From Sulfurimonas hydrogeniphila (lineage in GTDB: Bacteria > Campylobacterota > Campylobacteria > Campylobacterales > Sulfurimonadaceae), in contig NZ_CP035534.1 in assembly GCF_009068765.1 (NCBI RefSeq), forward strand, positions 1,798,001 through 1,862,000: 64,000 nt of DNA, in the 5' to 3' direction. Both the position numbers and the translations under genes were made by a program. Positions 1 to 64,000 of the stretch are shown in pieces. Within the stretch, counting starts at the first letter, position 1, and the number at the start of each line of letters is the position of its first letter. Below the pieces are notes generated by a model. The model was not told the DNA's origin. It did not search any database and saw only the letters and a program-made list of their open reading frames with translations.

Positions 1-477
1 ACTTTTTCCACCGGTGGCTACAACAACTTTTTTTGCCGTGTATTTGTTTTTGTCTGTCGTAACTGTAAAAAAATCTTCTGATTTGCTTACATGTAACACT
101 TTGTTGTTCAAAATAATTTCACTGTTTTTTGCATTTTTTTTCAATACATTGATAATATCATCCGAAGAGTTTTTACAAAAATAGTAGCGTCCTTTTCTCA
201 GCTCCAACGCTACCCTGTTTCTGTCCAAAAAGTCCAATAAATCATCTTTCGTGAATTGTTTAAAGGCTGCTGAGAGTAATCTCTCTTCACCGTCAAAATT
301 ATTTATCTGCACATTGACATTGGTAATATTACATTTACCTCCACCGGAAATTTTGAGTTTCTTGGCAGCTTTTTCATTGCCCTCGATTATAGCGATGCTC
401 ATTTTTTTACTTAGACTGCCTGCACACATCAGTCCACTCGCCCCGGCACCAAGAATAATTACATCATAGTTTTTCAT
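1..477 (-). CDS. HI0933/YhiN-type FAD-dependent oxidoreductase, 5' part (gene runs off the window)
   Basis: Translating the minus strand from the ATG at 475-477 gives 159 uninterrupted codons to the window edge. The protein starts MKNYDVIILGAGASGLM, a Rossmann FAD-binding loop (GAGASG at residues 10-15), and then has KKLKISGGGKCNITN, which is characteristic of the HI0933-like flavoprotein family (YhiN, BaiN). A second dinucleotide-fold strand, VVVATGGKS, lies at the cut end. The family's cellular role is poorly defined. Only about 40% of the usual ~390-400 residues is visible, so completeness cannot be judged. The ATG lies only 6 nt after a TATAAT box, so the mRNA may be leaderless. It contains one copy of the TTACATGTAA palindrome (87-96). 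Confidence 0.85.
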   Translation of the reverse strand, partial: MKNYDVIILGAGASGLMCAGSLSKKMSIAIIEGNEKAAKKLKISGGGKCNITNVNVQINNFDGEERLLSAAFKQFTKDDLLDFLDRNRVALELRKGRYYFCKNSSDDIINVLKKNAKNSEIILNNKVLHVSKSEDFFTVTTDKNKYTAKKVVVATGGKS

Positions 478-483
478 AGGCTA

Positions 484-489
484 ATTATA
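484..489 (-). promoter_or_regulatory. -10 box directly in front of the HI0933-type gene
   Basis: On the minus strand GTATAAT ends 6 nt before the ATG at 477. With a normal -10 to start-site distance, transcription would begin at or next to the A of the ATG, giving a leaderless message. No Shine-Dalgarno sequence is visible. Confidence 0.5.
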
Positions 490-562
490 CGGTATAATTA
501 CACAAATATATCGTAATTTAAAATCAATTTTGATCTTATTGCCTTAAATGAAGCAGCTTTTT

Positions 563-659
563 TGGAACGCGGACTTCAGTCCGGGCTGAGAGTGGCAAGA
601 CTATTGCAACAGCCGGCACTGAAGTACCGGTTCCAAGAGGGCATTAAAGTACGGGTTTC
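563..659. repeat. REP-like palindromic repeats (paired units plus a partial third)
   Basis: This stretch between the divergent flavoprotein gene and rimO holds two REP-like units facing each other (563-585 and 612-634), each with an ACTTCAGT or ACTGAAGT core between G+C-rich arms, and a shorter third (about 641-659, ATTAAAGTACGGGTTTC). The 26-bp linker (GCTGAGAGTGGCAAGACTAT then TGCAAC) is almost the same as that in the 53-bp spacer at 33025-33077, so the two are copies of one paired element. Confidence 0.75.
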
Positions 660-723
660 AAAAAAGCCATTCAGAAAATGAATTTTAAATTGCCATGAAG
701 CAAAAACAATACAAAGAAGAGAT

Positions 724-2049
724 ATGAGCAACAAACTCCACATAGTTTCACTCGGATGTACCAAAAACCTGGTCGATACAGAAGTGATGATGGGAAAACT
801 ACAAAATTTTGAACTCACAGACAATAATGAAGAAGCCGATGTCATTATTGTCAATACCTGCGGTTTTATTGACGCGGCAAAAGAAGAATCAATCAATACC
901 GTGCTTTCTCTGCATGATGCACGAAAAGAGGATTCACTTCTTGTGATGGCAGGCTGCCTGAGCGAGCGCTATCAAGAGGAGTTGATGGAGCAGATTCCCG
1001 AGGTTGATATTTTTACCGGTGTGGGTGATTATGACAAAATTGATGAGCTTTTGGTTGAGAAAAAGAGCCGTTTTTCTGATGAAGTGTACCTTATTGACGG
1101 TGCTGAGCGTGTTGTAACAGGTTCTACATACCATGCCTACATCAAACTCTCAGAAGGGTGTAATCAGACATGCAGTTTTTGTGCGATTCCCTCTTTTAAA
1201 GGTAAATTAAACTCGCGTAATTTAGATTCTATCGCCAAGGAAGTTGAAGGACTTGTCAAAAAAGGCTACTGGGATTTCTCTTTTGTTTCACAGGATTCAA
1301 GTTCTTATCTGCGTGACCAAAATATCAAAGACGGACTTTCTCTGCTTATTCAGAGAATTGAACTGATTGAGGGTGTCAAATCTGCGAGAATTCTCTATCT
1401 CTACCCTTCAACTACAAGCATGAAACTTCTGAAAAATATTGCAAAAAGCAAAGTGTTTCACAACTATTTTGATATGCCTATCCAGCACATTAACGATGAG
1501 ATGCTGCGTATTATGAAACGCGGATTCGGCAAAGAAAAAACACTCAAACTGCTGAACTACATGAGAAGCCTGCCAGACTCTTTTGTACGCACAAGTTTCA
1601 TCGTCGGACATCCGCATGAAACAGAGGCAATGTTTGATGAGATGTGTAATTTTGCACAAAATTTCGGCTTTGACCGCATCAATGTTTTTTCCTATTCTGA
1701 TGAAGAGACGACTTCAGCCCATGATATGCAAGATAAAATCTCAGAAAAAGTCAAAGCTGAACGTGCACAGATTCTTGGTGATATTGCAGCAGAGTGCACA
1801 AAAAAATCTCTTCAAAAAGAGGTCGGCAAAACCACACAAATCGTCATAGACGGGGAGAGTGATGAACATGAGTATCTTTTAAGCGCAAGAGAACTTATCT
1901 GGGCACCGGAGATTGACGGTGAAATTTATGTCAATGACAGAACGCTTGATGAAGATTTGGATTTTGGCAAGATTTATCCTGCTAAAATTACCGAGCTAGT
2001 CGGAAATATTCTTACAGCAACCGTAGACAATGCTCAAAAGCAAGACTAA
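724..2049 (+). CDS. rimO: Ribosomal protein uS12 methylthiotransferase RimO
   Basis: Radical-SAM enzyme that adds a methylthio group to the conserved aspartate of ribosomal protein S12, in the cytoplasm. The 441 residues match the family length. The UPF0004 domain carries C12 (SLGCTKN), C46 (VNTCGF) and C78 (AGCLSERY), which bind the auxiliary 4Fe-4S cluster. The radical-SAM motif C146-x3-C150-x2-C153 follows, and the C-terminal ~65 residues form the TRAM domain. SLGCTKNLVDTE and the GCNQTCSFCAIP context distinguish RimO from MiaB, which is also present at 6954-8258. The start ATG follows GAAGAGAT. The last 20 nt overlap tilS, so the two are probably co-transcribed. Confidence 0.96.
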   Translation: MSNKLHIVSLGCTKNLVDTEVMMGKLQNFELTDNNEEADVIIVNTCGFIDAAKEESINTVLSLHDARKEDSLLVMAGCLSERYQEELMEQIPEVDIFTGVGDYDKIDELLVEKKSRFSDEVYLIDGAERVVTGSTYHAYIKLSEGCNQTCSFCAIPSFKGKLNSRNLDSIAKEVEGLVKKGYWDFSFVSQDSSSYLRDQNIKDGLSLLIQRIELIEGVKSARILYLYPSTTSMKLLKNIAKSKVFHNYFDMPIQHINDEMLRIMKRGFGKEKTLKLLNYMRSLPDSFVRTSFIVGHPHETEAMFDEMCNFAQNFGFDRINVFSYSDEETTSAHDMQDKISEKVKAERAQILGDIAAECTKKSLQKEVGKTTQIVIDGESDEHEYLLSARELIWAPEIDGEIYVNDRTLDEDLDFGKIYPAKITELVGNILTATVDNAQKQD

Positions 2050-3022
2050 AAAGGCCTTACAAACAACAAAAAACCTGCTGGCATTTTCTGCCGGAGGCGA
2101 CTCTACTGCCCTGCTCTTTCTTCTTTTGGAAAATGACATCAAATTTGATATTGCTATTGTTGATTACGGAATAAGAGAACAAAGCAAAGAAGAGGTAGTC
2201 TATGCAAAAGCCTTGGCAAAAGAGTACGGCTTTACATGTAATGTCCATCACGCACAAAAAATTACAACTAATTTTGAAGCCAATGCCAGACAAATTCGCT
2301 ATGATTTTTTTGAATCTCTTATACAGCAGAATAGTTACGACACCCTCCTTACAGCCCACCATTTGGGAGACAGGTTTGAATGGATGCTTATGCAGTTTTG
2401 CAAAGGTGCCGGTTGTGCAGAACTTGCCGGCATGCAGGAAAAAACACAGCGCAACGGCTATATGCTTTACAGACCACTGTTACATGTAAACAAAGAGGAA
2501 CTTCTTGAATATTTGCATGGAAACAACATTAGATATTTTGAAGATGCAAGTAATGCGGACGAAAAGTATACACGCAACATTTTTCGGCACAACTACACAA
2601 ACCCTCTTTTACAAAAATATGCACAGGGTATCAAAAAAAGTTTTGCCTACATGGATGCGGATGTAAGGGATTTGATACAGAGTACTTCCTTGCAAAAGAT
2701 AAATGAACTCGCCTGCTTTCAAAAAACACCTACAAGAAGAAATGACATCTATCATATTGACAAATATCTCAAATCAATCAATCATCTCATGAGTGGCGAA
2801 GAAAAAAAATTGCTACAAATTCTAGACAGTTTAGTCATAGGCAGAAAGTATGTGGTGACGATGATGGCAGAGTATATTTTGATTGCACCCTATATAAAAC
2901 CCGTCAATATGCCAAAAAATTTTAAAGAAAGAATGCGTTCTTTACATGTAGAACCGAAATTACGGGGCTATTTACTCACAGACCCGGAAGCAGTAGAATT
3001 TTTATCTTTGTTATTGGTATAA
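2030..3022 (+). CDS. tilS: tRNA(Ile)-lysidine synthetase TilS
   Basis: ATP-dependent enzyme that converts C34 of the CAU-anticodon isoleucine tRNA to lysidine, changing it to read AUA. The PP-loop appears as FSAGGDST (residues 19-26). Family regions such as the HHLGDRFEWMLMQF segment and RNIFRHNYTNPLL follow. At 330 residues it is shorter than the E. coli protein (~430), as is usual in Campylobacterota, which lack much of the C-terminal domain. The start overlaps the end of rimO by 20 nt, and the 3' end overlaps the convergent gene at 2968-3525 by 55 nt. Three copies of the TACATGTA palindrome lie inside the gene (2232, 2480, 2943). Confidence 0.93.
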   Translation: MLKSKTKKALQTTKNLLAFSAGGDSTALLFLLLENDIKFDIAIVDYGIREQSKEEVVYAKALAKEYGFTCNVHHAQKITTNFEANARQIRYDFFESLIQQNSYDTLLTAHHLGDRFEWMLMQFCKGAGCAELAGMQEKTQRNGYMLYRPLLHVNKEELLEYLHGNNIRYFEDASNADEKYTRNIFRHNYTNPLLQKYAQGIKKSFAYMDADVRDLIQSTSLQKINELACFQKTPTRRNDIYHIDKYLKSINHLMSGEEKKLLQILDSLVIGRKYVVTMMAEYILIAPYIKPVNMPKNFKERMRSLHVEPKLRGYLLTDPEAVEFLSLLLV

Positions 3023-3525
3023 ACTTTCATTGTGAATGATGACTTAATCATTTCTCCCTCACGCTTAAAATCTATAGGAAAATTTACGCCTATAATCCAG
3101 TCAGCCTTGTTGAGTGCATCTAAAAAATTATAGAAATTTTTTGGTGAACTGATTTTGGATGTTGTATTAACTTCATATGTTGCAAAACCCTCTTCATCTT
3201 TTGAGCGCTCCACTTTCATTACATGTAAGGATGAAAAAAAAGTTTTATATTTTTTTTCAAACCTGTCAGGGTTAAATGTCATATCAAATGCAGTTATAAT
3301 ATGTCTGTTCTTACTCTGTAAATCTTTGAGTGTTTTGAGGGTTTTGTCATAAAAATCCTGATATTTACGCAACTCTGCATTCTCTTTTCGCAGCTCAAGC
3401 CTGGATTCGCGATACTCTTTTCCTTTAGGAATAAGCAGTCCAAAAGAAAAAACAAGCACAAACAGAAACAGAAAAACAGATATCAGTAAAATATATAAAT
3501 AGTGACGGGAAATTTTAATTTTCAC
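2968..3525 (-). CDS. Bitopic membrane protein, PilO-like
   Basis: A 185-residue protein with a basic N-terminus, one membrane helix (about residues 8-33) and then a helical, charged stretch (EYRESRLELRKENAELRKYQ) likely to form a coiled coil, followed by an alpha/beta C-terminal domain (FYNFLDALNKADWIIGVNFPIDF). This plan, and its place as last of three co-directional overlapping genes after a PilM-like and a PilN-like gene, resembles PilO or GspM inner-membrane platform proteins. I base this on topology and gene order, not on a diagnostic motif. The start overlaps the preceding gene by 11 nt. Confidence 0.5.
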   Translation of the reverse strand: MKIKISRHYLYILLISVFLFLFVLVFSFGLLIPKGKEYRESRLELRKENAELRKYQDFYDKTLKTLKDLQSKNRHIITAFDMTFNPDRFEKKYKTFFSSLHVMKVERSKDEEGFATYEVNTTSKISSPKNFYNFLDALNKADWIIGVNFPIDFKREGEMIKSSFTMKVYTNNKDKNSTASGSVSK

Positions 3526-4048
3526 TGTCTAACTCCTCTGTCTGTGATTCATCCATATAGTTTGTCGATACAAACATAAGCCAACCATTCTTTGCAGGAT
3601 AAAAGCTGCTGTATGTTTTATGAAAAATTGAACGTAATGGCGCCTGGAGCATAAAATTATAAACATCTTTGTTTGGTGTTATACCATACAGTATCAAACC
3701 GTTTTTTAAAAGTTGTGCCCGCGAAAGCGTGATGCGTTGCGGCACCAGGTCAAACAGGTTTGCGATAGAATCTTTTAATACCATATTTTGTGTAAATACT
3801 TTTTCTGCTAAAGCCTTTTGCTTTTGAATAAAGCTTATTTGATTCTGCATATGACTGATACTGGCTTCAAGTTCTTTTTTGTGTTCTATGATTGATTGCT
3901 TATCCTGTATGAATGTATAATCTTTATAAAGCAAGAACGAATATGTTGCAAGAAGCATTAACAGTGTCATCGCAAAAAAAGTGAACACTATTTGCAATTC
4001 CGGTGTCAGAGGCGTCTTTTTTCTTGGTTTTATATAGCTGTATTTCAT
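3515..4048 (-). CDS. Bitopic membrane protein, PilN-like
   Basis: A 177-residue protein with a cytoplasmic N-tail (MKYSYIKPRKKTPLTPELQ), one membrane helix (about residues 21-40), a predicted coiled coil (residues 50-85) and a C-terminal domain with LVPQRITLSRAQLLKNGLILYGITPN. The segment 'xLVPxxITLxxxxLxxNGLxLxGxTPN' is typical of PilN/GspL-type fimbrial assembly proteins. It overlaps the upstream gene by 4 nt (ATGA) and the downstream PilO-like gene by 11 nt, implying translational coupling. The likely role is linking a cytoplasmic PilM-like protein to a type IV pilus or type II secretion-like platform. Confidence 0.55.
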   Translation of the reverse strand: MKYSYIKPRKKTPLTPELQIVFTFFAMTLLMLLATYSFLLYKDYTFIQDKQSIIEHKKELEASISHMQNQISFIQKQKALAEKVFTQNMVLKDSIANLFDLVPQRITLSRAQLLKNGLILYGITPNKDVYNFMLQAPLRSIFHKTYSSFYPAKNGWLMFVSTNYMDESQTEELDSEN

Positions 4049-5082
4049 AAACCAAGCTCCAGCTTTGTGAGTTCACATAACTCGGCTCCAAGATCAGCCT
4101 GTCTTACATAAACATTAAAGAACATCTCTTCTTCAAGGTACTTTTTTAAATCGTTTGTCACCCCTGTACCATCGGCAATATAGACATTCTCTACAAATCT
4201 GCTTTCATATTTTTCATCTTTGTAAAAGTGTGAAACAGCCAACTGAATGAGTGTAAACCGCTGATAGTCTTCATTAAAAGATTCATTTTGTTCATCTTCA
4301 GGCAACGCATTCTCACTCTCAAACAGTTCTTCTTCAACATCTTTACTTTCGGAAAACTCATCGATGTCCTCAATCGAATCCAGATCTTCAATATCACCAA
4401 AATCATCTAAAGAATCCAAGTCATTCTCATCAACATCTATATCTTCCAAATCAATACCCTCATCAAGGTCCAGATCAAGATTTGTATCAATATCTTCATC
4501 TATTCCTTCATGAAGTGTAATATCTTCAGCTTCATCAGATGCAATCATATCCAGATGTTCTGCATAAAGAAGATTTGAATGTTCAAAAATAGCCACAGAA
4601 ATTACATTGTTTTGAACAAGAACATACATTGCAAGATTTCCATTAATTTTATCCTGAAAAAAATTTGCCAAAAGAACAAAAGGAGAAAATATCATATCAA
4701 CACCAATATCTTCATATTTGCGTTCTATCTCATAAATATCATTTTTTGCAGTATAAAAAGTCCATCTGTTTTCAAAGCATTTGTATTTTGACATAGACAA
4801 ATCAAAATAATGGTCCAACTTGTTTTTTTCACATGAAGGAAGAGCTCCCTGCACCAAAGATGTATCTAAAACAGCTATGTAAAAGTAGGGAGACTCTTTT
4901 GTGTATTCAGAAATAAAATCATACATTTGTGTGGTGAGAGAGGTTGTTTGAAATTCAGAGTTTACCTCATCGATTACTCCTTTTTTTCCATATAATTCTA
5001 TATGAACCAGGGTACTCTCTTTTTGGACAACAATATTCACCAGGACTTTAAGGTAAAAAGATTCCAGTAATCTGCTCAGCAC
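4045..5082 (-). CDS. PilM-like cytoplasmic protein with a long acidic insertion
   Basis: A 345-residue protein with no signal peptide or membrane helix. The N-terminal ~180 residues contain strand-rich blocks (YFYIAVLDTSLVQGALPSCE, LAMYVLVQNNVISVAIFEHS), and the C-terminal ~75 residues continue the fold (FVENVYIADGTGVTNDLKKY). Between them, about residues 182-270, is a very acidic segment made mostly of Asp, Glu, Ile and Leu (for example EDIDVDENDLDSLDDFGD), which looks disordered. Its place before PilN- and PilO-like genes suggests a PilM/GspL-cyto equivalent, but no ATPase motif could be assigned, so this is inference. It overlaps the recombinase gene by 7 nt. Confidence 0.45.
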   Translation of the reverse strand: MLSRLLESFYLKVLVNIVVQKESTLVHIELYGKKGVIDEVNSEFQTTSLTTQMYDFISEYTKESPYFYIAVLDTSLVQGALPSCEKNKLDHYFDLSMSKYKCFENRWTFYTAKNDIYEIERKYEDIGVDMIFSPFVLLANFFQDKINGNLAMYVLVQNNVISVAIFEHSNLLYAEHLDMIASDEAEDITLHEGIDEDIDTNLDLDLDEGIDLEDIDVDENDLDSLDDFGDIEDLDSIEDIDEFSESKDVEEELFESENALPEDEQNESFNEDYQRFTLIQLAVSHFYKDEKYESRFVENVYIADGTGVTNDLKKYLEEEMFFNVYVRQADLGAELCELTKLELGL

Positions 5083-5951
5083 TCGTTCTCCCCTAAGGGG
5101 TGTGCTTTGTTGTAATTTTGTTGTTTCAATGCACTGCCTAATTTTGTATATATCTGCGTTGTTGCCATGGATGCATGTCCCAACAGTTCACTGACATCCA
5201 CTATCGGTGCACCTCCGTTTAACAAAGAGGAGGCATAAGAGTGACGAAGCTGGTGGGGTGTGACTTTCAAGGCTACACGCTTAAATATTTTAGTTATCAT
5301 ATATCTTAGACTATTTTCGCTTAATCTTTCGCCATTTTTTTCAAAAAGAAATTTTTTTAGCACAAAAGTTGACAAATATTCATCAATGAGTGTTCTTGTG
5401 GATTTGAGAAGCGGTATATCTCTTTGTTTATTACCTTTTCCTGTAACCCGTATCCATTCACCCGAAATATTTTCCAGTTCCAGTGATGCAAGCTCAGAAA
5501 TACGCAACCCCACAGTATAGAACATACTCACCAGCAGTTTTTCTTTTAAATCACACTTTTGCAAAGCTTCCAAAATATGTTCATGAGAGATGGGCTTTGG
5601 CAGTGTCTTTGCAACCTTTATACTCTCATCCGCCTGCAAGGTTACATGTAAACCCTGTTCTTGTACAAATGCAACAAAACTTCGAACAGCGCTTAATTTT
5701 TTACTAATTGTTTTTGCATTTAAACCAGCGATGAAAATCCTGTAAGGCATCAAATTTAAAACGGTATGCCCGTTTTCCTCCACTGTCTCTATGTATCCGA
5801 ATGCTTCACTCAGAACATCTGCATAGGTTTTTATCGTTAAATCTGAATAGCCTCTGTGCTCTTCCAGGGAGGTGAGAAAATCTTTTTTGTATTTATCTAT
5901 TGACTTTTTCAAGAAGCTTCTCAAAATCTTTATAATATTTTGCTGCTTCAC
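5076..5951 (-). CDS. Tyrosine recombinase (Xer/phage integrase family)
   Basis: Site-specific DNA recombinase. An N-terminal SAM-like core-binding domain (about residues 20-100) is followed by the catalytic domain with all expected residues: R150 (GLRISEL), K172 (GKGNKQR), H233 and R236 (HQLRHSYAS), H259 (LLGHAS) and the nucleophile Y268 (IYTKL). It is 291 residues from the GTG at 5951, but that start lies 59 nt inside the preceding gene. A TTG at 5912 preceded by GAGAAG would give 278 residues and only a 20-nt overlap, which I find about equally likely. It sits within a housekeeping operon, not on an integrated element, so a resident Xer role is more likely than a phage one. Campylobacterota usually rely on XerH with a difH site; whether this protein is that enzyme is not settled here. 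Confidence 0.88.
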   Translation of the reverse strand: MKQQNIIKILRSFLKKSIDKYKKDFLTSLEEHRGYSDLTIKTYADVLSEAFGYIETVEENGHTVLNLMPYRIFIAGLNAKTISKKLSAVRSFVAFVQEQGLHVTLQADESIKVAKTLPKPISHEHILEALQKCDLKEKLLVSMFYTVGLRISELASLELENISGEWIRVTGKGNKQRDIPLLKSTRTLIDEYLSTFVLKKFLFEKNGERLSENSLRYMITKIFKRVALKVTPHQLRHSYASSLLNGGAPIVDVSELLGHASMATTQIYTKLGSALKQQNYNKAHPLGENEC

Positions 5952-6348
5952 GTACTAACTTTTTATCTGTAATTACGCTTGGAGCAAGTTTTTTATAAGA
6001 ATCCACCATTATCTCACTCATCAGTTTTATTTTGGCTCTGTCCGCATCACTTATGGTCTCTTTAGCTGCTATAAGATTAATCTCAGTCATATACTCTTTT
6101 GCCTGATCTATGTATTTTTTATACTTTATGGAAGTTTTGGACTGTGCCATTATTGTTGCAGCCATGCGATTGTATATGTCTAGGCTGAAGGCCTCATTGG
6201 CACGTTTATAGGCTTCTTCATAATCACCAATCTCATAATAATATTTCGCTTCTATAGACTTTTCATAAGAGGGATTGACCAAAAAGTAGATACCCATAAT
6301 TACTAAAAAAAGAGCAGCCAAAGCCGGAAAAAAAATTTTATTGTTCAT
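5893..6348 (-). CDS. Membrane-anchored helical protein of unknown function
   Basis: A 151-residue protein with one N-terminal membrane helix (about residues 7-24) and an otherwise helical body, including YYYEIGDYEEAYKRANEAFSLDIYN, which resembles a TPR hairpin. I do not recognise a family. It overlaps the upstream acyltransferase gene by 11 nt and the downstream recombinase reading frame by up to 59 nt, so it is translated within the miaB operon. A periplasmic or cytoplasmic scaffold role is possible, but nothing shows it. Confidence 0.7.
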   Translation of the reverse strand: MNNKIFFPALAALFLVIMGIYFLVNPSYEKSIEAKYYYEIGDYEEAYKRANEAFSLDIYNRMAATIMAQSKTSIKYKKYIDQAKEYMTEINLIAAKETISDADRAKIKLMSEIMVDSYKKLAPSVITDKKLVREAAKYYKDFEKLLEKVNR

Positions 6349-6961
6349 GTTTGAGTAACCCCTTTTTAATCAAGTCTCTGGCCTCTTCAAGTTCAAGCCC
6401 TTTTATATCCAGCAAATCACTTATATAATAGGTAATTGTACCAAAAGGTTTGGGAATTACAAACTTATCCCATGAATTCAGCTGCCAGTAACTGCTCGGT
6501 TTGATCTCTACAAGGGTAATTTTCACATCTGCTTTTTGTGCCATGACGATGATCCCGTCAGCAACCTCATGCCGTGGGCCTTTTGGCCCATCCGGGGTAA
6601 TGCCCAGGTCATATCCCTCTTTTAAAGCCTTTATCCCTTGCAAAAGCGCTCTTGCAGCATTGCGTCTGCTTGAACCCCGAATCGTTTTAAAACCAAAATA
6701 ACTGAGTATTTTTGCGATGAGTGTGCCATCAAAATGATCTGAAATTATAAGTTTTACATGAGGAGTTTTTCTGTAGTGTAAATAGGCATAGGGAATCATC
6801 AAAAGTTCCCCGTGCCAGCAAGCCATTATGAAGTTCTCTTCACCAAGTGTTGCAGGCGCATGAAAAACTTTTTTATTTGTAAGGTAGAGTAGTTTTATAA
6901 GCAAAGAGCCTGTAAAGGGAAGGAGGTAAAGTGCAAGAGAACGGCTTGTCTTCTTAAGCAA
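6338..6961 (-). CDS. Lysophospholipid acyltransferase family protein (DUF374)
   Basis: A 207-residue protein with an N-terminal hydrophobic stretch and the DUF374 signature: [45 protein letters not shown] and [25 protein letters not shown]374 proteins belong to the LPLAT superfamily, and the 'SxHxDG' and 'TPDGPKGP' blocks correspond to its acceptor and catalytic motifs. The acyl acceptor is not known from sequence; membrane phospholipid or lipid A precursors are candidates. The gene overlaps the end of miaB by 8 nt and the next gene by 11 nt. Confidence 0.85.
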
Positions 6962-8258
6962 CGACTTCGCCTGTTAAAATTGTTCTGCCGATAGAAGTAA
7001 TTTTAACATCTCTAAACTCTCCTAACAACTCTTCGCTCCCTTTGACTTTGATTACGAGGTTATTATCACTTCTGCCTGAAACAAAATTATCTTTATTTAG
7101 ATTTTCAAAATAAACACGAAAAGTTTGTCCCAAATACTTTGCATTGATCTCATCTAAAAGTTCATTATGCAATGATTGCAGATACGAAAGTCTCTCTGAA
7201 GCTACTTCTTCATCTACCGTATTTGTAAAATGCTGTGCTTCTGTTTCAGGACGAGGAGAATATTTGAATGAAAAAATCTGATCAAACTTTACCTGTTTCA
7301 TCACATCAATTGTATCTGCAAAATCTTCATCACTCTCACCGGGAAAGGCTACTATAATGTCTGTTGATATACTTACATCAGGACACTCTGCACGCAGTTT
7401 TTGCACACGGTTTAAGAACCACTCTTTTGTGTACCCGCGTTTCATATCTTTGAGCACTTTGCTTGAACCGCTTTGCAGTGGCATATGCATAGATTTGCAG
7501 ATTTTAGGATTTTTGGCAAATTCTTCTATAAATTCATCATCCATATGAAAAGGGTGCGGTGAAGTAAAACGGATACGTTCCAGGCCCTCTATTTTTGAAA
7601 GTCTTCGCAATAATTCCGTAAAATTTACCTTTTCATGTTCACTTGATGAAAAACGGCGCCCGTAATTGTTGACATTTTGCCCGAGTAAAAATACTTCTTT
7701 TGCACCGTTGCTGACTGCGCGTTTTGCTTCATTTATAATCAAATCATCAGGAATCGAAATTTCATCTCCGCGTGTTTTTGGAACAATACAAAATGTACAC
7801 CGCTTGTCACAGCCTATTGAAATGTTGATATATGCTTTATAGGGGGATGTTCTAAAATCATCAAAAGCAAATTCACTCTCATCATAATTTATGTCTATTT
7901 CCACAGCTTTGTCTTTATGTAAGACTTCACCGATTTTAGAAACATTTCTTGCACCCAGAACAAAATTAACATAGGGTGCCCGTTTTATAATCTCTTCACC
8001 GAGATGAGAAGCGGTACATCCGCATACACCGATTTTAGCCGAAGGTTTTTTTCGTTTGTTAAAACCGCCGAGCTCGGAGAAAAGCTTATGAACAGGACGC
8101 TCTCTTACAGAACAGGTATTTATCAAAATAAGGTCGGCCTCTTCAAGGGTCTGTGTCGTTTCATACCCCTCTTTTTCGCGTAACTGTGCTATCATATGTT
8201 CAGAGTCACGAGAGTTCATAGCACAACCCAAGGTTTCAATAAATAACTTTTTACTCAT
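6954..8258 (-). CDS. miaB: tRNA-2-methylthio-N6-dimethylallyladenosine synthase MiaB
   Basis: Radical-SAM methylthiotransferase acting on i6A37 of tRNAs that read UNN codons. Its 434 residues include C12 ([12 protein letters not shown], the MiaB signature), C49 (INTCSVRE) and C81 (GVCGCTAS) for the auxiliary cluster, then the radical-SAM triad C150-x3-C154-x2-C157, the [13 protein letters not shown] region and a C-terminal TRAM domain (about residues 372-432). It is the second gene of a minus-strand operon that starts with the HP0268-like gene at 8514. Confidence 0.97.
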
Positions 8259-8268
8259 AAACTGCTCT

Positions 8269-8514
8269 TTAGCTCATGATGTGAACTTGGTACATGTAGT
8301 CATTGTCTGACAATCCGTACTTTACTTCACTCATATAAAAACTTTTTCCCATTGCTTCGTAATGGTCTTGCAGTTCGAGTAAATCTTTATGTGAATTTTC
8401 TCTGTCAAAATAAAATATTATACTCTCATTTTTTTCTACTTCTGCATCCAATTTAGCTAAATCAACTTTTTTCGGTTTTGCTTCTAAATCAGTTCTTGCA
8501 AATTTCAAATCCAT
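8269..8514 (-). CDS. HP0268-family small nuclease
   Basis: An 81-residue soluble protein whose C-terminal half ([25 protein letters not shown], then [11 protein letters not shown]) resembles Helicobacter pylori HP0268, reported to have nicking endonuclease and ribonuclease activity. The family is limited to Campylobacterota and is one of the best lineage markers in this window. The ATG at 8512-8514 has AGGAATAAGTA just upstream. It is the first gene of the operon with miaB (10-nt gap). Confidence 0.8.
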
Positions 8515-8548
8515 TACTTATTCCTTTAATTTATTCTATACATTCAAG

Positions 8549-8707
8549 GGAACCTTTTTATTCCCTATTTACATGCCAAAGAAAATATACCCTCATGGGG
8601 TACCTTGATTCCTTTGACTGCGTTAATACCCCGAGGGTACTTCCTCGCTTCACTTACAGCGCACAGGTTTCCTTCGACAGGAAGTCCACGCCGCATTGCG
8701 GCTTTTT
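8549..8707 (+). ncRNA. Putative structured RNA or attenuator upstream of nusA
   Basis: The 352-bp gap between the HP0268-like gene and nusA contains an unusually G+C-rich block. Reading the plus strand: a -10-like TATACA (8537-8542); a hairpin AGGGAA/TTCCCT (8547-8566); a 13-bp stem in which TACCCTC-AT-GGGGTA (8588-8602) pairs with TACCCCGAGGGTA (8627-8639) around a pyrimidine-rich 24-nt loop; an alternative pairing region (ACTTCC 8639-8644 with GGAAGT 8680-8685, or TTCCT with AGGAA); and a terminator ending at 8707. No reading frame is evident. It could be a free-standing small RNA or a leader attenuator of nusA. It does not match the conserved cores of tmRNA, RNase P RNA or SRP RNA that I looked for. 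Confidence 0.5.
8690..8707 (+). terminator. Intrinsic terminator of the putative RNA upstream of nusA
   Basis: A perfect 5-bp all-G/C stem GCCGC/GCGGC with an ATT loop is followed at once by TTTTT on the plus strand. It lies 160 bp ahead of the nusA start in the same orientation. It therefore ends an upstream transcript and cannot serve the minus-strand gene at 8514. Confidence 0.75.
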
Positions 8708-8735
8708 ATAACTCATAAAAGTTTTGGATTATACT

Positions 8736-8781
8736 CAAAATCTACTAAAAATTGGGTTAAAGCTATTTTTAGTAGATTTTG
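8736..8781. repeat. 17-bp perfect inverted repeat in the nusA promoter region
   Basis: The arms AAAATCTACTAAAAAT (8737-8752) and ATTTTTAGTAGATTTT (8765-8780) are exact inverted copies, extended by one C-G pair, with a 12-nt centre. The right arm runs directly into GGATACAAT, a candidate -10 for nusA. It could be a regulator-binding site or an RNA hairpin. Confidence 0.7.
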
Positions 8782-8866
8782 GATACAATTATATACTTCA
8801 ATTAAGAAATCCCCCGTCATAGCAATTATCAATGTCAGATTTCTTAAAAATACTAAGGAAATACCT

Positions 8867-10003
8867 ATGGAAAAAATTTTAGATATAGCCGAAGCAATCG
8901 GTCATGAAAAGGGTTTACAACCTGAAAAAGTAATGGAAGCACTGAAAACTGCTTTTGTACAAACTGCAAAACGTGTAATCGGACAAAACTTTGCTTTTGA
9001 AGCAGATGTTGATGAAGATACAAAAAATTTAAAAATTATTCAGACAATCACAGTTGTTGCTGATAATGATGAAAAACTCCAGGATGAAGAGATTGCCCCC
9101 GCATATATTTCACTTACCGAAGCAAAAGAGTATGATGATCAGGTAGAAATCGGAGATCAACTCCAAATTGACCATGACCTTGAGGACTATGGCAGAACAG
9201 CCGCTTCACAACTTCACCGTGAAATAGAGTACCATATACAACGACTTGTGGAAGATGAAATTTATAACAAATACAAATCCAAAGTAGGTACACTTGTCAG
9301 CGGTCGTGTTACACGTGTTGATGCACAAAATAACACATACATCGAAGTGGATGAAATTCGTGCAGTTTTACCAATGAAAAGCCGTATAAAAGGCGAAATA
9401 TTTGAAGTGGGTGATCACATAAAAGCGGTTGTAAGGCGTGTAAATATGGACAAAGAAAACGGGATGCAAATCGAACTTTCTCGGACAAGTCCAAAATTTT
9501 TAGAAGCACTCTTGGAACTTGAAGTGCCAGAAATTGCAGAGGGTTCGGTCATCATAGAAAAGTCAGCCCGTATTCCGGGTGAGAGAGCAAAAATCGCTCT
9601 TATAAGCACACACCCGCAAGTGGATGCTGTCGGTGCAACAGTCGGTGTCAAGGGTGTGCGTATCAATGCGGTAAGCCAAGAGTTGATTGGTGAAAACATT
9701 GACTGTATAGAGTATACTACCATTCCTGAACTTTTTGTATCACGTACAATGAGTCCGGCTATCATCTCTCATGTAGAAATTGTCAAAAACGAAGAGGGCG
9801 AAAATGAAAAAGCCATCATTACACTGCCTGCCGACCAAAAAAGCAAGGCAATCGGAAAAAGCGGTATCAACATCCGTCTGGCTTCAATGCTCACAGGTTT
9901 ACAGATAGAACTTGTAGAAAATGATGCTGTCACTACAAATGAAGACGGTACCGTAGAAGAGAAAAAAGAGAGTGTTGATGCGTTGGAGGCACTTTTTAAC
10001 TAG
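8867..10003 (+). CDS. nusA: Transcription termination/antitermination factor NusA
   Basis: RNA-polymerase-associated factor controlling pausing, termination and antitermination. I choose the ATG at 8867, which has AAGGA 8 nt upstream; the open frame extends back to 8696 but only through the promoter region. The 378 residues hold an N-terminal RNA-polymerase-binding domain (1-125), an S1 domain (VGTLVSGRVTRVDAQNNTYI), KH1 (ERAKIALIS) and KH2 (KSKAIGKSGINIRLASMLTG). The C-terminal acidic repeats of E. coli NusA are absent, as in many bacteria. The usual neighbours rimP and infB are not adjacent; nusA stands alone here. Confidence 0.95.
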   Translation: MEKILDIAEAIGHEKGLQPEKVMEALKTAFVQTAKRVIGQNFAFEADVDEDTKNLKIIQTITVVADNDEKLQDEEIAPAYISLTEAKEYDDQVEIGDQLQIDHDLEDYGRTAASQLHREIEYHIQRLVEDEIYNKYKSKVGTLVSGRVTRVDAQNNTYIEVDEIRAVLPMKSRIKGEIFEVGDHIKAVVRRVNMDKENGMQIELSRTSPKFLEALLELEVPEIAEGSVIIEKSARIPGERAKIALISTHPQVDAVGATVGVKGVRINAVSQELIGENIDCIEYTTIPELFVSRTMSPAIISHVEIVKNEEGENEKAIITLPADQKSKAIGKSGINIRLASMLTGLQIELVENDAVTTNEDGTVEEKKESVDALEALFN

Positions 10004-10013
10004 AAAAATTTTT

Positions 10014-10160
10014 GGAATCGGTGCATTAATGCCGGCTGTTGTTACACTTATACCAATTTCGGCCCACCCTACAGAAAAAAATTTAGTTTTTTTCTAAGTT
10101 ATGCTTTAGCATTAAAAGGATGGGTTCCTTGGGGTCCGGAATCGGTACTGCAGTGCCGAC
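10014..10160. repeat. Two REP-like units flanking a second repeat type
   Basis: REP-like units at 10014-10036 (GGAATCGG, TGCATTAA, TGCCGGC) and 10138-10160 (GGAATCGG, TACTGCAG, TGCCGAC) lie in the same direction. Between them, at 10072-10112, is a ~41-bp A/T-rich sequence ending in the palindrome ATGCTTTAGCAT. Its inverted copy is at 13275-13316. The 170-bp gap between nusA and the permease gene contains nothing else I can identify. Confidence 0.65.
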
Positions 10161-10173
10161 TGTTCTTGCTTAC

Positions 10174-11133
10174 TTATGTTCTATTCATATAAGGATTTAA
10201 TTTCAACAAAAGCAGATCTGCCAACATATTTCCCAGTAGTGTCAACAATGCTGTTATCATCAAAATCCCCATAATGATGGGGTAGTCTCGTGATAATGCC
10301 GAGATGTAAAAAAGCTGTCCCATCCCCTCTATACCGAAAATAGACTCCAAAATAACACTCCCACCGATGAGTCCGGGCAAAGAAAGCCCCAACAGAGTTA
10401 TAACAGGTGGCATCAAATTTGGTAAAATATAATATCGCAACAGCTCTTTTTTTCCTAAGCCACGGGCACGTGCAAAAAAGTAATAATCACTTTTGAGTAT
10501 CTCCAGAGTCAGTGACCGGATATAAATTATCATACTTCCCAAGCCTGTAAAAATCATTACCGACACTGGCAAAGTCACATGCCATGCCATATCTGTATAA
10601 TTTGCAAAACCCTCTTTTGCTTCAATCGAATGAAGTCCCGCTATAGGAAACCATTCAAGTTTTATGGCAAAAAGAATAATAAAAATCAATGCAAGATAAA
10701 ATGAGGGCATAGAAAAAGAGACTAAAGATATTTGACGAATAATATAGTCGCTCTTTTTTTCATACGAGAGTGCTGCTTCGATACCCAGATATAAAGATAG
10801 CACAAAAACAACAACCAAAGAGATACTGTTCATCCAAAGAGTTACAGGCAGGCGTTTGAGTATCTCAGAACTTACATCCTGACCACTTACAAATGATATG
10901 CCAAAATTAAGCATAGTAATGTTTTTCACCCAAGAAATATACTGCTCAAGAAGTGGCTTGTCCAGTCCATACACAGCTTTTAGTTTTTCTATTGCCTCTT
11001 TCGTCATATTCGGATTCAATTCTCCCGCTCCAAAAAAACTGTTTGGTGCAGCGTGAATAGCTAAAAAAGAAATGATTGAGATGAGCAGTAACATAAAAAG
11101 GATGTAGGCTGTTTTTTTCATAAAAAGTGTCAT
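10174..11133 (-). CDS. ABC transporter inner-membrane permease, DppB/OppB family
   Basis: A 319-residue polytopic membrane protein with about six helices. The conserved binding-protein-dependent transport motif appears as EILKSDYYFFARARGLGKKELLRYYILPN, which docks the ATPase, and the N-terminal extension (AIEKLKAVYGLDKPLLEQYISWV) is typical of DppB-type peptide or nickel permeases. No partner permease (DppC), ATPase or binding protein lies next to it. It is either an orphan served from elsewhere or a remnant of a larger operon. A second possible start is the ATG four codons in. The substrate is unknown. Confidence 0.85.
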   Translation of the reverse strand: MTLFMKKTAYILFMLLLISIISFLAIHAAPNSFFGAGELNPNMTKEAIEKLKAVYGLDKPLLEQYISWVKNITMLNFGISFVSGQDVSSEILKRLPVTLWMNSISLVVVFVLSLYLGIEAALSYEKKSDYIIRQISLVSFSMPSFYLALIFIILFAIKLEWFPIAGLHSIEAKEGFANYTDMAWHVTLPVSVMIFTGLGSMIIYIRSLTLEILKSDYYFFARARGLGKKELLRYYILPNLMPPVITLLGLSLPGLIGGSVILESIFGIEGMGQLFYISALSRDYPIIMGILMITALLTLLGNMLADLLLLKLNPYMNRT

Positions 11134-11140
11134 ATCTCTG

Positions 11141-11257
11141 CTATAAACCCTTTCGTATATATTCAGAGTATTGTCTTATATCACTACTCTCTGTTTGATT
11201 ATTTTTTGCATAGGAGCCAAACAGATATGCAAATTCTATTTCATTAATTTTTGCCAT
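11141..11257 (-). pseudogene. Remnant of an MNT-type nucleotidyltransferase
   Basis: A 38-codon frame starts at the ATG 11255-11257: MAKINEIEFAYLFGSYAK, then NNQTESSDI. The GSYAKxxxxxxSDI block is the active-site signature of minimal nucleotidyltransferases (MntA/MNT antitoxins paired with HEPN toxins). The usual next residues (DIDLAV-like) and ~60 further residues are missing; the frame runs into RQYSEYIRKGL and stops. This suggests an internally deleted relic. No HEPN partner is visible. Confidence 0.5.
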
Positions 11258-11322
11258 AAAGATATTATATCATAAGTTAAAAAAATATCTTTGTTAGTTT
11301 TTTTGAAGAAGAGGAGAAAAGA

Positions 11323-11344
11323 CTAACTCCCGAAAGGGAGCTAG
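11323..11344 (-). terminator. Probable terminator of the porin gene
   Basis: Just after the porin stop codon, the minus strand reads CTCCC-TTTC-GGGAG, extended past one mismatch by three further pairs, followed by TCTTTTCTCCTC. This is a compact stable stem with a moderately T-rich tail. Confidence 0.5.
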
Positions 11345-11355
11345 AAAAGTTTAGA

Positions 11356-12681
11356 CTAGAAGTTTAAAGTTAAATATGCTTGTACTATATTGTCATTTGT
11401 TGCTGCATCTGTATTAATAAATACTAATGTTGCATCTAATGGTCCAAATGATTTGCCAGCAGTTACTGTAAGTTCTTTAAGATCTTGACTACCAGTTGCT
11501 TTATGGTTAACATCTGTATAATAAACACCTAAATCAAATAAACCCTGTACAGGTGATGTAACTGTTAAGTGGATTGAATCAGTATCACTCATAGTAACCT
11601 GTCCATAGTTCCACCATACTTCTGTGTAAAGTTTTGTTTGTGCAGTAGTCATATTCGTTGCCGTATTAAAACCTGCATAACCAATTGAACCATCATTATT
11701 TACTGATGAGTAAGAGAGACTTGCAGCAAACAAGTCTTTCATTGCATACCCTACCTGTAACGCGTATACCGTGTCAGCCGTTGCACCATTTGCTACAGAT
11801 TTCACACTAGAGTATTGCGCACCTAAAGTAAGACCTTCTATACCTAAATCTGTAGTATCTAAATCAGCTTGCAACCAATAAGCATCTGCAACACGCGTAA
11901 CACTGTAATACCATGCTTGTGCAGTTAATGGTTTAAATGAGTTATTTATTACACCTACTGCATAAGCACCATTCGTACCGTATGTAGTAAATGTTCCTTC
12001 GCCGTTAACTACAGCTGCTGAAGCCAATCCAAGTGTTTGAACATTACTTTGTGCATTTTGTCCAAAAACTTCTGTACCATTACCGTTTCCGATATATGCA
12101 CCTACTAATGTAGTATCTGGAACATCTTGATTAATTACTACAGCTGCTTCAAAAGTATTTTTTTCAATAGACCATGTTTCTGTAAATGCCAAAGGAGTAT
12201 CTAACTCCATACGACCAATTTTAGCAGTAGTTTTTCCTGTTGTTGCTGCAATCCAAGCTTCATTCATCCAGTTTGCATTTTCAACTTTTGCTCCACCTAA
12301 TACTTGTCCATATGTAGAACCTGTACCTGTTACCGCAGTATGTGCACCACCCCATACATTTGATACAAGATTATTTTCCAATCCAAGCGTAGAGAGTACT
12401 GTATAACCAGCACCAGCACTAATTGCAACTATATTATTTTTAGCAAGATCAGCTGTAACATTTAAATTTAATGCTGCATCTGCTGAACTTGAATCTTTTG
12501 AAAAAAGTGAACCAGTATCATTCGTTCCATTTGTAGCATTTTTAATAGCTTGTGCACCACTTACACCATCAGTAGTTTGATAAAATAGCTTAGCATCACC
12601 ACTAACTTTTATATTATCAATTGCAAATGCACTTGAACCTATTAACAGTGCTGCCACCAAACTCATTTTTGTAAATTTCAT
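11356..12681 (-). CDS. Major outer-membrane porin
   Basis: A 441-residue outer-membrane beta-barrel protein. It has a signal peptide (MKFTKMSLVAALLIGSSAFA), an N-terminal strand (IKVSGDAKLFYQT), alternating amphipathic strands with glycine/threonine-rich loops, NEAWIAATTGKTTAKIGRMELDTPLAF (a motif of epsilonproteobacterial porins) and a C-terminal aromatic strand ending in LTLNF as the BAM signal. It forms a passive diffusion channel. The start has AAGGAGAAAAT upstream, suggesting strong translation. The gene is single, with its own promoter (a TATACT -10 about 40 nt upstream) and a terminator. Confidence 0.85.
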   Translation of the reverse strand: MKFTKMSLVAALLIGSSAFAIDNIKVSGDAKLFYQTTDGVSGAQAIKNATNGTNDTGSLFSKDSSSADAALNLNVTADLAKNNIVAISAGAGYTVLSTLGLENNLVSNVWGGAHTAVTGTGSTYGQVLGGAKVENANWMNEAWIAATTGKTTAKIGRMELDTPLAFTETWSIEKNTFEAAVVINQDVPDTTLVGAYIGNGNGTEVFGQNAQSNVQTLGLASAAVVNGEGTFTTYGTNGAYAVGVINNSFKPLTAQAWYYSVTRVADAYWLQADLDTTDLGIEGLTLGAQYSSVKSVANGATADTVYALQVGYAMKDLFAASLSYSSVNNDGSIGYAGFNTATNMTTAQTKLYTEVWWNYGQVTMSDTDSIHLTVTSPVQGLFDLGVYYTDVNHKATGSQDLKELTVTAGKSFGPLDATLVFINTDAATNDNIVQAYLTLNF

Positions 12682-12739
12682 ATTTTCTCCTTATCCTTTT
12701 ACAAATTTCACGGGTAGTATAGCATAATCAACTCTTAAC

Positions 12740-12768
12740 TTTTCATTAAAGTGATGAATTATTATACA
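12740..12768. promoter_or_regulatory. Sequence block shared with the 42.3-kb promoter region
   Basis: TTTTCATTAAAGTG followed by GAATTAT occurs here, about 60 nt upstream of the porin start, and again at 42275-42300 upstream of the DUF4395 gene, in the same orientation relative to the downstream gene. It may be a shared promoter or operator element. Confidence 0.35.
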
Positions 12769-12776
12769 AAATAAGA

Positions 12777-12782
12777 TATAAT
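12777..12782 (+). promoter_or_regulatory. -10 box of the lipoprotein gene (possible leaderless mRNA)
   Basis: GATATAAT ends 6 nt before the ATG at 12789. No ribosome-binding site is present between them, so the transcript probably starts at or next to the start codon. Confidence 0.5.
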
Positions 12783-12788
12783 TACAAT

Positions 12789-13205
12789 ATGAAACAATTA
12801 ATTACAACATCACTAACAATACCACTCTTTATATTACTCAGTGGATGCGCGACAGACGCTCCTGTGGCACCATCACAAAACAGTGATTTAAATAAGATAA
12901 GTAACTCAAACGGCAAAGCAAAACCGGGATTAATACAAAAAAATCTCGACAGTTGGCTCAAAAATGAGTGGACACCTACTGTAAATGAAGACAGAAAAGT
13001 GCAAAAAAAATATATGAAAAAAGTAGATATGAACGCTACAAATACCAGCAACGACAGGGAAGAAAAATATGTAGAGGACAAGGAAAGGAACTTTACACTT
13101 CAAGAGTATGTTGACAAAGCGGCAGCATATTCAAAATTACATCCTTCTGATGAAAAGGATTCTCATGTGAAAAAACTGGAAAATATGCCTGTTATAGGGA
13201 AATAA
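12789..13205 (+). CDS. Putative lipoprotein of unknown function
   Basis: A 138-residue protein with a lipoprotein signal peptide and lipobox (MKQLITTSLTIPLFILLSGC), so the mature N-terminus should be a lipidated Cys20. The rest is hydrophilic, lysine- and asparagine-rich, without cysteines or recognisable domain; short helical segments (LQEYVDKAAAYSKLHP) occur near the end. It is transcribed away from the porin gene through a short shared promoter region. Its function is unknown. Confidence 0.75.
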   Translation: MKQLITTSLTIPLFILLSGCATDAPVAPSQNSDLNKISNSNGKAKPGLIQKNLDSWLKNEWTPTVNEDRKVQKKYMKKVDMNATNTSNDREEKYVEDKERNFTLQEYVDKAAAYSKLHPSDEKDSHVKKLENMPVIGK

Positions 13206-13225
13206 TCCCGTTTTTTTGCAGTTTA

Positions 13226-13370
13226 GCCCGCACTGAAGTACGGGTTCCGGGTTTTTTCGGAATCGGTACTTTCTATGCTAAAGCATGACTTGTGAGAAAA
13301 ACTAAATTTTTTTCTGTAATGCCGACTGTAACTTTGTTATCTTCTCAGCCCAGATTGAAATCTGGGTTCC
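13226..13370. repeat. Cluster of REP-like units, one interrupted by a second repeat
   Basis: Unit 13226-13248 reads GCCCGC, ACTGAAGT, ACGGGTTCC, the family consensus. The next unit starts GGAATCGGTACTTT at 13259 but is split by a 42-bp sequence (13275-13316, beginning with palindrome ATGCTAAAGCAT), after which TAATGCCGAC resumes to 13326. A third unit is 13348-13370. The split shows one repeat type inserted in another. This fills the gap between the lipoprotein gene and fabI; a TTACATGTAA palindrome follows at 13386. Confidence 0.7.
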
Positions 13371-13406
13371 AAAAACTTAATTAACTTACATGTAAGCTAA
13401 GAAATC

Positions 13407-14255
<849 letters not shown>

Positions 14256-14274
14256 TTAGTTTTAAAGACGCAAA

Positions 14275-14297
14275 GCCCGAATTGGAGTACGGGTTTC
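14275..14297. repeat. REP-like unit between fabI and tpiA
   Basis: GCCCGA, ATTGGAGT, ACGGGTTTC match the 23-bp REP consensus with core substitutions that keep the outer arms. Confidence 0.6.
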
Positions 14298-14299
14298 GG

Positions 14300-15004
14300 T
14301 TAGATGTGGTCTAACTCGTCTGCCGACTCTATCATTGTACAAAAATGTTCAGCATATAATGCTGCACTGCCGACTAAAACACCGTCAACATTTTTTACCT
14401 GCAAAATATCTTTAACATTGTTGACTTTCACGCTGCCACCGTATAAAAGAGGTGCAGATGATTTTTTCTTCAATTCGGAGTGAATATCCTCTATATCCTC
14501 TAGCGTCGGTATTTTGCCCGTACCTATAGCCCAAACAGGTTCATAGGCAATAATCAGGTTTTCATATTGGGTATCAATGCCTTCATATTGTTGATATAAA
14601 TATGCAAGCATCTCCTCTTTTGAAGACTCTCTCACAGCCAGTGGCTCGCCTACACAATAAACAATTTGGAATCCTTGTGCTTTAAAATATTCAAATTTTT
14701 TTGCTATAAATTCTTGAGATTCACCCAAAATATGACGGCGCTCACTGTGCCCTATCAGTATAGTTTTGATGCCAAACTCTGCAAGATGTTCCAGCCCTAT
14801 TTCACCCGTGAAAGCTCCTTTTTCAACAGGATATGCATTTTGGGCACCTACAGTGATATCCGTCTTATAAGCATCAAGGGATGATATTGCAGGAAAAACT
14901 ATAACCTCTTGTGAACTCTTTTGCACACAGGAATCCAACTTTTGCATATATTTGTGTGTCGCTTTTCTTGTAAGGTTTGTTTTCAAATTCGCTGCAATAA
15001 TCAT
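14300..15004 (-). CDS. tpiA: Triose-phosphate isomerase
   Basis: Interconverts dihydroxyacetone phosphate and glyceraldehyde 3-phosphate. The 234-residue TIM barrel has the substrate Asn/Lys (IIAANLKTN), catalytic His (IGHSERR) and catalytic Glu in AYEPVWAIGTG, and LYGGSVK near the phosphate site. It is about 20 residues shorter than the E. coli enzyme, as is common in this phylum. It is the last gene of gap-pgk-tpiA, starting 1 nt after the pgk stop. Confidence 0.96.
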   Translation of the reverse strand: MIIAANLKTNLTRKATHKYMQKLDSCVQKSSQEVIVFPAISSLDAYKTDITVGAQNAYPVEKGAFTGEIGLEHLAEFGIKTILIGHSERRHILGESQEFIAKKFEYFKAQGFQIVYCVGEPLAVRESSKEEMLAYLYQQYEGIDTQYENLIIAYEPVWAIGTGKIPTLEDIEDIHSELKKKSSAPLLYGGSVKVNNVKDILQVKNVDGVLVGSAALYAEHFCTMIESADELDHI

Positions 15005-15005
15005 C

Positions 15006-16217
15006 TTAGTCCTTTTTATCTGTAGTTTCTACCATCAAAGGTTGTACACCCGGAAGAACCTTGCCCTCAAGCAACTCCAATGAAGCACCGCCGCCTGTAG
15101 ATATAAAGCTGATGTCTTCATCAACGCCCACTCTTTTTACCAAATCAGCAGTATCACCACCGCCTACGACTGTCGTGGCATAGGTATCTGCTACAAAATG
15201 TGCTATTTTTGATGAACCTCTGGCAAATTTTTCCATTTCATAGACGCCCATAGGTCCGTTCCACAGTACTGTCTGGACATCATTGAGCGCCTCTCTGTAC
15301 AGTCTTACAGTTGCAGGACCGATGTCAAGTCCCATCCATTTTTGTGGAATCTCTTGCACTGTGACAATTTTACTGACAGCATCTTCAGAAAATTTTTCTG
15401 CTGCTATAACATCCACTGGCAGATAGAATTTCACACCCAGTCTTTTTGCTTCATCCATAATATTTTGTGCTTCTTCCAGTAAGTCATCTTCCACAAGAGA
15501 AGCGCCTATTTCATAACCCATCTGTTTTAAAAATGTAAAAGCCATGCCTCCGCCGATGAATACTTTGTCAACTCTAGGCAGCAGATTTACAAGTGCTTCA
15601 AGTTTACCTGAAACCTTGCTTCCACCGATAATAGCAGCAAACGGACGGACAGGATTGTTCATAAGTTTTGAAAAGTACTGAATCTCACGCTCAAGCAAAA
15701 AGCCGGCTGCTTTGTGCTCATTGTCAAAAAACTTTGTAATGCCGTGTACAGATGCATGCGCTCGGTGACTGACACCAAAAGCATCGTTGATATAAAACTC
15801 TGCCATTGATGCAAGCTTTTTTGACAACTCTGCATCATCTTTTGTCTCCCCCGGCTCGAAGCGCAAATTTTCAAGCAAAAGTACCTCATGCCGGGGCAAA
15901 TCTTTTGCTTTTTGCATAGCATCTTCACCGACAACATCTTTTGCCAACGCTACATGACGCTTTAAAAGTTGCTGTAAACGCCTTGCGACAGGAGCCAAAG
16001 AGTATTTTTCTACAACTTCTCCTTTCGGACGACCAAGATGAGATGCCAATATAACAGCACAGTCCAAATCAAGACAATAGTTGATAGTGGCTATGGCAGA
16101 ACGAATCCGACGGTCATCTGCAATATTTCCAAACTCATCCATAGGCACATTAAAGTCACATCGAATGAAGACCTTCTTATTTGCTATATCTAATTTTTTA
16201 AGGTGTAATAGTTCCAA
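15006..16217 (-). CDS. pgk: Phosphoglycerate kinase
   Basis: Transfers phosphate between 1,3-bisphosphoglycerate and ADP. The 403 residues include the N-terminal substrate motif [23 protein letters not shown], the [11 protein letters not shown] segment, [12 protein letters not shown], and the C-terminal nucleotide region [14 protein letters not shown] and [14 protein letters not shown]. It lies between gap (10-nt gap) and tpiA (1-nt gap) in one operon. Confidence 0.97.
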
Positions 16218-16227
16218 ATTTTTTGTC

Positions 16228-17229
16228 CTATTTTGAAATATGAAGAGCCATATCTAAAAGTCGTGACGAATAACCCCACTCATTGTCATACCATGCCATA
16301 ACTTTTATCATGTTACCGCCGATAACCTGTGTCAAATCTTCTGCCACAACTGCACTGAACTGCGAGCCTACAAAATCTTGAGAAACGCGCATCTCTTTAT
16401 CCATATGCAAAAGCCCTTTGAGTCTTGTATCTGCCATTTCGTTAAAAACAGCCGTCACTTCTTCTTTTGTTGTATTTTTGGAAACGACAACATTTAAATC
16501 AACCATAGAAACATCAGGTGTCGGTACACGTACTGACTGCCCATGCAGTTTTCCTTCAAGCTGAGGCATTACAAGGCTGATGGCTTTTGCTGCGCCTGTA
16601 GTTGTAGGAATCATGTTTATAGCACCGGCACGGGCACGGCGTTTGTCTTTGTTGTGTTTCACATCTAAAATATTTTGATCGTTGGTATAAGAGTGGATAG
16701 TCGTCATTAAGCCTTTTTCAATACCGAATGCATCATCAAGAACACGGGCAACAGGACCCAGACAGTTTGTTGTACATGAAGCATTTGAGACAATTTTTTG
16801 TCCCGCATATTTTTCTTCATTGACACCCATCACAAATGTCGGTGTTGCTTTGTCTTTCGCAGGAGCAGAAAAAAGAACTTTTTGTATACCGTTGTCAATA
16901 TGCACCTGCGCGGACTCCTGTGTCAAAAAGACACCGGTACACTCCAAAACCATATCAGCGCCACATTCGGCAAATTTCAGGTTTTTTGGATCACGATCAG
17001 AAAAAACTCTTATTTTTTTCCCGTCAATTGCAATGTTTTCATCATCAAGCTGCACAACTTCACTCTCAAATGTTCCGTGAACAGAGTCATTTTTCAATAG
17101 ATAGATCATCATATCTATATTTGCAGTGTCATTTATAGCGACAACTTCCACATCATCTCTTTTGTGTGCAATACGTGCCACACAACGACCTATTCTACCA
17201 AATCCGTTAATTGCTATTTTTAGTGCCAT
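16228..17229 (-). CDS. gap: Glyceraldehyde-3-phosphate dehydrogenase (NAD type)
   Basis: Oxidises glyceraldehyde 3-phosphate to 1,3-bisphosphoglycerate. The 333 residues begin with the Rossmann motif [19 protein letters not shown] carries the Asp that contacts the adenosine ribose of [15 protein letters not shown] has the catalytic Cys; [11 protein letters not shown] contains the partner His region. First gene of gap-pgk-tpiA, with AGGAACTATA ahead of the ATG. A second, diverged GAPDH at 49319-50332 lacks the NAD-type Asp. Confidence 0.96.
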
Positions 17230-17276
17230 TATAGTTCCTAATATAAAATAATTGGGTAATTTTATCCAAAATTAGT

Positions 17277-17282
17277 TATAAT
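17277..17282 (+). promoter_or_regulatory. -10 box of nadD (possible leaderless mRNA)
   Basis: TTATAAT ends 9 nt before the nadD ATG at 17292 and no Shine-Dalgarno sequence intervenes, so transcription should start within a base or two of the start codon. Confidence 0.5.
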
Positions 17283-17291
17283 TCGCATTAA

Positions 17292-17864
17292 ATGAAAACG
17301 ATAGCACTTTACGGAGGTTCATTTGACCCTCCACACATCGCACATGAGGCAATAGTCAAGGCTTTGGGCGAACTGGACTTTATTGACAAAGTAGTGGTAA
17401 TGCCTACTTTTTTAAATCCGTTTAAAAAAACTTTTACTGCTCCGGCTGAGTTACGGCTGCAATGGCTGAGAGATATTTTTTCATCTTATAAAGATGTGGA
17501 AGTCAGTTCATATGAGGTCGACTTGAAAAAAAAAGTGCCGACAGTTGCGACAGTCAAACATTTGCTGGATAGTTATGACAAAATTTATTTGGTTATCGGT
17601 GCAGATAATTTAAAATCACTGCATCAATGGTATGCTTATGATGAACTGAAAAAACTGGTAACTTTTATAATTGTCACAAGAGACCGTATAAAAGTACCAA
17701 AAGATTTCATTCAGCTTAACATAGATGAAGACATATCTTCATCTATGTTAAGAGAAAATTTTGACAGTTCAAAAATACCAAAAAAAGTCAGAGATGAAAT
17801 AACACAATATTACAAGGAACACAATGCAAGACAGAATACAAAACATAGTAAACACACTCGATAA
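17292..17864 (+). CDS. nadD: Nicotinate-nucleotide adenylyltransferase NadD
   Basis: Adenylates nicotinate mononucleotide in NAD biosynthesis. The 190-residue protein has the nucleotidyltransferase motif GGSFDPPHIAH (residues 8-18), LNPFKK in the substrate region, IGADNLKSLHQWY, and the second conserved motif ISSSMLREN (equivalent to ISSTxIR). The gene is the first of a pair with rsfS, overlapping it by 41 nt. Its start codon is directly preceded by a -10 box. Confidence 0.95.
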   Translation: MKTIALYGGSFDPPHIAHEAIVKALGELDFIDKVVVMPTFLNPFKKTFTAPAELRLQWLRDIFSSYKDVEVSSYEVDLKKKVPTVATVKHLLDSYDKIYLVIGADNLKSLHQWYAYDELKKLVTFIIVTRDRIKVPKDFIQLNIDEDISSSMLRENFDSSKIPKKVRDEITQYYKEHNARQNTKHSKHTR

Positions 17865-18141
17865 AAACAAAGCGGAATCCATAGAGGTTTTTGATCTCCG
17901 TGACAAAAACTATTTCGTTGATTATGCGGTTATAGCCTCTTCTCTTGGACAAAAACACACCACTGCCCTTTTGGACCATTTAAAAAATGAACTCAAACCT
18001 GCCGAACATTTTAACAATGTAGATGAAAGCGGTGACTGGATTGTTGTTGATTTGGGCGATATACTTATTCACATCATGACTCCGGAATACAGAACAAAGT
18101 ATGATATGGAAACATTTTTAGGGGAGCTTGGAAGTCACTAG
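17824..18141 (+). CDS. rsfS: Ribosome silencing factor RsfS
   Basis: Binds ribosomal protein uL14 and blocks 30S-50S joining when nutrients are limiting. The 105 residues contain the family segments [20 protein letters not shown] and [31 protein letters not shown]. It overlaps nadD by 41 nt, a common bacterial gene pair. The last 24 nt overlap the convergent lytic transglycosylase gene. Confidence 0.94.
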
Positions 18142-19548
18142 ATCAGTTTTCAACACCTTGTTTTGTTTATCTAAAATATCTTTATAGTTATAGATGGACT
18201 CAACATATTTGACAGGCTCTGCCCCTCTTGCATATCCGTATTTTAAAGTTCTGTAATACTTTTTTTGCGAGAGCAGAGGCAGTACTATTTTCAAATCACT
18301 CCAGATATTTGGATTAAGTCCTAGTTTTTTTGCAAGCTTTTGCGCATCTTTTATATGTCCCATACCTATATTGTAAGCAGCCAGGGCAAATTTTAGTCTG
18401 TTCTCCCCTTCTACTTCTTTGGGAACAAATTTTATCATCTGTTTTAAATGCCGTGTTCCGCCAATTACACTCTCTTTCGGATTCAATCTGTTTTTCACAC
18501 CTAACATCTTTGCTGTACGTTGTGTCAGCATCATCAACCCGCGAACACCTGTAAAACTTTTGGCTTTTGCATTCCAGTGTGATTCTTGATACGAAACAGA
18601 TGCCAACAGTGTCCACGGAATGTCAAATCTTTTTGCAGCATACTTAAAATATTTTTCATACTTTGGCAGTCTGCTTTTCATTCTTTTGTAAAACATTTTT
18701 GTATTATAATAATCAAAGAAAAGAATATAGCTGTAATAGTGGTCTTTAAGCTGTGTCATCTTGCCTTTTTGGTTATAATCATTGAGCCAGGCATACATAT
18801 CAGCTTCTAGCTCTTTTGCATTTTTTGGGAGCAGCCATGCCAACTGTTCTCTTTTACTGATGGAAAAAGCAAGTGCTATTTCAGGAAAATACCGCAAATT
18901 AAGTGCATAGATATTTGAATCCGCTATTGTGCAGTCTATATCATGTTTGGCAACTTTTTCAAGTAACTCTTCTGTTGAATATTCTGAAGTTGTCGTTGCA
19001 TTTATTTCATATCCGTCTGCCTGAAGTGATTTTATCGTTTCGCTGTAACTCGTATCAGCACCTACCATAATATTTAATCCTGCCAACTCCTCCACATTTC
19101 TTGGAAAATTTGATCCGCGCAACATTCCTCTGTTACAAATCACCTGCTCTTCGACTTCAAAATACGAAGGTCCAAAGTGAAATTTTTTTTCTCTGTGTGG
19201 TGTTTTTGACAAAGATGCAGATGTGATATGAATATTTGGATTTTTGGAGAGTGCTATCGCTTCTTTGACAGTATGTGCTGTTGTAATATTCAAATCCACT
19301 CCCAAATGTTCTGCATATGACTGTAACAAATCATATTCAAAACCCTGTGGACCATCTGGACCTATATAGTAGGTCGAAGGAGCATTGAGCAGAACAACGT
19401 TTAAAGTTTTGTTTTCGCGAATTGTATCAAGCAGTGTTTGCTCCTGCTCTTTTTCATAGGGCACATAGGCAGTATGGCTCACCCAGCCAAATGCAAAAAA
19501 AGAGAGTGCAAAAACAAGTAATATGAAGCTGTACATGTATCTATTCAT
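18118..19548 (-). CDS. mltF: MltF-like membrane-bound lytic transglycosylase
   Basis: Cuts peptidoglycan glycan strands to 1,6-anhydro products, in the periplasm. The 476 residues start with a membrane anchor or signal (about 7-26), followed by a solute-binding family 3 domain (about 40-265: [26 protein letters not shown]) and a C-terminal SLT domain, where [25 protein letters not shown] holds the catalytic Glu (YQESHW) and the GLM motif. The SBP-3 plus SLT layout is that of MltF. It faces the nadD-rsfS pair, overlapping rsfS by 24 nt, and follows the two-component genes by 23 nt. Confidence 0.88.
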
Positions 19549-19571
19549 TGCATTAGTTTACATTTTTAAAC

Positions 19572-20852
19572 TTATGCAAATATAAAACGGTTGACTCCGT
19601 TTTCATACTCATGCGCCAAAACCTGCCCATGTGCTTTAAGGATAGAGTCAACAAGATACAGTCCTAATCCAAAGCTGTTTTTCGATGGGTTGTCTTTTGT
19701 AAAAGGCTCTATGTAATACTGTAGAGGATGCGAAAGGCATGCACCTTTGCTTTCAAAACAAAGTTCGTTTTTGTCATTCATACGAATTGTAATATGAGAA
19801 TCGGTAGCATATTTCATTGCATTGTCAATCATATTTTTAATAGCTGTCGTATAAAGTCTGTAGTTTACATGTACTTTTATTTTTCCGCTGATTTTCACTG
19901 TGACATGTTCTTTGTCAACCATAGCCATATCTATAGCTCCATCAATTACATCAAGCAGCCTGTACTCGGAAAAATCTTTTTTATCGCTCAGACTTGTCAC
20001 CTCTTCTATCATTGCAAATTCAGTTACAAGTGTCTCCAGGCGTTTAAAAATAGAGCTGAATCTGTCTTTTTGTTTTTGCGAATCAAGCATCTGTGTGGCG
20101 ATAGTCCCTTTGGCTATAGGCGTTTTCAACTCATGCATCAAATTTCTTAAAAAGAGTGTACGGGATTCCAACACAGTATTTATTTTCTGTCGTGCATTTT
20201 CAAGTTCATTGGCAACTGCACCGATTTCATCTTCACGGTTTGTTTTAAAAGAAATGTCCATATTTCCGTTACCGTACAATTCAATCTTTTTTCTCAATCT
20301 GATTAAAGGACGCAGTCTTTGAAGTATCAGAATAAAAGAAAGACTGATAATCATAAATATTGTAATATAGGAATAGAGCAGATTAATATAGCTATAAGGT
20401 TTTAAATCGTTGTCTTTGATCAGGATATCACCACTTGGTGTTTCTATATGAAAGTATATATTTCTTTTATACTGAATCATAGTCGCTCTGAGATTTGTTA
20501 CGATATTTTTCGTATATAACCCTTTGTCATTGATAAGCAAGGAGGTTTTAAAACTTTTAAATCCCTCTCTTTTGAGAACTTTTCCTTTTTCAAATATCTC
20601 TTTTTTCAGTTTTTCATCTTTGGTGACTTCAAGATTATACACAGCCAGATTTGCCTCAAGCATAATCTCTGAACTCTGGCGCTGCTGATGTTCACGGTAT
20701 ATTTGGGTGATTACTGAGTATTTTGTAAAAATGTGGTTTATATACTGTTCTTTGTTAAGTTTGTAAAACTCCCAAAAGATTGCACTCAGACTTGTCAAAG
20801 AGACAACAAGTGCAAAAAGTACCGTAAATAAAACAGCATGACGTTTGATCAT
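19572..20852 (-). CDS. Sensor histidine kinase (ArsS-like)
   Basis: A 426-residue inner-membrane kinase. Helices at about 8-29 and 157-178 flank a ~125-residue periplasmic sensor; a HAMP linker follows (LRPLIRLRKKIELYGNGNMD), then the dimerisation domain with H240 in LMHELKTPIAKG. In the ATPase domain the N box is IDNAMKYATDS and the G box FGLGLYLVDSIL. The layout matches Helicobacter ArsS (HP0165), a pH sensor, but the stimulus here is not known. Its start overlaps the response-regulator stop by 4 nt. Confidence 0.88.
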   Translation of the reverse strand: MIKRHAVLFTVLFALVVSLTSLSAIFWEFYKLNKEQYINHIFTKYSVITQIYREHQQRQSSEIMLEANLAVYNLEVTKDEKLKKEIFEKGKVLKREGFKSFKTSLLINDKGLYTKNIVTNLRATMIQYKRNIYFHIETPSGDILIKDNDLKPYSYINLLYSYITIFMIISLSFILILQRLRPLIRLRKKIELYGNGNMDISFKTNREDEIGAVANELENARQKINTVLESRTLFLRNLMHELKTPIAKGTIATQMLDSQKQKDRFSSIFKRLETLVTEFAMIEEVTSLSDKKDFSEYRLLDVIDGAIDMAMVDKEHVTVKISGKIKVHVNYRLYTTAIKNMIDNAMKYATDSHITIRMNDKNELCFESKGACLSHPLQYYIEPFTKDNPSKNSFGLGLYLVDSILKAHGQVLAHEYENGVNRFIFA

Positions 20853-21511
20853 TTGAGGAGCTTGTATCCTACACCGCGGACAGACTCTATGAGGGATTTG
20901 TCTCCGAGCTTGTTTCTGATGCGTCCGACCATTACATCTATACTTTTGTTGGATGAGTCTTCATTAATGGCATTGACATTATGAATCAAATCTTCACGAG
21001 ACACAACCAGACCCTGTTTGCTTATCATATAAGACAATATTCCAAACTCTGCATTTGTCAGCTCAATCTTGCGACCTTTATAGGTAATGGTCATCGTCTC
21101 TTTATCGCATTTGAAATCACTTTTTGATTCTGCTTTTTCTTCACTTTTTGCTTCATAACGACGCAGTACTGAGTGAATCCTTGCCTCAAGTTCTCTCGGG
21201 TCATACGGTTTTGGCAAGTAATCATCCGCACCGAGTTCCAGTGCTTTTATCTTGTCTGTCACATCACTTCTCGCACTTGAAATGATTATAGGAATATCCT
21301 GGCGTTCACGAATTGCTTCACAAACTTCCAGCCCGTCCATACCCGGCAATGTCAAGTCCAGTATAACCAAGTCAAAAGGCTCTAACTTTAATATACTTAC
21401 TGCTTTAAAAGGGTCGTCTTCAGTGACAACCTCAAACTCAAATTGTTCGAGATACTCTGTAAGTATCTCTGCCAATTCCAAGTCATCTTCAATCATTAAT
21501 ATTTTTTGCAT
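20849..21511 (-). CDS. OmpR-family response regulator (ArsR-like)
   Basis: A 220-residue DNA-binding response regulator. The receiver domain (1-115) has acidic residues ED at 8-10, phospho-acceptor D52 (VILDLTLPG) and Lys in DYLPKPYDPRELEARI. The C-terminal winged-helix domain includes LTNAEFGILSYMISKQG and DVMVGRIRNKLGDKSLIESVRGVGYKL. It is first in an operon with the sensor kinase. It resembles HP0166-type acid-response regulators; target genes cannot be read from the sequence. Confidence 0.9.
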   Translation of the reverse strand: MQKILMIEDDLELAEILTEYLEQFEFEVVTEDDPFKAVSILKLEPFDLVILDLTLPGMDGLEVCEAIRERQDIPIIISSARSDVTDKIKALELGADDYLPKPYDPRELEARIHSVLRRYEAKSEEKAESKSDFKCDKETMTITYKGRKIELTNAEFGILSYMISKQGLVVSREDLIHNVNAINEDSSNKSIDVMVGRIRNKLGDKSLIESVRGVGYKLLK

Positions 21512-21544
21512 AATTTATTTTAACCAATCTAATCTAATAATGGG

Positions 21545-23686
21545 TTAATAACCCAGTAAGAGTGTTATATGATATGCTAAAAAAGCAAGAACATATGCCG
21601 TAATACTCGTAAATGCCAACAGATAAAAGAAATACTTCAAGCCACCTGCTTCACGGGTAAATACAACAGAAGCGGCAAAACACGGAAGATATACCATGAT
21701 TATTACGATAAACGCCACAGCTGATGCAAAAGAGATGTTTTTGCTGATGGCATCTTTTAGCGAATAGGTTGTCTCATCGACATTTTCACCAAGTGCATAC
21801 AATACACCAAGTGTTGAAACAATGACCTCTTTTGCCGCCAAGCCGGTTTCAAGTGCCACCGCCATTTTCCAATCCAGTCCAAGCGGACGAAAAAGCGGCT
21901 CGGAAAATGCACCGATTCGTCCCAAATAGCTCTGTTGTAAATTTTTACTTGCAAATTCGTTTGTCAGTTTTGCTTTTGCCTCTGCTGTTTGTGCCTGTTC
22001 TATTTTTACTTCATATTTTTTTTCTAACTCCGTATTGTGTGGATAATTACTTAAAAACCAGATAAGTATGGTAGCTCCGGCAATAAAAGTCCCCGCTTTT
22101 TTCAGATACATCAATGTTTTTGAAACTACCGTATGCCAGACAAGCTTGAAAGATGGCAAACGGTACTTTGGCATCTCCATAACAAAAGGTTCATCTACCC
22201 CTTTAAAAGCCGTAATTTTTAAAATTTTGGCAGCAATCAGCCCGAGCATTGCACCTGTAATATAGATAGCAAAAAGAACATTGCCTGCAATTGATTCACT
22301 GAAAAATGCTCCGGCAAAAAGCACATACACAGGCAGCCTTGCCCCACAGGACATAAAACTGATGATAAAAAGTGTGAGCAGTCTGTCTCTGTCATTTTTG
22401 AGGATTCTCGCACTCATATAAGCAGGAATGGAACATCCAAAACCGGTTACCAAAGGAATAAAACTCTGTCCGTGCAAACCAAATTTATGGAAAAATCCAT
22501 CGAGCAAAAAAGCAACCCGCGACATGTAACCGGTACTCTCAAGCAAGGCTATCCCTATAAAGAGGATAATGATATTCGGTGTAAAAAGCACAACCGCTCC
22601 CACTCCCGCAATAAGCCCGTCAACAACCAAAGAACGTATATCCTCATTAGTGATTGTTGCACCGATGGCATCTCCAAACCAACCAAAAAATCCGTCAATC
22701 CACTCCATAGGTACTGCACCCAGTACAAAGGTAAGCTGAAAAAGCCCCCACATTAAAAACAAAAATATAGGAATACCGTATAAAGGATGAATCAAAACAG
22801 AATCGATCTTTTCCGTAATTGTCTTTTTCTCTTTTTCCTGTTTTGTTACTTTCACGACTTCAGCAACAATACCTCGGTTAAAAGAGGCATATTCTTCGGC
22901 AAAAGCTTCCTTGATGTCATCTGTATCATGGTGCAGTTCTATATGTTTGGACGCTTCTATCAAAATAGGCTGCAACTCTATCCAAATAGGATCATCATGC
23001 AGTTTTTCATAAGTTTTTCTGTTTTCCTTTAAAAGATTTATTGCAATATTTCTATAACTGTTTTTTGCTTCATATTTGTGTTTTTTCAGATAAGAGACTA
23101 TCTTTTGTATCTCTTCTTCAACCGGTTCGCTAAATACAAGCTTCGGTTCAAGTTTGGGATTTTCATGCACATCAACAACCATGTTTATCAACTCTTCTAT
23201 CCCTGTTTTTTGTGCTGCTGAAACTTTTACACAGGGGACATTGAGCAGTTCGGACATATACTCGGCATTTATCTCTATGCCCTCTTTATCCGCTTCGTCA
23301 CTCATGTTCAGGGCAATGACCATCTTTTTACTCATCGTAAAAAGTTCTGCTGTGAGTTGGAGATTTTTTTCCAGATTTGTAGAGTCTACGACATTGATAA
23401 TAATATCATAGTCTTCCGCGCAAAGATAATCTCTTGTGACTCTCTCTTCTATTGTATAGTCCGTAAATGCATAGGTTCCGGGCAAATCAACAACAGTAAA
23501 ATGATAATGTTTATAATCAAACAACACCTCTGTTTTATCCACTGTCACACCGGAAAAGTTTCCTACATGCAAGTGGGCATTGGAGACAGAGTTAATCAGC
23601 ATACTTTTACCGACATTCGGCTGTCCCACCAGTGCTACTTTAATATGATTGGCAATAATCGGGCATACTTTTGTTTCTTCATTCAT
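21545..23686 (-). CDS. feoB: Ferrous iron transporter FeoB
   Basis: Inner-membrane Fe(II) uptake protein. The N-terminal GTPase shows G1 GQPNVGKS (21-28), G3 VDLPGTYAF and G4 NMSDEAD; a helical linker follows, then two Gate-type membrane halves with GFGCSIPAYMSARIL and CFAASVVF. The 713 residues are a full-length FeoB. It overlaps feoA by 4 nt (ATGA), and the operon starts with a porin gene below a Fur box, so expression should rise in iron shortage. No FeoC is present. A short stem, TGGGTT/AACCCA, overlaps the stop codon. Confidence 0.95.
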   Translation of the reverse strand: MNEETKVCPIIANHIKVALVGQPNVGKSMLINSVSNAHLHVGNFSGVTVDKTEVLFDYKHYHFTVVDLPGTYAFTDYTIEERVTRDYLCAEDYDIIINVVDSTNLEKNLQLTAELFTMSKKMVIALNMSDEADKEGIEINAEYMSELLNVPCVKVSAAQKTGIEELINMVVDVHENPKLEPKLVFSEPVEEEIQKIVSYLKKHKYEAKNSYRNIAINLLKENRKTYEKLHDDPIWIELQPILIEASKHIELHHDTDDIKEAFAEEYASFNRGIVAEVVKVTKQEKEKKTITEKIDSVLIHPLYGIPIFLFLMWGLFQLTFVLGAVPMEWIDGFFGWFGDAIGATITNEDIRSLVVDGLIAGVGAVVLFTPNIIILFIGIALLESTGYMSRVAFLLDGFFHKFGLHGQSFIPLVTGFGCSIPAYMSARILKNDRDRLLTLFIISFMSCGARLPVYVLFAGAFFSESIAGNVLFAIYITGAMLGLIAAKILKITAFKGVDEPFVMEMPKYRLPSFKLVWHTVVSKTLMYLKKAGTFIAGATILIWFLSNYPHNTELEKKYEVKIEQAQTAEAKAKLTNEFASKNLQQSYLGRIGAFSEPLFRPLGLDWKMAVALETGLAAKEVIVSTLGVLYALGENVDETTYSLKDAISKNISFASAVAFIVIIMVYLPCFAASVVFTREAGGLKYFFYLLAFTSITAYVLAFLAYHITLLLGY

Positions 23687-23910
23687 ATTGTTTCAACCTC
23701 AATAAGTTCTGCTTCTTCGGCACGTAAGGCAATTCGCATTTTTCCTACTTTTACTTCTATTGTTTTTTTTCGCGGGGCATGCTCTAGTACCTGCAGTTGT
23801 GTATCTTTCATAATGCCAAAGGAGATAAGTCTTTGTTTTAAATCATAATTTGTCGCCAACTTTAAAACCTTTACTTTTTCGCCTTTTTCACAGTCTATTA
23901 ATTTTTTCAT
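23683..23910 (-). CDS. feoA: Ferrous iron transport accessory protein FeoA
   Basis: A 75-residue SH3-like protein that assists FeoB. Key segments are GEKVKVLKLATNYDLKQRLISFGIM and the terminal strand ALRAEEAELIEVE. I start it at the ATG 23908-23910 (MKKLIDCEKGEKV); the open frame continues 21 codons further, but that would overlap the upstream porin. There is a 20-nt gap to the porin stop and a 4-nt overlap with feoB. Confidence 0.9.
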   Translation of the reverse strand: MKKLIDCEKGEKVKVLKLATNYDLKQRLISFGIMKDTQLQVLEHAPRKKTIEVKVGKMRIALRAEEAELIEVETI

Positions 23911-23929
23911 TTTATTCACTTTGTCTCTT

Positions 23930-25201
23930 TTAAAAATTATAATTAAGCATAAACTGAACACGATTCCAGTCATGGTCTGTATTTACAGAGTTTTCTTTAT
24001 CTTTTTGCATACTGTATACACATGCAAACAATAATTCATTATCTATATTATACTCTAAACTTACATCTTGTTCTGTTATATGTGCTTTCTCACCCAAACT
24101 GTTTGCATTTCCTTTAAAATCACCATAGGCATACAAAAGAGTAAAAATCTCTGTTGTATAACCAATTGAGGATACCAAAGCATGCGCATCCCTGTCATCC
24201 GCAATATCATCCAATATGAGTGTATCCATACTGCTAAAAAGTGTTCCTCCGCCAAATCCGCTAAAACTTGCTGTGGCAGGGTCGTTTAAAGATTTGTCAT
24301 AGGCAATACTCAAACTGATTCCCTTTACTACAAATTCAAACAACCCGCCATAAATCGTAGTGTCATAAGCACTTGAAGCCAACTCTCTTTCATTTAAATA
24401 CTGCAAAACACAGTGAAGAATCATATCCTCATTAAAATGGTACTGAATCCCTCCATCGAGGTAAAATGCATTTGTTACATCTGTAATATTATAAACCCAA
24501 AGATTTAATTCCCATACATTATGATAGCTTAGCCCGCCAAAATTTGTCCCTCGGCTACCCGTTTTTTCCCATGGAGTATCCAGTCCGGCATCAACTCCCT
24601 GCCATGACTGAATATTTCCGGCCATCATCTCTAACCCGCCATCCGAATAAGATGCAACATACGCTTCAAAAGTATTACTTATCATACGGATATCATCACT
24701 GTCAGCCAGTGGAGTGTCTAAAATCTGGCGTCCTGCCCTTATGTTAAATGCTTTATATTTATAATTTATATATGCTTCGGCAAGCTGCGTATAACTGCCG
24801 TCACTTGAAGAGAGTTCACTGTTGTGCCGAGTTCCCTCACCTGTTGCAAAGCCTAGATCATGTGATATGTAAACAGCCGCACCCGCATTAAAACCCTGCA
24901 GTTCTGCCAACTCATACTTTAACTTTCCGCCAAGTGCAGTCGCATAATTATTCGCCACATTTTGTTCTTTTTGCTCATATCCGGCAAACATAATCCTAAG
25001 CTGACCTGAGACTCTGGCATCTTCAAACATGTGTTCAATATTATTTATTGGAGAAACTTTTCTCACCTGCATCAAGGCCTCTTTGTCTATATTTTTTCTT
25101 ACAGAGTGAAGACGTTTCTCATTGACTAATGTTTGTTCGGCAGCACTCAGCAATGCTGTAAAAGAAAAATATAATATACTGAGTCTAATAATTTTTAGCA
25201 T
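23930..25201 (-). CDS. Iron-regulated outer-membrane porin (OprD-like)
   Basis: A 423-residue beta-barrel protein, starting at the ATG 25199-25201 (AGGAATTTT upstream). It has a signal peptide MLKIIRLSILYFSFTALLSAAE, a periplasmic helical stretch, an OprD/porin-type segment (YINYKYKAFNIRAGRQILDTPLADSDD, comparable to the GRMELDTP block of the other porin) and a final strand VQFMLNYNF. Its place as first gene before feoA-feoB, below a Fur-box match, suggests an outer-membrane route for Fe(II) or a small iron chelate; this is inference from context. The open frame upstream of 25201 runs into the promoter and is not used. Confidence 0.82.
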   Translation of the reverse strand: MLKIIRLSILYFSFTALLSAAEQTLVNEKRLHSVRKNIDKEALMQVRKVSPINNIEHMFEDARVSGQLRIMFAGYEQKEQNVANNYATALGGKLKYELAELQGFNAGAAVYISHDLGFATGEGTRHNSELSSSDGSYTQLAEAYINYKYKAFNIRAGRQILDTPLADSDDIRMISNTFEAYVASYSDGGLEMMAGNIQSWQGVDAGLDTPWEKTGSRGTNFGGLSYHNVWELNLWVYNITDVTNAFYLDGGIQYHFNEDMILHCVLQYLNERELASSAYDTTIYGGLFEFVVKGISLSIAYDKSLNDPATASFSGFGGGTLFSSMDTLILDDIADDRDAHALVSSIGYTTEIFTLLYAYGDFKGNANSLGEKAHITEQDVSLEYNIDNELLFACVYSMQKDKENSVNTDHDWNRVQFMLNYNF

Positions 25202-25264
25202 AAAATTCCTATTTATGATTTTGATATGCAATAATAATTCAGTTCTACTTACAGTAAGCTTAAT

Positions 25265-25283
25265 GATATTGATAATATTTATC
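25265..25283. promoter_or_regulatory. Fur box upstream of the porin-feoA-feoB operon
   Basis: GATATTGATAATATTTATC matches the 19-bp Fur consensus GATAATGATAATCATTATC at 16 of 19 positions. It lies 64 bp upstream of the porin start, within a divergent gap shared with pssA. In Fur-controlled promoters this predicts iron-dependent repression. Confidence 0.7.
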
Positions 25284-25353
25284 ATATCTTTCTATTCTGT
25301 TTAATATGATTTTGCTATAATTGCATTTATATTTTACAAAGGCAGCTATTTAT

Positions 25354-25911
25354 ATGAAATTTTTATGGACACCCTCTTCTCACTTTAATCTCGCAAATAT
25401 GTTTACCTTTGTCAACATCACAGCAGGACTCCTTGCAACCTATTTTATCACACAGAACAATTTTACTTTGGCGATAGTTTTGGCATGGATTGGCGGTGCT
25501 TTTGATATATTTGACGGAAAAATTGCAAGAAAGTATAAACTCTCCAATGAGTTTGGGGTACAACTTGACAGCTTTGCAGATTTTTTAAGTTTTGTTCTCG
25601 TTCCTGTCTTTTTGATATTTCAAGCCGCATATGCACCTTCTTTGCATGGGTTGTGGTTTATTCTTGCGGCAATTGCAAGTATCTACTATGTGATATCAGG
25701 GCTGCGCCGTCTTATCCATTTCAATTTGCATACCGACGCCGGTGCGGTTGATAAATATTTTACGGGTGTACCGACGCCGCTTGGAGCAATTCTGCTCTGG
25801 CTTGTCTATTTGTTAAATACTTACAATATTTTACCGGCATACGGAGTTATCGTTTGTATGTTGCTTATCGGCTGGAGTTTGAATTCTACTATAAAAGTAA
25901 AACATCCCTAA
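25354..25911 (+). CDS. pssA: CDP-diacylglycerol-serine O-phosphatidyltransferase
   Basis: Membrane enzyme making phosphatidylserine, the precursor of phosphatidylethanolamine. The CDP-alcohol phosphotransferase signature D-x2-DG-x2-AR-x8-G-x3-D-x3-D is complete: DIFDGKIARKYKLSNEFG then VQLDSFAD. About six membrane helices are visible in 185 residues. I start at the ATG 25354 (AAAGGCAG 9-16 nt upstream); a TTG at 25321 lies upstream of this ribosome-binding site. A promoter (GCTATAAT) is at about 25311-25317. Confidence 0.9.
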   Translation: MKFLWTPSSHFNLANMFTFVNITAGLLATYFITQNNFTLAIVLAWIGGAFDIFDGKIARKYKLSNEFGVQLDSFADFLSFVLVPVFLIFQAAYAPSLHGLWFILAAIASIYYVISGLRRLIHFNLHTDAGAVDKYFTGVPTPLGAILLWLVYLLNTYNILPAYGVIVCMLLIGWSLNSTIKVKHP

Positions 25912-25933
25912 GCATCAGGCTTTAAAGACACAA

Positions 25934-26072
25934 GCCCGCACTGAAGTACGGGTTCCGAAAAGTTCCTTAGTTTAATAGCATTCAGACTGAAATCTATGCT
26001 GCAAAAAATTTATAAGCTGCCATGGCAAACTTACATTTTAAGCACCCTTGGAACCCGTACTTCAGTGCGGGC
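25934..26072. repeat. Inverted pair of consensus REP-like units with a third between
   Basis: Unit 25934-25956 (GCCCGC, ACTGAAGT, ACGGGTTCC) is the exact reverse complement of unit 26050-26072. Between them lies a shorter palindromic unit (about 25978-26001, AGCATTCAGACTGAAATCTA then TGCT). This is the clearest REP pair in the window and fills the 185-bp gap after pssA. As RNA the pair could fold into one long hairpin. Confidence 0.8.
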
Positions 26073-26096
26073 TTTAAGCTTTAAAATCTCCATTTT

Positions 26097-26483
26097 CTAT
26101 TTGGAATTTACAGCGTATTTTCCGCTTCCAAGAAGTATGACAAGCAGAGACAGTATCAGATAAAGCAACGGTGTCTCCCAGGACAAACCTCCAAACTTTG
26201 AAAGTGTCAGTGAAAACCCATATGCCAAATAGATTGCCGCAAACATATTCACAACCAAGGCAGTCGCCGCCACTCTGGCATAGAGCCCTAAAATAATAAA
26301 AATTGGCGCTATCAACTCCCCAAAGTAGACGCCATAGGCTAAAAACTCAGGCAATCCCGCACTGACAACCAGACTTTTAACACCGCCTATACCATGTATG
26401 ACTTTGTGAATTCCGTGAAACAGGATCAACACACCCAAACTTATTCGCAACAGCAGTTTTGCAATATCCTGATTTTGAAACAT
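26097..26483 (-). CDS. DoxX family membrane protein
   Basis: A 128-residue protein with four predicted helices and the DoxX start pattern LLLRISLGVLILFHGIHKVIHG, then GVYFGELIAPIFIILGLYAR. DoxX proteins vary in role (thiosulfate:quinone oxidoreductase subunits, redox stress membrane proteins), and this short stand-alone type has no assigned reaction. It lies 1 nt after the stop of the 65-residue gene and is likely in the rmuC operon. Confidence 0.85.
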   Translation of the reverse strand: MFQNQDIAKLLLRISLGVLILFHGIHKVIHGIGGVKSLVVSAGLPEFLAYGVYFGELIAPIFIILGLYARVAATALVVNMFAAIYLAYGFSLTLSKFGGLSWETPLLYLILSLLVILLGSGKYAVNSK

Positions 26484-26484
26484 T

Positions 26485-26682
26485 TTATCCCTTTTTCTCT
26501 GTTATTTTAAATTTGCATGAACCGACACTTATTACCTTACCCTTTTTCACAGCCTCTTTTATATAAGCAAAAACACCCTCTACATCATCATTGCCTATTT
26601 CTTCTTCTATTATTTTTAAAATATCCTTCTCAGATGTCAGCGTCCAGCTCTTTTCATAATTGTACCTTGTCTCTATTTTCAT
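26485..26682 (-). CDS. Small protein of unknown function
   Basis: A 65-residue soluble, charged protein (MKIETRYNYEKSWTLTSEK, ending CKFKITEKKG) with a predicted beta-alpha-beta layout. I do not recognise a family. Its ATG overlaps the rmuC stop by 4 nt and it ends 1 nt before the doxX-like gene, so this is a tightly spaced, probably real gene. Confidence 0.65.
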   Translation of the reverse strand: MKIETRYNYEKSWTLTSEKDILKIIEEEIGNDDVEGVFAYIKEAVKKGKVISVGSCKFKITEKKG

Positions 26683-27968
26683 GTATCGTCTCCATCATCT
26701 TCACTCTTGAGCGGCAACTCTTTTTTCGGCTTTAATCCCAGTGCTTTCATATTTTGCGCTCTTTTGATAACATTGCCGCGTCCCGTGCTGAGTCTGTTCA
26801 TCGCCTTGTCATAAGAGTCCTGTGTTTTTTGCAGGTAGGCTCCTATGTGTTTCATCTCTTCAACAAATAATACAAGTTTGTCATACATCGCTTCTGCTTC
26901 TGCGGCTATCTTTTTTGCATGTTCTTCCTGCCTTTGCGTTCGCCAGATGTGCTCTATGGTTCTGAGCGTTACAAGCAGCGTAGAAGGAGATACGACTAAA
27001 ATATTGTTTTCATAGGCACGCTTGAAAAATTCTCCGTCTTGTTCAAGTGCCAGTAAAAAAGCTCCCTCAATCGGCATAAAAAGCAGAACAAAATCAAGCG
27101 TATTGACCCCTTCAAGTTTTTCATAGTTTTTTGCACTCAGCTCTTTTATATGTGAAGAGATACTTGCAATATGCTCTTTTAAGGCTTTTGCTTTTTCTTC
27201 AGGCTCATCCGCATTGACAAACCGTTCATACGCAGTAAGTGAGACCTTGGAATCCACTATAATATCTCGCTTTTGCGGCATATGTATTATGACATCGGGT
27301 CGGTATGTTTTACCCTCGTTTGACTTGAGTGTGGCCTGGAGTTCATACTCAACACCTTCGCGCAAACCTGACTGTTCAAGTATATTTTCCAAAACCAGTT
27401 CACCCCAGTTTCCCTGCGTTTTGTTCTCGCCTTTGAGGGCATTGGTCAGGTTGAGCGCTTCTTGTGCCAGTGTTTCATTCATCATTTTCAGGCGATGCAG
27501 TTCATCTTTGAGCAAATGGCGGTCTTTGAGTTCCACTTCAAACTGTTCTCTTGCCTCTTTTGAAAAATTTGTTATCTGCTCGCGAAAAGGTTTTAAAAGC
27601 AGTTCCAGCTGCTCTTTGTTTGCACTGCTGAACTGTTTTGACTTGTCTTCAAATATTTTATTTGCCAAAATTTTAAATTCCTGTGAAAGTTCTTCTTTTG
27701 CTTTTTGTAAAACTTCCAATTTCTCAGCCGATGCTTTCATCTCATCATTGTATCTCGCATTTAAAACCGCATATTCAATCTCCAACGCGTTATAGTCTTC
27801 TTTTAACTGTTCATACGAACCATTGAGTGTAAAATAACTGCTTTGCAACTCTTCTGCCTTTACATGTAAACGTTTGTTCGTGTTTTTTTCTTTTAAATAA
27901 AAATATAAAACCAGTAAAAATGAGAGGAGCAAAAAAGCAATAACGACTAAAGAGATGTTTTCATTCAT
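26679..27968 (-). CDS. rmuC: DNA recombination protein RmuC
   Basis: A 429-residue protein with an N-terminal membrane helix (about 5-24), a long coiled coil (30-180) and a nuclease-like RmuC domain with GNWGELVLENILEQSGLREGVEY, PDVIIHMPQKRDIIVDSKVSLTAYE and VSPSTLLVTLRTIEHIWR. RmuC limits recombination at inverted repeats, which is of note in a genome rich in palindromes. It is the first gene of a three-gene minus-strand unit. A TTACATGTAA site (27860) encodes part of RLHVKAEEL. Confidence 0.92.
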   Translation of the reverse strand: MNENISLVVIAFLLLSFLLVLYFYLKEKNTNKRLHVKAEELQSSYFTLNGSYEQLKEDYNALEIEYAVLNARYNDEMKASAEKLEVLQKAKEELSQEFKILANKIFEDKSKQFSSANKEQLELLLKPFREQITNFSKEAREQFEVELKDRHLLKDELHRLKMMNETLAQEALNLTNALKGENKTQGNWGELVLENILEQSGLREGVEYELQATLKSNEGKTYRPDVIIHMPQKRDIIVDSKVSLTAYERFVNADEPEEKAKALKEHIASISSHIKELSAKNYEKLEGVNTLDFVLLFMPIEGAFLLALEQDGEFFKRAYENNILVVSPSTLLVTLRTIEHIWRTQRQEEHAKKIAAEAEAMYDKLVLFVEEMKHIGAYLQKTQDSYDKAMNRLSTGRGNVIKRAQNMKALGLKPKKELPLKSEDDGDDT

Positions 27969-28071
27969 ATAAAACCTTCTATAATTTTCTTTTCTGTATT
28001 ATACTGGATTTTGCCCAGACTTGAAGTCTCAATGCCGTTAAGTTAAGCAAAAAACTGCTGAGAAACTTCTC

Positions 28072-28094
28072 GGAATCGGTACTTTAGTGCCGAC
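28072..28094. repeat. REP-like unit upstream of the DEAD-box helicase
   Basis: GGAATCGG, TACTTTAG, TGCCGAC is a full REP-like unit of the 'GGAATC' subtype. A weaker copy with GACTTGAAGTC sits at about 28018-28036. The 370-bp gap 27969-28338 holds these repeats, then a promoter and a structured leader. Confidence 0.65.
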
Positions 28095-28217
28095 TATGAA
28101 CGCTCTTTTATCATTCCAGACCAGACTACAAAAAAATTTACCTGCTCTTTTGTAGCATTATAAACTTAAGTAATTAAAAATATTTGCAACTTTACTGTAA
28201 ATATTAAAAAATTTAGC

Positions 28218-28338
28218 TATAATTCCATAAATATTTTAAGGGGAAGATGCCCTGATAGACTTAAAGTGGAAATTTTAGTAGAACTTGCGTCATCTCCTTA
28301 TGTATAAAAAGGCTTCAAAAGCCTGTTAAAAAAGGATA
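28218..28338 (+). promoter_or_regulatory. Promoter and structured 5' leader of the DEAD-box helicase gene
   Basis: A TATAAT -10 (28218-28223) is followed by a leader of about 110 nt. TAAGGGGAAGATG (28237-28249) can pair with CATCTCCTTA (28291-28300) with a 3-nt bulge, and AGGCTT-CAA-AAGCCT (28310-28324) forms a second stem just before the AAAGGA ribosome-binding site. Long leaders are usual for DEAD-box helicase mRNAs controlled by temperature or by the helicase itself; that role is inferred. Confidence 0.45.
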
Positions 28339-29895
28339 ATGATGCAAGAAACTGCACAAGAAACACAAACAACAACTACAGAAGAACCTACAATCACATT
28401 TGATTCGTTAAACCTAAAACCCGAAATACTTAAAAGTGTAAAATTCGCCGGCTTTACAGTCCCCTCTCCTATTCAGGAACAGGCAATTCCTATCATACTT
28501 GAAGGCCGTGATATGGTCGGACAGGCACACACGGGTACAGGAAAAACAGCAGCTTTTTCACTTCCTGTTCTTTCAAACATGAAACTCAACGGCAAAGTGG
28601 AGATGCTTGTCATCACACCAACACGGGAACTCGCAACACAGGTCAGTGATGAAATATTCAAATATGGCCGTAATCTGAATGTAAAGACAGTTACCGTATA
28701 CGGGGGAAGCTCTTATAAGCGCCAACTTGACCTTATCGGTCGCGGTGCAAGTGTTGTCGTAGCAACACCCGGAAGAATGCTTGATCTCTTAAAAAGAAAT
28801 ATGCTCAACAATTTTGCACCGAGTGTCGTTGTACTTGATGAGGCAGATGAGATGCTTGACATGGGATTTTTGGATGACATCACTGAAATTTTCTCTTATC
28901 TTCCAACAGACAGACAGACTCTGCTTTTCTCGGCAACTATGCCTCAGCCGATTAAAAATCTTGCAAACAAGATTTTAAAAGACCCTGCTTTTGTCTCTAT
29001 CACAAAAGGGGAGACAACAAATGCCGATATCGAACAGGAGTATTATGTCATTGATGAGCACGAAAGAGATGATGCGATTATTCGTCTTATGGATGCTGAA
29101 AACAGTACAAAATCAGTTGTCTTTTGTAGAACAAAATCAGAAGTTGACAGATTAAGCAATGTTCTTTCAAATGCAGGATATCTGGCGAACGGTCTGCACG
29201 GTGACATGGAGCAGCGTCAGCGTGAGACTGTTATCAAAGGTTTCAAAAACGACTCTGTCAAAGTCCTTGTGGCAACCGATGTGGCTGCCCGCGGTATACA
29301 TGTAAGCAATATTTCTCATGTATTCAACTATCATATTCCTTTTGATCCTGAGTCTTATGTTCACCGTATCGGGAGAACAGGACGTGCAGGAACAAAAGGA
29401 AAGGCTATCACACTGTTGACACCTTTGGAGTTTAAAGAACTGCAGCGTATCAAACAAAAAGTCGGTACCTCAATGAATCATGCATTCGTGCCAAGCAAAA
29501 ATGATTTGCGTGAATCTACTGTGGAAAAAATGGTCAAAACAATTGAAGACCAAAAAATATATGATGAGGCACATAAAATTCTTGACCGTCTCAAAGAAGA
29601 TATAGATGAAGAAAAAATCATGTTCAAACTCATCTCTATGATTCTTGACAGACAGGATATAAAAGGACCGAGCAATATCGGTATTCCTGCTGACAAACTC
29701 GCTGCTATCCTGGAACGTGCTGGAAAACGCAATGACAGTCGAGGAAAAGGCGGCAGAGGTCGTGGCGGGTTCCGCGGAAACAGCCGTAACCGTTCGGGCG
29801 GAGACAGAAACCGTTCTGGCGGCGAAAGAAACCGTGACGGCGGCGGATACAGAGGCAACAGAAGTTCTTCAAACAGAAACCGAAACAGAGACTAG
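28339..29895 (+). CDS. DEAD-box ATP-dependent RNA helicase (DeaD/RhlE type)
   Basis: A 518-residue RNA helicase, probably for ribosome assembly or mRNA turnover. All motifs are present: Q motif (GFTVPSPIQEQAIP), I AHTGTGKTA, Ia PTRELA, Ib TPGR, II DEAD, III SAT, V ATDVAARGIHV, VI HRIGRTGRAG. The last ~55 residues are a Gly/Arg/Asn/Ser-rich tail (GRGRGGFRGNSRNRSGG and repeats), a typical RNA-binding extension. AAAGGATA precedes two adjacent ATGs at 28339 and 28342. The HIT gene follows after 5 nt. Confidence 0.93.
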   Translation: MMQETAQETQTTTTEEPTITFDSLNLKPEILKSVKFAGFTVPSPIQEQAIPIILEGRDMVGQAHTGTGKTAAFSLPVLSNMKLNGKVEMLVITPTRELATQVSDEIFKYGRNLNVKTVTVYGGSSYKRQLDLIGRGASVVVATPGRMLDLLKRNMLNNFAPSVVVLDEADEMLDMGFLDDITEIFSYLPTDRQTLLFSATMPQPIKNLANKILKDPAFVSITKGETTNADIEQEYYVIDEHERDDAIIRLMDAENSTKSVVFCRTKSEVDRLSNVLSNAGYLANGLHGDMEQRQRETVIKGFKNDSVKVLVATDVAARGIHVSNISHVFNYHIPFDPESYVHRIGRTGRAGTKGKAITLLTPLEFKELQRIKQKVGTSMNHAFVPSKNDLRESTVEKMVKTIEDQKIYDEAHKILDRLKEDIDEEKIMFKLISMILDRQDIKGPSNIGIPADKLAAILERAGKRNDSRGKGGRGRGGFRGNSRNRSGGDRNRSGGERNRDGGGYRGNRSSSNRNRNRD

Positions 29896-29900
29896 TTTTT

Positions 29901-30287
29901 ATGGACACTCTCATCATTTATGAAGATGAAAACTTTTTTATAGAAAAAGAAGAGAGTGAAATTCCCTGGCTCAAAATCTTCACAAAAAAGCCTTACAAAG
30001 AGCTTGGAGACATGCCAAAAGAGCTGCGCCTGCAGCTCTTTGAAATCTTTGATATCATCGAAGATGAAATGAAAAAATATTACAAACCTTCCAAAATAAA
30101 TATGGCTTCCTTCGCAAATATGCTTCCGCGCGTCCATTTACATGTAATGGCAAGATTTGAAAATGACAGCTGCTTTCCTAATCCGATGTGGGGTGAAAAG
30201 CTAAGAGATGCTGTTTTAAACCTGCCGGATGAAGCAGAATTTTATAAAAGAGTTGTTGTAGCTTTAAAACAAATCAGCCTGGGTTAA
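29901..30287 (+). CDS. HIT family nucleotide-binding protein
   Basis: A 128-residue protein with the histidine-triad-type sequence PRVHLHVMARFEND (H-x-H pattern) and a preceding helical/strand region ending NMASFANMLPR. HIT proteins hydrolyse or transfer nucleotidyl groups from dinucleoside polyphosphates and similar substrates. The third His of a canonical HxHxHxx motif is replaced (HLHVMAR), so activity may differ. It is 5 nt downstream of the helicase gene and probably co-transcribed. Confidence 0.75.
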   Translation: MDTLIIYEDENFFIEKEESEIPWLKIFTKKPYKELGDMPKELRLQLFEIFDIIEDEMKKYYKPSKINMASFANMLPRVHLHVMARFENDSCFPNPMWGEKLRDAVLNLPDEAEFYKRVVVALKQISLG

Positions 30288-30345
30288 AACCTAGCCTACG
30301 TGCTCTTTTAGAAACGGTGCTTTAGCATTTTAACAAAATATCATC

Positions 30346-30406
30346 GGAACCGGTACTTTATTGCCGGCTATTGGCGTTTTTCTGCCACTCTCGCCCGCAC
30401 TAAAGT
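30346..30406. repeat. REP-like unit and the left half of the REP split by the composite insertion
   Basis: A REP-like unit is at 30346-30368 (GGAACCGG, TACTTTAT, TGCCGGC). At 30393-30406 GCCCGC-ACTAAAGT is the left half of a second one, whose right half (ACGGGTTCC) resumes at 35704. Removing the insertion and one ACTAAAGT restores a consensus REP unit. Confidence 0.8.
30399..30406. repeat. Target-site duplication (left), ACTAAAGT
   Basis: ACTAAAGT directly abuts the left end of the first IS4-family copy. The same 8 bp lie at 35696-35703, directly after the right end of the second copy. Confidence 0.85.
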
Positions 30407-30811
30407 CATAAGTATCTACACAACTTAAAACTCCATCTGCATAAAGTCATTGAGTTCTTTTTTAATGCTATGGAGTTCTTCAATATCATAAAGTTCAAGC
30501 ATATCCATAGCAGAGAAGAAGTTCCATAAACCTGCTAACAGAGCCGGAGAGGTAGATATCTTCTTTCTTGCTACCAATCTCCCGCTTAATCGAACTAAAA
30601 ACTTTCTAATTGCCAGCATGTTTTTACTATTTGTATGTTCAATTTCCCATACAAGCAAACAGGCATAAGAGGCAACAAACAAGCGTTTAAATATAGCCTG
30701 TGCACTCTCTTGCTGCCATTTTTCCAAATTAAACCCTGAGCTTTTTAACAGTTTAAAATACGTTTCTATATTCCATCTGTAATAATACCACAATCCTATC
30801 CTTGTTATATC

Positions 30812-32018
30812 CACGGTAATTCAAGTTTAATAACCAGTTAAATAAACTAGAACAAAATTTGCTTACTCCTATAAAAATTAGGAGGAGCAGATGCAAGTAT
30901 TATTGGAAGAGTTTAGACAACTACCAGATTATAGAAAAAATAAAGTGCGATACACACATCCAGGAGAGATATTATTTTTATCACTTTTGGCTCTCCTTTC
31001 AGGTGCCGGGAGCTATGAAGATATTGCAACATGGATGAAAGAGAGAAAAAGAGAACTCTCTAAATTTTTGGGTCGTGCTTTTAAAGCTCCGGCATATACA
31101 ACAATAAGAAATACATTTTTGGGAATTGATACACAAGCAGTAGAGAAGATGCAACAAAAATGGATTCATCAACTTTCAAATACTCCAAAAGATTCACAAA
31201 CATTGACAATAGTTGCAACAGATGGGAAAACCATGAGAGGTTCTGCAAATAAAGAGATGAGTGAGAAAGCCAGACATATAGTTTCGCTCTTTCTAACAGA
31301 ATCTAAACTTACATTGGCACAAGCCCAGGTACAAGAGAAAACAAACGAGATTCCCGCACTTGTTGAACTATTAGATGCTTTAAACCTCACAAATTGTGTG
31401 ATTACCATGGATGCTATGCATACTCAAAAAAAACATTGAATAAAATAGTAAAGTGTGGACATGATTATATTGCACAGGTAAAATCGAATCAGAAAGAGCT
31501 TTTAAAATGGGTAATATTCAATACCTCTCTTGAAGATGCTAAGCCAATAGATACTTATGCCCATTATGAGCATAACACTCATGGGAGATATGAAGAGAGG
31601 GTTTGTGAAGTCTATGATGACCTCTATCAAATCAAAAAGAGTTGGTTATCTGTAAAAAGGGTTGTAAAGATTACAGCAACAACACTATCGTATGGAAAAC
31701 ATACGACAGAGTATCATTACTATATTTCAAGTCTTGATGTAGATGCAAAAACTTTTGCACATATTATCAGGAGCCATTGGAAAATTGAGAACTCTTTACA
31801 CTATGTAAAAGATGTCAGTTTCGATGAGGATAGCTCAAGAGTTCGCACAGGTCAAGCACCTTTAATCTCTACAATGTTAAGAAGTCTTGCCATAAATATC
31901 ATGAATATTAACAAAATCTCCAATATTAAAAAAGCCAGAAAGGTTTTTGGATGGAGTCCTCATAAGCTTTTCAGTCTTAGTAGTAGACTTGGGTGAGTAT
32001 TAAACTTGAATTACCGTG
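30812..32018 (+). mobile_element. ISAs1-family insertion sequence inside the IS4 transposase gene (copy 1)
   Basis: The terminal inverted repeats are CACGGTAATTCAAGTTTAAT at the left and its reverse complement at the right, giving about 1207 bp. It carries one transposase gene on the plus strand. The exact ends are uncertain by about 3 bp. A clear target duplication is not visible: the flanks read TTATATC and CAACATC. Confidence 0.75.
30891..31996 (+). pseudogene. ISAs1-family transposase, two frames joined at an A8 tract (copy 1)
   Basis: Frame one (30891-31439) carries the N-terminal DDE_Tnp_1-associated region (LLEEFRQLPDYRKNKVRYTH) and first Asp (VATDGKTMRGS). Frame two (from about 31434 to 31996) continues TLNKIVKCGHDYIAQVKSNQ and ends with the ISAs1 signature IRSHWKIENSLHYVKDVSF with the catalytic Glu. 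The junction is CAAAAAAAAC (A8 at 31426-31433); a -1 shift there or one more A would restore a ~368-residue protein. It may be a mutation, or frameshifting/slippage at the A tract. AGGAGGAG precedes the start. Confidence 0.8.
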
Positions 32019-33024
32019 CAACATCTTTTGGAAGATTGCTTAACAGAAGCCAGGTAGCAACTGTATTGTTCTTCTCATCTATGAGTCTTTGGACTATAAA
32101 TCTGTTTTTTATTGGCTTGCCTTTTACTTTTTGTTTTATTGTTTTACCTTGTGGCGTATCTGTCTTTTGATAGCTGTCTCTTGTTATAAGTATATCTACC
32201 GTATTAACATAAATTTTTACTTTTTTATTTTGATACTGTATAGTTTTTACATATTTGCCTTTATCCATTTTTTTGGACAACTCTTTTTGGGTAATATCTT
32301 CATCTTCATACCTGACTTTGACATTGTCTAATGCTCGTACTATATATAAATCCTCTTTTTGCAGTCCTCTGAAAAACCCCGCACTGTCTGCTTCTCTGTC
32401 AATTACATGTACAATTTTCTTTTGTATGTTGAGGGATTGATTGATATAAGCTATTCTTTGTGTTAATTCACCGAGATGGGTAAGATGACTCTTCATTGTA
32501 GGATTATAGCTTGAGAGCACTTTATCTTGTGTCTTTAGGTTCTGTACCAAGGGAAGGATTGGTTTGCCGCTGCTGCTCTCAATTGCAAGGGAACTTTGCA
32601 ACTCATATCCTCTTGATGAAGCATTATTTACATTGCTTCTGCGTTTTCGTATACAATCTGTTTTTGCCGTATGGTTTTTATAATTTATGAGTGACCAGTC
32701 ATGGGCTACAAGTATATATTCATCACTGCTTTTATTAATAGTTTTAATCCCTCTTGTAAGCATTGGCTCATTGAGTGACTCTATATCTACATGCTCATTA
32801 TTGTAAAATCTCCAAGCACTTTGTGCTTGTGAAAATCCTTCAGTCTTTTGTAGCAGGTTTAATCCATTGGTACTGTGTTGTTTATGATTCATATGACTTT
32901 TTACCAGTCTCATATATCTTTTTTTTTAAACGCTCTTCCATTGCATAAACTCTCTTGTTTTTTAAAATCTTATGCAATATCTATTCCGCTTTCTTTGCTT
33001 TTTTGAGTTGTGTAGATACTTATG

Positions 33025-33077
33025 ACTTCAGTGCCGGCTGAGAGTGGCAGGACTATTGCAACAGCCGGCACTGAAGT
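33025..33077. repeat. 53-bp REP pair between the two IS copies
   Basis: Starts ACTTCAGTGCCGGC and ends GCCGGCACTGAAGT, an exact 14-bp inverted pair around a linker (TGAGAGTGGCAGGACTATTG then CAACA) nearly the same as that of the intact paired REP at 563-634. Both IS copies abut it exactly at the REP core. Confidence 0.85.
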
Positions 33078-33482
33078 CATAAGTATCTACACAACTTAAA
33101 ACTCCATCTGCATAAAGTCATTGAGTTCTTTTTTAATGCTATGGAGTTCTTCAATATCATAAAGTTCAAGCATATCCATAGCAGAGAAGAAGTTCCATAA
33201 ACCTGCTAACAGAGCCGGAGAGGTAGATATCTTCTTTCTTGCTACCAATCTCCCGCTTAATCGAACTAAAAACTTTCTAATTGCCAGCATGTTTTTACTA
33301 TTTGTATGTTCAATTTCCCATACAAGCAAACAGGCATAAGAGGCAACAAACAAGCGTTTAAATATAGCCTGTGCACTCTCTTGCTGCCATTTTTCCAAAT
33401 TAAACCCTGAGCTTTTTAACAGTTTAAAATACGTTTCTATATTCCATCTGTAATAATACCACAATCCTATCCTTGTTATATC

Positions 33483-34689
33483 CACGGTAATTCAAGTTTA
33501 ATAACCAGTTAAATAAACTAGAACAAAATTTGCTTACTCCTATAAAAATTAGGAGGAGCAGATGCAAGTATTATTGGAAGAGTTTAGACAACTACCAGAT
33601 TATAGAAAAAATAAAGTGCGATACACACATCCAGGAGAGATATTATTTTTATCACTTTTGGCTCTCCTTTCAGGTGCCGGGAGCTATGAAGATATTGCAA
33701 CATGGATGAAAGAGAGAAAAAGAGAACTCTCTAAATTTTTGGGTCGTGCTTTTAAAGCTCCGGCATATACAACAATAAGAAATACATTTTTGGGAATTGA
33801 TACACAAGCAGTAGAGAAGATGCAACAAAAATGGATTCATCAACTTTCAAATACTCCAAAAGATTCACAAACATTGACAATAGTTGCAACAGATGGGAAA
33901 ACCATGAGAGGTTCTGCAAATAAAGAGATGAGTGAGAAAGCCAGACATATAGTTTCGCTCTTTCTAACAGAATCTAAACTTACATTGGCACAAGCCCAGG
34001 TACAAGAGAAAACAAACGAGATTCCCGCACTTGTTGAACTATTAGATGCTTTAAACCTCACAAATTGTGTGATTACCATGGATGCTATGCATACTCAAAA
34101 AAAACATTGAATAAAATAGTAAAGTGTGGACATGATTATATTGCACAGGTAAAATCGAATCAGAAAGAGCTTTTAAAATGGGTAATATTCAATACCTCTC
34201 TTGAAGATGCTAAGCCAATAGATACTTATGCCCATTATGAGCATAACACTCATGGGAGATATGAAGAGAGGGTTTGTGAAGTCTATGATGACCTCTATCA
34301 AATCAAAAAGAGTTGGTTATCTGTAAAAAGGGTTGTAAAGATTACAGCAACAACACTATCGTATGGAAAACATACGACAGAGTATCATTACTATATTTCA
34401 AGTCTTGATGTAGATGCAAAAACTTTTGCACATATTATCAGGAGCCATTGGAAAATTGAGAACTCTTTACACTATGTAAAAGATGTCAGTTTCGATGAGG
34501 ATAGCTCAAGAGTTCGCACAGGTCAAGCACCTTTAATCTCTACAATGTTAAGAAGTCTTGCCATAAATATCATGAATATTAACAAAATCTCCAATATTAA
34601 AAAAGCCAGAAAGGTTTTTGGATGGAGTCCTCATAAGCTTTTCAGTCTTAGTAGTAGACTTGGGTGAGTATTAAACTTGAATTACCGTG
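33483..34689 (+). mobile_element. ISAs1-family insertion sequence (copy 2)
   Basis: Same ends and content as 30812-32018, at the same position in the IS4 transposase gene. Confidence 0.75.
33562..34667 (+). pseudogene. ISAs1-family transposase, two frames joined at an A8 tract (copy 2)
   Basis: As in copy 1: frame one is 33562-34110 and frame two runs to 34667; the A8 tract is at 34097-34104. Identical length and sequence in both copies makes a random sequencing error at one copy less likely, although reads from the two repeats could not be told apart. Confidence 0.8.
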
Positions 34690-35695
34690 CAACATCTTTT
34701 GGAAGATTGCTTAACAGAAGCCAGGTAGCAACTGTATTGTTCTTCTCATCTATGAGTCTTTGGACTATAAATCTGTTTTTTATTGGCTTGCCTTTTACTT
34801 TTTGTTTTATTGTTTTACCTTGTGGCGTATCTGTCTTTTGATAGCTGTCTCTTGTTATAAGTATATCTACCGTATTAACATAAATTTTTACTTTTTTATT
34901 TTGATACTGTATAGTTTTTACATATTTGCCTTTATCCATTTTTTTGGACAACTCTTTTTGGGTAATATCTTCATCTTCATACCTGACTTTGACATTGTCT
35001 AATGCTCGTACTATATATAAATCCTCTTTTTGCAGTCCTCTGAAAAACCCCGCACTGTCTGCTTCTCTGTCAATTACATGTACAATTTTCTTTTGTATGT
35101 TGAGGGATTGATTGATATAAGCTATTCTTTGTGTTAATTCACCGAGATGGGTAAGATGACTCTTCATTGTAGGATTATAGCTTGAGAGCACTTTATCTTG
35201 TGTCTTTAGGTTCTGTACCAAGGGAAGGATTGGTTTGCCGCTGCTGCTCTCAATTGCAAGGGAACTTTGCAACTCATATCCTCTTGATGAAGCATTATTT
35301 ACATTGCTTCTGCGTTTTCGTATACAATCTGTTTTTGCCGTATGGTTTTTATAATTTATGAGTGACCAGTCATGGGCTACAAGTATATATTCATCACTGC
35401 TTTTATTAATAGTTTTAATCCCTCTTGTAAGCATTGGCTCATTGAGTGACTCTATATCTACATGCTCATTATTGTAAAATCTCCAAGCACTTTGTGCTTG
35501 TGAAAATCCTTCAGTCTTTTGTAGCAGGTTTAATCCATTGGTACTGTGTTGTTTATGATTCATATGACTTTTTACCAGTCTCATATATCTTTTTTTTTAA
35601 ACGCTCTTCCATTGCATAAACTCTCTTGTTTTTTAAAATCTTATGCAATATCTATTCCGCTTTCTTTGCTTTTTTGAGTTGTGTAGATACTTATG

Positions 35696-35703
35696 ACTAA
35701 AGT
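35696..35703. repeat. Target-site duplication (right), ACTAAAGT
   Basis: Directly follows the right end of IS copy 2 and matches 30399-30406; it is followed by ACGGGTTCC, the remaining half of the interrupted REP unit. Confidence 0.85.
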
Positions 35704-35726
35704 ACGGGTTCCGAAATAGTTGGCAA

Positions 35727-35760
35727 TTGAGAAGCAAAAAAAATATTTTTCGCCTCTCAA
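35727..35760 (-). terminator. Long hairpin downstream of fabH, possible terminator
   Basis: On the minus strand TTGAGAGGCGAAAAA pairs with TTTTTGCTTCTCAA-type sequence, about 15 pairs with two G-T wobbles. The T8 run lies in the stem instead of after it, so it may stop transcription from either side or be only a stable palindrome. Confidence 0.4.
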
Positions 35761-35765
35761 GTTCT

Positions 35766-35868
35766 CATTTTTATTCTAGTTCAAGGCGGATATAAATATA
35801 TTTGAGGAGCTTACTATAGTAAGTGACGAAAAGATATTATTATCCAACGCAGAAATTGGATAAAAATG
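35766..35868. repeat. 103-bp near-complete palindrome (MITE-like) abutting the fabH stop codon
   Basis: The left half begins CATTTTTATTCTAGTTCAAG and the reverse complement of the right half begins CATTTTTATCCAATTTCTGC. The halves stay similar through GGATA..AATAT to the perfect 14-bp centre CTTACTATAGTAAG (35810-35823). The unit ends at 35868, the base before the fabH stop codon. Small size, terminal inverted repeats and no coding frame fit a MITE or a very large terminator-like hairpin. Confidence 0.65.
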
Positions 35869-36867
35869 TTACTTGAGTGGTGAAAAAGGGATAAGGGCGC
35901 TTCCCCAGGTTAATCCTCCGCCAAAGGCGTCAAGCAGCATCAGCTCACCAGGCTCAAGTTCCCCTGATTCATACAGATCATTAATAGCCATCGGAATGGA
36001 AGCTCCTGAAGTATTTCCATACTTTTGTACAGTGATTACGACCTGATCATCTCTCATTTTTAAAGCTTCGCCAACAGCTTTGATAATTCTCAAATTTGCC
36101 TGATGCGGAATAAAATGTTTGATATTTTCACTTTTTATGTTATTTTCTTCTAAAATTTCTTTAACATCTTTTGTCAACGTACGCACAGCTACTTTAAAAG
36201 TTTCATTGCCTTTCATCTGCATAAAACAGCTTCCCGCTTCACTTTCAAGTGCATCATGTGCAGAACCGCTGCCGCCGTTTGGTGTCATTAGCAAATCTGC
36301 ATATTGACCGTCAGCACCTGTATGTACATCTATAATAGCTTCACTTTTATCATCTGTTGCAGAAATTACAGCAGCCCCTGCACCGTCACCAAAGAGTATA
36401 CATGTACCGCGGTCACTGTAATCTGTAATAGCAGAGAGTTTTTCCGCACCGATGATTAAAATGTTTTTTTTCATCCCTGATTCTATAAATGCTTTTGCTA
36501 TTGCCAAAACATAGATAAAGCCTGTGCACGCTGCAGAAATGTCAAAAGCAGTGGCATTTTTGATACCCAGTTTTGTAGCAATGACTGTTGCGGTTGATGG
36601 CATACAAAAGTAGTCGGGTGAAATTGTAGCGGTTATTACCATATCTATCTCAGAGCTCTCTATACCGCTTCGCTCTAAGGCTTTTTGCGCGGCTTTTGCA
36701 CCTAAATCACTTGTAAATTCATCTTTAGCAGCAATGTGACGCTCTTTAATTCCCGTTCTTTTGGTAATCCATTCATCTGAAGTGTCCACCATATGAGAGA
36801 GTTCTTCATTTGTAAGTATTTTTTCGGGCACATAGGCACCAATAGAGCGAAATGCAGCGTAAGCCAT
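35869..36867 (-). CDS. fabH: 3-oxoacyl-ACP synthase III FabH
   Basis: Condenses acetyl-CoA with malonyl-ACP to start fatty-acid synthesis. The 332-residue thiolase-fold protein has the catalytic Cys114 ([12 protein letters not shown]), His in [10 protein letters not shown] and Asn in [10 protein letters not shown], plus [11 protein letters not shown] at the C-terminus. The gene follows plsX directly (1-nt spacing), the standard rpmF-plsX-fabH arrangement. A large palindrome starts right after the stop. Confidence 0.96.
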
Positions 36868-37866
36868 TTAGATATCCTTTTGTTTTAACTCTTGAAGCCT
36901 TGCAATAATATGTCTGTTAACGCCGGTATCGACATAATCAATAGCCTGATAAATTGCATTTTCAATTGCCCTGGCATTACTTTTTCCATGACTGACAATT
37001 GCACAGCCTTTTATACCGATAAGAGGAGCTCCTCCTATTTCGGCATAATCTATCTCTTTTTTTAAAAGTTTGAAAACTTTTCTCATTAACAGTGCACCGG
37101 TAATGCGAATAGGAGATTTTTTTATATAGTCTTTAATCAGTTGTGAGATTGTAGAGGCAACACCTTCACTTGTTTTAAGGACCAGATTTCCTACAAAGCC
37201 GTCACATGTAATAACATCACAGCTTCCGTTAAAAATATCACCGCCTTCGACATTTCCTTTAAAGCCTTTGTAACCTTCTAAAATTTTGAAGGCTGCTTTT
37301 GTGACTTCGTTCCCTTTGGAGTCTTCTTCACCATTGGCTAAAAGCCCGATACTCGGCTCTGCTATACCTAAAACATCTTCTGCATAACAACCGCCCATAA
37401 CAGCAAATTCTGCCAAATGCTCAGGTTTGGAATCTACATTTGCCCCCACATCCAAAAGAACAGAACGACGCCCTGTTTTTGTTGGCATCAATGTGACAAG
37501 TGCAGGACGGGAAACACCCTGCAGGCGACCAAGTCTTAAAGTGGCAAGTGTCATTGTGGCACCACTGTGTCCGGCTGAAACCACACCGTCTGCCTGACCG
37601 TCTCTAACTAAATCCACAGCTTTATAGATACTGCTCTCTTTGCGTTTTACTGCATCTGTTGCAGCATCACTCATTGCAATGATATCCTGAGACTCGACAA
37701 TTAAAATCTTATCTCTATAACGTTTTGGTAACAGAGGTAAAATTTCTGATTTATTTCCTACAAGTATCGGAGTGAATCTTTTCTTTTTGAGTGCTTTTAT
37801 GCATCCGTTTACAATCGGCTCGGGACCAAAGTCCCCGCCCATTGCGTCAATAGCAATTTTTACCAT
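36868..37866 (-). CDS. plsX: Phosphate acyltransferase PlsX
   Basis: Makes acyl-phosphate from acyl-ACP for phosphatidic acid synthesis at the membrane. The 332 residues show the family pattern IAIDAMGGDFGPEPIVNG at the N-terminus, VVSAGHSGATMTLATLRLGRL, LDVGANVDSKPEHL and IGGAPLIGIKG. It lies 3 nt after rpmF and directly before fabH. Confidence 0.96.
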   Translation of the reverse strand: MVKIAIDAMGGDFGPEPIVNGCIKALKKKRFTPILVGNKSEILPLLPKRYRDKILIVESQDIIAMSDAATDAVKRKESSIYKAVDLVRDGQADGVVSAGHSGATMTLATLRLGRLQGVSRPALVTLMPTKTGRRSVLLDVGANVDSKPEHLAEFAVMGGCYAEDVLGIAEPSIGLLANGEEDSKGNEVTKAAFKILEGYKGFKGNVEGGDIFNGSCDVITCDGFVGNLVLKTSEGVASTISQLIKDYIKKSPIRITGALLMRKVFKLLKKEIDYAEIGGAPLIGIKGCAIVSHGKSNARAIENAIYQAIDYVDTGVNRHIIARLQELKQKDI

Positions 37867-37869
37867 TGA

Positions 37870-38019
37870 CTACTTATACTCACCGGTAGTTGGGTTAATG
37901 TGGTGTGGTAATCTATAAGTTCCGTCTTTATCTTTAACCGGACGGGCTAAAGAAATTTTATAATGAGTTCTTCTCTTCGCTGAACGGGAATGAGAGACTC
38001 TTCTCTTAGGTACTGCCAT
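37870..38019 (-). CDS. rpmF: 50S ribosomal protein L32
   Basis: A 49-residue basic protein read on the minus strand from the ATG 38017-38019: [20 protein letters not shown], then [20 protein letters not shown] and INPTTGEYK. This matches bacterial bL32 at the N-terminus, and its place between yceD and plsX is highly conserved. The zinc-binding cysteines of some L32 proteins are absent. AAGGAAAAAAG lies just upstream of the start. Confidence 0.95.
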
Positions 38020-38094
38020 AACTTTTTTCCTTAATTTAATTTTTCAATTGCGCCGTTGAGACGACTAAAGCTTTGCCTCAAACGAGGCAAGAGT

Positions 38095-38466
38095 TTAAAA
38101 CTCAATTTCTTCTGGTTTAGAGCAATTTCCACATGAATGGTAATCACTTTTGATAAGTTCGATCTCTGAGTGTAAAATCTCTTCAAGATCCACATTACCG
38201 TCCAAAGACTCAACAACATCCAAAAGAGTGCTGCTGTCATCTTCGTATATTCCGTCATTAATGAAAAATTCGACCTCTTCATTAACTTTAAGATTAAAAT
38301 CCTGCGCACATATATCACAGGATTTTTCCAGTGTTCCACTGATGCTTGCTTTAAGCAGAATCAATTTTGCACTATGGTACTCCAAAAAACCTTTAAAAGT
38401 CATTTCATTCGAGGTGATTTCAAAGTCTAAAGGAGTTTTTGTTACTTTTCTAAGCACAATCCTCAT
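38095..38466 (-). CDS. YceD/DUF177 family protein
   Basis: A 123-residue protein encoded directly upstream of rpmF, as DUF177 genes usually are. It has the family pattern GTLEKSCDICAQDFNLKVNEEVEFFI (the conserved 'xCxRCL' equivalent is CDIC) and a second pair of cysteines, HSCGNCSKPEE, near the C-terminus, possibly forming a metal site. DUF177/YceD proteins are linked to 23S rRNA or L32 expression and stability in plants and bacteria; the biochemical role is unclear. Confidence 0.85.
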   Translation of the reverse strand: MRIVLRKVTKTPLDFEITSNEMTFKGFLEYHSAKLILLKASISGTLEKSCDICAQDFNLKVNEEVEFFINDGIYEDDSSTLLDVVESLDGNVDLEEILHSEIELIKSDYHSCGNCSKPEEIEF

Positions 38467-38475
38467 CGGATATAC

Positions 38476-38889
38476 TTAAGAAATTTCTCTCTCAGCAAAA
38501 AAGAATGCAATTTCATTCGCAGCATTTTCAACCGAGTCACTTCCATGAACTGCATTTGCATCGATATTTTCAGCGAAATCTGCACGGATAGTACCTGCTT
38601 CAGCCTCTTTAGGGTTTGTAGCACCCATTAAATCACGGTTTTTCTGCATAGCATTTTCACCTTCTAAAACTGAAACAACAACCGGTCCACTGATCATAAA
38701 ATCAACTAAGTCGTTGAAAAAAGGTCTCTCGGCATGAACAGCATAAAATGCCTCAGCATCAGCACGGGAAAGCTGTAGTTTTTTTGTTGCTGCAATTCTA
38801 AGACCATTGCTTTCAAAACGATCTAAAATTTTGCCTATAACACCTTTTGCAACTGCATCTGGTTTGATTATTGATAGTGTACGTTCCAT
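38476..38889 (-). CDS. ndk: Nucleoside diphosphate kinase
   Basis: Balances nucleoside triphosphate pools through a phosphohistidine intermediate. The 137 residues start [19 protein letters not shown] and contain [11 protein letters not shown] with the active His, plus [14 protein letters not shown] use the ATG at 38889; a TTG at 38892 is also in frame. GGAG lies about 7 nt upstream. It precedes yceD by 9 nt and follows the ferredoxin gene after a hairpin. Confidence 0.96.
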
Positions 38890-38995
38890 CAAATCTCCTC
38901 TGAAAATATAAAATTAGAATGGAATTGTATCTAAAAAAAGATTGTTTTTAGTTTAAAATGTAAATTTTATGGATTTAAATGAATTAAAAGGAGTG

Positions 38996-39023
38996 TTATG
39001 AGAGCACAGAAGTGCTCTTATAA
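38996..39023 (-). terminator. Stem-loop directly after the ferredoxin gene
   Basis: TTATGAGAGCAC-AGAA-GTGCTCTTATAA is a near-perfect 12-bp inverted repeat touching the ferredoxin stop codon. On the minus strand it is followed by CACTCCTTTTAATTC, weakly T-rich. It probably ends or stabilises the ferredoxin message. Confidence 0.55.
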
Positions 39024-39308
39024 CTATTCTACTACCGGTTCGTGGTTTAAACGCTGTTCTTCAGTAATATCTTCACGGTGCTGTGGACTTGGCCCAACAA
39101 CATCCCATGTTATACAACCCTCAGTCGGACAAGCAGTAGCACATGCAGGCTCATCATGATGTCCAACACACTCTACACATTTGTCTGGATACACATAATA
39201 AATATCCTCACCTGTTGGATTATCATCCTCATCTACGATTGCTTCTACCGGACACTCATCTATACAAGCTCCACAGTTAATACATGTATCATTAATTACA
39301 ACTGACAT
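39024..39308 (-). CDS. 4Fe-4S dicluster ferredoxin
   Basis: A 94-residue electron carrier with two cluster motifs: C9-x2-C12-x2-C15-x3-C19 (CINCGACIDECP) and CVECVGHHDEPACATACP, where the first spacing is widened (C-x2-C-x8-C-x3-C) as in Alvin-type 2[4Fe-4S] ferredoxins. An acidic C-terminal extension follows. I choose the ATG 39306-39308 with AAGGAGAATAAA upstream; ten extra in-frame codons beyond it are unlikely to be translated. This low-potential ferredoxin would suit pyruvate or 2-oxoglutarate:ferredoxin oxidoreductases of the reductive TCA cycle. Confidence 0.9.
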   Translation of the reverse strand: MSVVINDTCINCGACIDECPVEAIVDEDDNPTGEDIYYVYPDKCVECVGHHDEPACATACPTEGCITWDVVGPSPQHREDITEEQRLNHEPVVE

Positions 39309-39421
39309 TTTATTCTCCTTGTTTTTATTAAAATGCAACTATACACTGTAGACTTTTAAATACAGCTAAAAGCGCTCAGCTAGTTTAAAAACTGTAGTTT
39401 ATAGGTTACACTTAAACTATA

Positions 39422-40579
39422 TTAGATGCCTAAATACTCTTTTATTGCATCAACTCTGTCTGTTTTTTCCCAGTTGAAACCAAGATTTTCACGGCCGAAA
39501 TGTCCGTAAGCAGCCGTTTTTCGATAAATTGGCTTTAATAAATCCAGTGATTTGATTATTCCGGCAGGGGAAAGATCAAAAAGCTCTTTTATACAGCTTT
39601 GGATTTTCTCTTCTGCCACTATGCCGGTATTGTGCGTGTCAACCATAATTGAGACAGGCTGTACTACACCGATTGCATAGGCAACCTGAATAGTCACCTT
39701 GTCACAAGCTCCTGCGGCTACAAGATTTTTTGCAACCCAGCGCGCTGCATATGCGGCTGAACGGTCAACTTTTGTCGGATCTTTTCCTGAAAATGCACCA
39801 CCGCCATGTGGACAACTGCCTCCATAGGTATCAACAATAATTTTACGACCTGTAAGTCCGGCATCTCCCTGAGGACCGCCGATTACAAATTTTCCTGTCG
39901 GATTGATATGAAAAACAGTGTTTTCATCCATCATCTCCGCAGGAATTACTTTTCGTATCACTTCTGCTATAACATCTTTGTGGATCTGCTCTTGCGATAC
40001 TTCAGGTGCGTGCTGTGTGGAAATAACAACAGTTTCTACAGAAACAGGCTTCTCGTCTACATACTTTACACTGACTTGTGCCTTTCCGTCAGGACGCAGA
40101 TAGGGAATAATTCCCTCTTTTCTTACTTCTGCCAGGCGTTCTGTCAAACGGTGGGAGAGGTGAATAGGCAAAGGCATCAGCACATCTGTCTCACGACAGG
40201 CATATCCAAACATTAACCCCTGATCGCCTGCTCCGGTTTCTCCTCCGGCCTGATCAACCCCCTGATTGATATCAGGAGACTGTTCTCCTATGCCGTTTAA
40301 TACTGCAGCTGACCTGTGATCAAAACCATACGTTGCATCGGTATACCCGATATCTCGGATTACTTCTCTTGCAATCTCTTGCATTGGGGCATACGCCGTC
40401 GTCTTCAGTTCGCCTGCAATTACACAAAAACCATTTGATACCAGTGTTTCACACGCTACACGTGCATTGGTATCATGCTCAATAATATAATCCAGAATTG
40501 CATCACTGATCTGATCTGCCATCTTGTCAGGATGCCCTTCTGTTACAGACTCTGAAGTAAATATATACTCTTTCGTCAT
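39422..40579 (-). CDS. metK: S-adenosylmethionine synthetase
   Basis: Makes S-adenosylmethionine from methionine and ATP. The 385 residues include [20 protein letters not shown] at the N-terminus, the hexapeptide-type motif [12 protein letters not shown] and the P-loop-like [20 protein letters not shown] single gene with the usual distance to the ferredoxin and ndk genes. No SAM riboswitch fold is apparent upstream. A degenerate REP-like scrap (TATTGAAGTACAGGGTCC) lies at about 40591-40608. Confidence 0.97.
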
Positions 40580-40681
40580 CGATTTTCCTTATTGAAGTAC
40601 AGGGTCCAGCCCCATAAATCGAACGAATTATAGCACACTCTGAAACTTTTATTCTTAATGAGAAAAAATTACAGATAAACT

Positions 40682-41503
40682 TTAGGGCTGCCCTTTATAA
40701 AAGCTGTTAAACTCTTCAAAGAGTTCCGGAAAGTGTTTTTTCAAAGCTTCAGGCTTGTCAAAATAACGCTCCGTGACTACGGCAAAGAATTCTGCCTCAT
40801 TTGTTGCGGCATAGGCACCTAAAAGCTTGTATTTCCCCCAGTCACGATTTTTCAGGGCAACATCACTGAGTTTGTTAAACTCTCTTGAAAGCACTTTTGC
40901 CCACTCGTGATATTTTGCATACGGCAATGGCAGTGTTCCGTCTGCACTGCCGTCAAGAAAGTCTATTTCATGGGCAAATTCATGTAGCAACACATTGTTT
41001 TCATGGAGATGATAGGCATCTTTTTTTGCATCATGCCAGGAGATGACAACGGTATCACTTGCTGACTGTCCCTCAAGCAAAAATTCACCTTTGGTGTATA
41101 TACCACCGTTGGCACTCACCTGCCTTGCAACCATAGTATAAGGATATATCAAAATTGTCGAAAGATTTTCATAACAGGCTGTAAACTCTACATGCAACAC
41201 CAATAAACAGGCATGAAAAGCAATCACTATTTTCATTTCATCACTCACATCAATATTGATACCTGTAAACTCTTTTGTGTTGATAAAAATCAATATAGAT
41301 TTATGTATGCGCTGTTGTTCTTCCTCTTTGAGTCTGTTATAGAGCACAATACGTTTGAGTATTGCTATATATTCTTGACGTATTGGCTGTTCTAAGATTT
41401 TTTGCAGTTTTTTTTGTTTGGAGTATGTGTAAATCACATAGGCACTCAGCAATGCAAAGCCGAGACCAAGCATAAGCGTTAAAAGAGCAAAATAGTAGTT
41501 CAT
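40682..41503 (-). CDS. mtfA: MtfA-type zinc peptidase (M90 family)
   Basis: A 273-residue protein with an N-terminal membrane helix (residues 5-27) and the M90 active site HEFAHEIDFLDGSADG (zinc ligands and catalytic Glu), with a downstream Glu ligand in NEAEFFAVVTERYF. E. coli MtfA binds the repressor Mlc and has aminopeptidase activity; that glucose role is unlikely to carry over unchanged here. The membrane anchor is unlike soluble E. coli MtfA. The gene is 2 nt downstream of the DUF4395 gene. Confidence 0.85.
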   Translation of the reverse strand: MNYYFALLTLMLGLGFALLSAYVIYTYSKQKKLQKILEQPIRQEYIAILKRIVLYNRLKEEEQQRIHKSILIFINTKEFTGINIDVSDEMKIVIAFHACLLVLHVEFTACYENLSTILIYPYTMVARQVSANGGIYTKGEFLLEGQSASDTVVISWHDAKKDAYHLHENNVLLHEFAHEIDFLDGSADGTLPLPYAKYHEWAKVLSREFNKLSDVALKNRDWGKYKLLGAYAATNEAEFFAVVTERYFDKPEALKKHFPELFEEFNSFYKGQP

Positions 41504-41505
41504 TC

Positions 41506-42234
41506 CTAAAAATCGTCTTGTTCAAATTCTTGATCGGCTTTTTCATCTTCAATTCTCTGCAGTTCTTCATCACTGAGCATCATTGTTTTTATCTTTTTTG
41601 TCAAATTTGTTCTGTCCGGGAGTTTCGTCATGTAGGCATAGGCTCCGTATGCCATTACAATCACAGTGATAATCAGAATGCTTTTTTGCACCGGATTAAA
41701 TGTCTGAATAGGCTCTTTAATTTTCATCTCACACACTCCGCCAGGGCAGTGTGTTGCCTTATTCTTTTTTACCAGATTAAAAATTTTACATCCCAGACAA
41801 ATGGAAAAAGCTGCTTCAAAAAAGAGCAGTGCCATACAGATAAGGCAGACAAGAACTTTTAGCGGATTTGGCTGAAAATCAAGCACCAGATAATAAAACA
41901 TCGGCCAGGCTATTATCATGCCCAGTGCCCAGGCAAAGCGTTTTTGTTCGGCTCCGACATATTCCGGTGTCTGATTGCTTACAAAAAAACGTCCCAATAA
42001 CAGACTCGGAGCATAGCGTGGCTGAATCACTCTGAGTGTAAAATCAATAGCAAAAAACGTCACAAAGTATTTAGAAAACACTGCTGTCCCAAGCATCACT
42101 CCGTTTGTAAGCCCTATAAATGCACCTACAAAAAGAATTGCCGCGGCAGCTCTTGCTTCTCTCTCATTGAGTACCCGTACATCATAGCCGGGAACTTTTT
42201 CGCCATATGCAAAAAATTCTTTTAGTTTTTCCAT
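41506..42234 (-). CDS. DUF4395-type membrane protein
   Basis: A 242-residue membrane protein with about five helices. VRVLNEREARAAAAILFVGAFIGL, FFAIDFTLRVIQPRYAPSLLL and the cysteine motif AAFSICLGCKIFNL are DUF4395-like, and CPGGVCE adds another Cys pair. The C-terminal ~40 residues are charged and cytoplasmic (LSDEELQRIEDEKADQEFEQ). The function is unknown; the cysteines suggest redox or metal handling. First gene of a pair with mtfA, with a promoter-like TATGAT 37 nt upstream. Confidence 0.75.
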   Translation of the reverse strand: MEKLKEFFAYGEKVPGYDVRVLNEREARAAAAILFVGAFIGLTNGVMLGTAVFSKYFVTFFAIDFTLRVIQPRYAPSLLLGRFFVSNQTPEYVGAEQKRFAWALGMIIAWPMFYYLVLDFQPNPLKVLVCLICMALLFFEAAFSICLGCKIFNLVKKNKATHCPGGVCEMKIKEPIQTFNPVQKSILIITVIVMAYGAYAYMTKLPDRTNLTKKIKTMMLSDEELQRIEDEKADQEFEQDDF

Positions 42235-42274
42235 TTTTTTCCTTCTCTAACTATCCAATTCAAATATCATAAAG

Positions 42275-42308
42275 TTTTTCATTAAAGTGTCGAATTATAC
42301 ATAATTCG
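42275..42308. promoter_or_regulatory. Palindrome and shared motif upstream of the DUF4395 gene
   Basis: CGAATTAT-AC-ATAATTCG (42291-42308) is an 18-bp palindrome overlapping the block TTTTCATTAAAGTG that also occurs near the porin promoter at 12740. It may act as the terminator stem of gpmA or as an operator of the downstream genes. Confidence 0.35.
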
Positions 42309-42311
42309 GGT

Positions 42312-43010
42312 TTAACCTATCAAAACATTTTTCTGTAGTATTTTCATATCGCTGTCAAAATCATACATTATAATCTCGCCTGTCGGTATTTCAAATTGCA
42401 CTATCTCCTGTGGAGTCATCTTTTCAAGTTCCATTACCAAGGCACGCAGAGAGTTGCCGTGTGCCGAAATCAATACAGTTTTTTTCTCCTGCAGTTGCGA
42501 AAAAATCTGCTCTTTATAATATTGCAGAACTCTCTTTTTTGTATCCTGTAAAGATTCTGACAAAGGCAAAAGCGCTCTGTTGACATTCGCATATTTTTTA
42601 TCATTCCATACACATCTTTTATCGTTTACATGTAAAGGTGGCGGCGGCACGTCATACCCGCGTCTAACAGCCAGAAATTTTTCTTCTCCATACTCTTTTT
42701 TGACTGCATCTTTATCTCTGCCCTGCCAGTCTCCGTAATGTCTTTCATTGAGTTTATAACTTTTAAGCATATTTATATGCTCCCATTCCAACTCCTGCAG
42801 TAATATCTGTGCTGTATGAATGGCACGTTTCAGCCATGATGTAAAACAGATATCCGGATAGATATTATGCTTTTTTAACACTCCTCCGGCTTTTTTTGCT
42901 TCATCCCTGCCCTGCTGACTCAAGTCAACATCTGTCCATCCTGTAAAAACATTTTTTTGGTTATATATACTTTGTCCGTGACGCACTAAAACCAACCTTG
43001 CTTTGCTCAT
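42312..43010 (-). CDS. gpmA: 2,3-bisphosphoglycerate-dependent phosphoglycerate mutase
   Basis: Interconverts 3- and 2-phosphoglycerate. The 232 residues have the phosphohistidine motif LVRHGQSIYNQKNVFTGWTD (His11), LNERHYGDWQGRDKD and the second His in ISAHGNSLRALVMELE. It is the last gene of the pyruvate dehydrogenase/lipoate operon; its ATG overlaps the lipA stop by one base (TAATG). PPPLHVNDKR contains an LHV written by a TTACATGTAA site (42626). Confidence 0.92.
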   Translation of the reverse strand: MSKARLVLVRHGQSIYNQKNVFTGWTDVDLSQQGRDEAKKAGGVLKKHNIYPDICFTSWLKRAIHTAQILLQELEWEHINMLKSYKLNERHYGDWQGRDKDAVKKEYGEEKFLAVRRGYDVPPPPLHVNDKRCVWNDKKYANVNRALLPLSESLQDTKKRVLQYYKEQIFSQLQEKKTVLISAHGNSLRALVMELEKMTPQEIVQFEIPTGEIIMYDFDSDMKILQKNVLIG

Positions 43011-43852
43011 TAGTCATCTCCCAAATTTTCTGCAAAATAAGAACTTCTTACCAAAATACCTGAAGCTACTGCACGAAATCCCATACACAAGGCCTCTTCT
43101 TTCATTTCATCAAAAAACTCCGGCGGGTAATATTTTGCTACCTTATGATGTTTTTGCGTCGGTTGCAGATACTGTCCGAGTGTCAATTCACTCACGCCGA
43201 CATCCAACAACTCCTGCATTGTGACCAGCAACTCTTTTTTTGTTTCACCAAGCCCACACATCAAAGAGGACTTTACATGTAAAGGTGAATATCTGGCATA
43301 ATACTCCAAAACTTTTAATGAACGGTCATAATCACTCTGCGGACGTATACTTTTACTTAATCGTCTGACAGTTTCCTGGTTGTGTGCCAGTTTGTCAGCA
43401 CCGCTTGTTGTAATTGTCTGCAAGGCATCTTGAGTGTATTTAAAATCAGGCGTTAAAAGTTCTATTTTTATCTCTGGATTTTTCTCTTTTATCGCTTGGA
43501 CACAGCGTGCGAAATGCCCGGATCCGTAATCTTTCAAATCATCTCTGTCCACCGATGTAATCACAACATACTGCAGCTCTAACTCCTGGACAGCCTTCGC
43601 CAGACGTTGCGGTTCGTTCATGTCGACAGCTCTGCCATGACCTGTTTTTACGTTGCAAAAAGCACAGGCTCTTGTGCAGGTATCGCCTAAAATCATAAAT
43701 GTTGCACTGTTTCGCGCATAGCACTCTGCTCTGTTTGGGCAGGCTGCCGCTTCGCATACTGTTGTCAAAATATTTTTTTCCAAAATATCCTGCATATTTT
43801 GTAAAATCTCCGGAGCAGGTACTTTGACTTTTGGTTTAAACGGCATCTTCAA
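43010..43852 (-). CDS. lipA: Lipoyl synthase LipA
   Basis: Radical-SAM enzyme that inserts two sulfurs into the octanoyl group on lipoyl domains. The auxiliary cluster ligands C33, C38 and C44 (CEAAACPNRAEC) and the SAM cluster C59-x3-C63-x2-C66 (CTRACAFC) are present, and VITSVDRDDLKDYGSGHFA is typical. The length, 280 residues, is usual. It overlaps lipB by 17 nt and gpmA by 1 nt, tying lipoate synthesis to the dehydrogenase that needs it. Confidence 0.96.
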   Translation of the reverse strand: MKMPFKPKVKVPAPEILQNMQDILEKNILTTVCEAAACPNRAECYARNSATFMILGDTCTRACAFCNVKTGHGRAVDMNEPQRLAKAVQELELQYVVITSVDRDDLKDYGSGHFARCVQAIKEKNPEIKIELLTPDFKYTQDALQTITTSGADKLAHNQETVRRLSKSIRPQSDYDRSLKVLEYYARYSPLHVKSSLMCGLGETKKELLVTMQELLDVGVSELTLGQYLQPTQKHHKVAKYYPPEFFDEMKEEALCMGFRAVASGILVRSSYFAENLGDD

Positions 43853-44417
43853 AATATTTTCCTATAAAATGTACCATCTGCTCGTTTACTTCTTTTGACG
43901 TGAGAATCAAGCCTTCATTTTTTAAAGAAGTCGGTACAATATTTGCCAGGTTACACGGTGAAACCAGTGAATGAAAGTCCAAATCCACATCAACATTCAA
44001 AGCAACACCATGCAAAGAAACCCCTCTGGAGTAGCGAAAACCCAAAGAGGCAATTTTACGATTTTGTATATAAAAACCGGGCTTGTTTTTGTCATATCTG
44101 ACTGCAGGCAGATTTTTCATAAAAAAACTCTCGAAAGCCTCAAGAACTTTTTTATAAAATCGCGCCGGCTGTTTTACCTGAAAACAGAAATAAAAGATGT
44201 TCTGTCCCCTCGAGTGACAGGTAACGGAACCCCCTCTGTCGCTTTGCACGGTGGGTACATTGAAATGCCTTTGCTCATCACTGCCCACTGTAAAAACCGC
44301 AGGATGCGAACACAGTATGAGGTGATTTTGTGCATCTTGCTGTGCCTTTACATGTAAAGCGTGCATCTGTCTGTTTGCTGTAACATATGCAATTTCACCC
44401 CAGTTATGGACAATCAT
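43836..44417 (-). CDS. lipB: Octanoyltransferase LipB
   Basis: Moves octanoate from acyl carrier protein to lipoyl domains. The 193 residues contain the family block SDRGGSVTCHSRGQNIFYFCF (equivalent to RGGxxTxHxxGQ), KIASLGFRYSRGVSLHGVALNVD with the catalytic Lys, and a C-terminal region where the expected Cys lies in VSPCNLANIVPTSL. It starts 4 nt inside the end of the dihydrolipoyl dehydrogenase gene (ATGA). Confidence 0.92.
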   Translation of the reverse strand: MIVHNWGEIAYVTANRQMHALHVKAQQDAQNHLILCSHPAVFTVGSDEQRHFNVPTVQSDRGGSVTCHSRGQNIFYFCFQVKQPARFYKKVLEAFESFFMKNLPAVRYDKNKPGFYIQNRKIASLGFRYSRGVSLHGVALNVDVDLDFHSLVSPCNLANIVPTSLKNEGLILTSKEVNEQMVHFIGKYFEDAV

Positions 44418-45706
44418 AACTTAAAGAATGTTCTCTCTAAAGCTTCACTGAATGTCGGATGTCCGAAAATCGTCCGTTTTGCCTGCGCCGCATCCATTTC
44501 ACCAGCCAAACTCATACCTGCGATGGCGACAAGTTCTTCTGCATTCGGTGCCAGAATTTCGGCACCAAGGATAAATCCTTCCTGATCCGCATATGTAATC
44601 ATCACTCCTTTTGCAGCATGATTATATACAGAGTAGGGAAAATGACTCAAAGGAACAATGCTTGATTTTAAACCGTCAGTTTTTCCGACTACAGCATAAC
44701 TCATAGGCAGGGTGTGTATAAATTTGACAACATGGTCCAGATTGAGAGGACGTGGATTGTTCCCTAAAATACGCTCTACAACATTTAAAACCTCTGCTCT
44801 TGCAGCATGAGCGAGCTGAAGTTTTGCGTTACAGTCCCCTATGGCATAATGATTTTTCAGGGTTGTTTCAAAAAATCTGTCTGTGACAATGCCTTTTTCA
44901 ACTTGTATCTCTTTACATGTAAGAAAATCAACATTCGGTCTGCGCCCGGCTGCAACAAGCAAAACAGGCATATAGATACTGCTTTTGTCTTCAAAAGTGA
45001 TATGCACACCTTTTTTTGTACTTTTTGCAGTTTGTATTTTGTGCATCTCAAGAATTTTCACACCGATTTTTTCAAGCTGGTTTTTTACCTCTTTTTGAAT
45101 AAGCGGGTTTGAGTGTTTTAAAATTTGGTCGTCGCGATTGACAAGTGTTACCTGTGTGCCTGCCGTTGCGAAAAAACCTGCCATTTCCAAACCTATAGCC
45201 CCGACACCGTAAATGGCAATTTTTTCCGGCAGCTTTTGCATCATCAGCACCTCATCACTGACGATAATATCCTTGGCATTATACTCTATGCCTTCAGGAA
45301 TAAAAGCCGAAGAACCCGTGCCCATGACGATATGCTCTGCTTCAAGAATTTTACCGTTGACTTCTACCTTATGGGGTTCTTTGAGTCGGGCTTCGCCCTC
45401 TATTAAATCTACATGCGCACACTGTTTCTTAATTGCCTGCCAGGCATTGTTTATCAAATCTGTTTTTCTATGAAAAAGCTTTTGCATTGAAAGTGCTGTT
45501 TGTCCTTCTAAAATGTCACTTTTTGACGCATACACAACATTGGCATAATGTAAAAACATTTTTGAAGGAATACACCCCTTATGCAGACAGACACCTCCAA
45601 GCTGACGCATATCTTTTTCAACCAAAGCCACTTTTTTGCCGTTTTTTGCCGCAACAATTGCTCCTGCATAGTTCAATCCGCCACCGATAAAAATTATGTC
45701 ATACAT
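44414..45706 (-). CDS. lpdA: Dihydrolipoyl dehydrogenase (E3), pyruvate dehydrogenase operon
   Basis: Reoxidises dihydrolipoamide with NAD+. The 430 residues have the FAD motif IFIGGGLNYAGAIVAA, redox-active Cys pair in GGVCLHKGCIPSK, NAD-binding IYGVGAIGLEMAGFFATAG, GRRPNVDFL and the C-terminal interface HPTFSEALE. GGGLNYAG is an unusual variant of the common GxGxxG motif, and the protein is ~40 residues shorter than E. coli Lpd. Placed between E2 and lipB, it is the natural E3 of this complex. A second homologue lies at 50370-51770. Confidence 0.9.
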   Translation of the reverse strand: MYDIIFIGGGLNYAGAIVAAKNGKKVALVEKDMRQLGGVCLHKGCIPSKMFLHYANVVYASKSDILEGQTALSMQKLFHRKTDLINNAWQAIKKQCAHVDLIEGEARLKEPHKVEVNGKILEAEHIVMGTGSSAFIPEGIEYNAKDIIVSDEVLMMQKLPEKIAIYGVGAIGLEMAGFFATAGTQVTLVNRDDQILKHSNPLIQKEVKNQLEKIGVKILEMHKIQTAKSTKKGVHITFEDKSSIYMPVLLVAAGRRPNVDFLTCKEIQVEKGIVTDRFFETTLKNHYAIGDCNAKLQLAHAARAEVLNVVERILGNNPRPLNLDHVVKFIHTLPMSYAVVGKTDGLKSSIVPLSHFPYSVYNHAAKGVMITYADQEGFILGAEILAPNAEELVAIAGMSLAGEMDAAQAKRTIFGHPTFSEALERTFFKL

Positions 45707-45709
45707 CTT

Positions 45710-46921
45710 TCAGTCCTTAAATTGAAGAGGATTTTGTGCCTCTTTCTTGAGATCCTGCATAAAGAGTGCTGCCTCATAGCCGTTTATCACTCTGTGGTCT
45801 GCACTCAGGGTGAGAGATATCTTCCCATCCTGCAAACTTCCTACCGCTGCGATACCCGAGTCATTCTTGTTGATCATTGCATCAAAAGATTCTACACCCA
45901 GCATCCCAAGATTTGAAATACCGAAGCTTGATCCCTGCATATCTGCTGCAGTAAAAGAATTTGCTTTGAGCTTTGTTTTAAAGCTTTGCAGCTGTGCCGA
46001 AATTTCTGCTATAGAGCATTTGTTCGCATCTTTGACAACAGGCATGTAAAGATTTTTCTTATCTGCCACAGCAACGGCAATAGAGGCATTGGGACTTATA
46101 ACAAGCGCATCATTTTGCAGGCGTGAACGAAATGCTTCATGTTGCATCATCACTTTTGCAAAAATCTTTATCAGCCAGGCGGTTATGCTGTATGCATCAT
46201 GCTCCACAAAAAGTTTTGCATCAATATGCTCATACAAACGGTACACAGGCTTTTGTGCAGAAGCCGTCACATTGGCAATAATCGCCTTTTGCATCTGACT
46301 CAAAGGCTGTGGCAGGGGTGTTTCATTTTTGTCAATAAACTCCTGCACTTCTGCTTCGTTTATTTTATGGTTGAGTGTAAATCCTGCAAGATCCAAGCCG
46401 TACCTGTCCAACAGCTGTAATGCTTTTGGTGTAAAATAATGTTCTCTTAAATATGCCTCCACATCCTTTACATGTAAAGCATCTTTGGCTGTTTTTTGCA
46501 AAACACTCTGCATATCGACACCATACTGTGCCGCTTTGGCTCTTGCTTTTGGAGATATACCGCCTGTTTCTTTTTTTTGAAGATGTTTGACAACAGGTGT
46601 TTTGGGGATTGGTTCTGCCTGTTTTGCCACCGGTTTCTCGACAACTGCTGTTTCTGATGTTTTTACAACTTTTTCATTCTTACTTTCACTGGTTTGAATC
46701 CGAGCAATAACTTTTCCAACAGGAACAACATCACCCTCTTTTGCATTTATTTCTGCAACAACCCCGCTTTTAAAGCTCTGTACCTCCATAATTGCTTTGT
46801 CACTCTCGACTTCGGCAATCACATCTCCCACATCTACTTTTTGTCCCTCTTTGACTTTCCAGCTGATAAGCTTGCCCTCGTCCATTGAGTCGGAGAGCTG
46901 TGGCATCACTATTTCATACAT
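45710..46921 (-). CDS. pdhC: Pyruvate dehydrogenase E2, dihydrolipoamide acetyltransferase
   Basis: Core enzyme that transfers the acetyl group to CoA. The 403 residues comprise one lipoyl domain (1-80, lipoylated K42 in VESDKAIMEV), a linker rich in Val/Lys/Pro, one or two peripheral-subunit-binding motifs (ISPKARAKAAQYGVDM; and LLDRYGLDLAGF), and the catalytic domain ending with SADHRVINGYEAALFMQDL (His and Asp active site). Its start overlaps the E1-beta stop by 8 nt. ALHVKDVEAY holds an LHV from a TTACATGTAA site (46468). Confidence 0.93.
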   Translation of the reverse strand: MYEIVMPQLSDSMDEGKLISWKVKEGQKVDVGDVIAEVESDKAIMEVQSFKSGVVAEINAKEGDVVPVGKVIARIQTSESKNEKVVKTSETAVVEKPVAKQAEPIPKTPVVKHLQKKETGGISPKARAKAAQYGVDMQSVLQKTAKDALHVKDVEAYLREHYFTPKALQLLDRYGLDLAGFTLNHKINEAEVQEFIDKNETPLPQPLSQMQKAIIANVTASAQKPVYRLYEHIDAKLFVEHDAYSITAWLIKIFAKVMMQHEAFRSRLQNDALVISPNASIAVAVADKKNLYMPVVKDANKCSIAEISAQLQSFKTKLKANSFTAADMQGSSFGISNLGMLGVESFDAMINKNDSGIAAVGSLQDGKISLTLSADHRVINGYEAALFMQDLKKEAQNPLQFKD

Positions 46922-47891
46922 CGTTTTTCTTACCCCATGCCACTATATCACGAGCAATAGACTCCGGTGTAGGAATACTCAAGAGTTCCAAAGTTCTGTT
47001 ATAGGGAACTGGCACATCTTTTCCTGCCAGGCGCAAAGGCGGAGCATCCAAGGCATAAAACATCTCTTCTGCCGCCCAGGAAACTATTTGTCCTCCGTAG
47101 CCTCCTGTTTTGTGATCCTCTTCAACCATTACAAAACGGGAAGTTTTTTCTATAGATTTTTTCAGTGTTTCATAATCTACAGGGTTCAAGGAGCATAAAT
47201 CTATCACTTCGCAGGAACATCCAAGCTCTTTTTCTATCTCTGGGACTGCCAGCATCACATCATCAACCATTTTCAGGTAACTCACAATGGTAATGTCTCT
47301 GCCCTCTTTGGCTATTCTTGCCTGAAAAGGGTTCAGTTTTTGTGTAAAATCCACCTCGCCCTTTTTGTTATACAGCAGTTCATGCTCTATAAACACAACA
47401 GGATCATCTGACAAAATCGCATATTTGAGTGCATGGTAGGCATAATTGACATCATTCACACTCAACACTCTTAGTCCCGGTACCGCACAGAGCATCTGCT
47501 CATAACTTTCACTGTGCTGGGCTGCGAGTTGACGACTCACGCCCTGAGGAAACCGTACCACTATAGGCAATATGATTTTACCGTTGCTCATATAGTGCAG
47601 TTTTGCCATGTGGTTGATAATCTGATCAAAGGCAAGCAGAGAAAAATTGCCCGTCATTATCTCTGCTACAGGTCGCAAACCTCCTATAGCCATGCCCACG
47701 GCATTCCCTACAATACTCAGTTCCGCTATAGGTGTATCAATGACTCTTTTCTCACCGTATTTTTCCACCAGTCCTTCCGTCACACGAAAACTGCCACCGT
47801 AAAGTCCGACATCTTCTCCCAGTGTTACCACCGTATCATCTGCCTGCATCACCTCATCAAGTGCTTTGTTTAAAGCTTCACGATACAACAT
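46914..47891 (-). CDS. pdhB: Pyruvate dehydrogenase E1 component, beta subunit
   Basis: Forms with the alpha subunit the thiamine-diphosphate E1 enzyme. I use the ATG 47889-47891 (MLYREALNKALDEV), giving 325 residues; the open frame extends back 23 codons into the alpha gene. Key segments: TLGEDVGLYGGSFRVTEGL with the catalytic Glu region, DTPIAELSIVGNAVGMAIGG, RFPQGVSRQLAAQHSES and IDLCSLNPVD. It overlaps the alpha gene by 14 nt. Confidence 0.94.
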   Translation of the reverse strand: MLYREALNKALDEVMQADDTVVTLGEDVGLYGGSFRVTEGLVEKYGEKRVIDTPIAELSIVGNAVGMAIGGLRPVAEIMTGNFSLLAFDQIINHMAKLHYMSNGKIILPIVVRFPQGVSRQLAAQHSESYEQMLCAVPGLRVLSVNDVNYAYHALKYAILSDDPVVFIEHELLYNKKGEVDFTQKLNPFQARIAKEGRDITIVSYLKMVDDVMLAVPEIEKELGCSCEVIDLCSLNPVDYETLKKSIEKTSRFVMVEEDHKTGGYGGQIVSWAAEEMFYALDAPPLRLAGKDVPVPYNRTLELLSIPTPESIARDIVAWGKKNDV

Positions 47892-48849
47892 TTTCACGCT
47901 CCTCGTAAAAAACATGTTCAAACAGAGCATCAGCCTCTGGTTCAGGGGATTCTTCGGCATATTTCACGGCATCTTCCACTTCTTCGTATGCTTTTTTTTC
48001 TATATTTTGTATCTCTTCATTCGTGCAGAGCCATTTTTCATGTAAGGCTTTTTTAAACCTCTGTATCGGATCTCGTGCCTTGCAGTGTGCCATCTCCTGC
48101 GCACTTCTGTAACTGTTTGCATCACTGACAGAGTGTCCTTCGTATCTACATGTAAAGGCTTCTACAAAAACAGGACCGTGTCCTGATTCTATCTGTTTTT
48201 TTGCCTCACTCACTACCTCATACACAGCTTCAACGTCCATTCCGTCCACGGTATAGGTCATCATATAGGGTTCTGCTTTTTTTGCCTGTTCTCGAAACGG
48301 CGCCGTTCGCTGAATATTTGTTCCGATTGCATATTCGTTGTTTTCACACAAAAAAAGCAGGGGAAGTTTGTGTGTGGCGGCAATATTGAGTGATTCAAAA
48401 AAAGCCCCGCCGTTTGTAGCTCCGTCACCGAAGATGGCCATCACACCCTCATCTTGTTCCAAAAAAGCTCTTGCATAGGCACAGCCTACGGCATTAGGGA
48501 GCTGTCCTCCGACAATGGCATCCCCGCCGTAAAAGAAATGCGCAGGTTCAAAAAGGTGCATAGAACCGCCCTTGCCGCCGCTTACCCCTGTAACTTTTCC
48601 AAAGAGTTCCGCCATAACAGCTTTAGGCTCAAGTCCACGGCTCATTGCCATAATGTGTTCACGATAGCCTGAAAAAATATCGCCTTTTTCAAAGGCTTTT
48701 ACCGCACCGACACTCAAAGCTTCCTGTCCAATATCCAAATGTAAAAATCCGGATATATTGCCTTGCATATAATTCTCTTTTGCCGCATACTCAAAAGCAC
48801 GTCCAAGAACCATCAGATAGTACATCTCTTCAGCCAGTAGTTTGTTCAT
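47878..48849 (-). CDS. pdhA: Pyruvate dehydrogenase E1 component, alpha subunit
   Basis: A 323-residue protein carrying the thiamine-diphosphate motif GDGATNGGAFFESLNIAATH ending in CENN, HLDIGQEALSVGAV near the start, GGKGGSMHLF and the phosphorylation-loop-like YRYEGHSVSDANSYRS equivalent (FTCRYEGHSVSD). Branched-chain and acetoin dehydrogenases share this form; the pyruvate role is inferred from the neighbouring E2, E3, lipA and lipB. It is the first gene of the seven-gene operon, 20 nt after the lipoprotein gene. Confidence 0.92.
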   Translation of the reverse strand: MNKLLAEEMYYLMVLGRAFEYAAKENYMQGNISGFLHLDIGQEALSVGAVKAFEKGDIFSGYREHIMAMSRGLEPKAVMAELFGKVTGVSGGKGGSMHLFEPAHFFYGGDAIVGGQLPNAVGCAYARAFLEQDEGVMAIFGDGATNGGAFFESLNIAATHKLPLLFLCENNEYAIGTNIQRTAPFREQAKKAEPYMMTYTVDGMDVEAVYEVVSEAKKQIESGHGPVFVEAFTCRYEGHSVSDANSYRSAQEMAHCKARDPIQRFKKALHEKWLCTNEEIQNIEKKAYEEVEDAVKYAEESPEPEADALFEHVFYEERENVVS

Positions 48850-48869
48850 GTTTTACTACTTATACATGC

Positions 48870-49301
48870 TTAAAACGGTTCGACGCTATATACACGACCA
48901 TTTCTTTTGACTATACGGATTCTTTCGCCCTTGTAAAAATCCTTACCTTTGGCAATGACCACAACTCTTCGTCCGTCATCCAGAAGAACACTGAGTTCAA
49001 GGGCATTGGCTTTACCCAGTTGGCTTCCCGCATATGCACCGCCTAAACCGCCTGCAAGTGTTGCCAGAGCACTTCCTCTGCCTTTACCGATTAGTGAGCC
49101 CAAGACTATACCCGATACCGCTCCAATAAATGTACCTGTGCCATTATCTCTTATAACAACAGGTTTCACAGATTCAATTGTGCCAACCTGATAACTCAAT
49201 TCATAATTCACAGCACTCGGATCTATTTCATTAACACCGCGTGTTGCACATCCGCTAAAAAATAAACTCCCTGCCAAAACAGTCGCTACAATTCTTTTCA
49301 T
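48870..49301 (-). CDS. Glycine-zipper (SlyB/Pcp-like) outer-membrane lipoprotein
   Basis: A 143-residue lipoprotein with lipobox LFFSGC (mature Cys18), an N-terminal region with YQVGTIESVKPVVI, a glycine-zipper hairpin (FIGAVSGIVLGSLIGKGRGS then AGGLGGAYAGSQLG) and a C-terminal beta domain (LSVLLDDGRRVVVIAKG). This is the SlyB/17-kDa surface antigen arrangement, linked to envelope integrity. It lies between gap2 and pdhA. Confidence 0.85.
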   Translation of the reverse strand: MKRIVATVLAGSLFFSGCATRGVNEIDPSAVNYELSYQVGTIESVKPVVIRDNGTGTFIGAVSGIVLGSLIGKGRGSALATLAGGLGGAYAGSQLGKANALELSVLLDDGRRVVVIAKGKDFYKGERIRIVKRNGRVYSVEPF

Positions 49302-49318
49302 ACTTTTACCCTCTCTTT

Positions 49319-50332
49319 TTATAATTTTGAAGCCATATAATCAGTTACTTCAAGCAGTCTTTGTGAATACCCGTATTCATTATCATACCACGCCATTACT
49401 TTAACCATTCTTCCACCTATAACAGATGTCGAAAGTCCGTCTATTATAGAGGAGTGACGATTTCCCAATATATCACTTGAGACTATTTCATCTTTTGTAA
49501 ACTCCAATATACCCTGTAATTCACCCTCTGAAGCTTCTAAAAAAGCTTCATTGACACTTTCTATGCTCACATCTCTGTGCAACAATGCCACAACTTCGGT
49601 TATAGCACCGTCGGGAACAGGCACCCGCAGTGCCATCGCTTCCATTTTTCCTGCCAATGCCGGAATAACTTCAACCGTGGCGACTGCCGCACCCGTTGTC
49701 GTCGGTATAATGTTTATAGCCGCTGCACGACCGCGTCTGCGTTTTTTTGCACGTTTGTCAACTGTTACCTGTGAAGATGTATAGGCATGGGTTGTCGTAA
49801 TCATGGCATTTTGCACACCGAAACTCTCTTCAAGCACTTTCATCACAGGTGCAAGTGAATTTGTCGTGCACGAAGCATTGGAGACAATATGGTGCTTTGC
49901 AGTGTCATACTCCTGATGGTTCACACCTTTTACAATTGTTAAATCGACATTTTTACCCGGTGCAGAGATAAGCACTTTTTTTGCCCCTGCTTCTATATGC
50001 TGCACAGCCAAAGTTCCATCCGTAAAACGTCCTGTACAGTCTATAACAATATCTATACCCAACTCTTTCCACGGCAGTTCTAGAGGATTGTGATTACTGA
50101 CGATTGTAATTTCATGCCCGTCAATGATAAGTTTGTTTTCTTTTGTTTCAATAGAAAAATCTGCCCGCCCATGCACAGAATCATATTTCAGAAGGTACGC
50201 AGCATCTTCTACACTTGAAGTGTTTGCCGCAACTATTTCGCAGTTTTTTGGAAGATTGTTAATATAATGCCGAAGTACCTGATTGCCTATTCTTCCGAGT
50301 CCGTTAATTGCTATACGTTTTTTCATAATCAT
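49319..50332 (-). CDS. gap: Second glyceraldehyde-3-phosphate dehydrogenase (probably NADP-preferring)
   Basis: A 337-residue GAPDH paralogue with INGLGRIGNQ, catalytic Cys in [12 protein letters not shown], and a basic KRAKKRRRGRAAA stretch. At the position of the NAD-specific Asp (INDTAN in the other copy) it has Thr (VAANTSSVED), which in this family is linked to NADP use and a gluconeogenic or anabolic role. Its neighbours aldolase and PEP synthase support that direction. The true start may be the first or third codon (MIMKKRIAI). Confidence 0.9.
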   Translation of the reverse strand: MIMKKRIAINGLGRIGNQVLRHYINNLPKNCEIVAANTSSVEDAAYLLKYDSVHGRADFSIETKENKLIIDGHEITIVSNHNPLELPWKELGIDIVIDCTGRFTDGTLAVQHIEAGAKKVLISAPGKNVDLTIVKGVNHQEYDTAKHHIVSNASCTTNSLAPVMKVLEESFGVQNAMITTTHAYTSSQVTVDKRAKKRRRGRAAAINIIPTTTGAAVATVEVIPALAGKMEAMALRVPVPDGAITEVVALLHRDVSIESVNEAFLEASEGELQGILEFTKDEIVSSDILGNRHSSIIDGLSTSVIGGRMVKVMAWYDNEYGYSQRLLEVTDYMASKL

Positions 50333-50369
50333 TCTCTTTTATTTTCATTTATTGCCTGTTGCCTTTGTC

Positions 50370-51770
50370 TTAGCTTTTGCTTTTTTGCATCATAGATTTA
50401 AAAAATATCTGCTGTGCCAATTTACCAAAAGCTTCACCCAGTGTCGGATGCGGATGAATTGTCCCTAATACGTCCATAGCAGTCATTTTATTTGCTACTA
50501 TCAAAGAAGCCTCTCCCGCAAGAGATGAAGCATCTGCACTTACAATCTCTACACCTATGATAATTTTTGTTTTCTTGTCAATAATAAACTTCACAAAGCC
50601 GTCTGTTCTTTTGTCTATTTGTGCTCTGGCATCTATCTCATAGTTATAGACTTCTGTGCTTATCTCTATCTCTCTTTTTTTTGCAACATTTTCATCTATT
50701 CCGACTACAGCGATTTGAGGATCACTAAAAAGTACCCAGCTGTTTTTGTCATAATCGACGACATGCGGGCTTGGCGCATACATGTTGTGTACAACTACAC
50801 CAGCTTCATAACTTGCAGTATGTGCGAATTTTGGGCTATTGATACAATCGCCGCAGGCATAAATATGTTCCTGCGATGATTGCAGTTTTTCATTAACCAG
50901 TATCCCTTTTTCATCATATGCCACTTTAGCTTTTTCAAGGGCCAGATTATCAAGATTTGCCACACGACCTGTTGCCATGACAACATTGTCATATTCAAGA
51001 ATCTGTTTTTTACCTTCTTGCTTAAAATGTATGATAAATTTATCATTTTCATAATCAATCTTCTCCAACACTATATTCAAGTCTACTTTGATACCAAGTG
51101 TAAGCATATTGTTATAAACAATGTCTGTTGCATCTTTGCTGATGTGCTTTAAGATTTTTTCACCACGCTCCAGCACATGACATTTTGTGCCAAGTTTTGC
51201 AAACATTTGCACCAATTCACAACTAATAGCACCAGCACCTATAAAAAGTAACTCTTTTGGTATCTCTTCTTCAAAAAACAAATCTCTGTTTGTCCAAACT
51301 TTGTCAACCCCATTCCCTTTTATATCAGGAATTGAACTTTTTGCACCTGTCGCAATCAGTGCCTTTTTAAAACCAAAAAGCTCTCCACCTACTTCTACGG
51401 TATGCCCGTCAACAAAGGCTGCTTTGCCTTGTTTAAAATCGAGTGAAGGTAATCTGGCTATCTGCTTTAATGCAGCCATAGAGCGTTTTTTCAAAATCAT
51501 ATCTTTATCTTCTAAAACAGCTTCCCAATGTATCTGTTCGCTTCCTTTAAGCTCTACATTAAAAGTACTGCAGGTGAGCACATCCCAATATTTGTTTGCA
51601 GCATTTTCAAGCACTTTTGAGGGAATACATCCTTCAAACAAACATTCCCCGCCCGGTGCTTCTCTTTTATCTATCAACAAAACTTTTATACCAAACTGTG
51701 CTGCTGCCATAGCCGTTGGAGTTCCTGCAGGACCTGCACCAATAATAATTAAGTCATATTCTGTTTTCAT
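50370..51770 (-). CDS. Dihydrolipoyl dehydrogenase family flavoprotein (second copy)
   Basis: A 466-residue pyridine nucleotide-disulfide oxidoreductase: FAD motif LIIIGAGPAGTPTAMAA, redox Cys pair GGECLFEGCIPSK, NAD(P)-binding LFIGAGAISCELVQMFAKLG, FAD motif 2 IYACGDCI, and C-terminal TIHPHPTLGEAFGKL with the His-Glu pair. It could be an E3 for another 2-oxoacid or glycine system or a soluble disulfide reductase. It is more similar in plan to standard E3 than the operon-encoded copy at 44414. It lies just downstream of the class I aldolase gene. Confidence 0.85.
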   Translation of the reverse strand: MKTEYDLIIIGAGPAGTPTAMAAAQFGIKVLLIDKREAPGGECLFEGCIPSKVLENAANKYWDVLTCSTFNVELKGSEQIHWEAVLEDKDMILKKRSMAALKQIARLPSLDFKQGKAAFVDGHTVEVGGELFGFKKALIATGAKSSIPDIKGNGVDKVWTNRDLFFEEEIPKELLFIGAGAISCELVQMFAKLGTKCHVLERGEKILKHISKDATDIVYNNMLTLGIKVDLNIVLEKIDYENDKFIIHFKQEGKKQILEYDNVVMATGRVANLDNLALEKAKVAYDEKGILVNEKLQSSQEHIYACGDCINSPKFAHTASYEAGVVVHNMYAPSPHVVDYDKNSWVLFSDPQIAVVGIDENVAKKREIEISTEVYNYEIDARAQIDKRTDGFVKFIIDKKTKIIIGVEIVSADASSLAGEASLIVANKMTAMDVLGTIHPHPTLGEAFGKLAQQIFFKSMMQKSKS

Positions 51771-51779
51771 TTCTCGCTC

Positions 51780-52685
51780 CTATTGGAGTAGTTGTAATGC
51801 TTCTTTTACAGTAGCATTTTGCGAAGTTATTGCATAAATGGCATTTGCCATTTTTACAGCCTCCTGTAACGGCCTTTGATGAATGTTACGCCCAGTACCA
51901 TTTCCTCGAGAACCGCCTTTGTGAATTTGTTCGTACAGTTGTGTCAAAAACTCTTTTTCATCTATTTTGGCGCCGCCCTCACACAGAACACCTGTTCTGC
52001 CAGCTGCCATTGTAGCCTCTCGCAACAGTTTCGGATCAAATTTTCCTTTTTTATCATATGGCACTTTGAGTTTTACAAAGTCAGCACCCAAGGCTGCTCC
52101 GACACCTGCGGCACCGGCTATTAAATGCCCGTCATGTTCATCTTTCACAAATTTGCCTTTTGGATAAATCCACAGCACCGCCAAAAGTCCGTTTTTATGT
52201 GCTTCATGGACAATACTCGCCGCCTGGGTCAGCATCTCATGCTCATACGCACCGCCGAGATAAAGCGTGTACCCGACACCTTTTATATCAAGTTTACTCT
52301 CTTTGGCAAAGGAAACAACCTCACCGACACTCAGCCATGCTTTTGAATACGGGTCTTGTTTCTCATAAGGGACAAGATTTGTTTTAGCGTTGAGCTTTAC
52401 AAGATAAGGAACATTTTTATAATCACGCCCATATCTGCTGATAAGCCCAAACTGTGTTGCAAATACACCTATTTTTGCACGTGAAGCAATTTTGAACAGA
52501 TGCTCCGGAGAGTTGTCTTCAAGCGGAATATCTTTGCCGTAAAAATCATTGTTCAAATGCTCGACTTTCTGGTCTCCTGCAAAAAGCATCAAATGGTTTG
52601 TAGCGTTTGTCGCACTTTTGAGATTTTTTTTGTATGTTTCTTCTTTGTTCTTTGGTACATCTGCCGGAATATTATATTTCATCAT
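51780..52685 (-). CDS. Class I (archaeal-type) fructose-bisphosphate aldolase-like protein
   Basis: A 301-residue DeoC/LacD/FbaB-superfamily TIM barrel. MLFAGDQKVEHLNNDFYG resembles the substrate-binding start of archaeal-type class I aldolases, LVKLNAKTN provides a conserved Lys, GADFVKLKVPYD the likely Schiff-base Lys, and LCEGGAKIDEKEFL with GGSRGNGTGRNIHQR the phosphate-binding loops. The probable reaction is reversible aldol condensation of triose phosphates to fructose 1,6-bisphosphate. It overlaps the ppsA stop by 4 nt, so it is co-expressed with PEP synthase, pointing to gluconeogenesis. Confidence 0.82.
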   Translation of the reverse strand: MMKYNIPADVPKNKEETYKKNLKSATNATNHLMLFAGDQKVEHLNNDFYGKDIPLEDNSPEHLFKIASRAKIGVFATQFGLISRYGRDYKNVPYLVKLNAKTNLVPYEKQDPYSKAWLSVGEVVSFAKESKLDIKGVGYTLYLGGAYEHEMLTQAASIVHEAHKNGLLAVLWIYPKGKFVKDEHDGHLIAGAAGVGAALGADFVKLKVPYDKKGKFDPKLLREATMAAGRTGVLCEGGAKIDEKEFLTQLYEQIHKGGSRGNGTGRNIHQRPLQEAVKMANAIYAITSQNATVKEALQLLQ

Positions 52686-55099
52686 GTTCTCCCAAGTTTT
52701 TGTTCAAGTTTGCCTACATTTTCTATGGTTTTTAAGACACTGTCAGGATTCAGACTCATAGAATCAATACCCAGACGCACAAGATACTCCGCCATTTCAG
52801 GGTAATCTGACGGTGCCTGGCCACAGATGCCGCTGTGACGGTCATTTCGTTTACAACCTTCCACTGCCAGCCGTATCATCTCTTTGACCCCTTCGTCTCT
52901 CTCATCATAATCAAAGGCAACGATTTCGCTGTCACGGTCAACTCCAAGTGTAAGCTGTGTCAGATCATTGCTTCCGATACTGAAACCGTCAAATATTTTG
53001 CTAAAAGCATCTATTTGAATAACATTGTTGGGAATTTCGCACATGACATAAATTTCAAGTCCGTTTTCACCCTGTTTGAGTCCATATTTTGCCATAGTGT
53101 CTATAACACGCTCTCCTTCATCCACTCTGCGGCAAAAAGGAATCATTAAAATAACATTTGCAAATCCCATCTCATCACGTACACGCTTCATAGCCGCACA
53201 CTCCAGAGCAAACCCTTCCTCATAGTTTGGATGGGCATATCGTGAAGCGCCTCGAAAACCTATCATCGGATTATCTTCTTTAAGCTCAAAAACCTCACCG
53301 CCGAGCAGTGTTGCGTATTCGTTTGATTTAAAATCACTCATACGAACCACACAGGGTTTCGGGTATACAGAAGAAGCGATGGTTGCCACACCCTCTGAGA
53401 GTGTTTTGACAAAGAAATCTTCCATCGAATCATAAGCACGTGTCAGTTCTTCCAATTTGTTTCGTGTTGCCTCATCCACTTTTTGGGGATGTTTCAAAGC
53501 CATCGGATGCGCTTTTATGTACTCGTTAATGATAAACTCCATTCTTGCAAGACCTATCCCGTCAACAGGCAAAGAGGCGAGGGAAAAAGCAATATCAGGA
53601 TTTCCAAGGTTCATCATAATCTTTGTTTTTGTTTTTGGCAGATTTGAAAGGTCTGTTCTTATGATTTCATAATCCAAAAGACCTTCATACACATGGCCCT
53701 CTTCTCCCTCGGCACAACTTACAGTCACTTCATCAGCATCTTTGAGCACCTCTGTGGCATTATCGCATCCTACAACCGCAGGTATGCCAAGTTCCCGTGA
53801 AAGAATTGCCGCATGACAGGTTCTTCCGCCTTTGTTTGTAATGATGGCAGAGGCTATTTTCATGATAGGTTCCCAGTCAGGGTTTGTGGTATCTGCGACC
53901 AGTACCTCACCGGCTTTAAAGGTATTGAGATCTTTGACGCCTGCTATGTATCGGGCTTTTCCCTGTCCTATTTTTGTACCGATAGCCTGACCGGTGACAA
54001 GAACCCTGCCCTTTTCTTTTAAATGATAGGTTTCAAGAATATTGCCTTTTTTCTGAGATTCAACCGTTTCAGGGCGTGCCTGCACCATATACAGATGCCC
54101 GTCGAGTCCGTCTTTTGCCCACTCCATATCCATTGGTTTCGTAAAACCGGCTTTTTTTGAGTAGTGGTTTTCCACCTTGATGGCATAATCTGCAAGGACC
54201 ATTACCTCTTCATCTGTTATACAGAAACGGCTCTGCTCTTGTGCTGTCGTCGGTATGTTTTTTGTGTATTCCACTGCTATATTGTCCAGATTTATCGTAT
54301 CTGTAAAAATCATCTTTTTTTCTTTGGAACCCAAAGAGCGTTTGAGAACAGTACGAAACCCTTTGTTGAATGTCGGTTTATGCACATAAAAAGCATCAGG
54401 GTTGATGCTTCCCTGCACAACATTCTCGCCAAGTCCGAGTGCTGCATTTATGAAAACAACATCTTTAAAACCTGTCTCGGTATCAAGTGAAAACATGACG
54501 CCGCTCGCCCCGATATCACTGCGCACCATTTTCATAACAACTACAGAGAGGTAGACTTTGAGATAGTTAAAACCGTTATCATATTTATAATGTATAGAGC
54601 GATCTGTGAAATTTGATGCCAGACATCGTTTGTAGGCATCCAGCAGTTCTTCTGCACTTGAAATATTCAGATACGTGTCATTTTGTCCTGCAAATGAGGC
54701 TTCCGGAGAATCTTCAGCCGTAGCAGAGGAGCGAACAGCCAGAGAGAGACTCTCCCCGTACTCTTCTTTGAGTTTTTCATACGCCTTTACAATATCCTCA
54801 CGCAGATCATCCGGCAGTTTTGCATTATAAACTATCTCACGGCATTTTTTTCCTGCACTTTGCAGGGCATCAACATTGTCGACATCAAGATTATCAAGGA
54901 GTGCATGCAGTTTTTCCCAGGCATTGTTTGCATCCAGTACATGTATGTAAGCACTCGATGTAACGGCAAAACCATTGGGCACACGGACACCTTCCGCTGT
55001 CAGATTCTGATACATCTCTCCAAGGGAAGCATTTTTCCCGCCAACCTCGGCAACATCCTCTATCCCGATTTCCTGAAACCATTTAATATTTTTTGACAT
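52682..55099 (-). CDS. ppsA: Phosphoenolpyruvate synthase
   Basis: Converts pyruvate and ATP to PEP, AMP and phosphate; the entry step of gluconeogenesis. The 805 residues have the ATP-grasp N-terminal domain (GGKNASLGEM, VRSSATAEDSPEASFAGQ), the swivelling phosphohistidine domain (NKGGRTCHAAILSRELGIP) and the PEP-utilising barrel with FSIGSNDLTQLTLGVDRDS and the catalytic Cys region (HSGICGQAPSDYPE). It starts a minus-strand unit with aldolase and probably the following flavoprotein and gap2. Confidence 0.97.
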   Translation of the reverse strand: MSKNIKWFQEIGIEDVAEVGGKNASLGEMYQNLTAEGVRVPNGFAVTSSAYIHVLDANNAWEKLHALLDNLDVDNVDALQSAGKKCREIVYNAKLPDDLREDIVKAYEKLKEEYGESLSLAVRSSATAEDSPEASFAGQNDTYLNISSAEELLDAYKRCLASNFTDRSIHYKYDNGFNYLKVYLSVVVMKMVRSDIGASGVMFSLDTETGFKDVVFINAALGLGENVVQGSINPDAFYVHKPTFNKGFRTVLKRSLGSKEKKMIFTDTINLDNIAVEYTKNIPTTAQEQSRFCITDEEVMVLADYAIKVENHYSKKAGFTKPMDMEWAKDGLDGHLYMVQARPETVESQKKGNILETYHLKEKGRVLVTGQAIGTKIGQGKARYIAGVKDLNTFKAGEVLVADTTNPDWEPIMKIASAIITNKGGRTCHAAILSRELGIPAVVGCDNATEVLKDADEVTVSCAEGEEGHVYEGLLDYEIIRTDLSNLPKTKTKIMMNLGNPDIAFSLASLPVDGIGLARMEFIINEYIKAHPMALKHPQKVDEATRNKLEELTRAYDSMEDFFVKTLSEGVATIASSVYPKPCVVRMSDFKSNEYATLLGGEVFELKEDNPMIGFRGASRYAHPNYEEGFALECAAMKRVRDEMGFANVILMIPFCRRVDEGERVIDTMAKYGLKQGENGLEIYVMCEIPNNVIQIDAFSKIFDGFSIGSNDLTQLTLGVDRDSEIVAFDYDERDEGVKEMIRLAVEGCKRNDRHSGICGQAPSDYPEMAEYLVRLGIDSMSLNPDSVLKTIENVGKLEQKLGRT

Positions 55100-55159
55100 C
55101 CTTGCACTCCTTGAAATACTTTTTGCTTTTTGCTCTTATAAAGTATTGTACTCCTTTTT

Positions 55160-55212
55160 CAGTAAACAAATATCCAATAATATACAACTATTTTCAATAC
55201 AGTGTTTACTGT
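55160..55212. promoter_or_regulatory. Inverted repeats in the ppsA-yfdX divergent promoter region
   Basis: CAGTAAACA (55160-55168) and TGTTTACTG (55203-55211) are inverted copies 34 bp apart, and ACAGT-GTTT-ACTGT (55199-55212) is a local palindrome. They lie in the 173-bp gap between divergent ppsA and the YfdX gene, and may be a regulator site for one or both. Confidence 0.35.
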
Positions 55213-55272
55213 CTGTTATCAATTATATTTCATAATTAGACTAAATAAACTTGATATTAAAAGGATAAAGTT

Positions 55273-56316
55273 ATGAAAAAAAGAGTTATATTATCAACAG
55301 TATTGGCAGCCGTACTGCTTTCAAGCTCAGCACTCTATGCAAGCTACAATGACAGTGTTTCAAAAAAAGAAGAGAGAGCCATTAATAATCCGACTTTGGT
55401 AAAAGGTCACGCTGCTGCCCAGGCAAAGGTGGAAGAATCCCAATCCAAAGAAGAATTTATGCGTAAAATGGATGCTAAATATTTCCAATCAGATGCAAAA
55501 AAAGAGGATATGCGAAGGCTGAAAGATGTTGTCAATCAAGAAGCAGACCAACACAGACAGACCCTGCAAAAAGCACCAAAAGAGATTGCACAGGCACTCA
55601 GACAGACAGTTGAAGCCCTTAAAGCTTTGCAAAAAAGAGACACAAAAACAGCAAAAGATGCCCTCAACAAAGCCACTAAACTTTTTGACACGGCACTCAA
55701 AAACAATCCGAAGCTCACACTCGTACCGGTTGCAGATGCCATAGAGGTCCATGATTTTACAGGAGATGCCAAACTGGTCAAACACATCATAAAATCTGCG
55801 CAGGATCTGCTGGATGATTATGATACACAGGCGGCCAGAGCCATTCTCATGCCTTTAGAAGATGAAATGGTAATGACAACACAGTATCTGCCGATGGGTA
55901 TGTATCCGCTTGCGACAAAAGAAGCACTCAAAGAGTTAAACAAAGGCAAAGCCAAAGAGGCTTTTTCAATGCTTGTCACTGCCTTAAACGGTATAGTCAT
56001 TAAAACAACCATTGTTCCTTTGCCGCTTATTACGGCACAAAGCCTTGTAGTCGAAGCATCCAAACTCAATAAAAAAGAGAAAGACAAAGCACTCAAGCTG
56101 CTTGATTTGGCACAGGATGAACTTGAAAAAGCAGTCTATCTGGGTTATACAAAGAAACATGCGCCTGAGTATAAGATGCTGCAAAAAGAGATTAAAAATA
56201 TTGAAAAAGAGATTAAAGGGAAAAATATTGTTGCAAAACTCTATGAAAAAATCAAAAAAGATTTTGCATCACTGCTTACAAAACATGAAGCGGACACAAG
56301 TACAAAAAAACACTAA
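55273..56316 (+). CDS. YfdX family periplasmic protein
   Basis: A 347-residue secreted protein: signal peptide MKKRVILSTVLAAVLLSSSALYA, then an all-helical, Lys/Ala/Leu-rich body with ALRQTVEALKALQKRDTKTA and YLPMGMYPLATKEALKELNKGKAKEA, and LPLITAQSLVVEASKLNKKEK, which are YfdX-type blocks. E. coli YfdX is induced by the EvgA acid/drug-response system and has chaperone-like behaviour; the role here is unknown. AAAGGATAAAG precedes the ATG. The last 4 nt overlap the convergent dehydrogenase gene. Confidence 0.82.
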   Translation: MKKRVILSTVLAAVLLSSSALYASYNDSVSKKEERAINNPTLVKGHAAAQAKVEESQSKEEFMRKMDAKYFQSDAKKEDMRRLKDVVNQEADQHRQTLQKAPKEIAQALRQTVEALKALQKRDTKTAKDALNKATKLFDTALKNNPKLTLVPVADAIEVHDFTGDAKLVKHIIKSAQDLLDDYDTQAARAILMPLEDEMVMTTQYLPMGMYPLATKEALKELNKGKAKEAFSMLVTALNGIVIKTTIVPLPLITAQSLVVEASKLNKKEKDKALKLLDLAQDELEKAVYLGYTKKHAPEYKMLQKEIKNIEKEIKGKNIVAKLYEKIKKDFASLLTKHEADTSTKKH

Positions 56317-57239
56317 CTGTACTCACGATTACATGCCAGTTTCAGACAGTTTGGCAACTGTCTGTCTGCAAGAAACGCCTTCATGTTTTCTAAAGAGATC
56401 TGCATAATTCTTTGCAGAGCCTCTTTTGTATAGTATGCCATATGCGGCGTGTAGAGAATGTTATTTCGATGAATGTACTTTATGTCGCTTATAACATCGA
56501 GACAGAGAATATTTTTCATTCTTCCGTACAGCACATCTTCAATCAGCTCTCCGCGTGCCGTATTGACAATAATGGCATCTTTTTTTAGTCCTGCTGCATT
56601 TTTTTCATTCAAAATATTTTTTGTAGCCGGTGTCAAAGGAAGTGCCAGCATCAAAATATCACTTTGTACTATCACAGAGTCCAAATCACAAAAATCAATC
56701 CCTAACGTATCGACAATCGGTTTTTTTGTCCTTGAACAGGCGACTACTTTCATTCCAAAGCCTTTGCCAATTTGTGCCATTTGCGAGCCTATGGTTCCAA
56801 GACCGAGTATTCCCAGTGTTTTTCCCGAGATTTCCATACCCTGAAGATCACTGTAGTCAAAATTGTTTTGTTTTGTGCGCTGCAGAGCCATATGTGTATG
56901 TCTTGTGGCATTTAAAAGCAGTGAAAATGCAAACTCTGCAACAGCAGGACCGCCATAGCCTGCAACATTCGAGACAAGCAGTCCGCGCCGGTAGAGTGTA
57001 TCGCATTTTATATGATCATAGCCTGTTGATCTTGTCTGCAGGTACTTCAGTGCCGGAAGTTTTTCTAAAATTTCATCTGTAATGCGAGAGTGTACAAAAA
57101 CAGAAACAGCATCATACGCCTGCGTCTTTTTGAGTGCCTCATTGACAGTCTCTTCAAAAAAGAAGAGTTCCTGCTCTTTGAGATGTTCTTGAAAAAAAGC
57201 TTTTTCTTCCGGTTTTGTCTCAAAAAATGCAATTTTCAT
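56313..57239 (-). CDS. D-2-hydroxyacid dehydrogenase (NAD-dependent)
   Basis: A 308-residue protein of the D-isomer-specific family. It has the NAD-binding motif LGLGTIGSQMAQIGKGFGM, the catalytic Arg in VNTARGELIED, and the catalytic His in ILYTPHMAYYTKEAL. YLQTRSTGYDHIKC is typical of D-lactate dehydrogenase-like members. The substrate (lactate, glycerate or another 2-hydroxyacid) is not resolved. The C-terminus is short relative to LdhA. It is in a unit with the EI24 gene (no gap). Confidence 0.85.
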   Translation of the reverse strand: MKIAFFETKPEEKAFFQEHLKEQELFFFEETVNEALKKTQAYDAVSVFVHSRITDEILEKLPALKYLQTRSTGYDHIKCDTLYRRGLLVSNVAGYGGPAVAEFAFSLLLNATRHTHMALQRTKQNNFDYSDLQGMEISGKTLGILGLGTIGSQMAQIGKGFGMKVVACSRTKKPIVDTLGIDFCDLDSVIVQSDILMLALPLTPATKNILNEKNAAGLKKDAIIVNTARGELIEDVLYGRMKNILCLDVISDIKYIHRNNILYTPHMAYYTKEALQRIMQISLENMKAFLADRQLPNCLKLACNREYS

Positions 57240-58160
57240 CTACAGTTCCTTTTGAATTTCTTTCAAATAATAAAACATTGCAGTTTCTCCAAAAAACGGT
57301 CCAAAAATATTAAAAATCGGCAAAAAGTTAAAAAGTGCTGTGACGGCGCTGATAACAAAAAAGCCCGATTTGTATCCGGAAAGCTTTGCTCTTTTTTCCT
57401 TTGGTATCACCAAGAGAGCACTGTCGTTGACAAAAGTATCTTTAATAAGCCAAATCCATAAGCCGAGTTGCAAAACAAAATTAAGCACCGGAATAAACAG
57501 CAAAGGAAAAGCGACAATCGAAACCACCGTATATATCGCTATATCCAGCAGTCTGTTTTCGCTTGCTTTGACCTCATCTTCTTGCAAAAGCGGTTCATAA
57601 GGAAAATGCTCTTCATTGATATCTTCCAGCAATGCCTCACTGAAAAAGCTTGTTATCAGCAACATACTGACAATGATACCGCTGTAGATAAAATAGATCC
57701 CCAGCAAATATGCCAGACTTTCCTGTACTGTCTCAAACGGCAACCAGTTAAAAAGTCTTAAAAACTGCTCATGCAAATATGCACCTTTAAAAAACCATAT
57801 TACAGCCCAAAACACAGCACTTAAAAATACAACAAGCAGTGAAAAGGAGCTGTACTTTTCTTTAGAAACCCTCTCTAAAATCATATTGCCAAAAAATGCC
57901 AAAATCAGAGCAAATGTTACCAATACCAGGGAAAACCATAAAAAGGAAGAGAAGATCCAGGCTCCGTTTGAACGAAGCATAGAAAACGGTACCAAATCAA
58001 TAAAACCTGCGGCGACAGAGATAAGTCCGCCCCACATAAAATAGCCGATGATCGACCAGACAATGGTAACGGCTGCCCCTATTGCCAAGGCACGTTTCAT
58101 TATTTTGTAATTGAGTATTTCACTAAAACCAAAAAGTATTGCTTCTATAATGTTTTGCAT
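57240..58160 (-). CDS. EI24/CysZ-like integral membrane protein
   Basis: A 306-residue membrane protein with about five or six helices and the EI24 pattern VRSNGAWIFSSFLWFSLVLV, then later VVSIVAFPLLFIPVLNFVLQLGLWIWLIKDTF, close to the 'Fxxxxxxxxl.p...N' region of CysZ/EI24 proteins. E. coli CysZ transports sulfate; function here is not shown. It lies between the dehydrogenase gene and a small coiled-coil gene with 1-nt spacing. Confidence 0.75.
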   Translation of the reverse strand: MQNIIEAILFGFSEILNYKIMKRALAIGAAVTIVWSIIGYFMWGGLISVAAGFIDLVPFSMLRSNGAWIFSSFLWFSLVLVTFALILAFFGNMILERVSKEKYSSFSLLVVFLSAVFWAVIWFFKGAYLHEQFLRLFNWLPFETVQESLAYLLGIYFIYSGIIVSMLLITSFFSEALLEDINEEHFPYEPLLQEDEVKASENRLLDIAIYTVVSIVAFPLLFIPVLNFVLQLGLWIWLIKDTFVNDSALLVIPKEKRAKLSGYKSGFFVISAVTALFNFLPIFNIFGPFFGETAMFYYLKEIQKEL

Positions 58161-58161
58161 C

Positions 58162-58389
58162 TTACTTTTTTTCGCACTTCATTGCATTTGCTTTGATGAA
58201 TGAGAGTTTACTGAGTATATGCCCGAATTCGGCATCTTCTTCTTCAAATTTCTTACGAAGTTCGGCTCTTTTTTCCTCTAAAATCTCTATCTGTTTTTCA
58301 ACATCTTTAGGATTTACATAGCATTTTTTTGCCGCTTCCTGCTCTTTTTCAAGTACCCAATCCATTGCTTTTTTTAAAAAATCTACCAT
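58162..58389 (-). CDS. Small coiled-coil protein of unknown function
   Basis: A 75-residue charged protein (KDVEKQIEILEEKRAELRKK within) predicted to be mostly one long helix or coiled coil, with two cysteines. I do not recognise a family. A GGAG sits upstream of the ATG, and the gene directly precedes the EI24 gene. A TTACATGTAA palindrome lies 22 nt upstream (58411-58420), one of two intergenic copies in this window. Confidence 0.6.
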   Translation of the reverse strand: MVDFLKKAMDWVLEKEQEAAKKCYVNPKDVEKQIEILEEKRAELRKKFEEEDAEFGHILSKLSFIKANAMKCEKK

Positions 58390-58448
58390 TTTTGATACTC
58401 CGTTTATTATTTACATGTAACAATTATAACCCTTATTTTATTAATTTT

Positions 58449-58742
58449 TCATACTTTTTGAGAAATTTTATAAAGATAATCATGCATGTCAAAATAGCCG
58501 ATCATTCCTTCGAACAGTATTCGCAGGCACAACTCCATACATAAAAAAATCACACCAAAAAAAAGAATAAGCACAAGTTTGTTTTGTTTGCCTAAAGCCC
58601 TCTCTTTCAAAAAAGAAAATCTTTTTATAAGAAAAAAACGCATCTTCCATACCAACACCGGCACAAACAAAGCAAAGATATAATAAAAGAAAATAAATAT
58701 ATCCTGTGCAATGAATGTATTAAAACTTAAGATATTCCACAT
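58449..58742 (-). CDS. DUF4282-like membrane protein
   Basis: A 97-residue protein with two membrane helices (about 10-30 and 58-78). The start MWNILSFNTFIAQDIFIFFYY and the end ELCLRILFEGMIGYFDMHD fit the DUF4282 membrane family seen in Campylobacterota. I start at the ATG 58742; a TTG two codons earlier is in frame. The ATG is 7 nt after a TATAAT, suggesting a leaderless message. Function unknown. Confidence 0.65.
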   Translation of the reverse strand: MWNILSFNTFIAQDIFIFFYYIFALFVPVLVWKMRFFLIKRFSFLKERALGKQNKLVLILFFGVIFLCMELCLRILFEGMIGYFDMHDYLYKISQKV

Positions 58743-58749
58743 GTACAAT

Positions 58750-58755
58750 TATACC
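58750..58755 (-). promoter_or_regulatory. -10 box of the DUF4282-like gene (possible leaderless mRNA)
   Basis: GGTATAAT on the minus strand ends 7 nt before the ATG at 58742, with no ribosome-binding site between them. Confidence 0.5.
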
Positions 58756-58757
58756 CC

Positions 58758-59574
58758 TTATAAAAATTTCACAAGTCTGTCTGTTGCATCAAGAACAAAA
58801 TCCGGCGGCATATGCCCTTTGTTATAGTAGAGATAATTGTCAAATCCCCATTTCATCATTTTTGCAAGCGGTGAATGAAAAGCAATATCTCTGTTGCCGC
58901 CGTAAAGTACATTTGAAGCAATAAGCGTGGCATCATGTCCGCCCATGCTCATAATACAAAAAATTTCCAAATCATAAGAAGGTATTTCTATATCTTCTCC
59001 CAATTCTTTCATCACAGCAGCCGCAGCAATAGCCCCCTGAATAATAGCGATATGTCCAAGTTTTGGCTGTGCAAGCGCCGTAGCGTCACCTGCTGCAAAA
59101 ATGTTCGCATAATCTAAATGGCACATCTGTTTATCTGTAGGAATAAAACCTTTTTCATCATCCAGACCTGATTCAATTAATACTTTTGGAGCCCTGTAGG
59201 GAGGAATGATAATCGCTAAATCACATGCCATTTTTGAGCCATCTTCAAATGCTACATAATCTTTCGCTATTTCTGTTAAGACTTTTTTATTGGAAAGCTT
59301 TATGCCTCTTTCTTGCATAATTTTTCCAAGAGCATTTCTTGGCGTATCTCCGACATCTTCAAAGAATATCTCACCAGGAGTAAAAACCTCAATCGTATAA
59401 TCTTTGGTACGTTGCAAACCTTTGTCATGTGTGAGGTAAAAGTCAAGCATAAACATTATTTCGCCTATTGGTCCTTCACACGATAACTTCTATTTTTTTA
59501 CCGATAAGATGGCGAATTTTGTAAAATATATGCAAGCCTGCAAAACCTGCGCCTAAAATAACGACTTTTTTCAT
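58758..59574 (-). pseudogene. Sulfide:quinone oxidoreductase/NDH-2-like flavoprotein with an internal deletion
   Basis: The 5' end (59574 down to 59476) encodes the FAD-binding start MKKVVILGAGFAGLHIFYKI and stops after GKKIEVIV. In another frame the C-terminal part follows from about 59480: (C)EGPIGEIMFMLDFYLTHDKG, then TPGEIFFEDVGD and NIFAAGDATALAQPKLGH (FAD motif 2). About 100 residues expected between these parts, including the rest of the FAD/NAD fold, are missing and the frame is shifted, so the gene is not functional. AAGGATC precedes the start. The C-terminal 232-residue frame could be expressed only as a fragment. Confidence 0.75.
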
Positions 59575-59613
59575 GTTTGATCCTTATAAGTGCCTGATTT
59601 TGACTGTAACATT

Positions 59614-60158
59614 TTACTTTTCCTCTTTATTTTGCAAAAAGATAATCAAAACAAAAAACAGTACCAGAAACAGTACAGACAAATGTTTTTGCAAAACAAT
59701 CATTATGCCGATGATGCTTTCGCCAAACAGATAGCCCAGCGATGTAAATACAACCGACCATAAGAAAACACCGATAATATCCACAATGAAAAACTTCCAA
59801 AAAGAAAATCCTGACATACCGACAAAAAGCAGTGAAGGAATGTGTGTTCCGTATATAAATCGCTCAAATATTATAACTAAAATGCCATGCTTGTGAAACC
59901 AGTGTTCAATGTTTTCTATCCGCTTCTTATAATTAACAGGTAGAAAATCTTTTTTTTGATAAGAAAACGACCGCTTGTATAAAGAAGTATATCGCCGATC
60001 AAAGCGCCGGCAGTAGCAATCAGAATAATTTTCTCAATAGAAAATACTCCTTTTTTGGCTAAAAATCCGGCAAGTGTCAGCCCTATTTCTCCTTCGAGGA
60101 TACTCCAAAAGAACAATATCCAATAAGAAAAATGATGTAATAAAAATTCCGTTATCAT
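59614..60158 (-). pseudogene. DedA-family membrane protein, frameshifted at an A8 tract
   Basis: Frame one (60158 to 59916) gives MITEFLLHHFSYWILFFWSI, GEIGLTLAGFLAKKGVF and ALIGDILLYTSGRF, then drifts out of frame. Frame two continues with RIENIEHWFHKHGILVIIFE, RFIYGTHIPSLLFVGMSGF and the C-terminal helices to 59614. One extra A in the A8 tract (T8 at 59950-59957) restores a ~181-residue DedA/SNARE-associated protein (IKKKDFLPVNYKKRIENIE across the junction). DedA proteins act in lipid flipping and membrane homeostasis. It may be a true lesion, tract slippage, or a homopolymer error in the assembly. Confidence 0.75.
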
Positions 60159-60303
60159 CTTGTTTTCTGTCCTTTAAACGTTCACAAATAATAGCGCATT
60201 TTTGACAACACTGTTCAAAAACGCTAAAACAGAGGGTTCATTAAAGAAAAGTTAATGTAAATAACAGTTATAATAAACAAACTGATCTCAGGAAAAAGAT
60301 GCA

Positions 60304-63300
60304 ATGCAGCAAAAAAGAATTATTATAAAAATTTTATTACTTTTATCTCTTTTTTCAATCTCTCTTTATGCAGATATTCAGCTAACAGGAAACTTGCATC
60401 CTGGTGATAATGTTGAGAGCAGCTTTATTCCTTCTGAACCTCTCACAAATGATACCGAAGATACATATGACTATTATCTTAATAATCCCACAAAATTTTA
60501 TTTGAGTGAAAACAGTGATATTACCGCAGTAGAACTTGTAAATGCGGTAGGAATTGACAGTGCTATTCGTGTTTATATTGATGGAAATCTTGTGGGGACA
60601 GGGGCAAGCGGAAGTGCTGCCATAACACTCGATACGACACTCAGTCTGACTAGCGGCTACCATGATATTGCTGTACACGGGAGTTGTTATAATCGATTTG
60701 GGAACGAAACAAACTGTGGAAACTGGTTTGTCAGAGACATTGATGATTTTTATTTTTCTGCTCTAAAATTGATATCTCAACAAACAACAACAGCTGTAAA
60801 TTTTATACAAAGAGTTCATATTGGCGATTATACGGATAGTGATGACAATTATGATATTGACGACACTTCCAACTCTTTTTATCCTGATGCTCCGGAAGCG
60901 ACATCAAAAGTATATTTGCTAGATGGCAATATAACAGGAAATTTGGCAGCATTTAGAATTTTTATTTCACGAATGAGAGATGTTTCGGCAGACGGGATAA
61001 ATAAAATAAAAGTCTATGATAGCAGCAATACACTTATCACGACTTTTGATATCAACCAATCAGGAAACTACAAATTTGATGTTTCAGAACTTTACGAGGG
61101 AAATGTAAGCGGTATATCAAAAGTAGAAATTATTTGTGGACAAATAAGTAGTTCCAATTATGATGATATTTCCTTTGGCGAACTTATTGTTATTCCTTAT
61201 ACATCAGTAGCAGATATTTATCCAAAACCAATTATTGATTACCGTATGGATGAGTGTAGCTGGGACAGTGACAGCAATACTTACGAAATAAAAAACGACG
61301 GAACTCTTGGAAGTGATTATAATGCAACGGCTCTCAATGATGCCAATGTTACGGATGGGAAAATTTATACCGGAGGAGATATCAATGCTACGAATAGTTC
61401 TGATAAAGCAATTTTAGTACAAAACAATATTTCACTTCCTGCAAACTATACATTGACAACCTGGATTAAATTTCCTCTTAATGAAAATGGGCATGTATCT
61501 TTCAGTAATACAAAATATTTCAATATTGCAGACAGACCAGGAAGCAGTAATGACTATATATATTTTGCTCTTGATACAACAAACAACAATTGGTATTTAT
61601 GTATGCAGGGAAATAATTACGAATGTCAAAGTTACAATCCTCAAAACCTGTCAGGGTGGCATCTTTTAAGTTTTGTTGTTGATGGTAACAATGACACAAC
61701 AAAAGTCTATGTTGATACAACAGAAGCTCTTAATTTTACTCAAGCACCGTCCGGAGCACTGGGCCTACTTTTCAACAGTGATTACCAGAGTAATAATAAC
61801 AATGAGCCGAATGGACAGTCTATCGGTGCAACCGTTGATGAATTCAAAATCTTTAATACTCAATTCAGTGCAAATGACATTCAGACTCTTTACAACAATG
61901 AAAACAGCGGCAACAACTATAATGGAACCAGCAGAGCTGTCCCTCAATGTGGTGGCGGCAATCAAAACAACAACAAAACCACGCTTTTTAATGCAGTCAG
62001 TTCTATTGGCGGCGTTACATGTAACGCGGTAAATGACTGGGATAACAACCTTACTACACAAATAGTCAATAAGCCTTATGGTCTTTACATCCTCTCAAAA
62101 GATGCACTGACGCAGACTGCTCCAAGCGTGGCAGACATTACAAAGGTTACACTCAAATACTATGATGACGGAAACACTACAGACTGTGGCGGCAATCTTC
62201 TTGCCAATGTCGTAAAATGTGATGACGCAACCAGCACTACATGTAACGATACCAATGCAAGCGGCTGTGCTTATTATGACAATATGACGATAGACCGCGC
62301 TGTAAAATGTGTTCAGGTTTACATAGAGGGAAGAGATCAAAACAATACCTCTTTGGACACAAACAGCTCTTATTCAAGTGATAATTATGCCGTACGCCCT
62401 GTAAATTTCACATTGAATGTCACAACTTTACCTCTGGTTGCAGGCGCAGATTTCAACACCACTTTTCAAGCTTTGGATGCAAACGGCAATCCCTCCACAG
62501 ACTATAATGAAACAAGGAACAGTTCTTTTAAAGTGGACGCCAATATTACAAAAAGCACATGTACTCTTGGAAGCTTTACGATGGAAAATTTTTCCTTTGT
62601 CAACGGACAAAAAAATGATGTCAATGCAAGCTACAGTGAAGTCGGCGAACTTAATATCACTATACAAGAGATAAACGGCAATGAATTTGCAAAAATAGAT
62701 GCAGATGACACAAATGACATTCAAAGACTGATAGAACAAAATTCGACAACAGTCTCATTTGCACCACATCATTTTTCCATCATAAACTATAGCTTTACAC
62801 GCAACAATCCGGATCAGGACTGGCGATACATGGCGAATGTCAATGATGCCAATATCAGCATCGCCTTTAATGTCCGGGCACAAAACGAACAGAACCAGAC
62901 AACACAAAACTTTGATGCTCTGTGCGCCGCAACGGATGTCGGTGTAAAAATAGATCTCAACACAACAAATGATGATGCGAATGCAAGTTATTTTGAGCGT
63001 ATAAACAATACCGTTACAACCGGACATGATAAAAATTTAAGCAATATGGACCTGAATGCTACAGTCAATGACAGCAACTTCAGTTCCGGAGACTCTACAC
63101 AAATAGAGTATGCCCTCAATGTCTACAGAGTCTTCAACGCTCCAAAAGAACCTCGTACTATCACGGTCACAGAGGTAAACACAACAAGCTCCAGTGTCAT
63201 AAACATAGGATTGACTCCGGAAAACAACAGCAGTAAATTTTACTATGCAAGACTCTATACACAAGATTTGGCAACTTCTCAGACAACTGATACCGTGCAG

Positions 63301-63777
63301 GCAAAAGTACTGGTCTATGACAGCCTTGCAGACAGTTATGTAAGTGATTTGAATTTGACAGAAGAGTTGAGTCACTGGTATCACTATGTCCCTCAAAACG
63401 AAAATACAAACGGAGACATCCTTGCTCTGAATGTTTCAAGAACTACAACGAAAAAATCGGCGGATGATGACGGAATGAGCGCAACAGTCAGTTTTGATAC
63501 AAACGGCACCTTTAGCATAACTGTCAACAATCCAAATCAAAATACACTGACTCACTATATTCATTTGGATGTCAGTCCGTGGATCTGGTATGTCCATGAA
63601 AATTTTGGCAGTGACTATAACGAAAGTGTCGGCAGCAGTTGCAGTGAACACCCCTGTATCAAATACAATTTCAATACACAAAGCAGCGGAACAGGTGTCA
63701 GCAGCGGGAATGTCAACGGTGTCTCTTTTGATGTCAATGTCTCCAAAAATTCTCGAGGAATCAGGCTGCTGCGATGA
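60304..63777 (+). CDS. Large secreted MshQ-like protein with a LamG domain
   Basis: A 1157-residue exported protein. It has a signal peptide (MQQKRIIIKILLLLSLFSIS, cleaved near LYA), a beta-rich N-terminal region (25-315), a concanavalin/LamG-like domain (about 318-535: ILVQNNISLPANYTLTTWIK, TVDEFKIFNTQFSANDIQTL), a Cys-containing linker and a C-terminal region (about 560-1157) with the VRPVNFTLNVT and HHFSI segments typical of the DUF6701 region of MSHA biogenesis protein MshQ. Asn, Thr and Asp dominate, as in many surface proteins. The stop overlaps the start of a prepilin gene (ATGA), supporting a pilus role. AGGAAAAAGA precedes the start and a TATAAT lies further upstream. Confidence 0.65.
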   Translation: MQQKRIIIKILLLLSLFSISLYADIQLTGNLHPGDNVESSFIPSEPLTNDTEDTYDYYLNNPTKFYLSENSDITAVELVNAVGIDSAIRVYIDGNLVGTGASGSAAITLDTTLSLTSGYHDIAVHGSCYNRFGNETNCGNWFVRDIDDFYFSALKLISQQTTTAVNFIQRVHIGDYTDSDDNYDIDDTSNSFYPDAPEATSKVYLLDGNITGNLAAFRIFISRMRDVSADGINKIKVYDSSNTLITTFDINQSGNYKFDVSELYEGNVSGISKVEIICGQISSSNYDDISFGELIVIPYTSVADIYPKPIIDYRMDECSWDSDSNTYEIKNDGTLGSDYNATALNDANVTDGKIYTGGDINATNSSDKAILVQNNISLPANYTLTTWIKFPLNENGHVSFSNTKYFNIADRPGSSNDYIYFALDTTNNNWYLCMQGNNYECQSYNPQNLSGWHLLSFVVDGNNDTTKVYVDTTEALNFTQAPSGALGLLFNSDYQSNNNNEPNGQSIGATVDEFKIFNTQFSANDIQTLYNNENSGNNYNGTSRAVPQCGGGNQNNNKTTLFNAVSSIGGVTCNAVNDWDNNLTTQIVNKPYGLYILSKDALTQTAPSVADITKVTLKYYDDGNTTDCGGNLLANVVKCDDATSTTCNDTNASGCAYYDNMTIDRAVKCVQVYIEGRDQNNTSLDTNSSYSSDNYAVRPVNFTLNVTTLPLVAGADFNTTFQALDANGNPSTDYNETRNSSFKVDANITKSTCTLGSFTMENFSFVNGQKNDVNASYSEVGELNITIQEINGNEFAKIDADDTNDIQRLIEQNSTTVSFAPHHFSIINYSFTRNNPDQDWRYMANVNDANISIAFNVRAQNEQNQTTQNFDALCAATDVGVKIDLNTTNDDANASYFERINNTVTTGHDKNLSNMDLNATVNDSNFSSGDSTQIEYALNVYRVFNAPKEPRTITVTEVNTTSSSVINIGLTPENNSSKFYYARLYTQDLATSQTTDTVQAKVLVYDSLADSYVSDLNLTEELSHWYHYVPQNENTNGDILALNVSRTTTKKSADDDGMSATVSFDTNGTFSITVNNPNQNTLTHYIHLDVSPWIWYVHENFGSDYNESVGSSCSEHPCIKYNFNTQSSGTGVSSGNVNGVSFDVNVSKNSRGIRLLR

Positions 63778-64000
63778 AAAAAGCATTTACGCTGATAGAA
63801 CTTATCTTTTCTATGGTTATCATCGCCATTGCTTTTTCTGTATTGCCTAAAATTCTGCAGCTCTCCATCAAGTCATCCACAACAAGCTTAAAAGAAGAAG
63901 CAATGTTTAATGCCGTAGCCTATGTCGGTTTGATTAAATCTACCGCATGGGATGAAGAAAATACAAAAGTTGATGACATTCTTCTTGTGACCAGCGGCAA
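63774..64000 (+). CDS. Type IV prepilin-like protein, 5' part (cut by the window end)
   Basis: The ATG overlaps the stop codon of the MshQ-like gene (ATGA). The 75 codons visible start MKKAFTLIELIFSMVIIAIA, a class III signal with the prepilin peptidase site before Phe (+1 FTLIE, Glu at +5) and the hydrophobic N-terminal helix. The residue before cleavage is Ala where Gly is usual. It is a minor pilin or pseudopilin of an MSHA-like type IV pilus or type II secretion system. More genes of the cluster probably follow outside the window. Confidence 0.8.
   Translation, partial: MKKAFTLIELIFSMVIIAIAFSVLPKILQLSIKSSTTSLKEEAMFNAVAYVGLIKSTAWDEENTKVDDILLVTSG

Follow-up and report, generated by a model that had tools for sequence, protein, structure and literature searches.

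REP sequences carry a GTAG motif 5′ of an imperfect hairpin and are linked to RAYTs, with copies flanking the Y1 transposase gene, whereas riboswitch-type leaders consist of a conserved multi-hairpin leader followed by a hairpin able to cover the Shine-Dalgarno (SD) sequence and a competing hairpin. MITEs such as ERIC and Correia, in the accessible portion of one account (PMC10969869), are short, non-coding sequences present in many intergenic copies near genes, which may change expression through RNA; the element analyzed here shares these traits, but differs from MITEs in that it has no terminal inverted repeats, no helper transposase identified in a search confined to the Y1 family, and loops of conserved sequence and stems that covary, as in a structured RNA. 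The BOX elements of Streptococcus pneumoniae, in the accessible text of Croucher et al. 2011 (PMC3049150), are, like the present element, small interspersed modular repeats with a predicted RNA fold if co-transcribed, with modules that may be absent or repeated, slow turnover, and a probable influence on the genes transcribed with them. The same text also reports that BOX has terminal inverted repeats and target duplications, whereas the termini of our element show no inverted repeat; conversely, the fixed place of our element directly before the SD sequence, with the SD inside it, is not described for BOX in that text. By analogy of organization rather than of letters, the element would work most like a BOX-type modular interspersed repeat that became, or carries, a translational leader.

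The window (the whole stretch of DNA analyzed, 64,000 nt of the Sulfurimonas hydrogeniphila contig NZ_CP035534.1) contains, upstream of nusA, a segment originally predicted to encode a small RNA or a nusA attenuator. Judged from the sequence, this segment belongs to a family of dispersed modular elements that encode a conserved RNA fold. The element is ∼128 nt long, and the window copy, a minus-strand match to covariance model R1 at positions 8522–8706 (61.8 bits), reaches 185 nt owing to two inserts. It reads right to left and has the same orientation as an 81-aa gene of the HP0268 family (PF18618; 8269–8514, minus strand, ATG starting at 8514), lying between the start codon of this gene and a conserved promoter-like box, so that it would be the 5′ leader of HP0268, whose SD it carries at its own 3′ end. 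The HP0268 assignment comes from Pfam, and the product has no NCBIfam match. The span first proposed, 8549–8707, covers most of the element but omits its 3′ part, 8522–8548, with the SD hairpin.

In the minus-strand reading, copies generally begin with P0 and P1, followed by a two-pair mini-hairpin closed by GTTA, the motif CGTAG, P2 with a loop that is mostly TTAC, an A+T-rich link, the stretch GGTTYCCTT...AAGGA, which can form either P3 or P4, and the start codon. In the window, the 5′ end is formed by P0, a variable palindromic hairpin (GCCGCATTGCGGC, 8690–8702) that in same-locus copies elsewhere keeps its pairing with different letters, and by the conserved hairpin P1 (8666–8687), in which GGACTTCC and AAGGAAACC enclose TGTCG, the family form being GGGCTTCC TGCCG AAGGAAACC. 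Insert 1 (38 nt, 8627–8664), which sits inside the small GTTA-type hairpin separating P1 from P2, holds the palindrome TACCCCGAGGGTA. The fold alignment and the R1 match place P2, a long variable stem of TCAAAGGAAT and ATTTTCTTTGG, at 8575–8619, with insert 2, a palindromic module of about 20 nt, in its loop (8588–8607). The hairpin P3 (GGGAAT...GGTTCCC, 8548–8565) competes for the anti-SD CCTT with P4, an A+T-rich hairpin (CCTT...AAGG, 8523–8549) able to cover the SD, which, as a sequence match, is AAGGA at 8522–8526. All these parts lie on the minus strand.

With its two inserts, the window copy is a poor representative of the family; in this disrupted form it is not matched by the domain-A model R2 at E ≤1e-4. 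Among 105 R1 matches, extra stretches of at least 12 nt occur in the P2 loop (seven rows), in the mini-hairpin between P1 and P2 (four rows, not all with the same insert), and in the P4 loop (two rows, being one copy fetched twice). The GTACCC..GGGGTA part of insert 1 is common to the same-position inserts of four other loci (L050, L153, L177, and L395). The 20-nt module is present or absent by genome: at the HP0268 locus it is found in G117 and is lacking in G041, G101, and G106, and at hom it is found in L067 and L069 and is lacking in L048. Thus, the element combines a modular make-up, optional internal modules, and an RNA fold in the manner of BOX. A separate locus of the same genome (L009:1440–1540), which by eye is an IS3-type transposase region, contains a stretch like the GC-rich insert module (GCACCCCAAGGGCA...TGCCCTTGGGGTGC) beside GAGCGAAGCGAGGAA.

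The RNA fold is well supported by covariation. Compared with dinucleotide shuffles, the segment 8541–8715 has a better fold on each strand (z of −3.15 on plus and −3.96 on minus; none of 200 shuffles did as well in either case), the minus strand standing out more. As first proposed, a structured RNA with competing stems is indeed encoded here, and the suggested alignment of relatives revealed strong compensatory change: among 18 copies aligned by MAFFT without structure, 94.1% of the cells are standard pairs, compared with only 35.5–52.9% in slid-partner controls, 19 of the 34 pairs changed on both sides, and none of 500 shuffles did as well on any of the five measures. RNAalifold recovers the same helices unaided. 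In the 105 R1 matches (103 distinct), drawn from a run of R1 over 100 sources, 95.1% of the cells are paired and compensatory changes (591 cells) affect 33 of the 34 pairs, these values being from an alignment fitted to the model. One position inside P4 forms a standard pair in only 1 of the 18 seed copies. Loop letters are conserved as well as stems, and CGTAG 5′ of P2 is the consensus in both alignments, with few one-letter variants. At the HP0268 locus across genomes, P0 takes the forms GCCGC/GCGGC, GCCAC/GTGGC, GCCAT/ATGGC, and GCCGT/GCGGC (with one G-T pair), and P1 is CTTTC/GAAAA or CTTCC/GGAAA. Because the HP0268 copies of G000, G041, G101, G106, and G117 have a common P2 stem, they are probably orthologous, with the compensatory changes falling in P0 and P1.

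The letters and hairpins of the original prediction are therefore present and real, but the strand, the gene, and the kind of element differ. The locally high G+C was noted correctly (53% in 8601–8700 vs. 23–30% in the 100-base windows of 8451–8600 and 8701–8850). The 13-bp bulged stem exists as letters, TACCCTC...GAGGGTA and GGGGTA...TACCCC, but joins the two inserts of a larger element: each insert holds a TACCC...GGGTA-type self-palindrome, so that the two can pair with each other and give rise to the long stem. Likewise, the GCCGC/GCGGC terminator, GCCGCATTGCGGC followed by TTTTT, is P0 seen from the wrong strand. A terminator scan of 8300–8900 gave two sites against a shuffle mean of 0.2, and such a terminator-like site on the plus strand speaks for the attenuator or small RNA; the T run after P0 on that strand, however, is the A-rich left end of the element on the other, and P0 cells are 91.7% paired across the 103 distinct rows, so the hairpin is found in nearly all copies.

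Against the attenuator stands the arrangement of promoter-like boxes, which are sequence matches assigned from conservation, not from mapped transcript starts. The likely −10 box of the HP0268 transcript, TATAAT at 8728–8733 on the minus strand, belongs to a TATAATnCA box that points away from nusA in 30 of 30 nusA loci; a TATAAT-like box pointing to nusA occurs in one-letter variants, judged by eye in printed stretches, and in the window is TACAAT (8784–8789, plus strand), which is probably the −10 box of nusA and lies outside the element, 78 nt before the nusA ATG. A sigma-70 scan requiring a −35 box found no promoter in 8300–8900. In all 3 element-bearing loci of the 30 (G000, G041, and G101), both boxes lie on the nusA side of the element, which places it in the divergent HP0268 5′ UTR and not in the nusA leader, and the other 27 loci, with no R1 match at E up to 1, still keep both boxes. 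These conserved divergent boxes and unoccupied loci led us to set aside a nusA-strand attenuator between the nusA promoter and nusA. A segment search of the window's own genome and 40 relatives found no conserved nusA leader, but instead repeat pieces upstream of quite different genes. A free small RNA fares no better, the element falling within the HP0268 5′ UTR as delimited by the conserved boxes, and a trans-acting role is unsupported: the pyrimidine-rich loop belongs to the P2 region. We consider an attenuator or free small RNA almost certainly incorrect.

The family is, by its sequence matches, widespread in Sulfurimonas and related genera, with presence at individual genes varying among close relatives. 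At E ≤0.001, R1 has matches in 125 of the 135 genomes of the genus, where no more than 25 candidates per genome were scored, so that per-genome counts saturate and are lower bounds. In a phylum sample, with eight candidates scored per genome, R1 matches 92 of 397 genomes, covering 17 of 68 genera, own genus included. The P1 pattern alone, with two mismatches allowed, is found in 70 of the 135 genus genomes, compared with two hits in total for the reversed control. Nine single-contig genomes have 7–24 R1 matches each, 109 in all, including 8 in the window's own genome, and in seven genomes the R2 matches (E ≤1e-4) number 6, 6, 7, 10, 27, 37, and 10. Scanning named genomes for the motif yielded at least 120 stretches from Sulfurimonas, Sulfuricurvum, Sulfurospirillum, Helicobacteraceae, Campylobacterales, and related names, with three stretches, among the matches listed, coming from one MAG titled only "Proteobacteria bacterium."

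Comparison with Rfam, which had been recommended for the original prediction, gave no family matching the element: in Rfam 15, searches of the whole window at gathering score, and of the gap, four canonical copies, and nine loci (distant copies and copies of a sister 5′ domain) at permissive thresholds, returned only the adjacent rRNA and tRNA genes, besides hits that scored under the gathering threshold. A blastn search of plasmid and phage collections with one canonical copy produced no match. In the open-access literature we found no description of the element, which is no proof of absence; the accessible text of PMC3847290, PMC8865925, and PMC12306157 does not describe it, the last, a survey of REP sequences, giving there only palindrome counts for Sulfurimonas gotlandica. 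Some weak matches among the 109 have the sister 5′ domain, in which, by eye, AACTTTAGTCGCC..GGCGCAAGCGGAGT, a hairpin, and ACGGACTAATA, with a possible closing helix TTAGTC/GACTAA, precede the same SD module. It was seen in 11 loci (L185, L186, L188, L190, L191, L194, L195, L196, L200, L201, and L204), before dnaK-, flgG-, transketolase-like, and other genes, as read by eye, and has no Rfam match in the five loci searched (L185, L190, L194, L195, and L201).

Placement relative to genes was examined for 89 of the 109 matches in the nine single-contig genomes, by searching for a start codon within −12 to +15 nt of the element 3′ end that opens an ORF of at least 50 aa. All 42 examined matches of at least 100 bits have a start codon 0–11 nt past the element end (40 ATG; 36 at 6–9 nt), a position toward which strong matches are biased because R1 itself includes the SD, ending in AAGGA; the seeds of R1 were found via P1 or similarity to the window, not via the SD. 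In a 43rd strong match (L055), the ATG is at 6 nt. At the other element end, taken as a control, a start codon was present in 7 of the 42. Weaker matches have a start codon in 10 of 21 cases (60–100 bits) and in 17 of 26 (below 60 bits).

NCBIfam names 19 of 20 chosen downstream proteins: FlgG, PpiC and a NifU-like protein (both below cut-off), L19, L27, L7/L12, EF-P, HypB, L9, HypA, DnaK, GroEL, IlvC, the isopropylmalate dehydratase large subunit (LeuC-like), homoserine dehydrogenase, LuxS, adenylate kinase, NusB, and ClpX. Further genes downstream of R1 matches were named by eye. No common pathway is evident among the 19, in contrast to what a riboswitch would require. The element does resemble SD-sequestering riboswitch-type leaders in its multi-hairpin leader, SD-covering hairpin, and competing hairpin, but departs from them in the lack of an evident common downstream pathway, in mobile-like turnover, and in having no Rfam match.

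Several copies lack a downstream SD that they could control. In G056, the element lies directly before 16S rRNA (two copies read, one confirmed with Rfam), in three genomes before tRNA-Trp, and in G392 between tRNA genes; in G297, one of four similar places inspected holds a divergent pair, flanked by tRNA-Ile and 23S, and in L070, L168, and L169 the element is antisense beside the stop codon of rpsL, a gene named by eye. The 16S rRNA, tRNA-Trp, tRNA-cluster, and rpsL-antisense copies are all of this kind. Such placements weigh against a dedicated cis-regulator (a riboswitch, thermosensor, or protein-binding leader) of one regulon, distributed by vertical descent and selection, not mobility, as do the disparate downstream genes and the variable occupancy of the same gene in relatives whose proteins are 90–100% identical. 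The P3/P4 alternatives at the SD, the recurrence, across several genomes, before genes of which NCBIfam names one representative each (nifU-like, hypA, hypB, dnaK, hom, luxS, and leuC), and the nearly identical P2 within the hom, hypA, and hypB groups would fit such a regulator, which we nonetheless regard as distinctly unlikely.

Gain and loss are evident at several genes. Among the nusA loci, those of G056 and G102, with NusA identities of 99% and 98%, lack the element, and that of G110 has, by eye, an apparent P4 remnant; beyond the 30 loci, G135, G048, G128, G106, and G117 also have the element before HP0268. The flgG site is filled in one of five genomes (G000 only) and the ppiC site in two of five (G000 and G041, the latter copy internally deleted). 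At rpmA, the site is filled in G056, G102, and G041 and empty in two of six genomes (G000 and G101); in G098 it is cut by a contig end, yet ends in like letters. Filled and empty sites at the same gene thus occur between relatives with 90–100% identical proteins, and because the element is absent in close relatives at some of the same genes, it evidently comes and goes. The many dispersed copies with presence/absence between close relatives are as expected of MITEs. Terminal inverted repeats, by contrast, are not apparent: with the element borders of the covariance model, the first 20 nt and the reverse complement of the last 20 have 6.7 matches in the 42 strong copies, compared with 7.3 (SD 1.5) after shuffling. 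There was no clear case of target duplication; by eye, flank-like repeats (ACAAAAT...) are present on both sides at ppiC, not at flgG or rpmA.

Overall, similarity among copies that share a gene does not clearly exceed that among copies at different genes, which argues against vertical descent as the sole explanation and points to repeated arrival or stem exchange as well as descent. Identity of P2 is 0.694 for same-gene and 0.663 for different-gene copies, with 178 of 2000 label permutations as high (541 for P0 and 763 for P1); in the hom, hypA, hypB, phoU, purS, and hemE groups, P2 identity is 0.88–1.0. At rpmA, the copies of G056 (L243) and G041 (L245) have a similar unusual P4 loop, and their P0, P1, and P2 stems are replaced, still pairing, which suggests stem exchange between copies.

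Such behavior could also be that of a selfish structured repeat without host function, with hairpins kept for movement (through a single-stranded DNA or RNA intermediate, or hairpin repair) and the pre-SD place being the least harmful or a targeted insertion site. In G341 (Sulfurospirillum), domain A is repeated head to tail every 91–93 nt (arrays of 4, 3, and 3 copies and four pairs), and tandem full units, each including the SD, precede HP0268 in G048 and G128, with full-unit arrays in L394 and L395. Together with the inserts in several loops, the copies without any SD, and a likeness of same-gene copies that hardly exceeds that of different-gene copies, as if the same genes were hit repeatedly, these arrays favor the selfish account. 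It is harder to reconcile with the sense orientation of strong copies with the SD inside (a trait biased by the SD in R1), with loop letters conserved besides stems, and with compensatory P0 and P1 changes among the probably orthologous HP0268 copies. We judge it possible, though on balance somewhat improbable.

A more specific version of mobility invokes REP/REPIN-type palindromes moved by a RAYT (Y1) transposase. REP sequences are palindromes with GTAG 5′ of an imperfect hairpin, and our element has the conserved CGTAG directly 5′ of the imperfect P2 hairpin; it is, however, larger and directional and carries an SD module. Matches to Y1_Tnp (PF01797) were found in 14 of 18 element-rich genomes vs. 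6 of 14 element-poor or element-free ones, and among the 6 element-poor genomes with a match, 2 have weak matches only and 1 short fragments only. Nevertheless, at six Y1_Tnp loci, up to 1.5 kb each side, there were no R2 matches at E up to 1, so that no copies flank the transposase genes tested, and there is no Y1_Tnp match in G052, with 20 R1 matches, in G297, in G020, or in the 68%-complete G016. A RAYT-driven origin is thus unsupported and, in our assessment, highly improbable. Three Y1_Tnp, RAYT-like loci have other repeats of their own (L389, L390, and L392), e.g., TTTAGCCCTGACCCC arms in L389 and GGTGCCTGACACCC in L392.

We favor, with a probability of roughly 0.55, a mobile interspersed repeat that putatively acts in cis on translation or mRNA stability via competing hairpins. 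A non-autonomous mobile repeat would spread and settle beside SD-like sequences, often those of housekeeping genes, and, once transcribed, would act in cis. P0, P1, and P2 might cap the transcript and protect or present its 5′ end; the 3′ part could toggle, with P4 covering the SD and P3 taking the anti-SD strand and so freeing it. In the window, the element would thereby control how HP0268 and the genes that follow are translated, or how stable their mRNA is. Averaged over 43 copies, the probability that the SD is unpaired is 0.16 for P4 by itself, 0.54 in the whole element, and 0.70 without the element, and CCTT pairs upstream, as P3, in 32 of 40 copies, with a mean z of −1.1 vs. upstream shuffles. 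Because a mononucleotide-shuffled element leaves the SD equally open (0.54), the P3/P4 switch is only suggested by these predictions, and 5′-end protection by P0–P2 would be an equally tentative idea. Also weighing against the favored reading are the copies that no SD follows, the lower share of start codons at weaker matches, the P4 position that seldom pairs in the seed copies, and the poor state of the window copy. A bolder and, to our mind, fairly unlikely proposal is a new class of mobile riboregulator, in which a structured RNA module with its own switchable ribosome-binding site would move to SD-like sequences, perhaps through an RNA or single-stranded intermediate, and give unrelated housekeeping genes and rRNA and tRNA operons the same translational control.

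The element would represent a large structured-RNA leader family, with no Rfam 15 match, in Campylobacterales such as Sulfurimonas, Sulfuricurvum, and Sulfurospirillum, joining two usually separate things, namely, interspersed repeats subject to gain and loss and a cis-acting RNA that covaries and contains the SD. According to the accessible text of PMC3847290, 5′ UTRs of Campylobacter jejuni average about 31 nt, so leaders of this type would stand out. Since close relatives offer both filled and empty sites, an effect on expression can be tested directly. Pipelines unaware of the element may label its pieces as terminators or small RNAs. Between the divergent promoter boxes of the window lies a strong A+T-rich inverted repeat, CAAAATCTACTAAAAATTG...CTATTTTTAGTAGATTTTG (8734–8782), which is partly kept in relatives. 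The nusA/HP0268 gap of G098, G007, and G117 (L020, L028, and L397) harbors other, unrelated-looking hairpin-rich insertions, as if it were an insertion hot spot.
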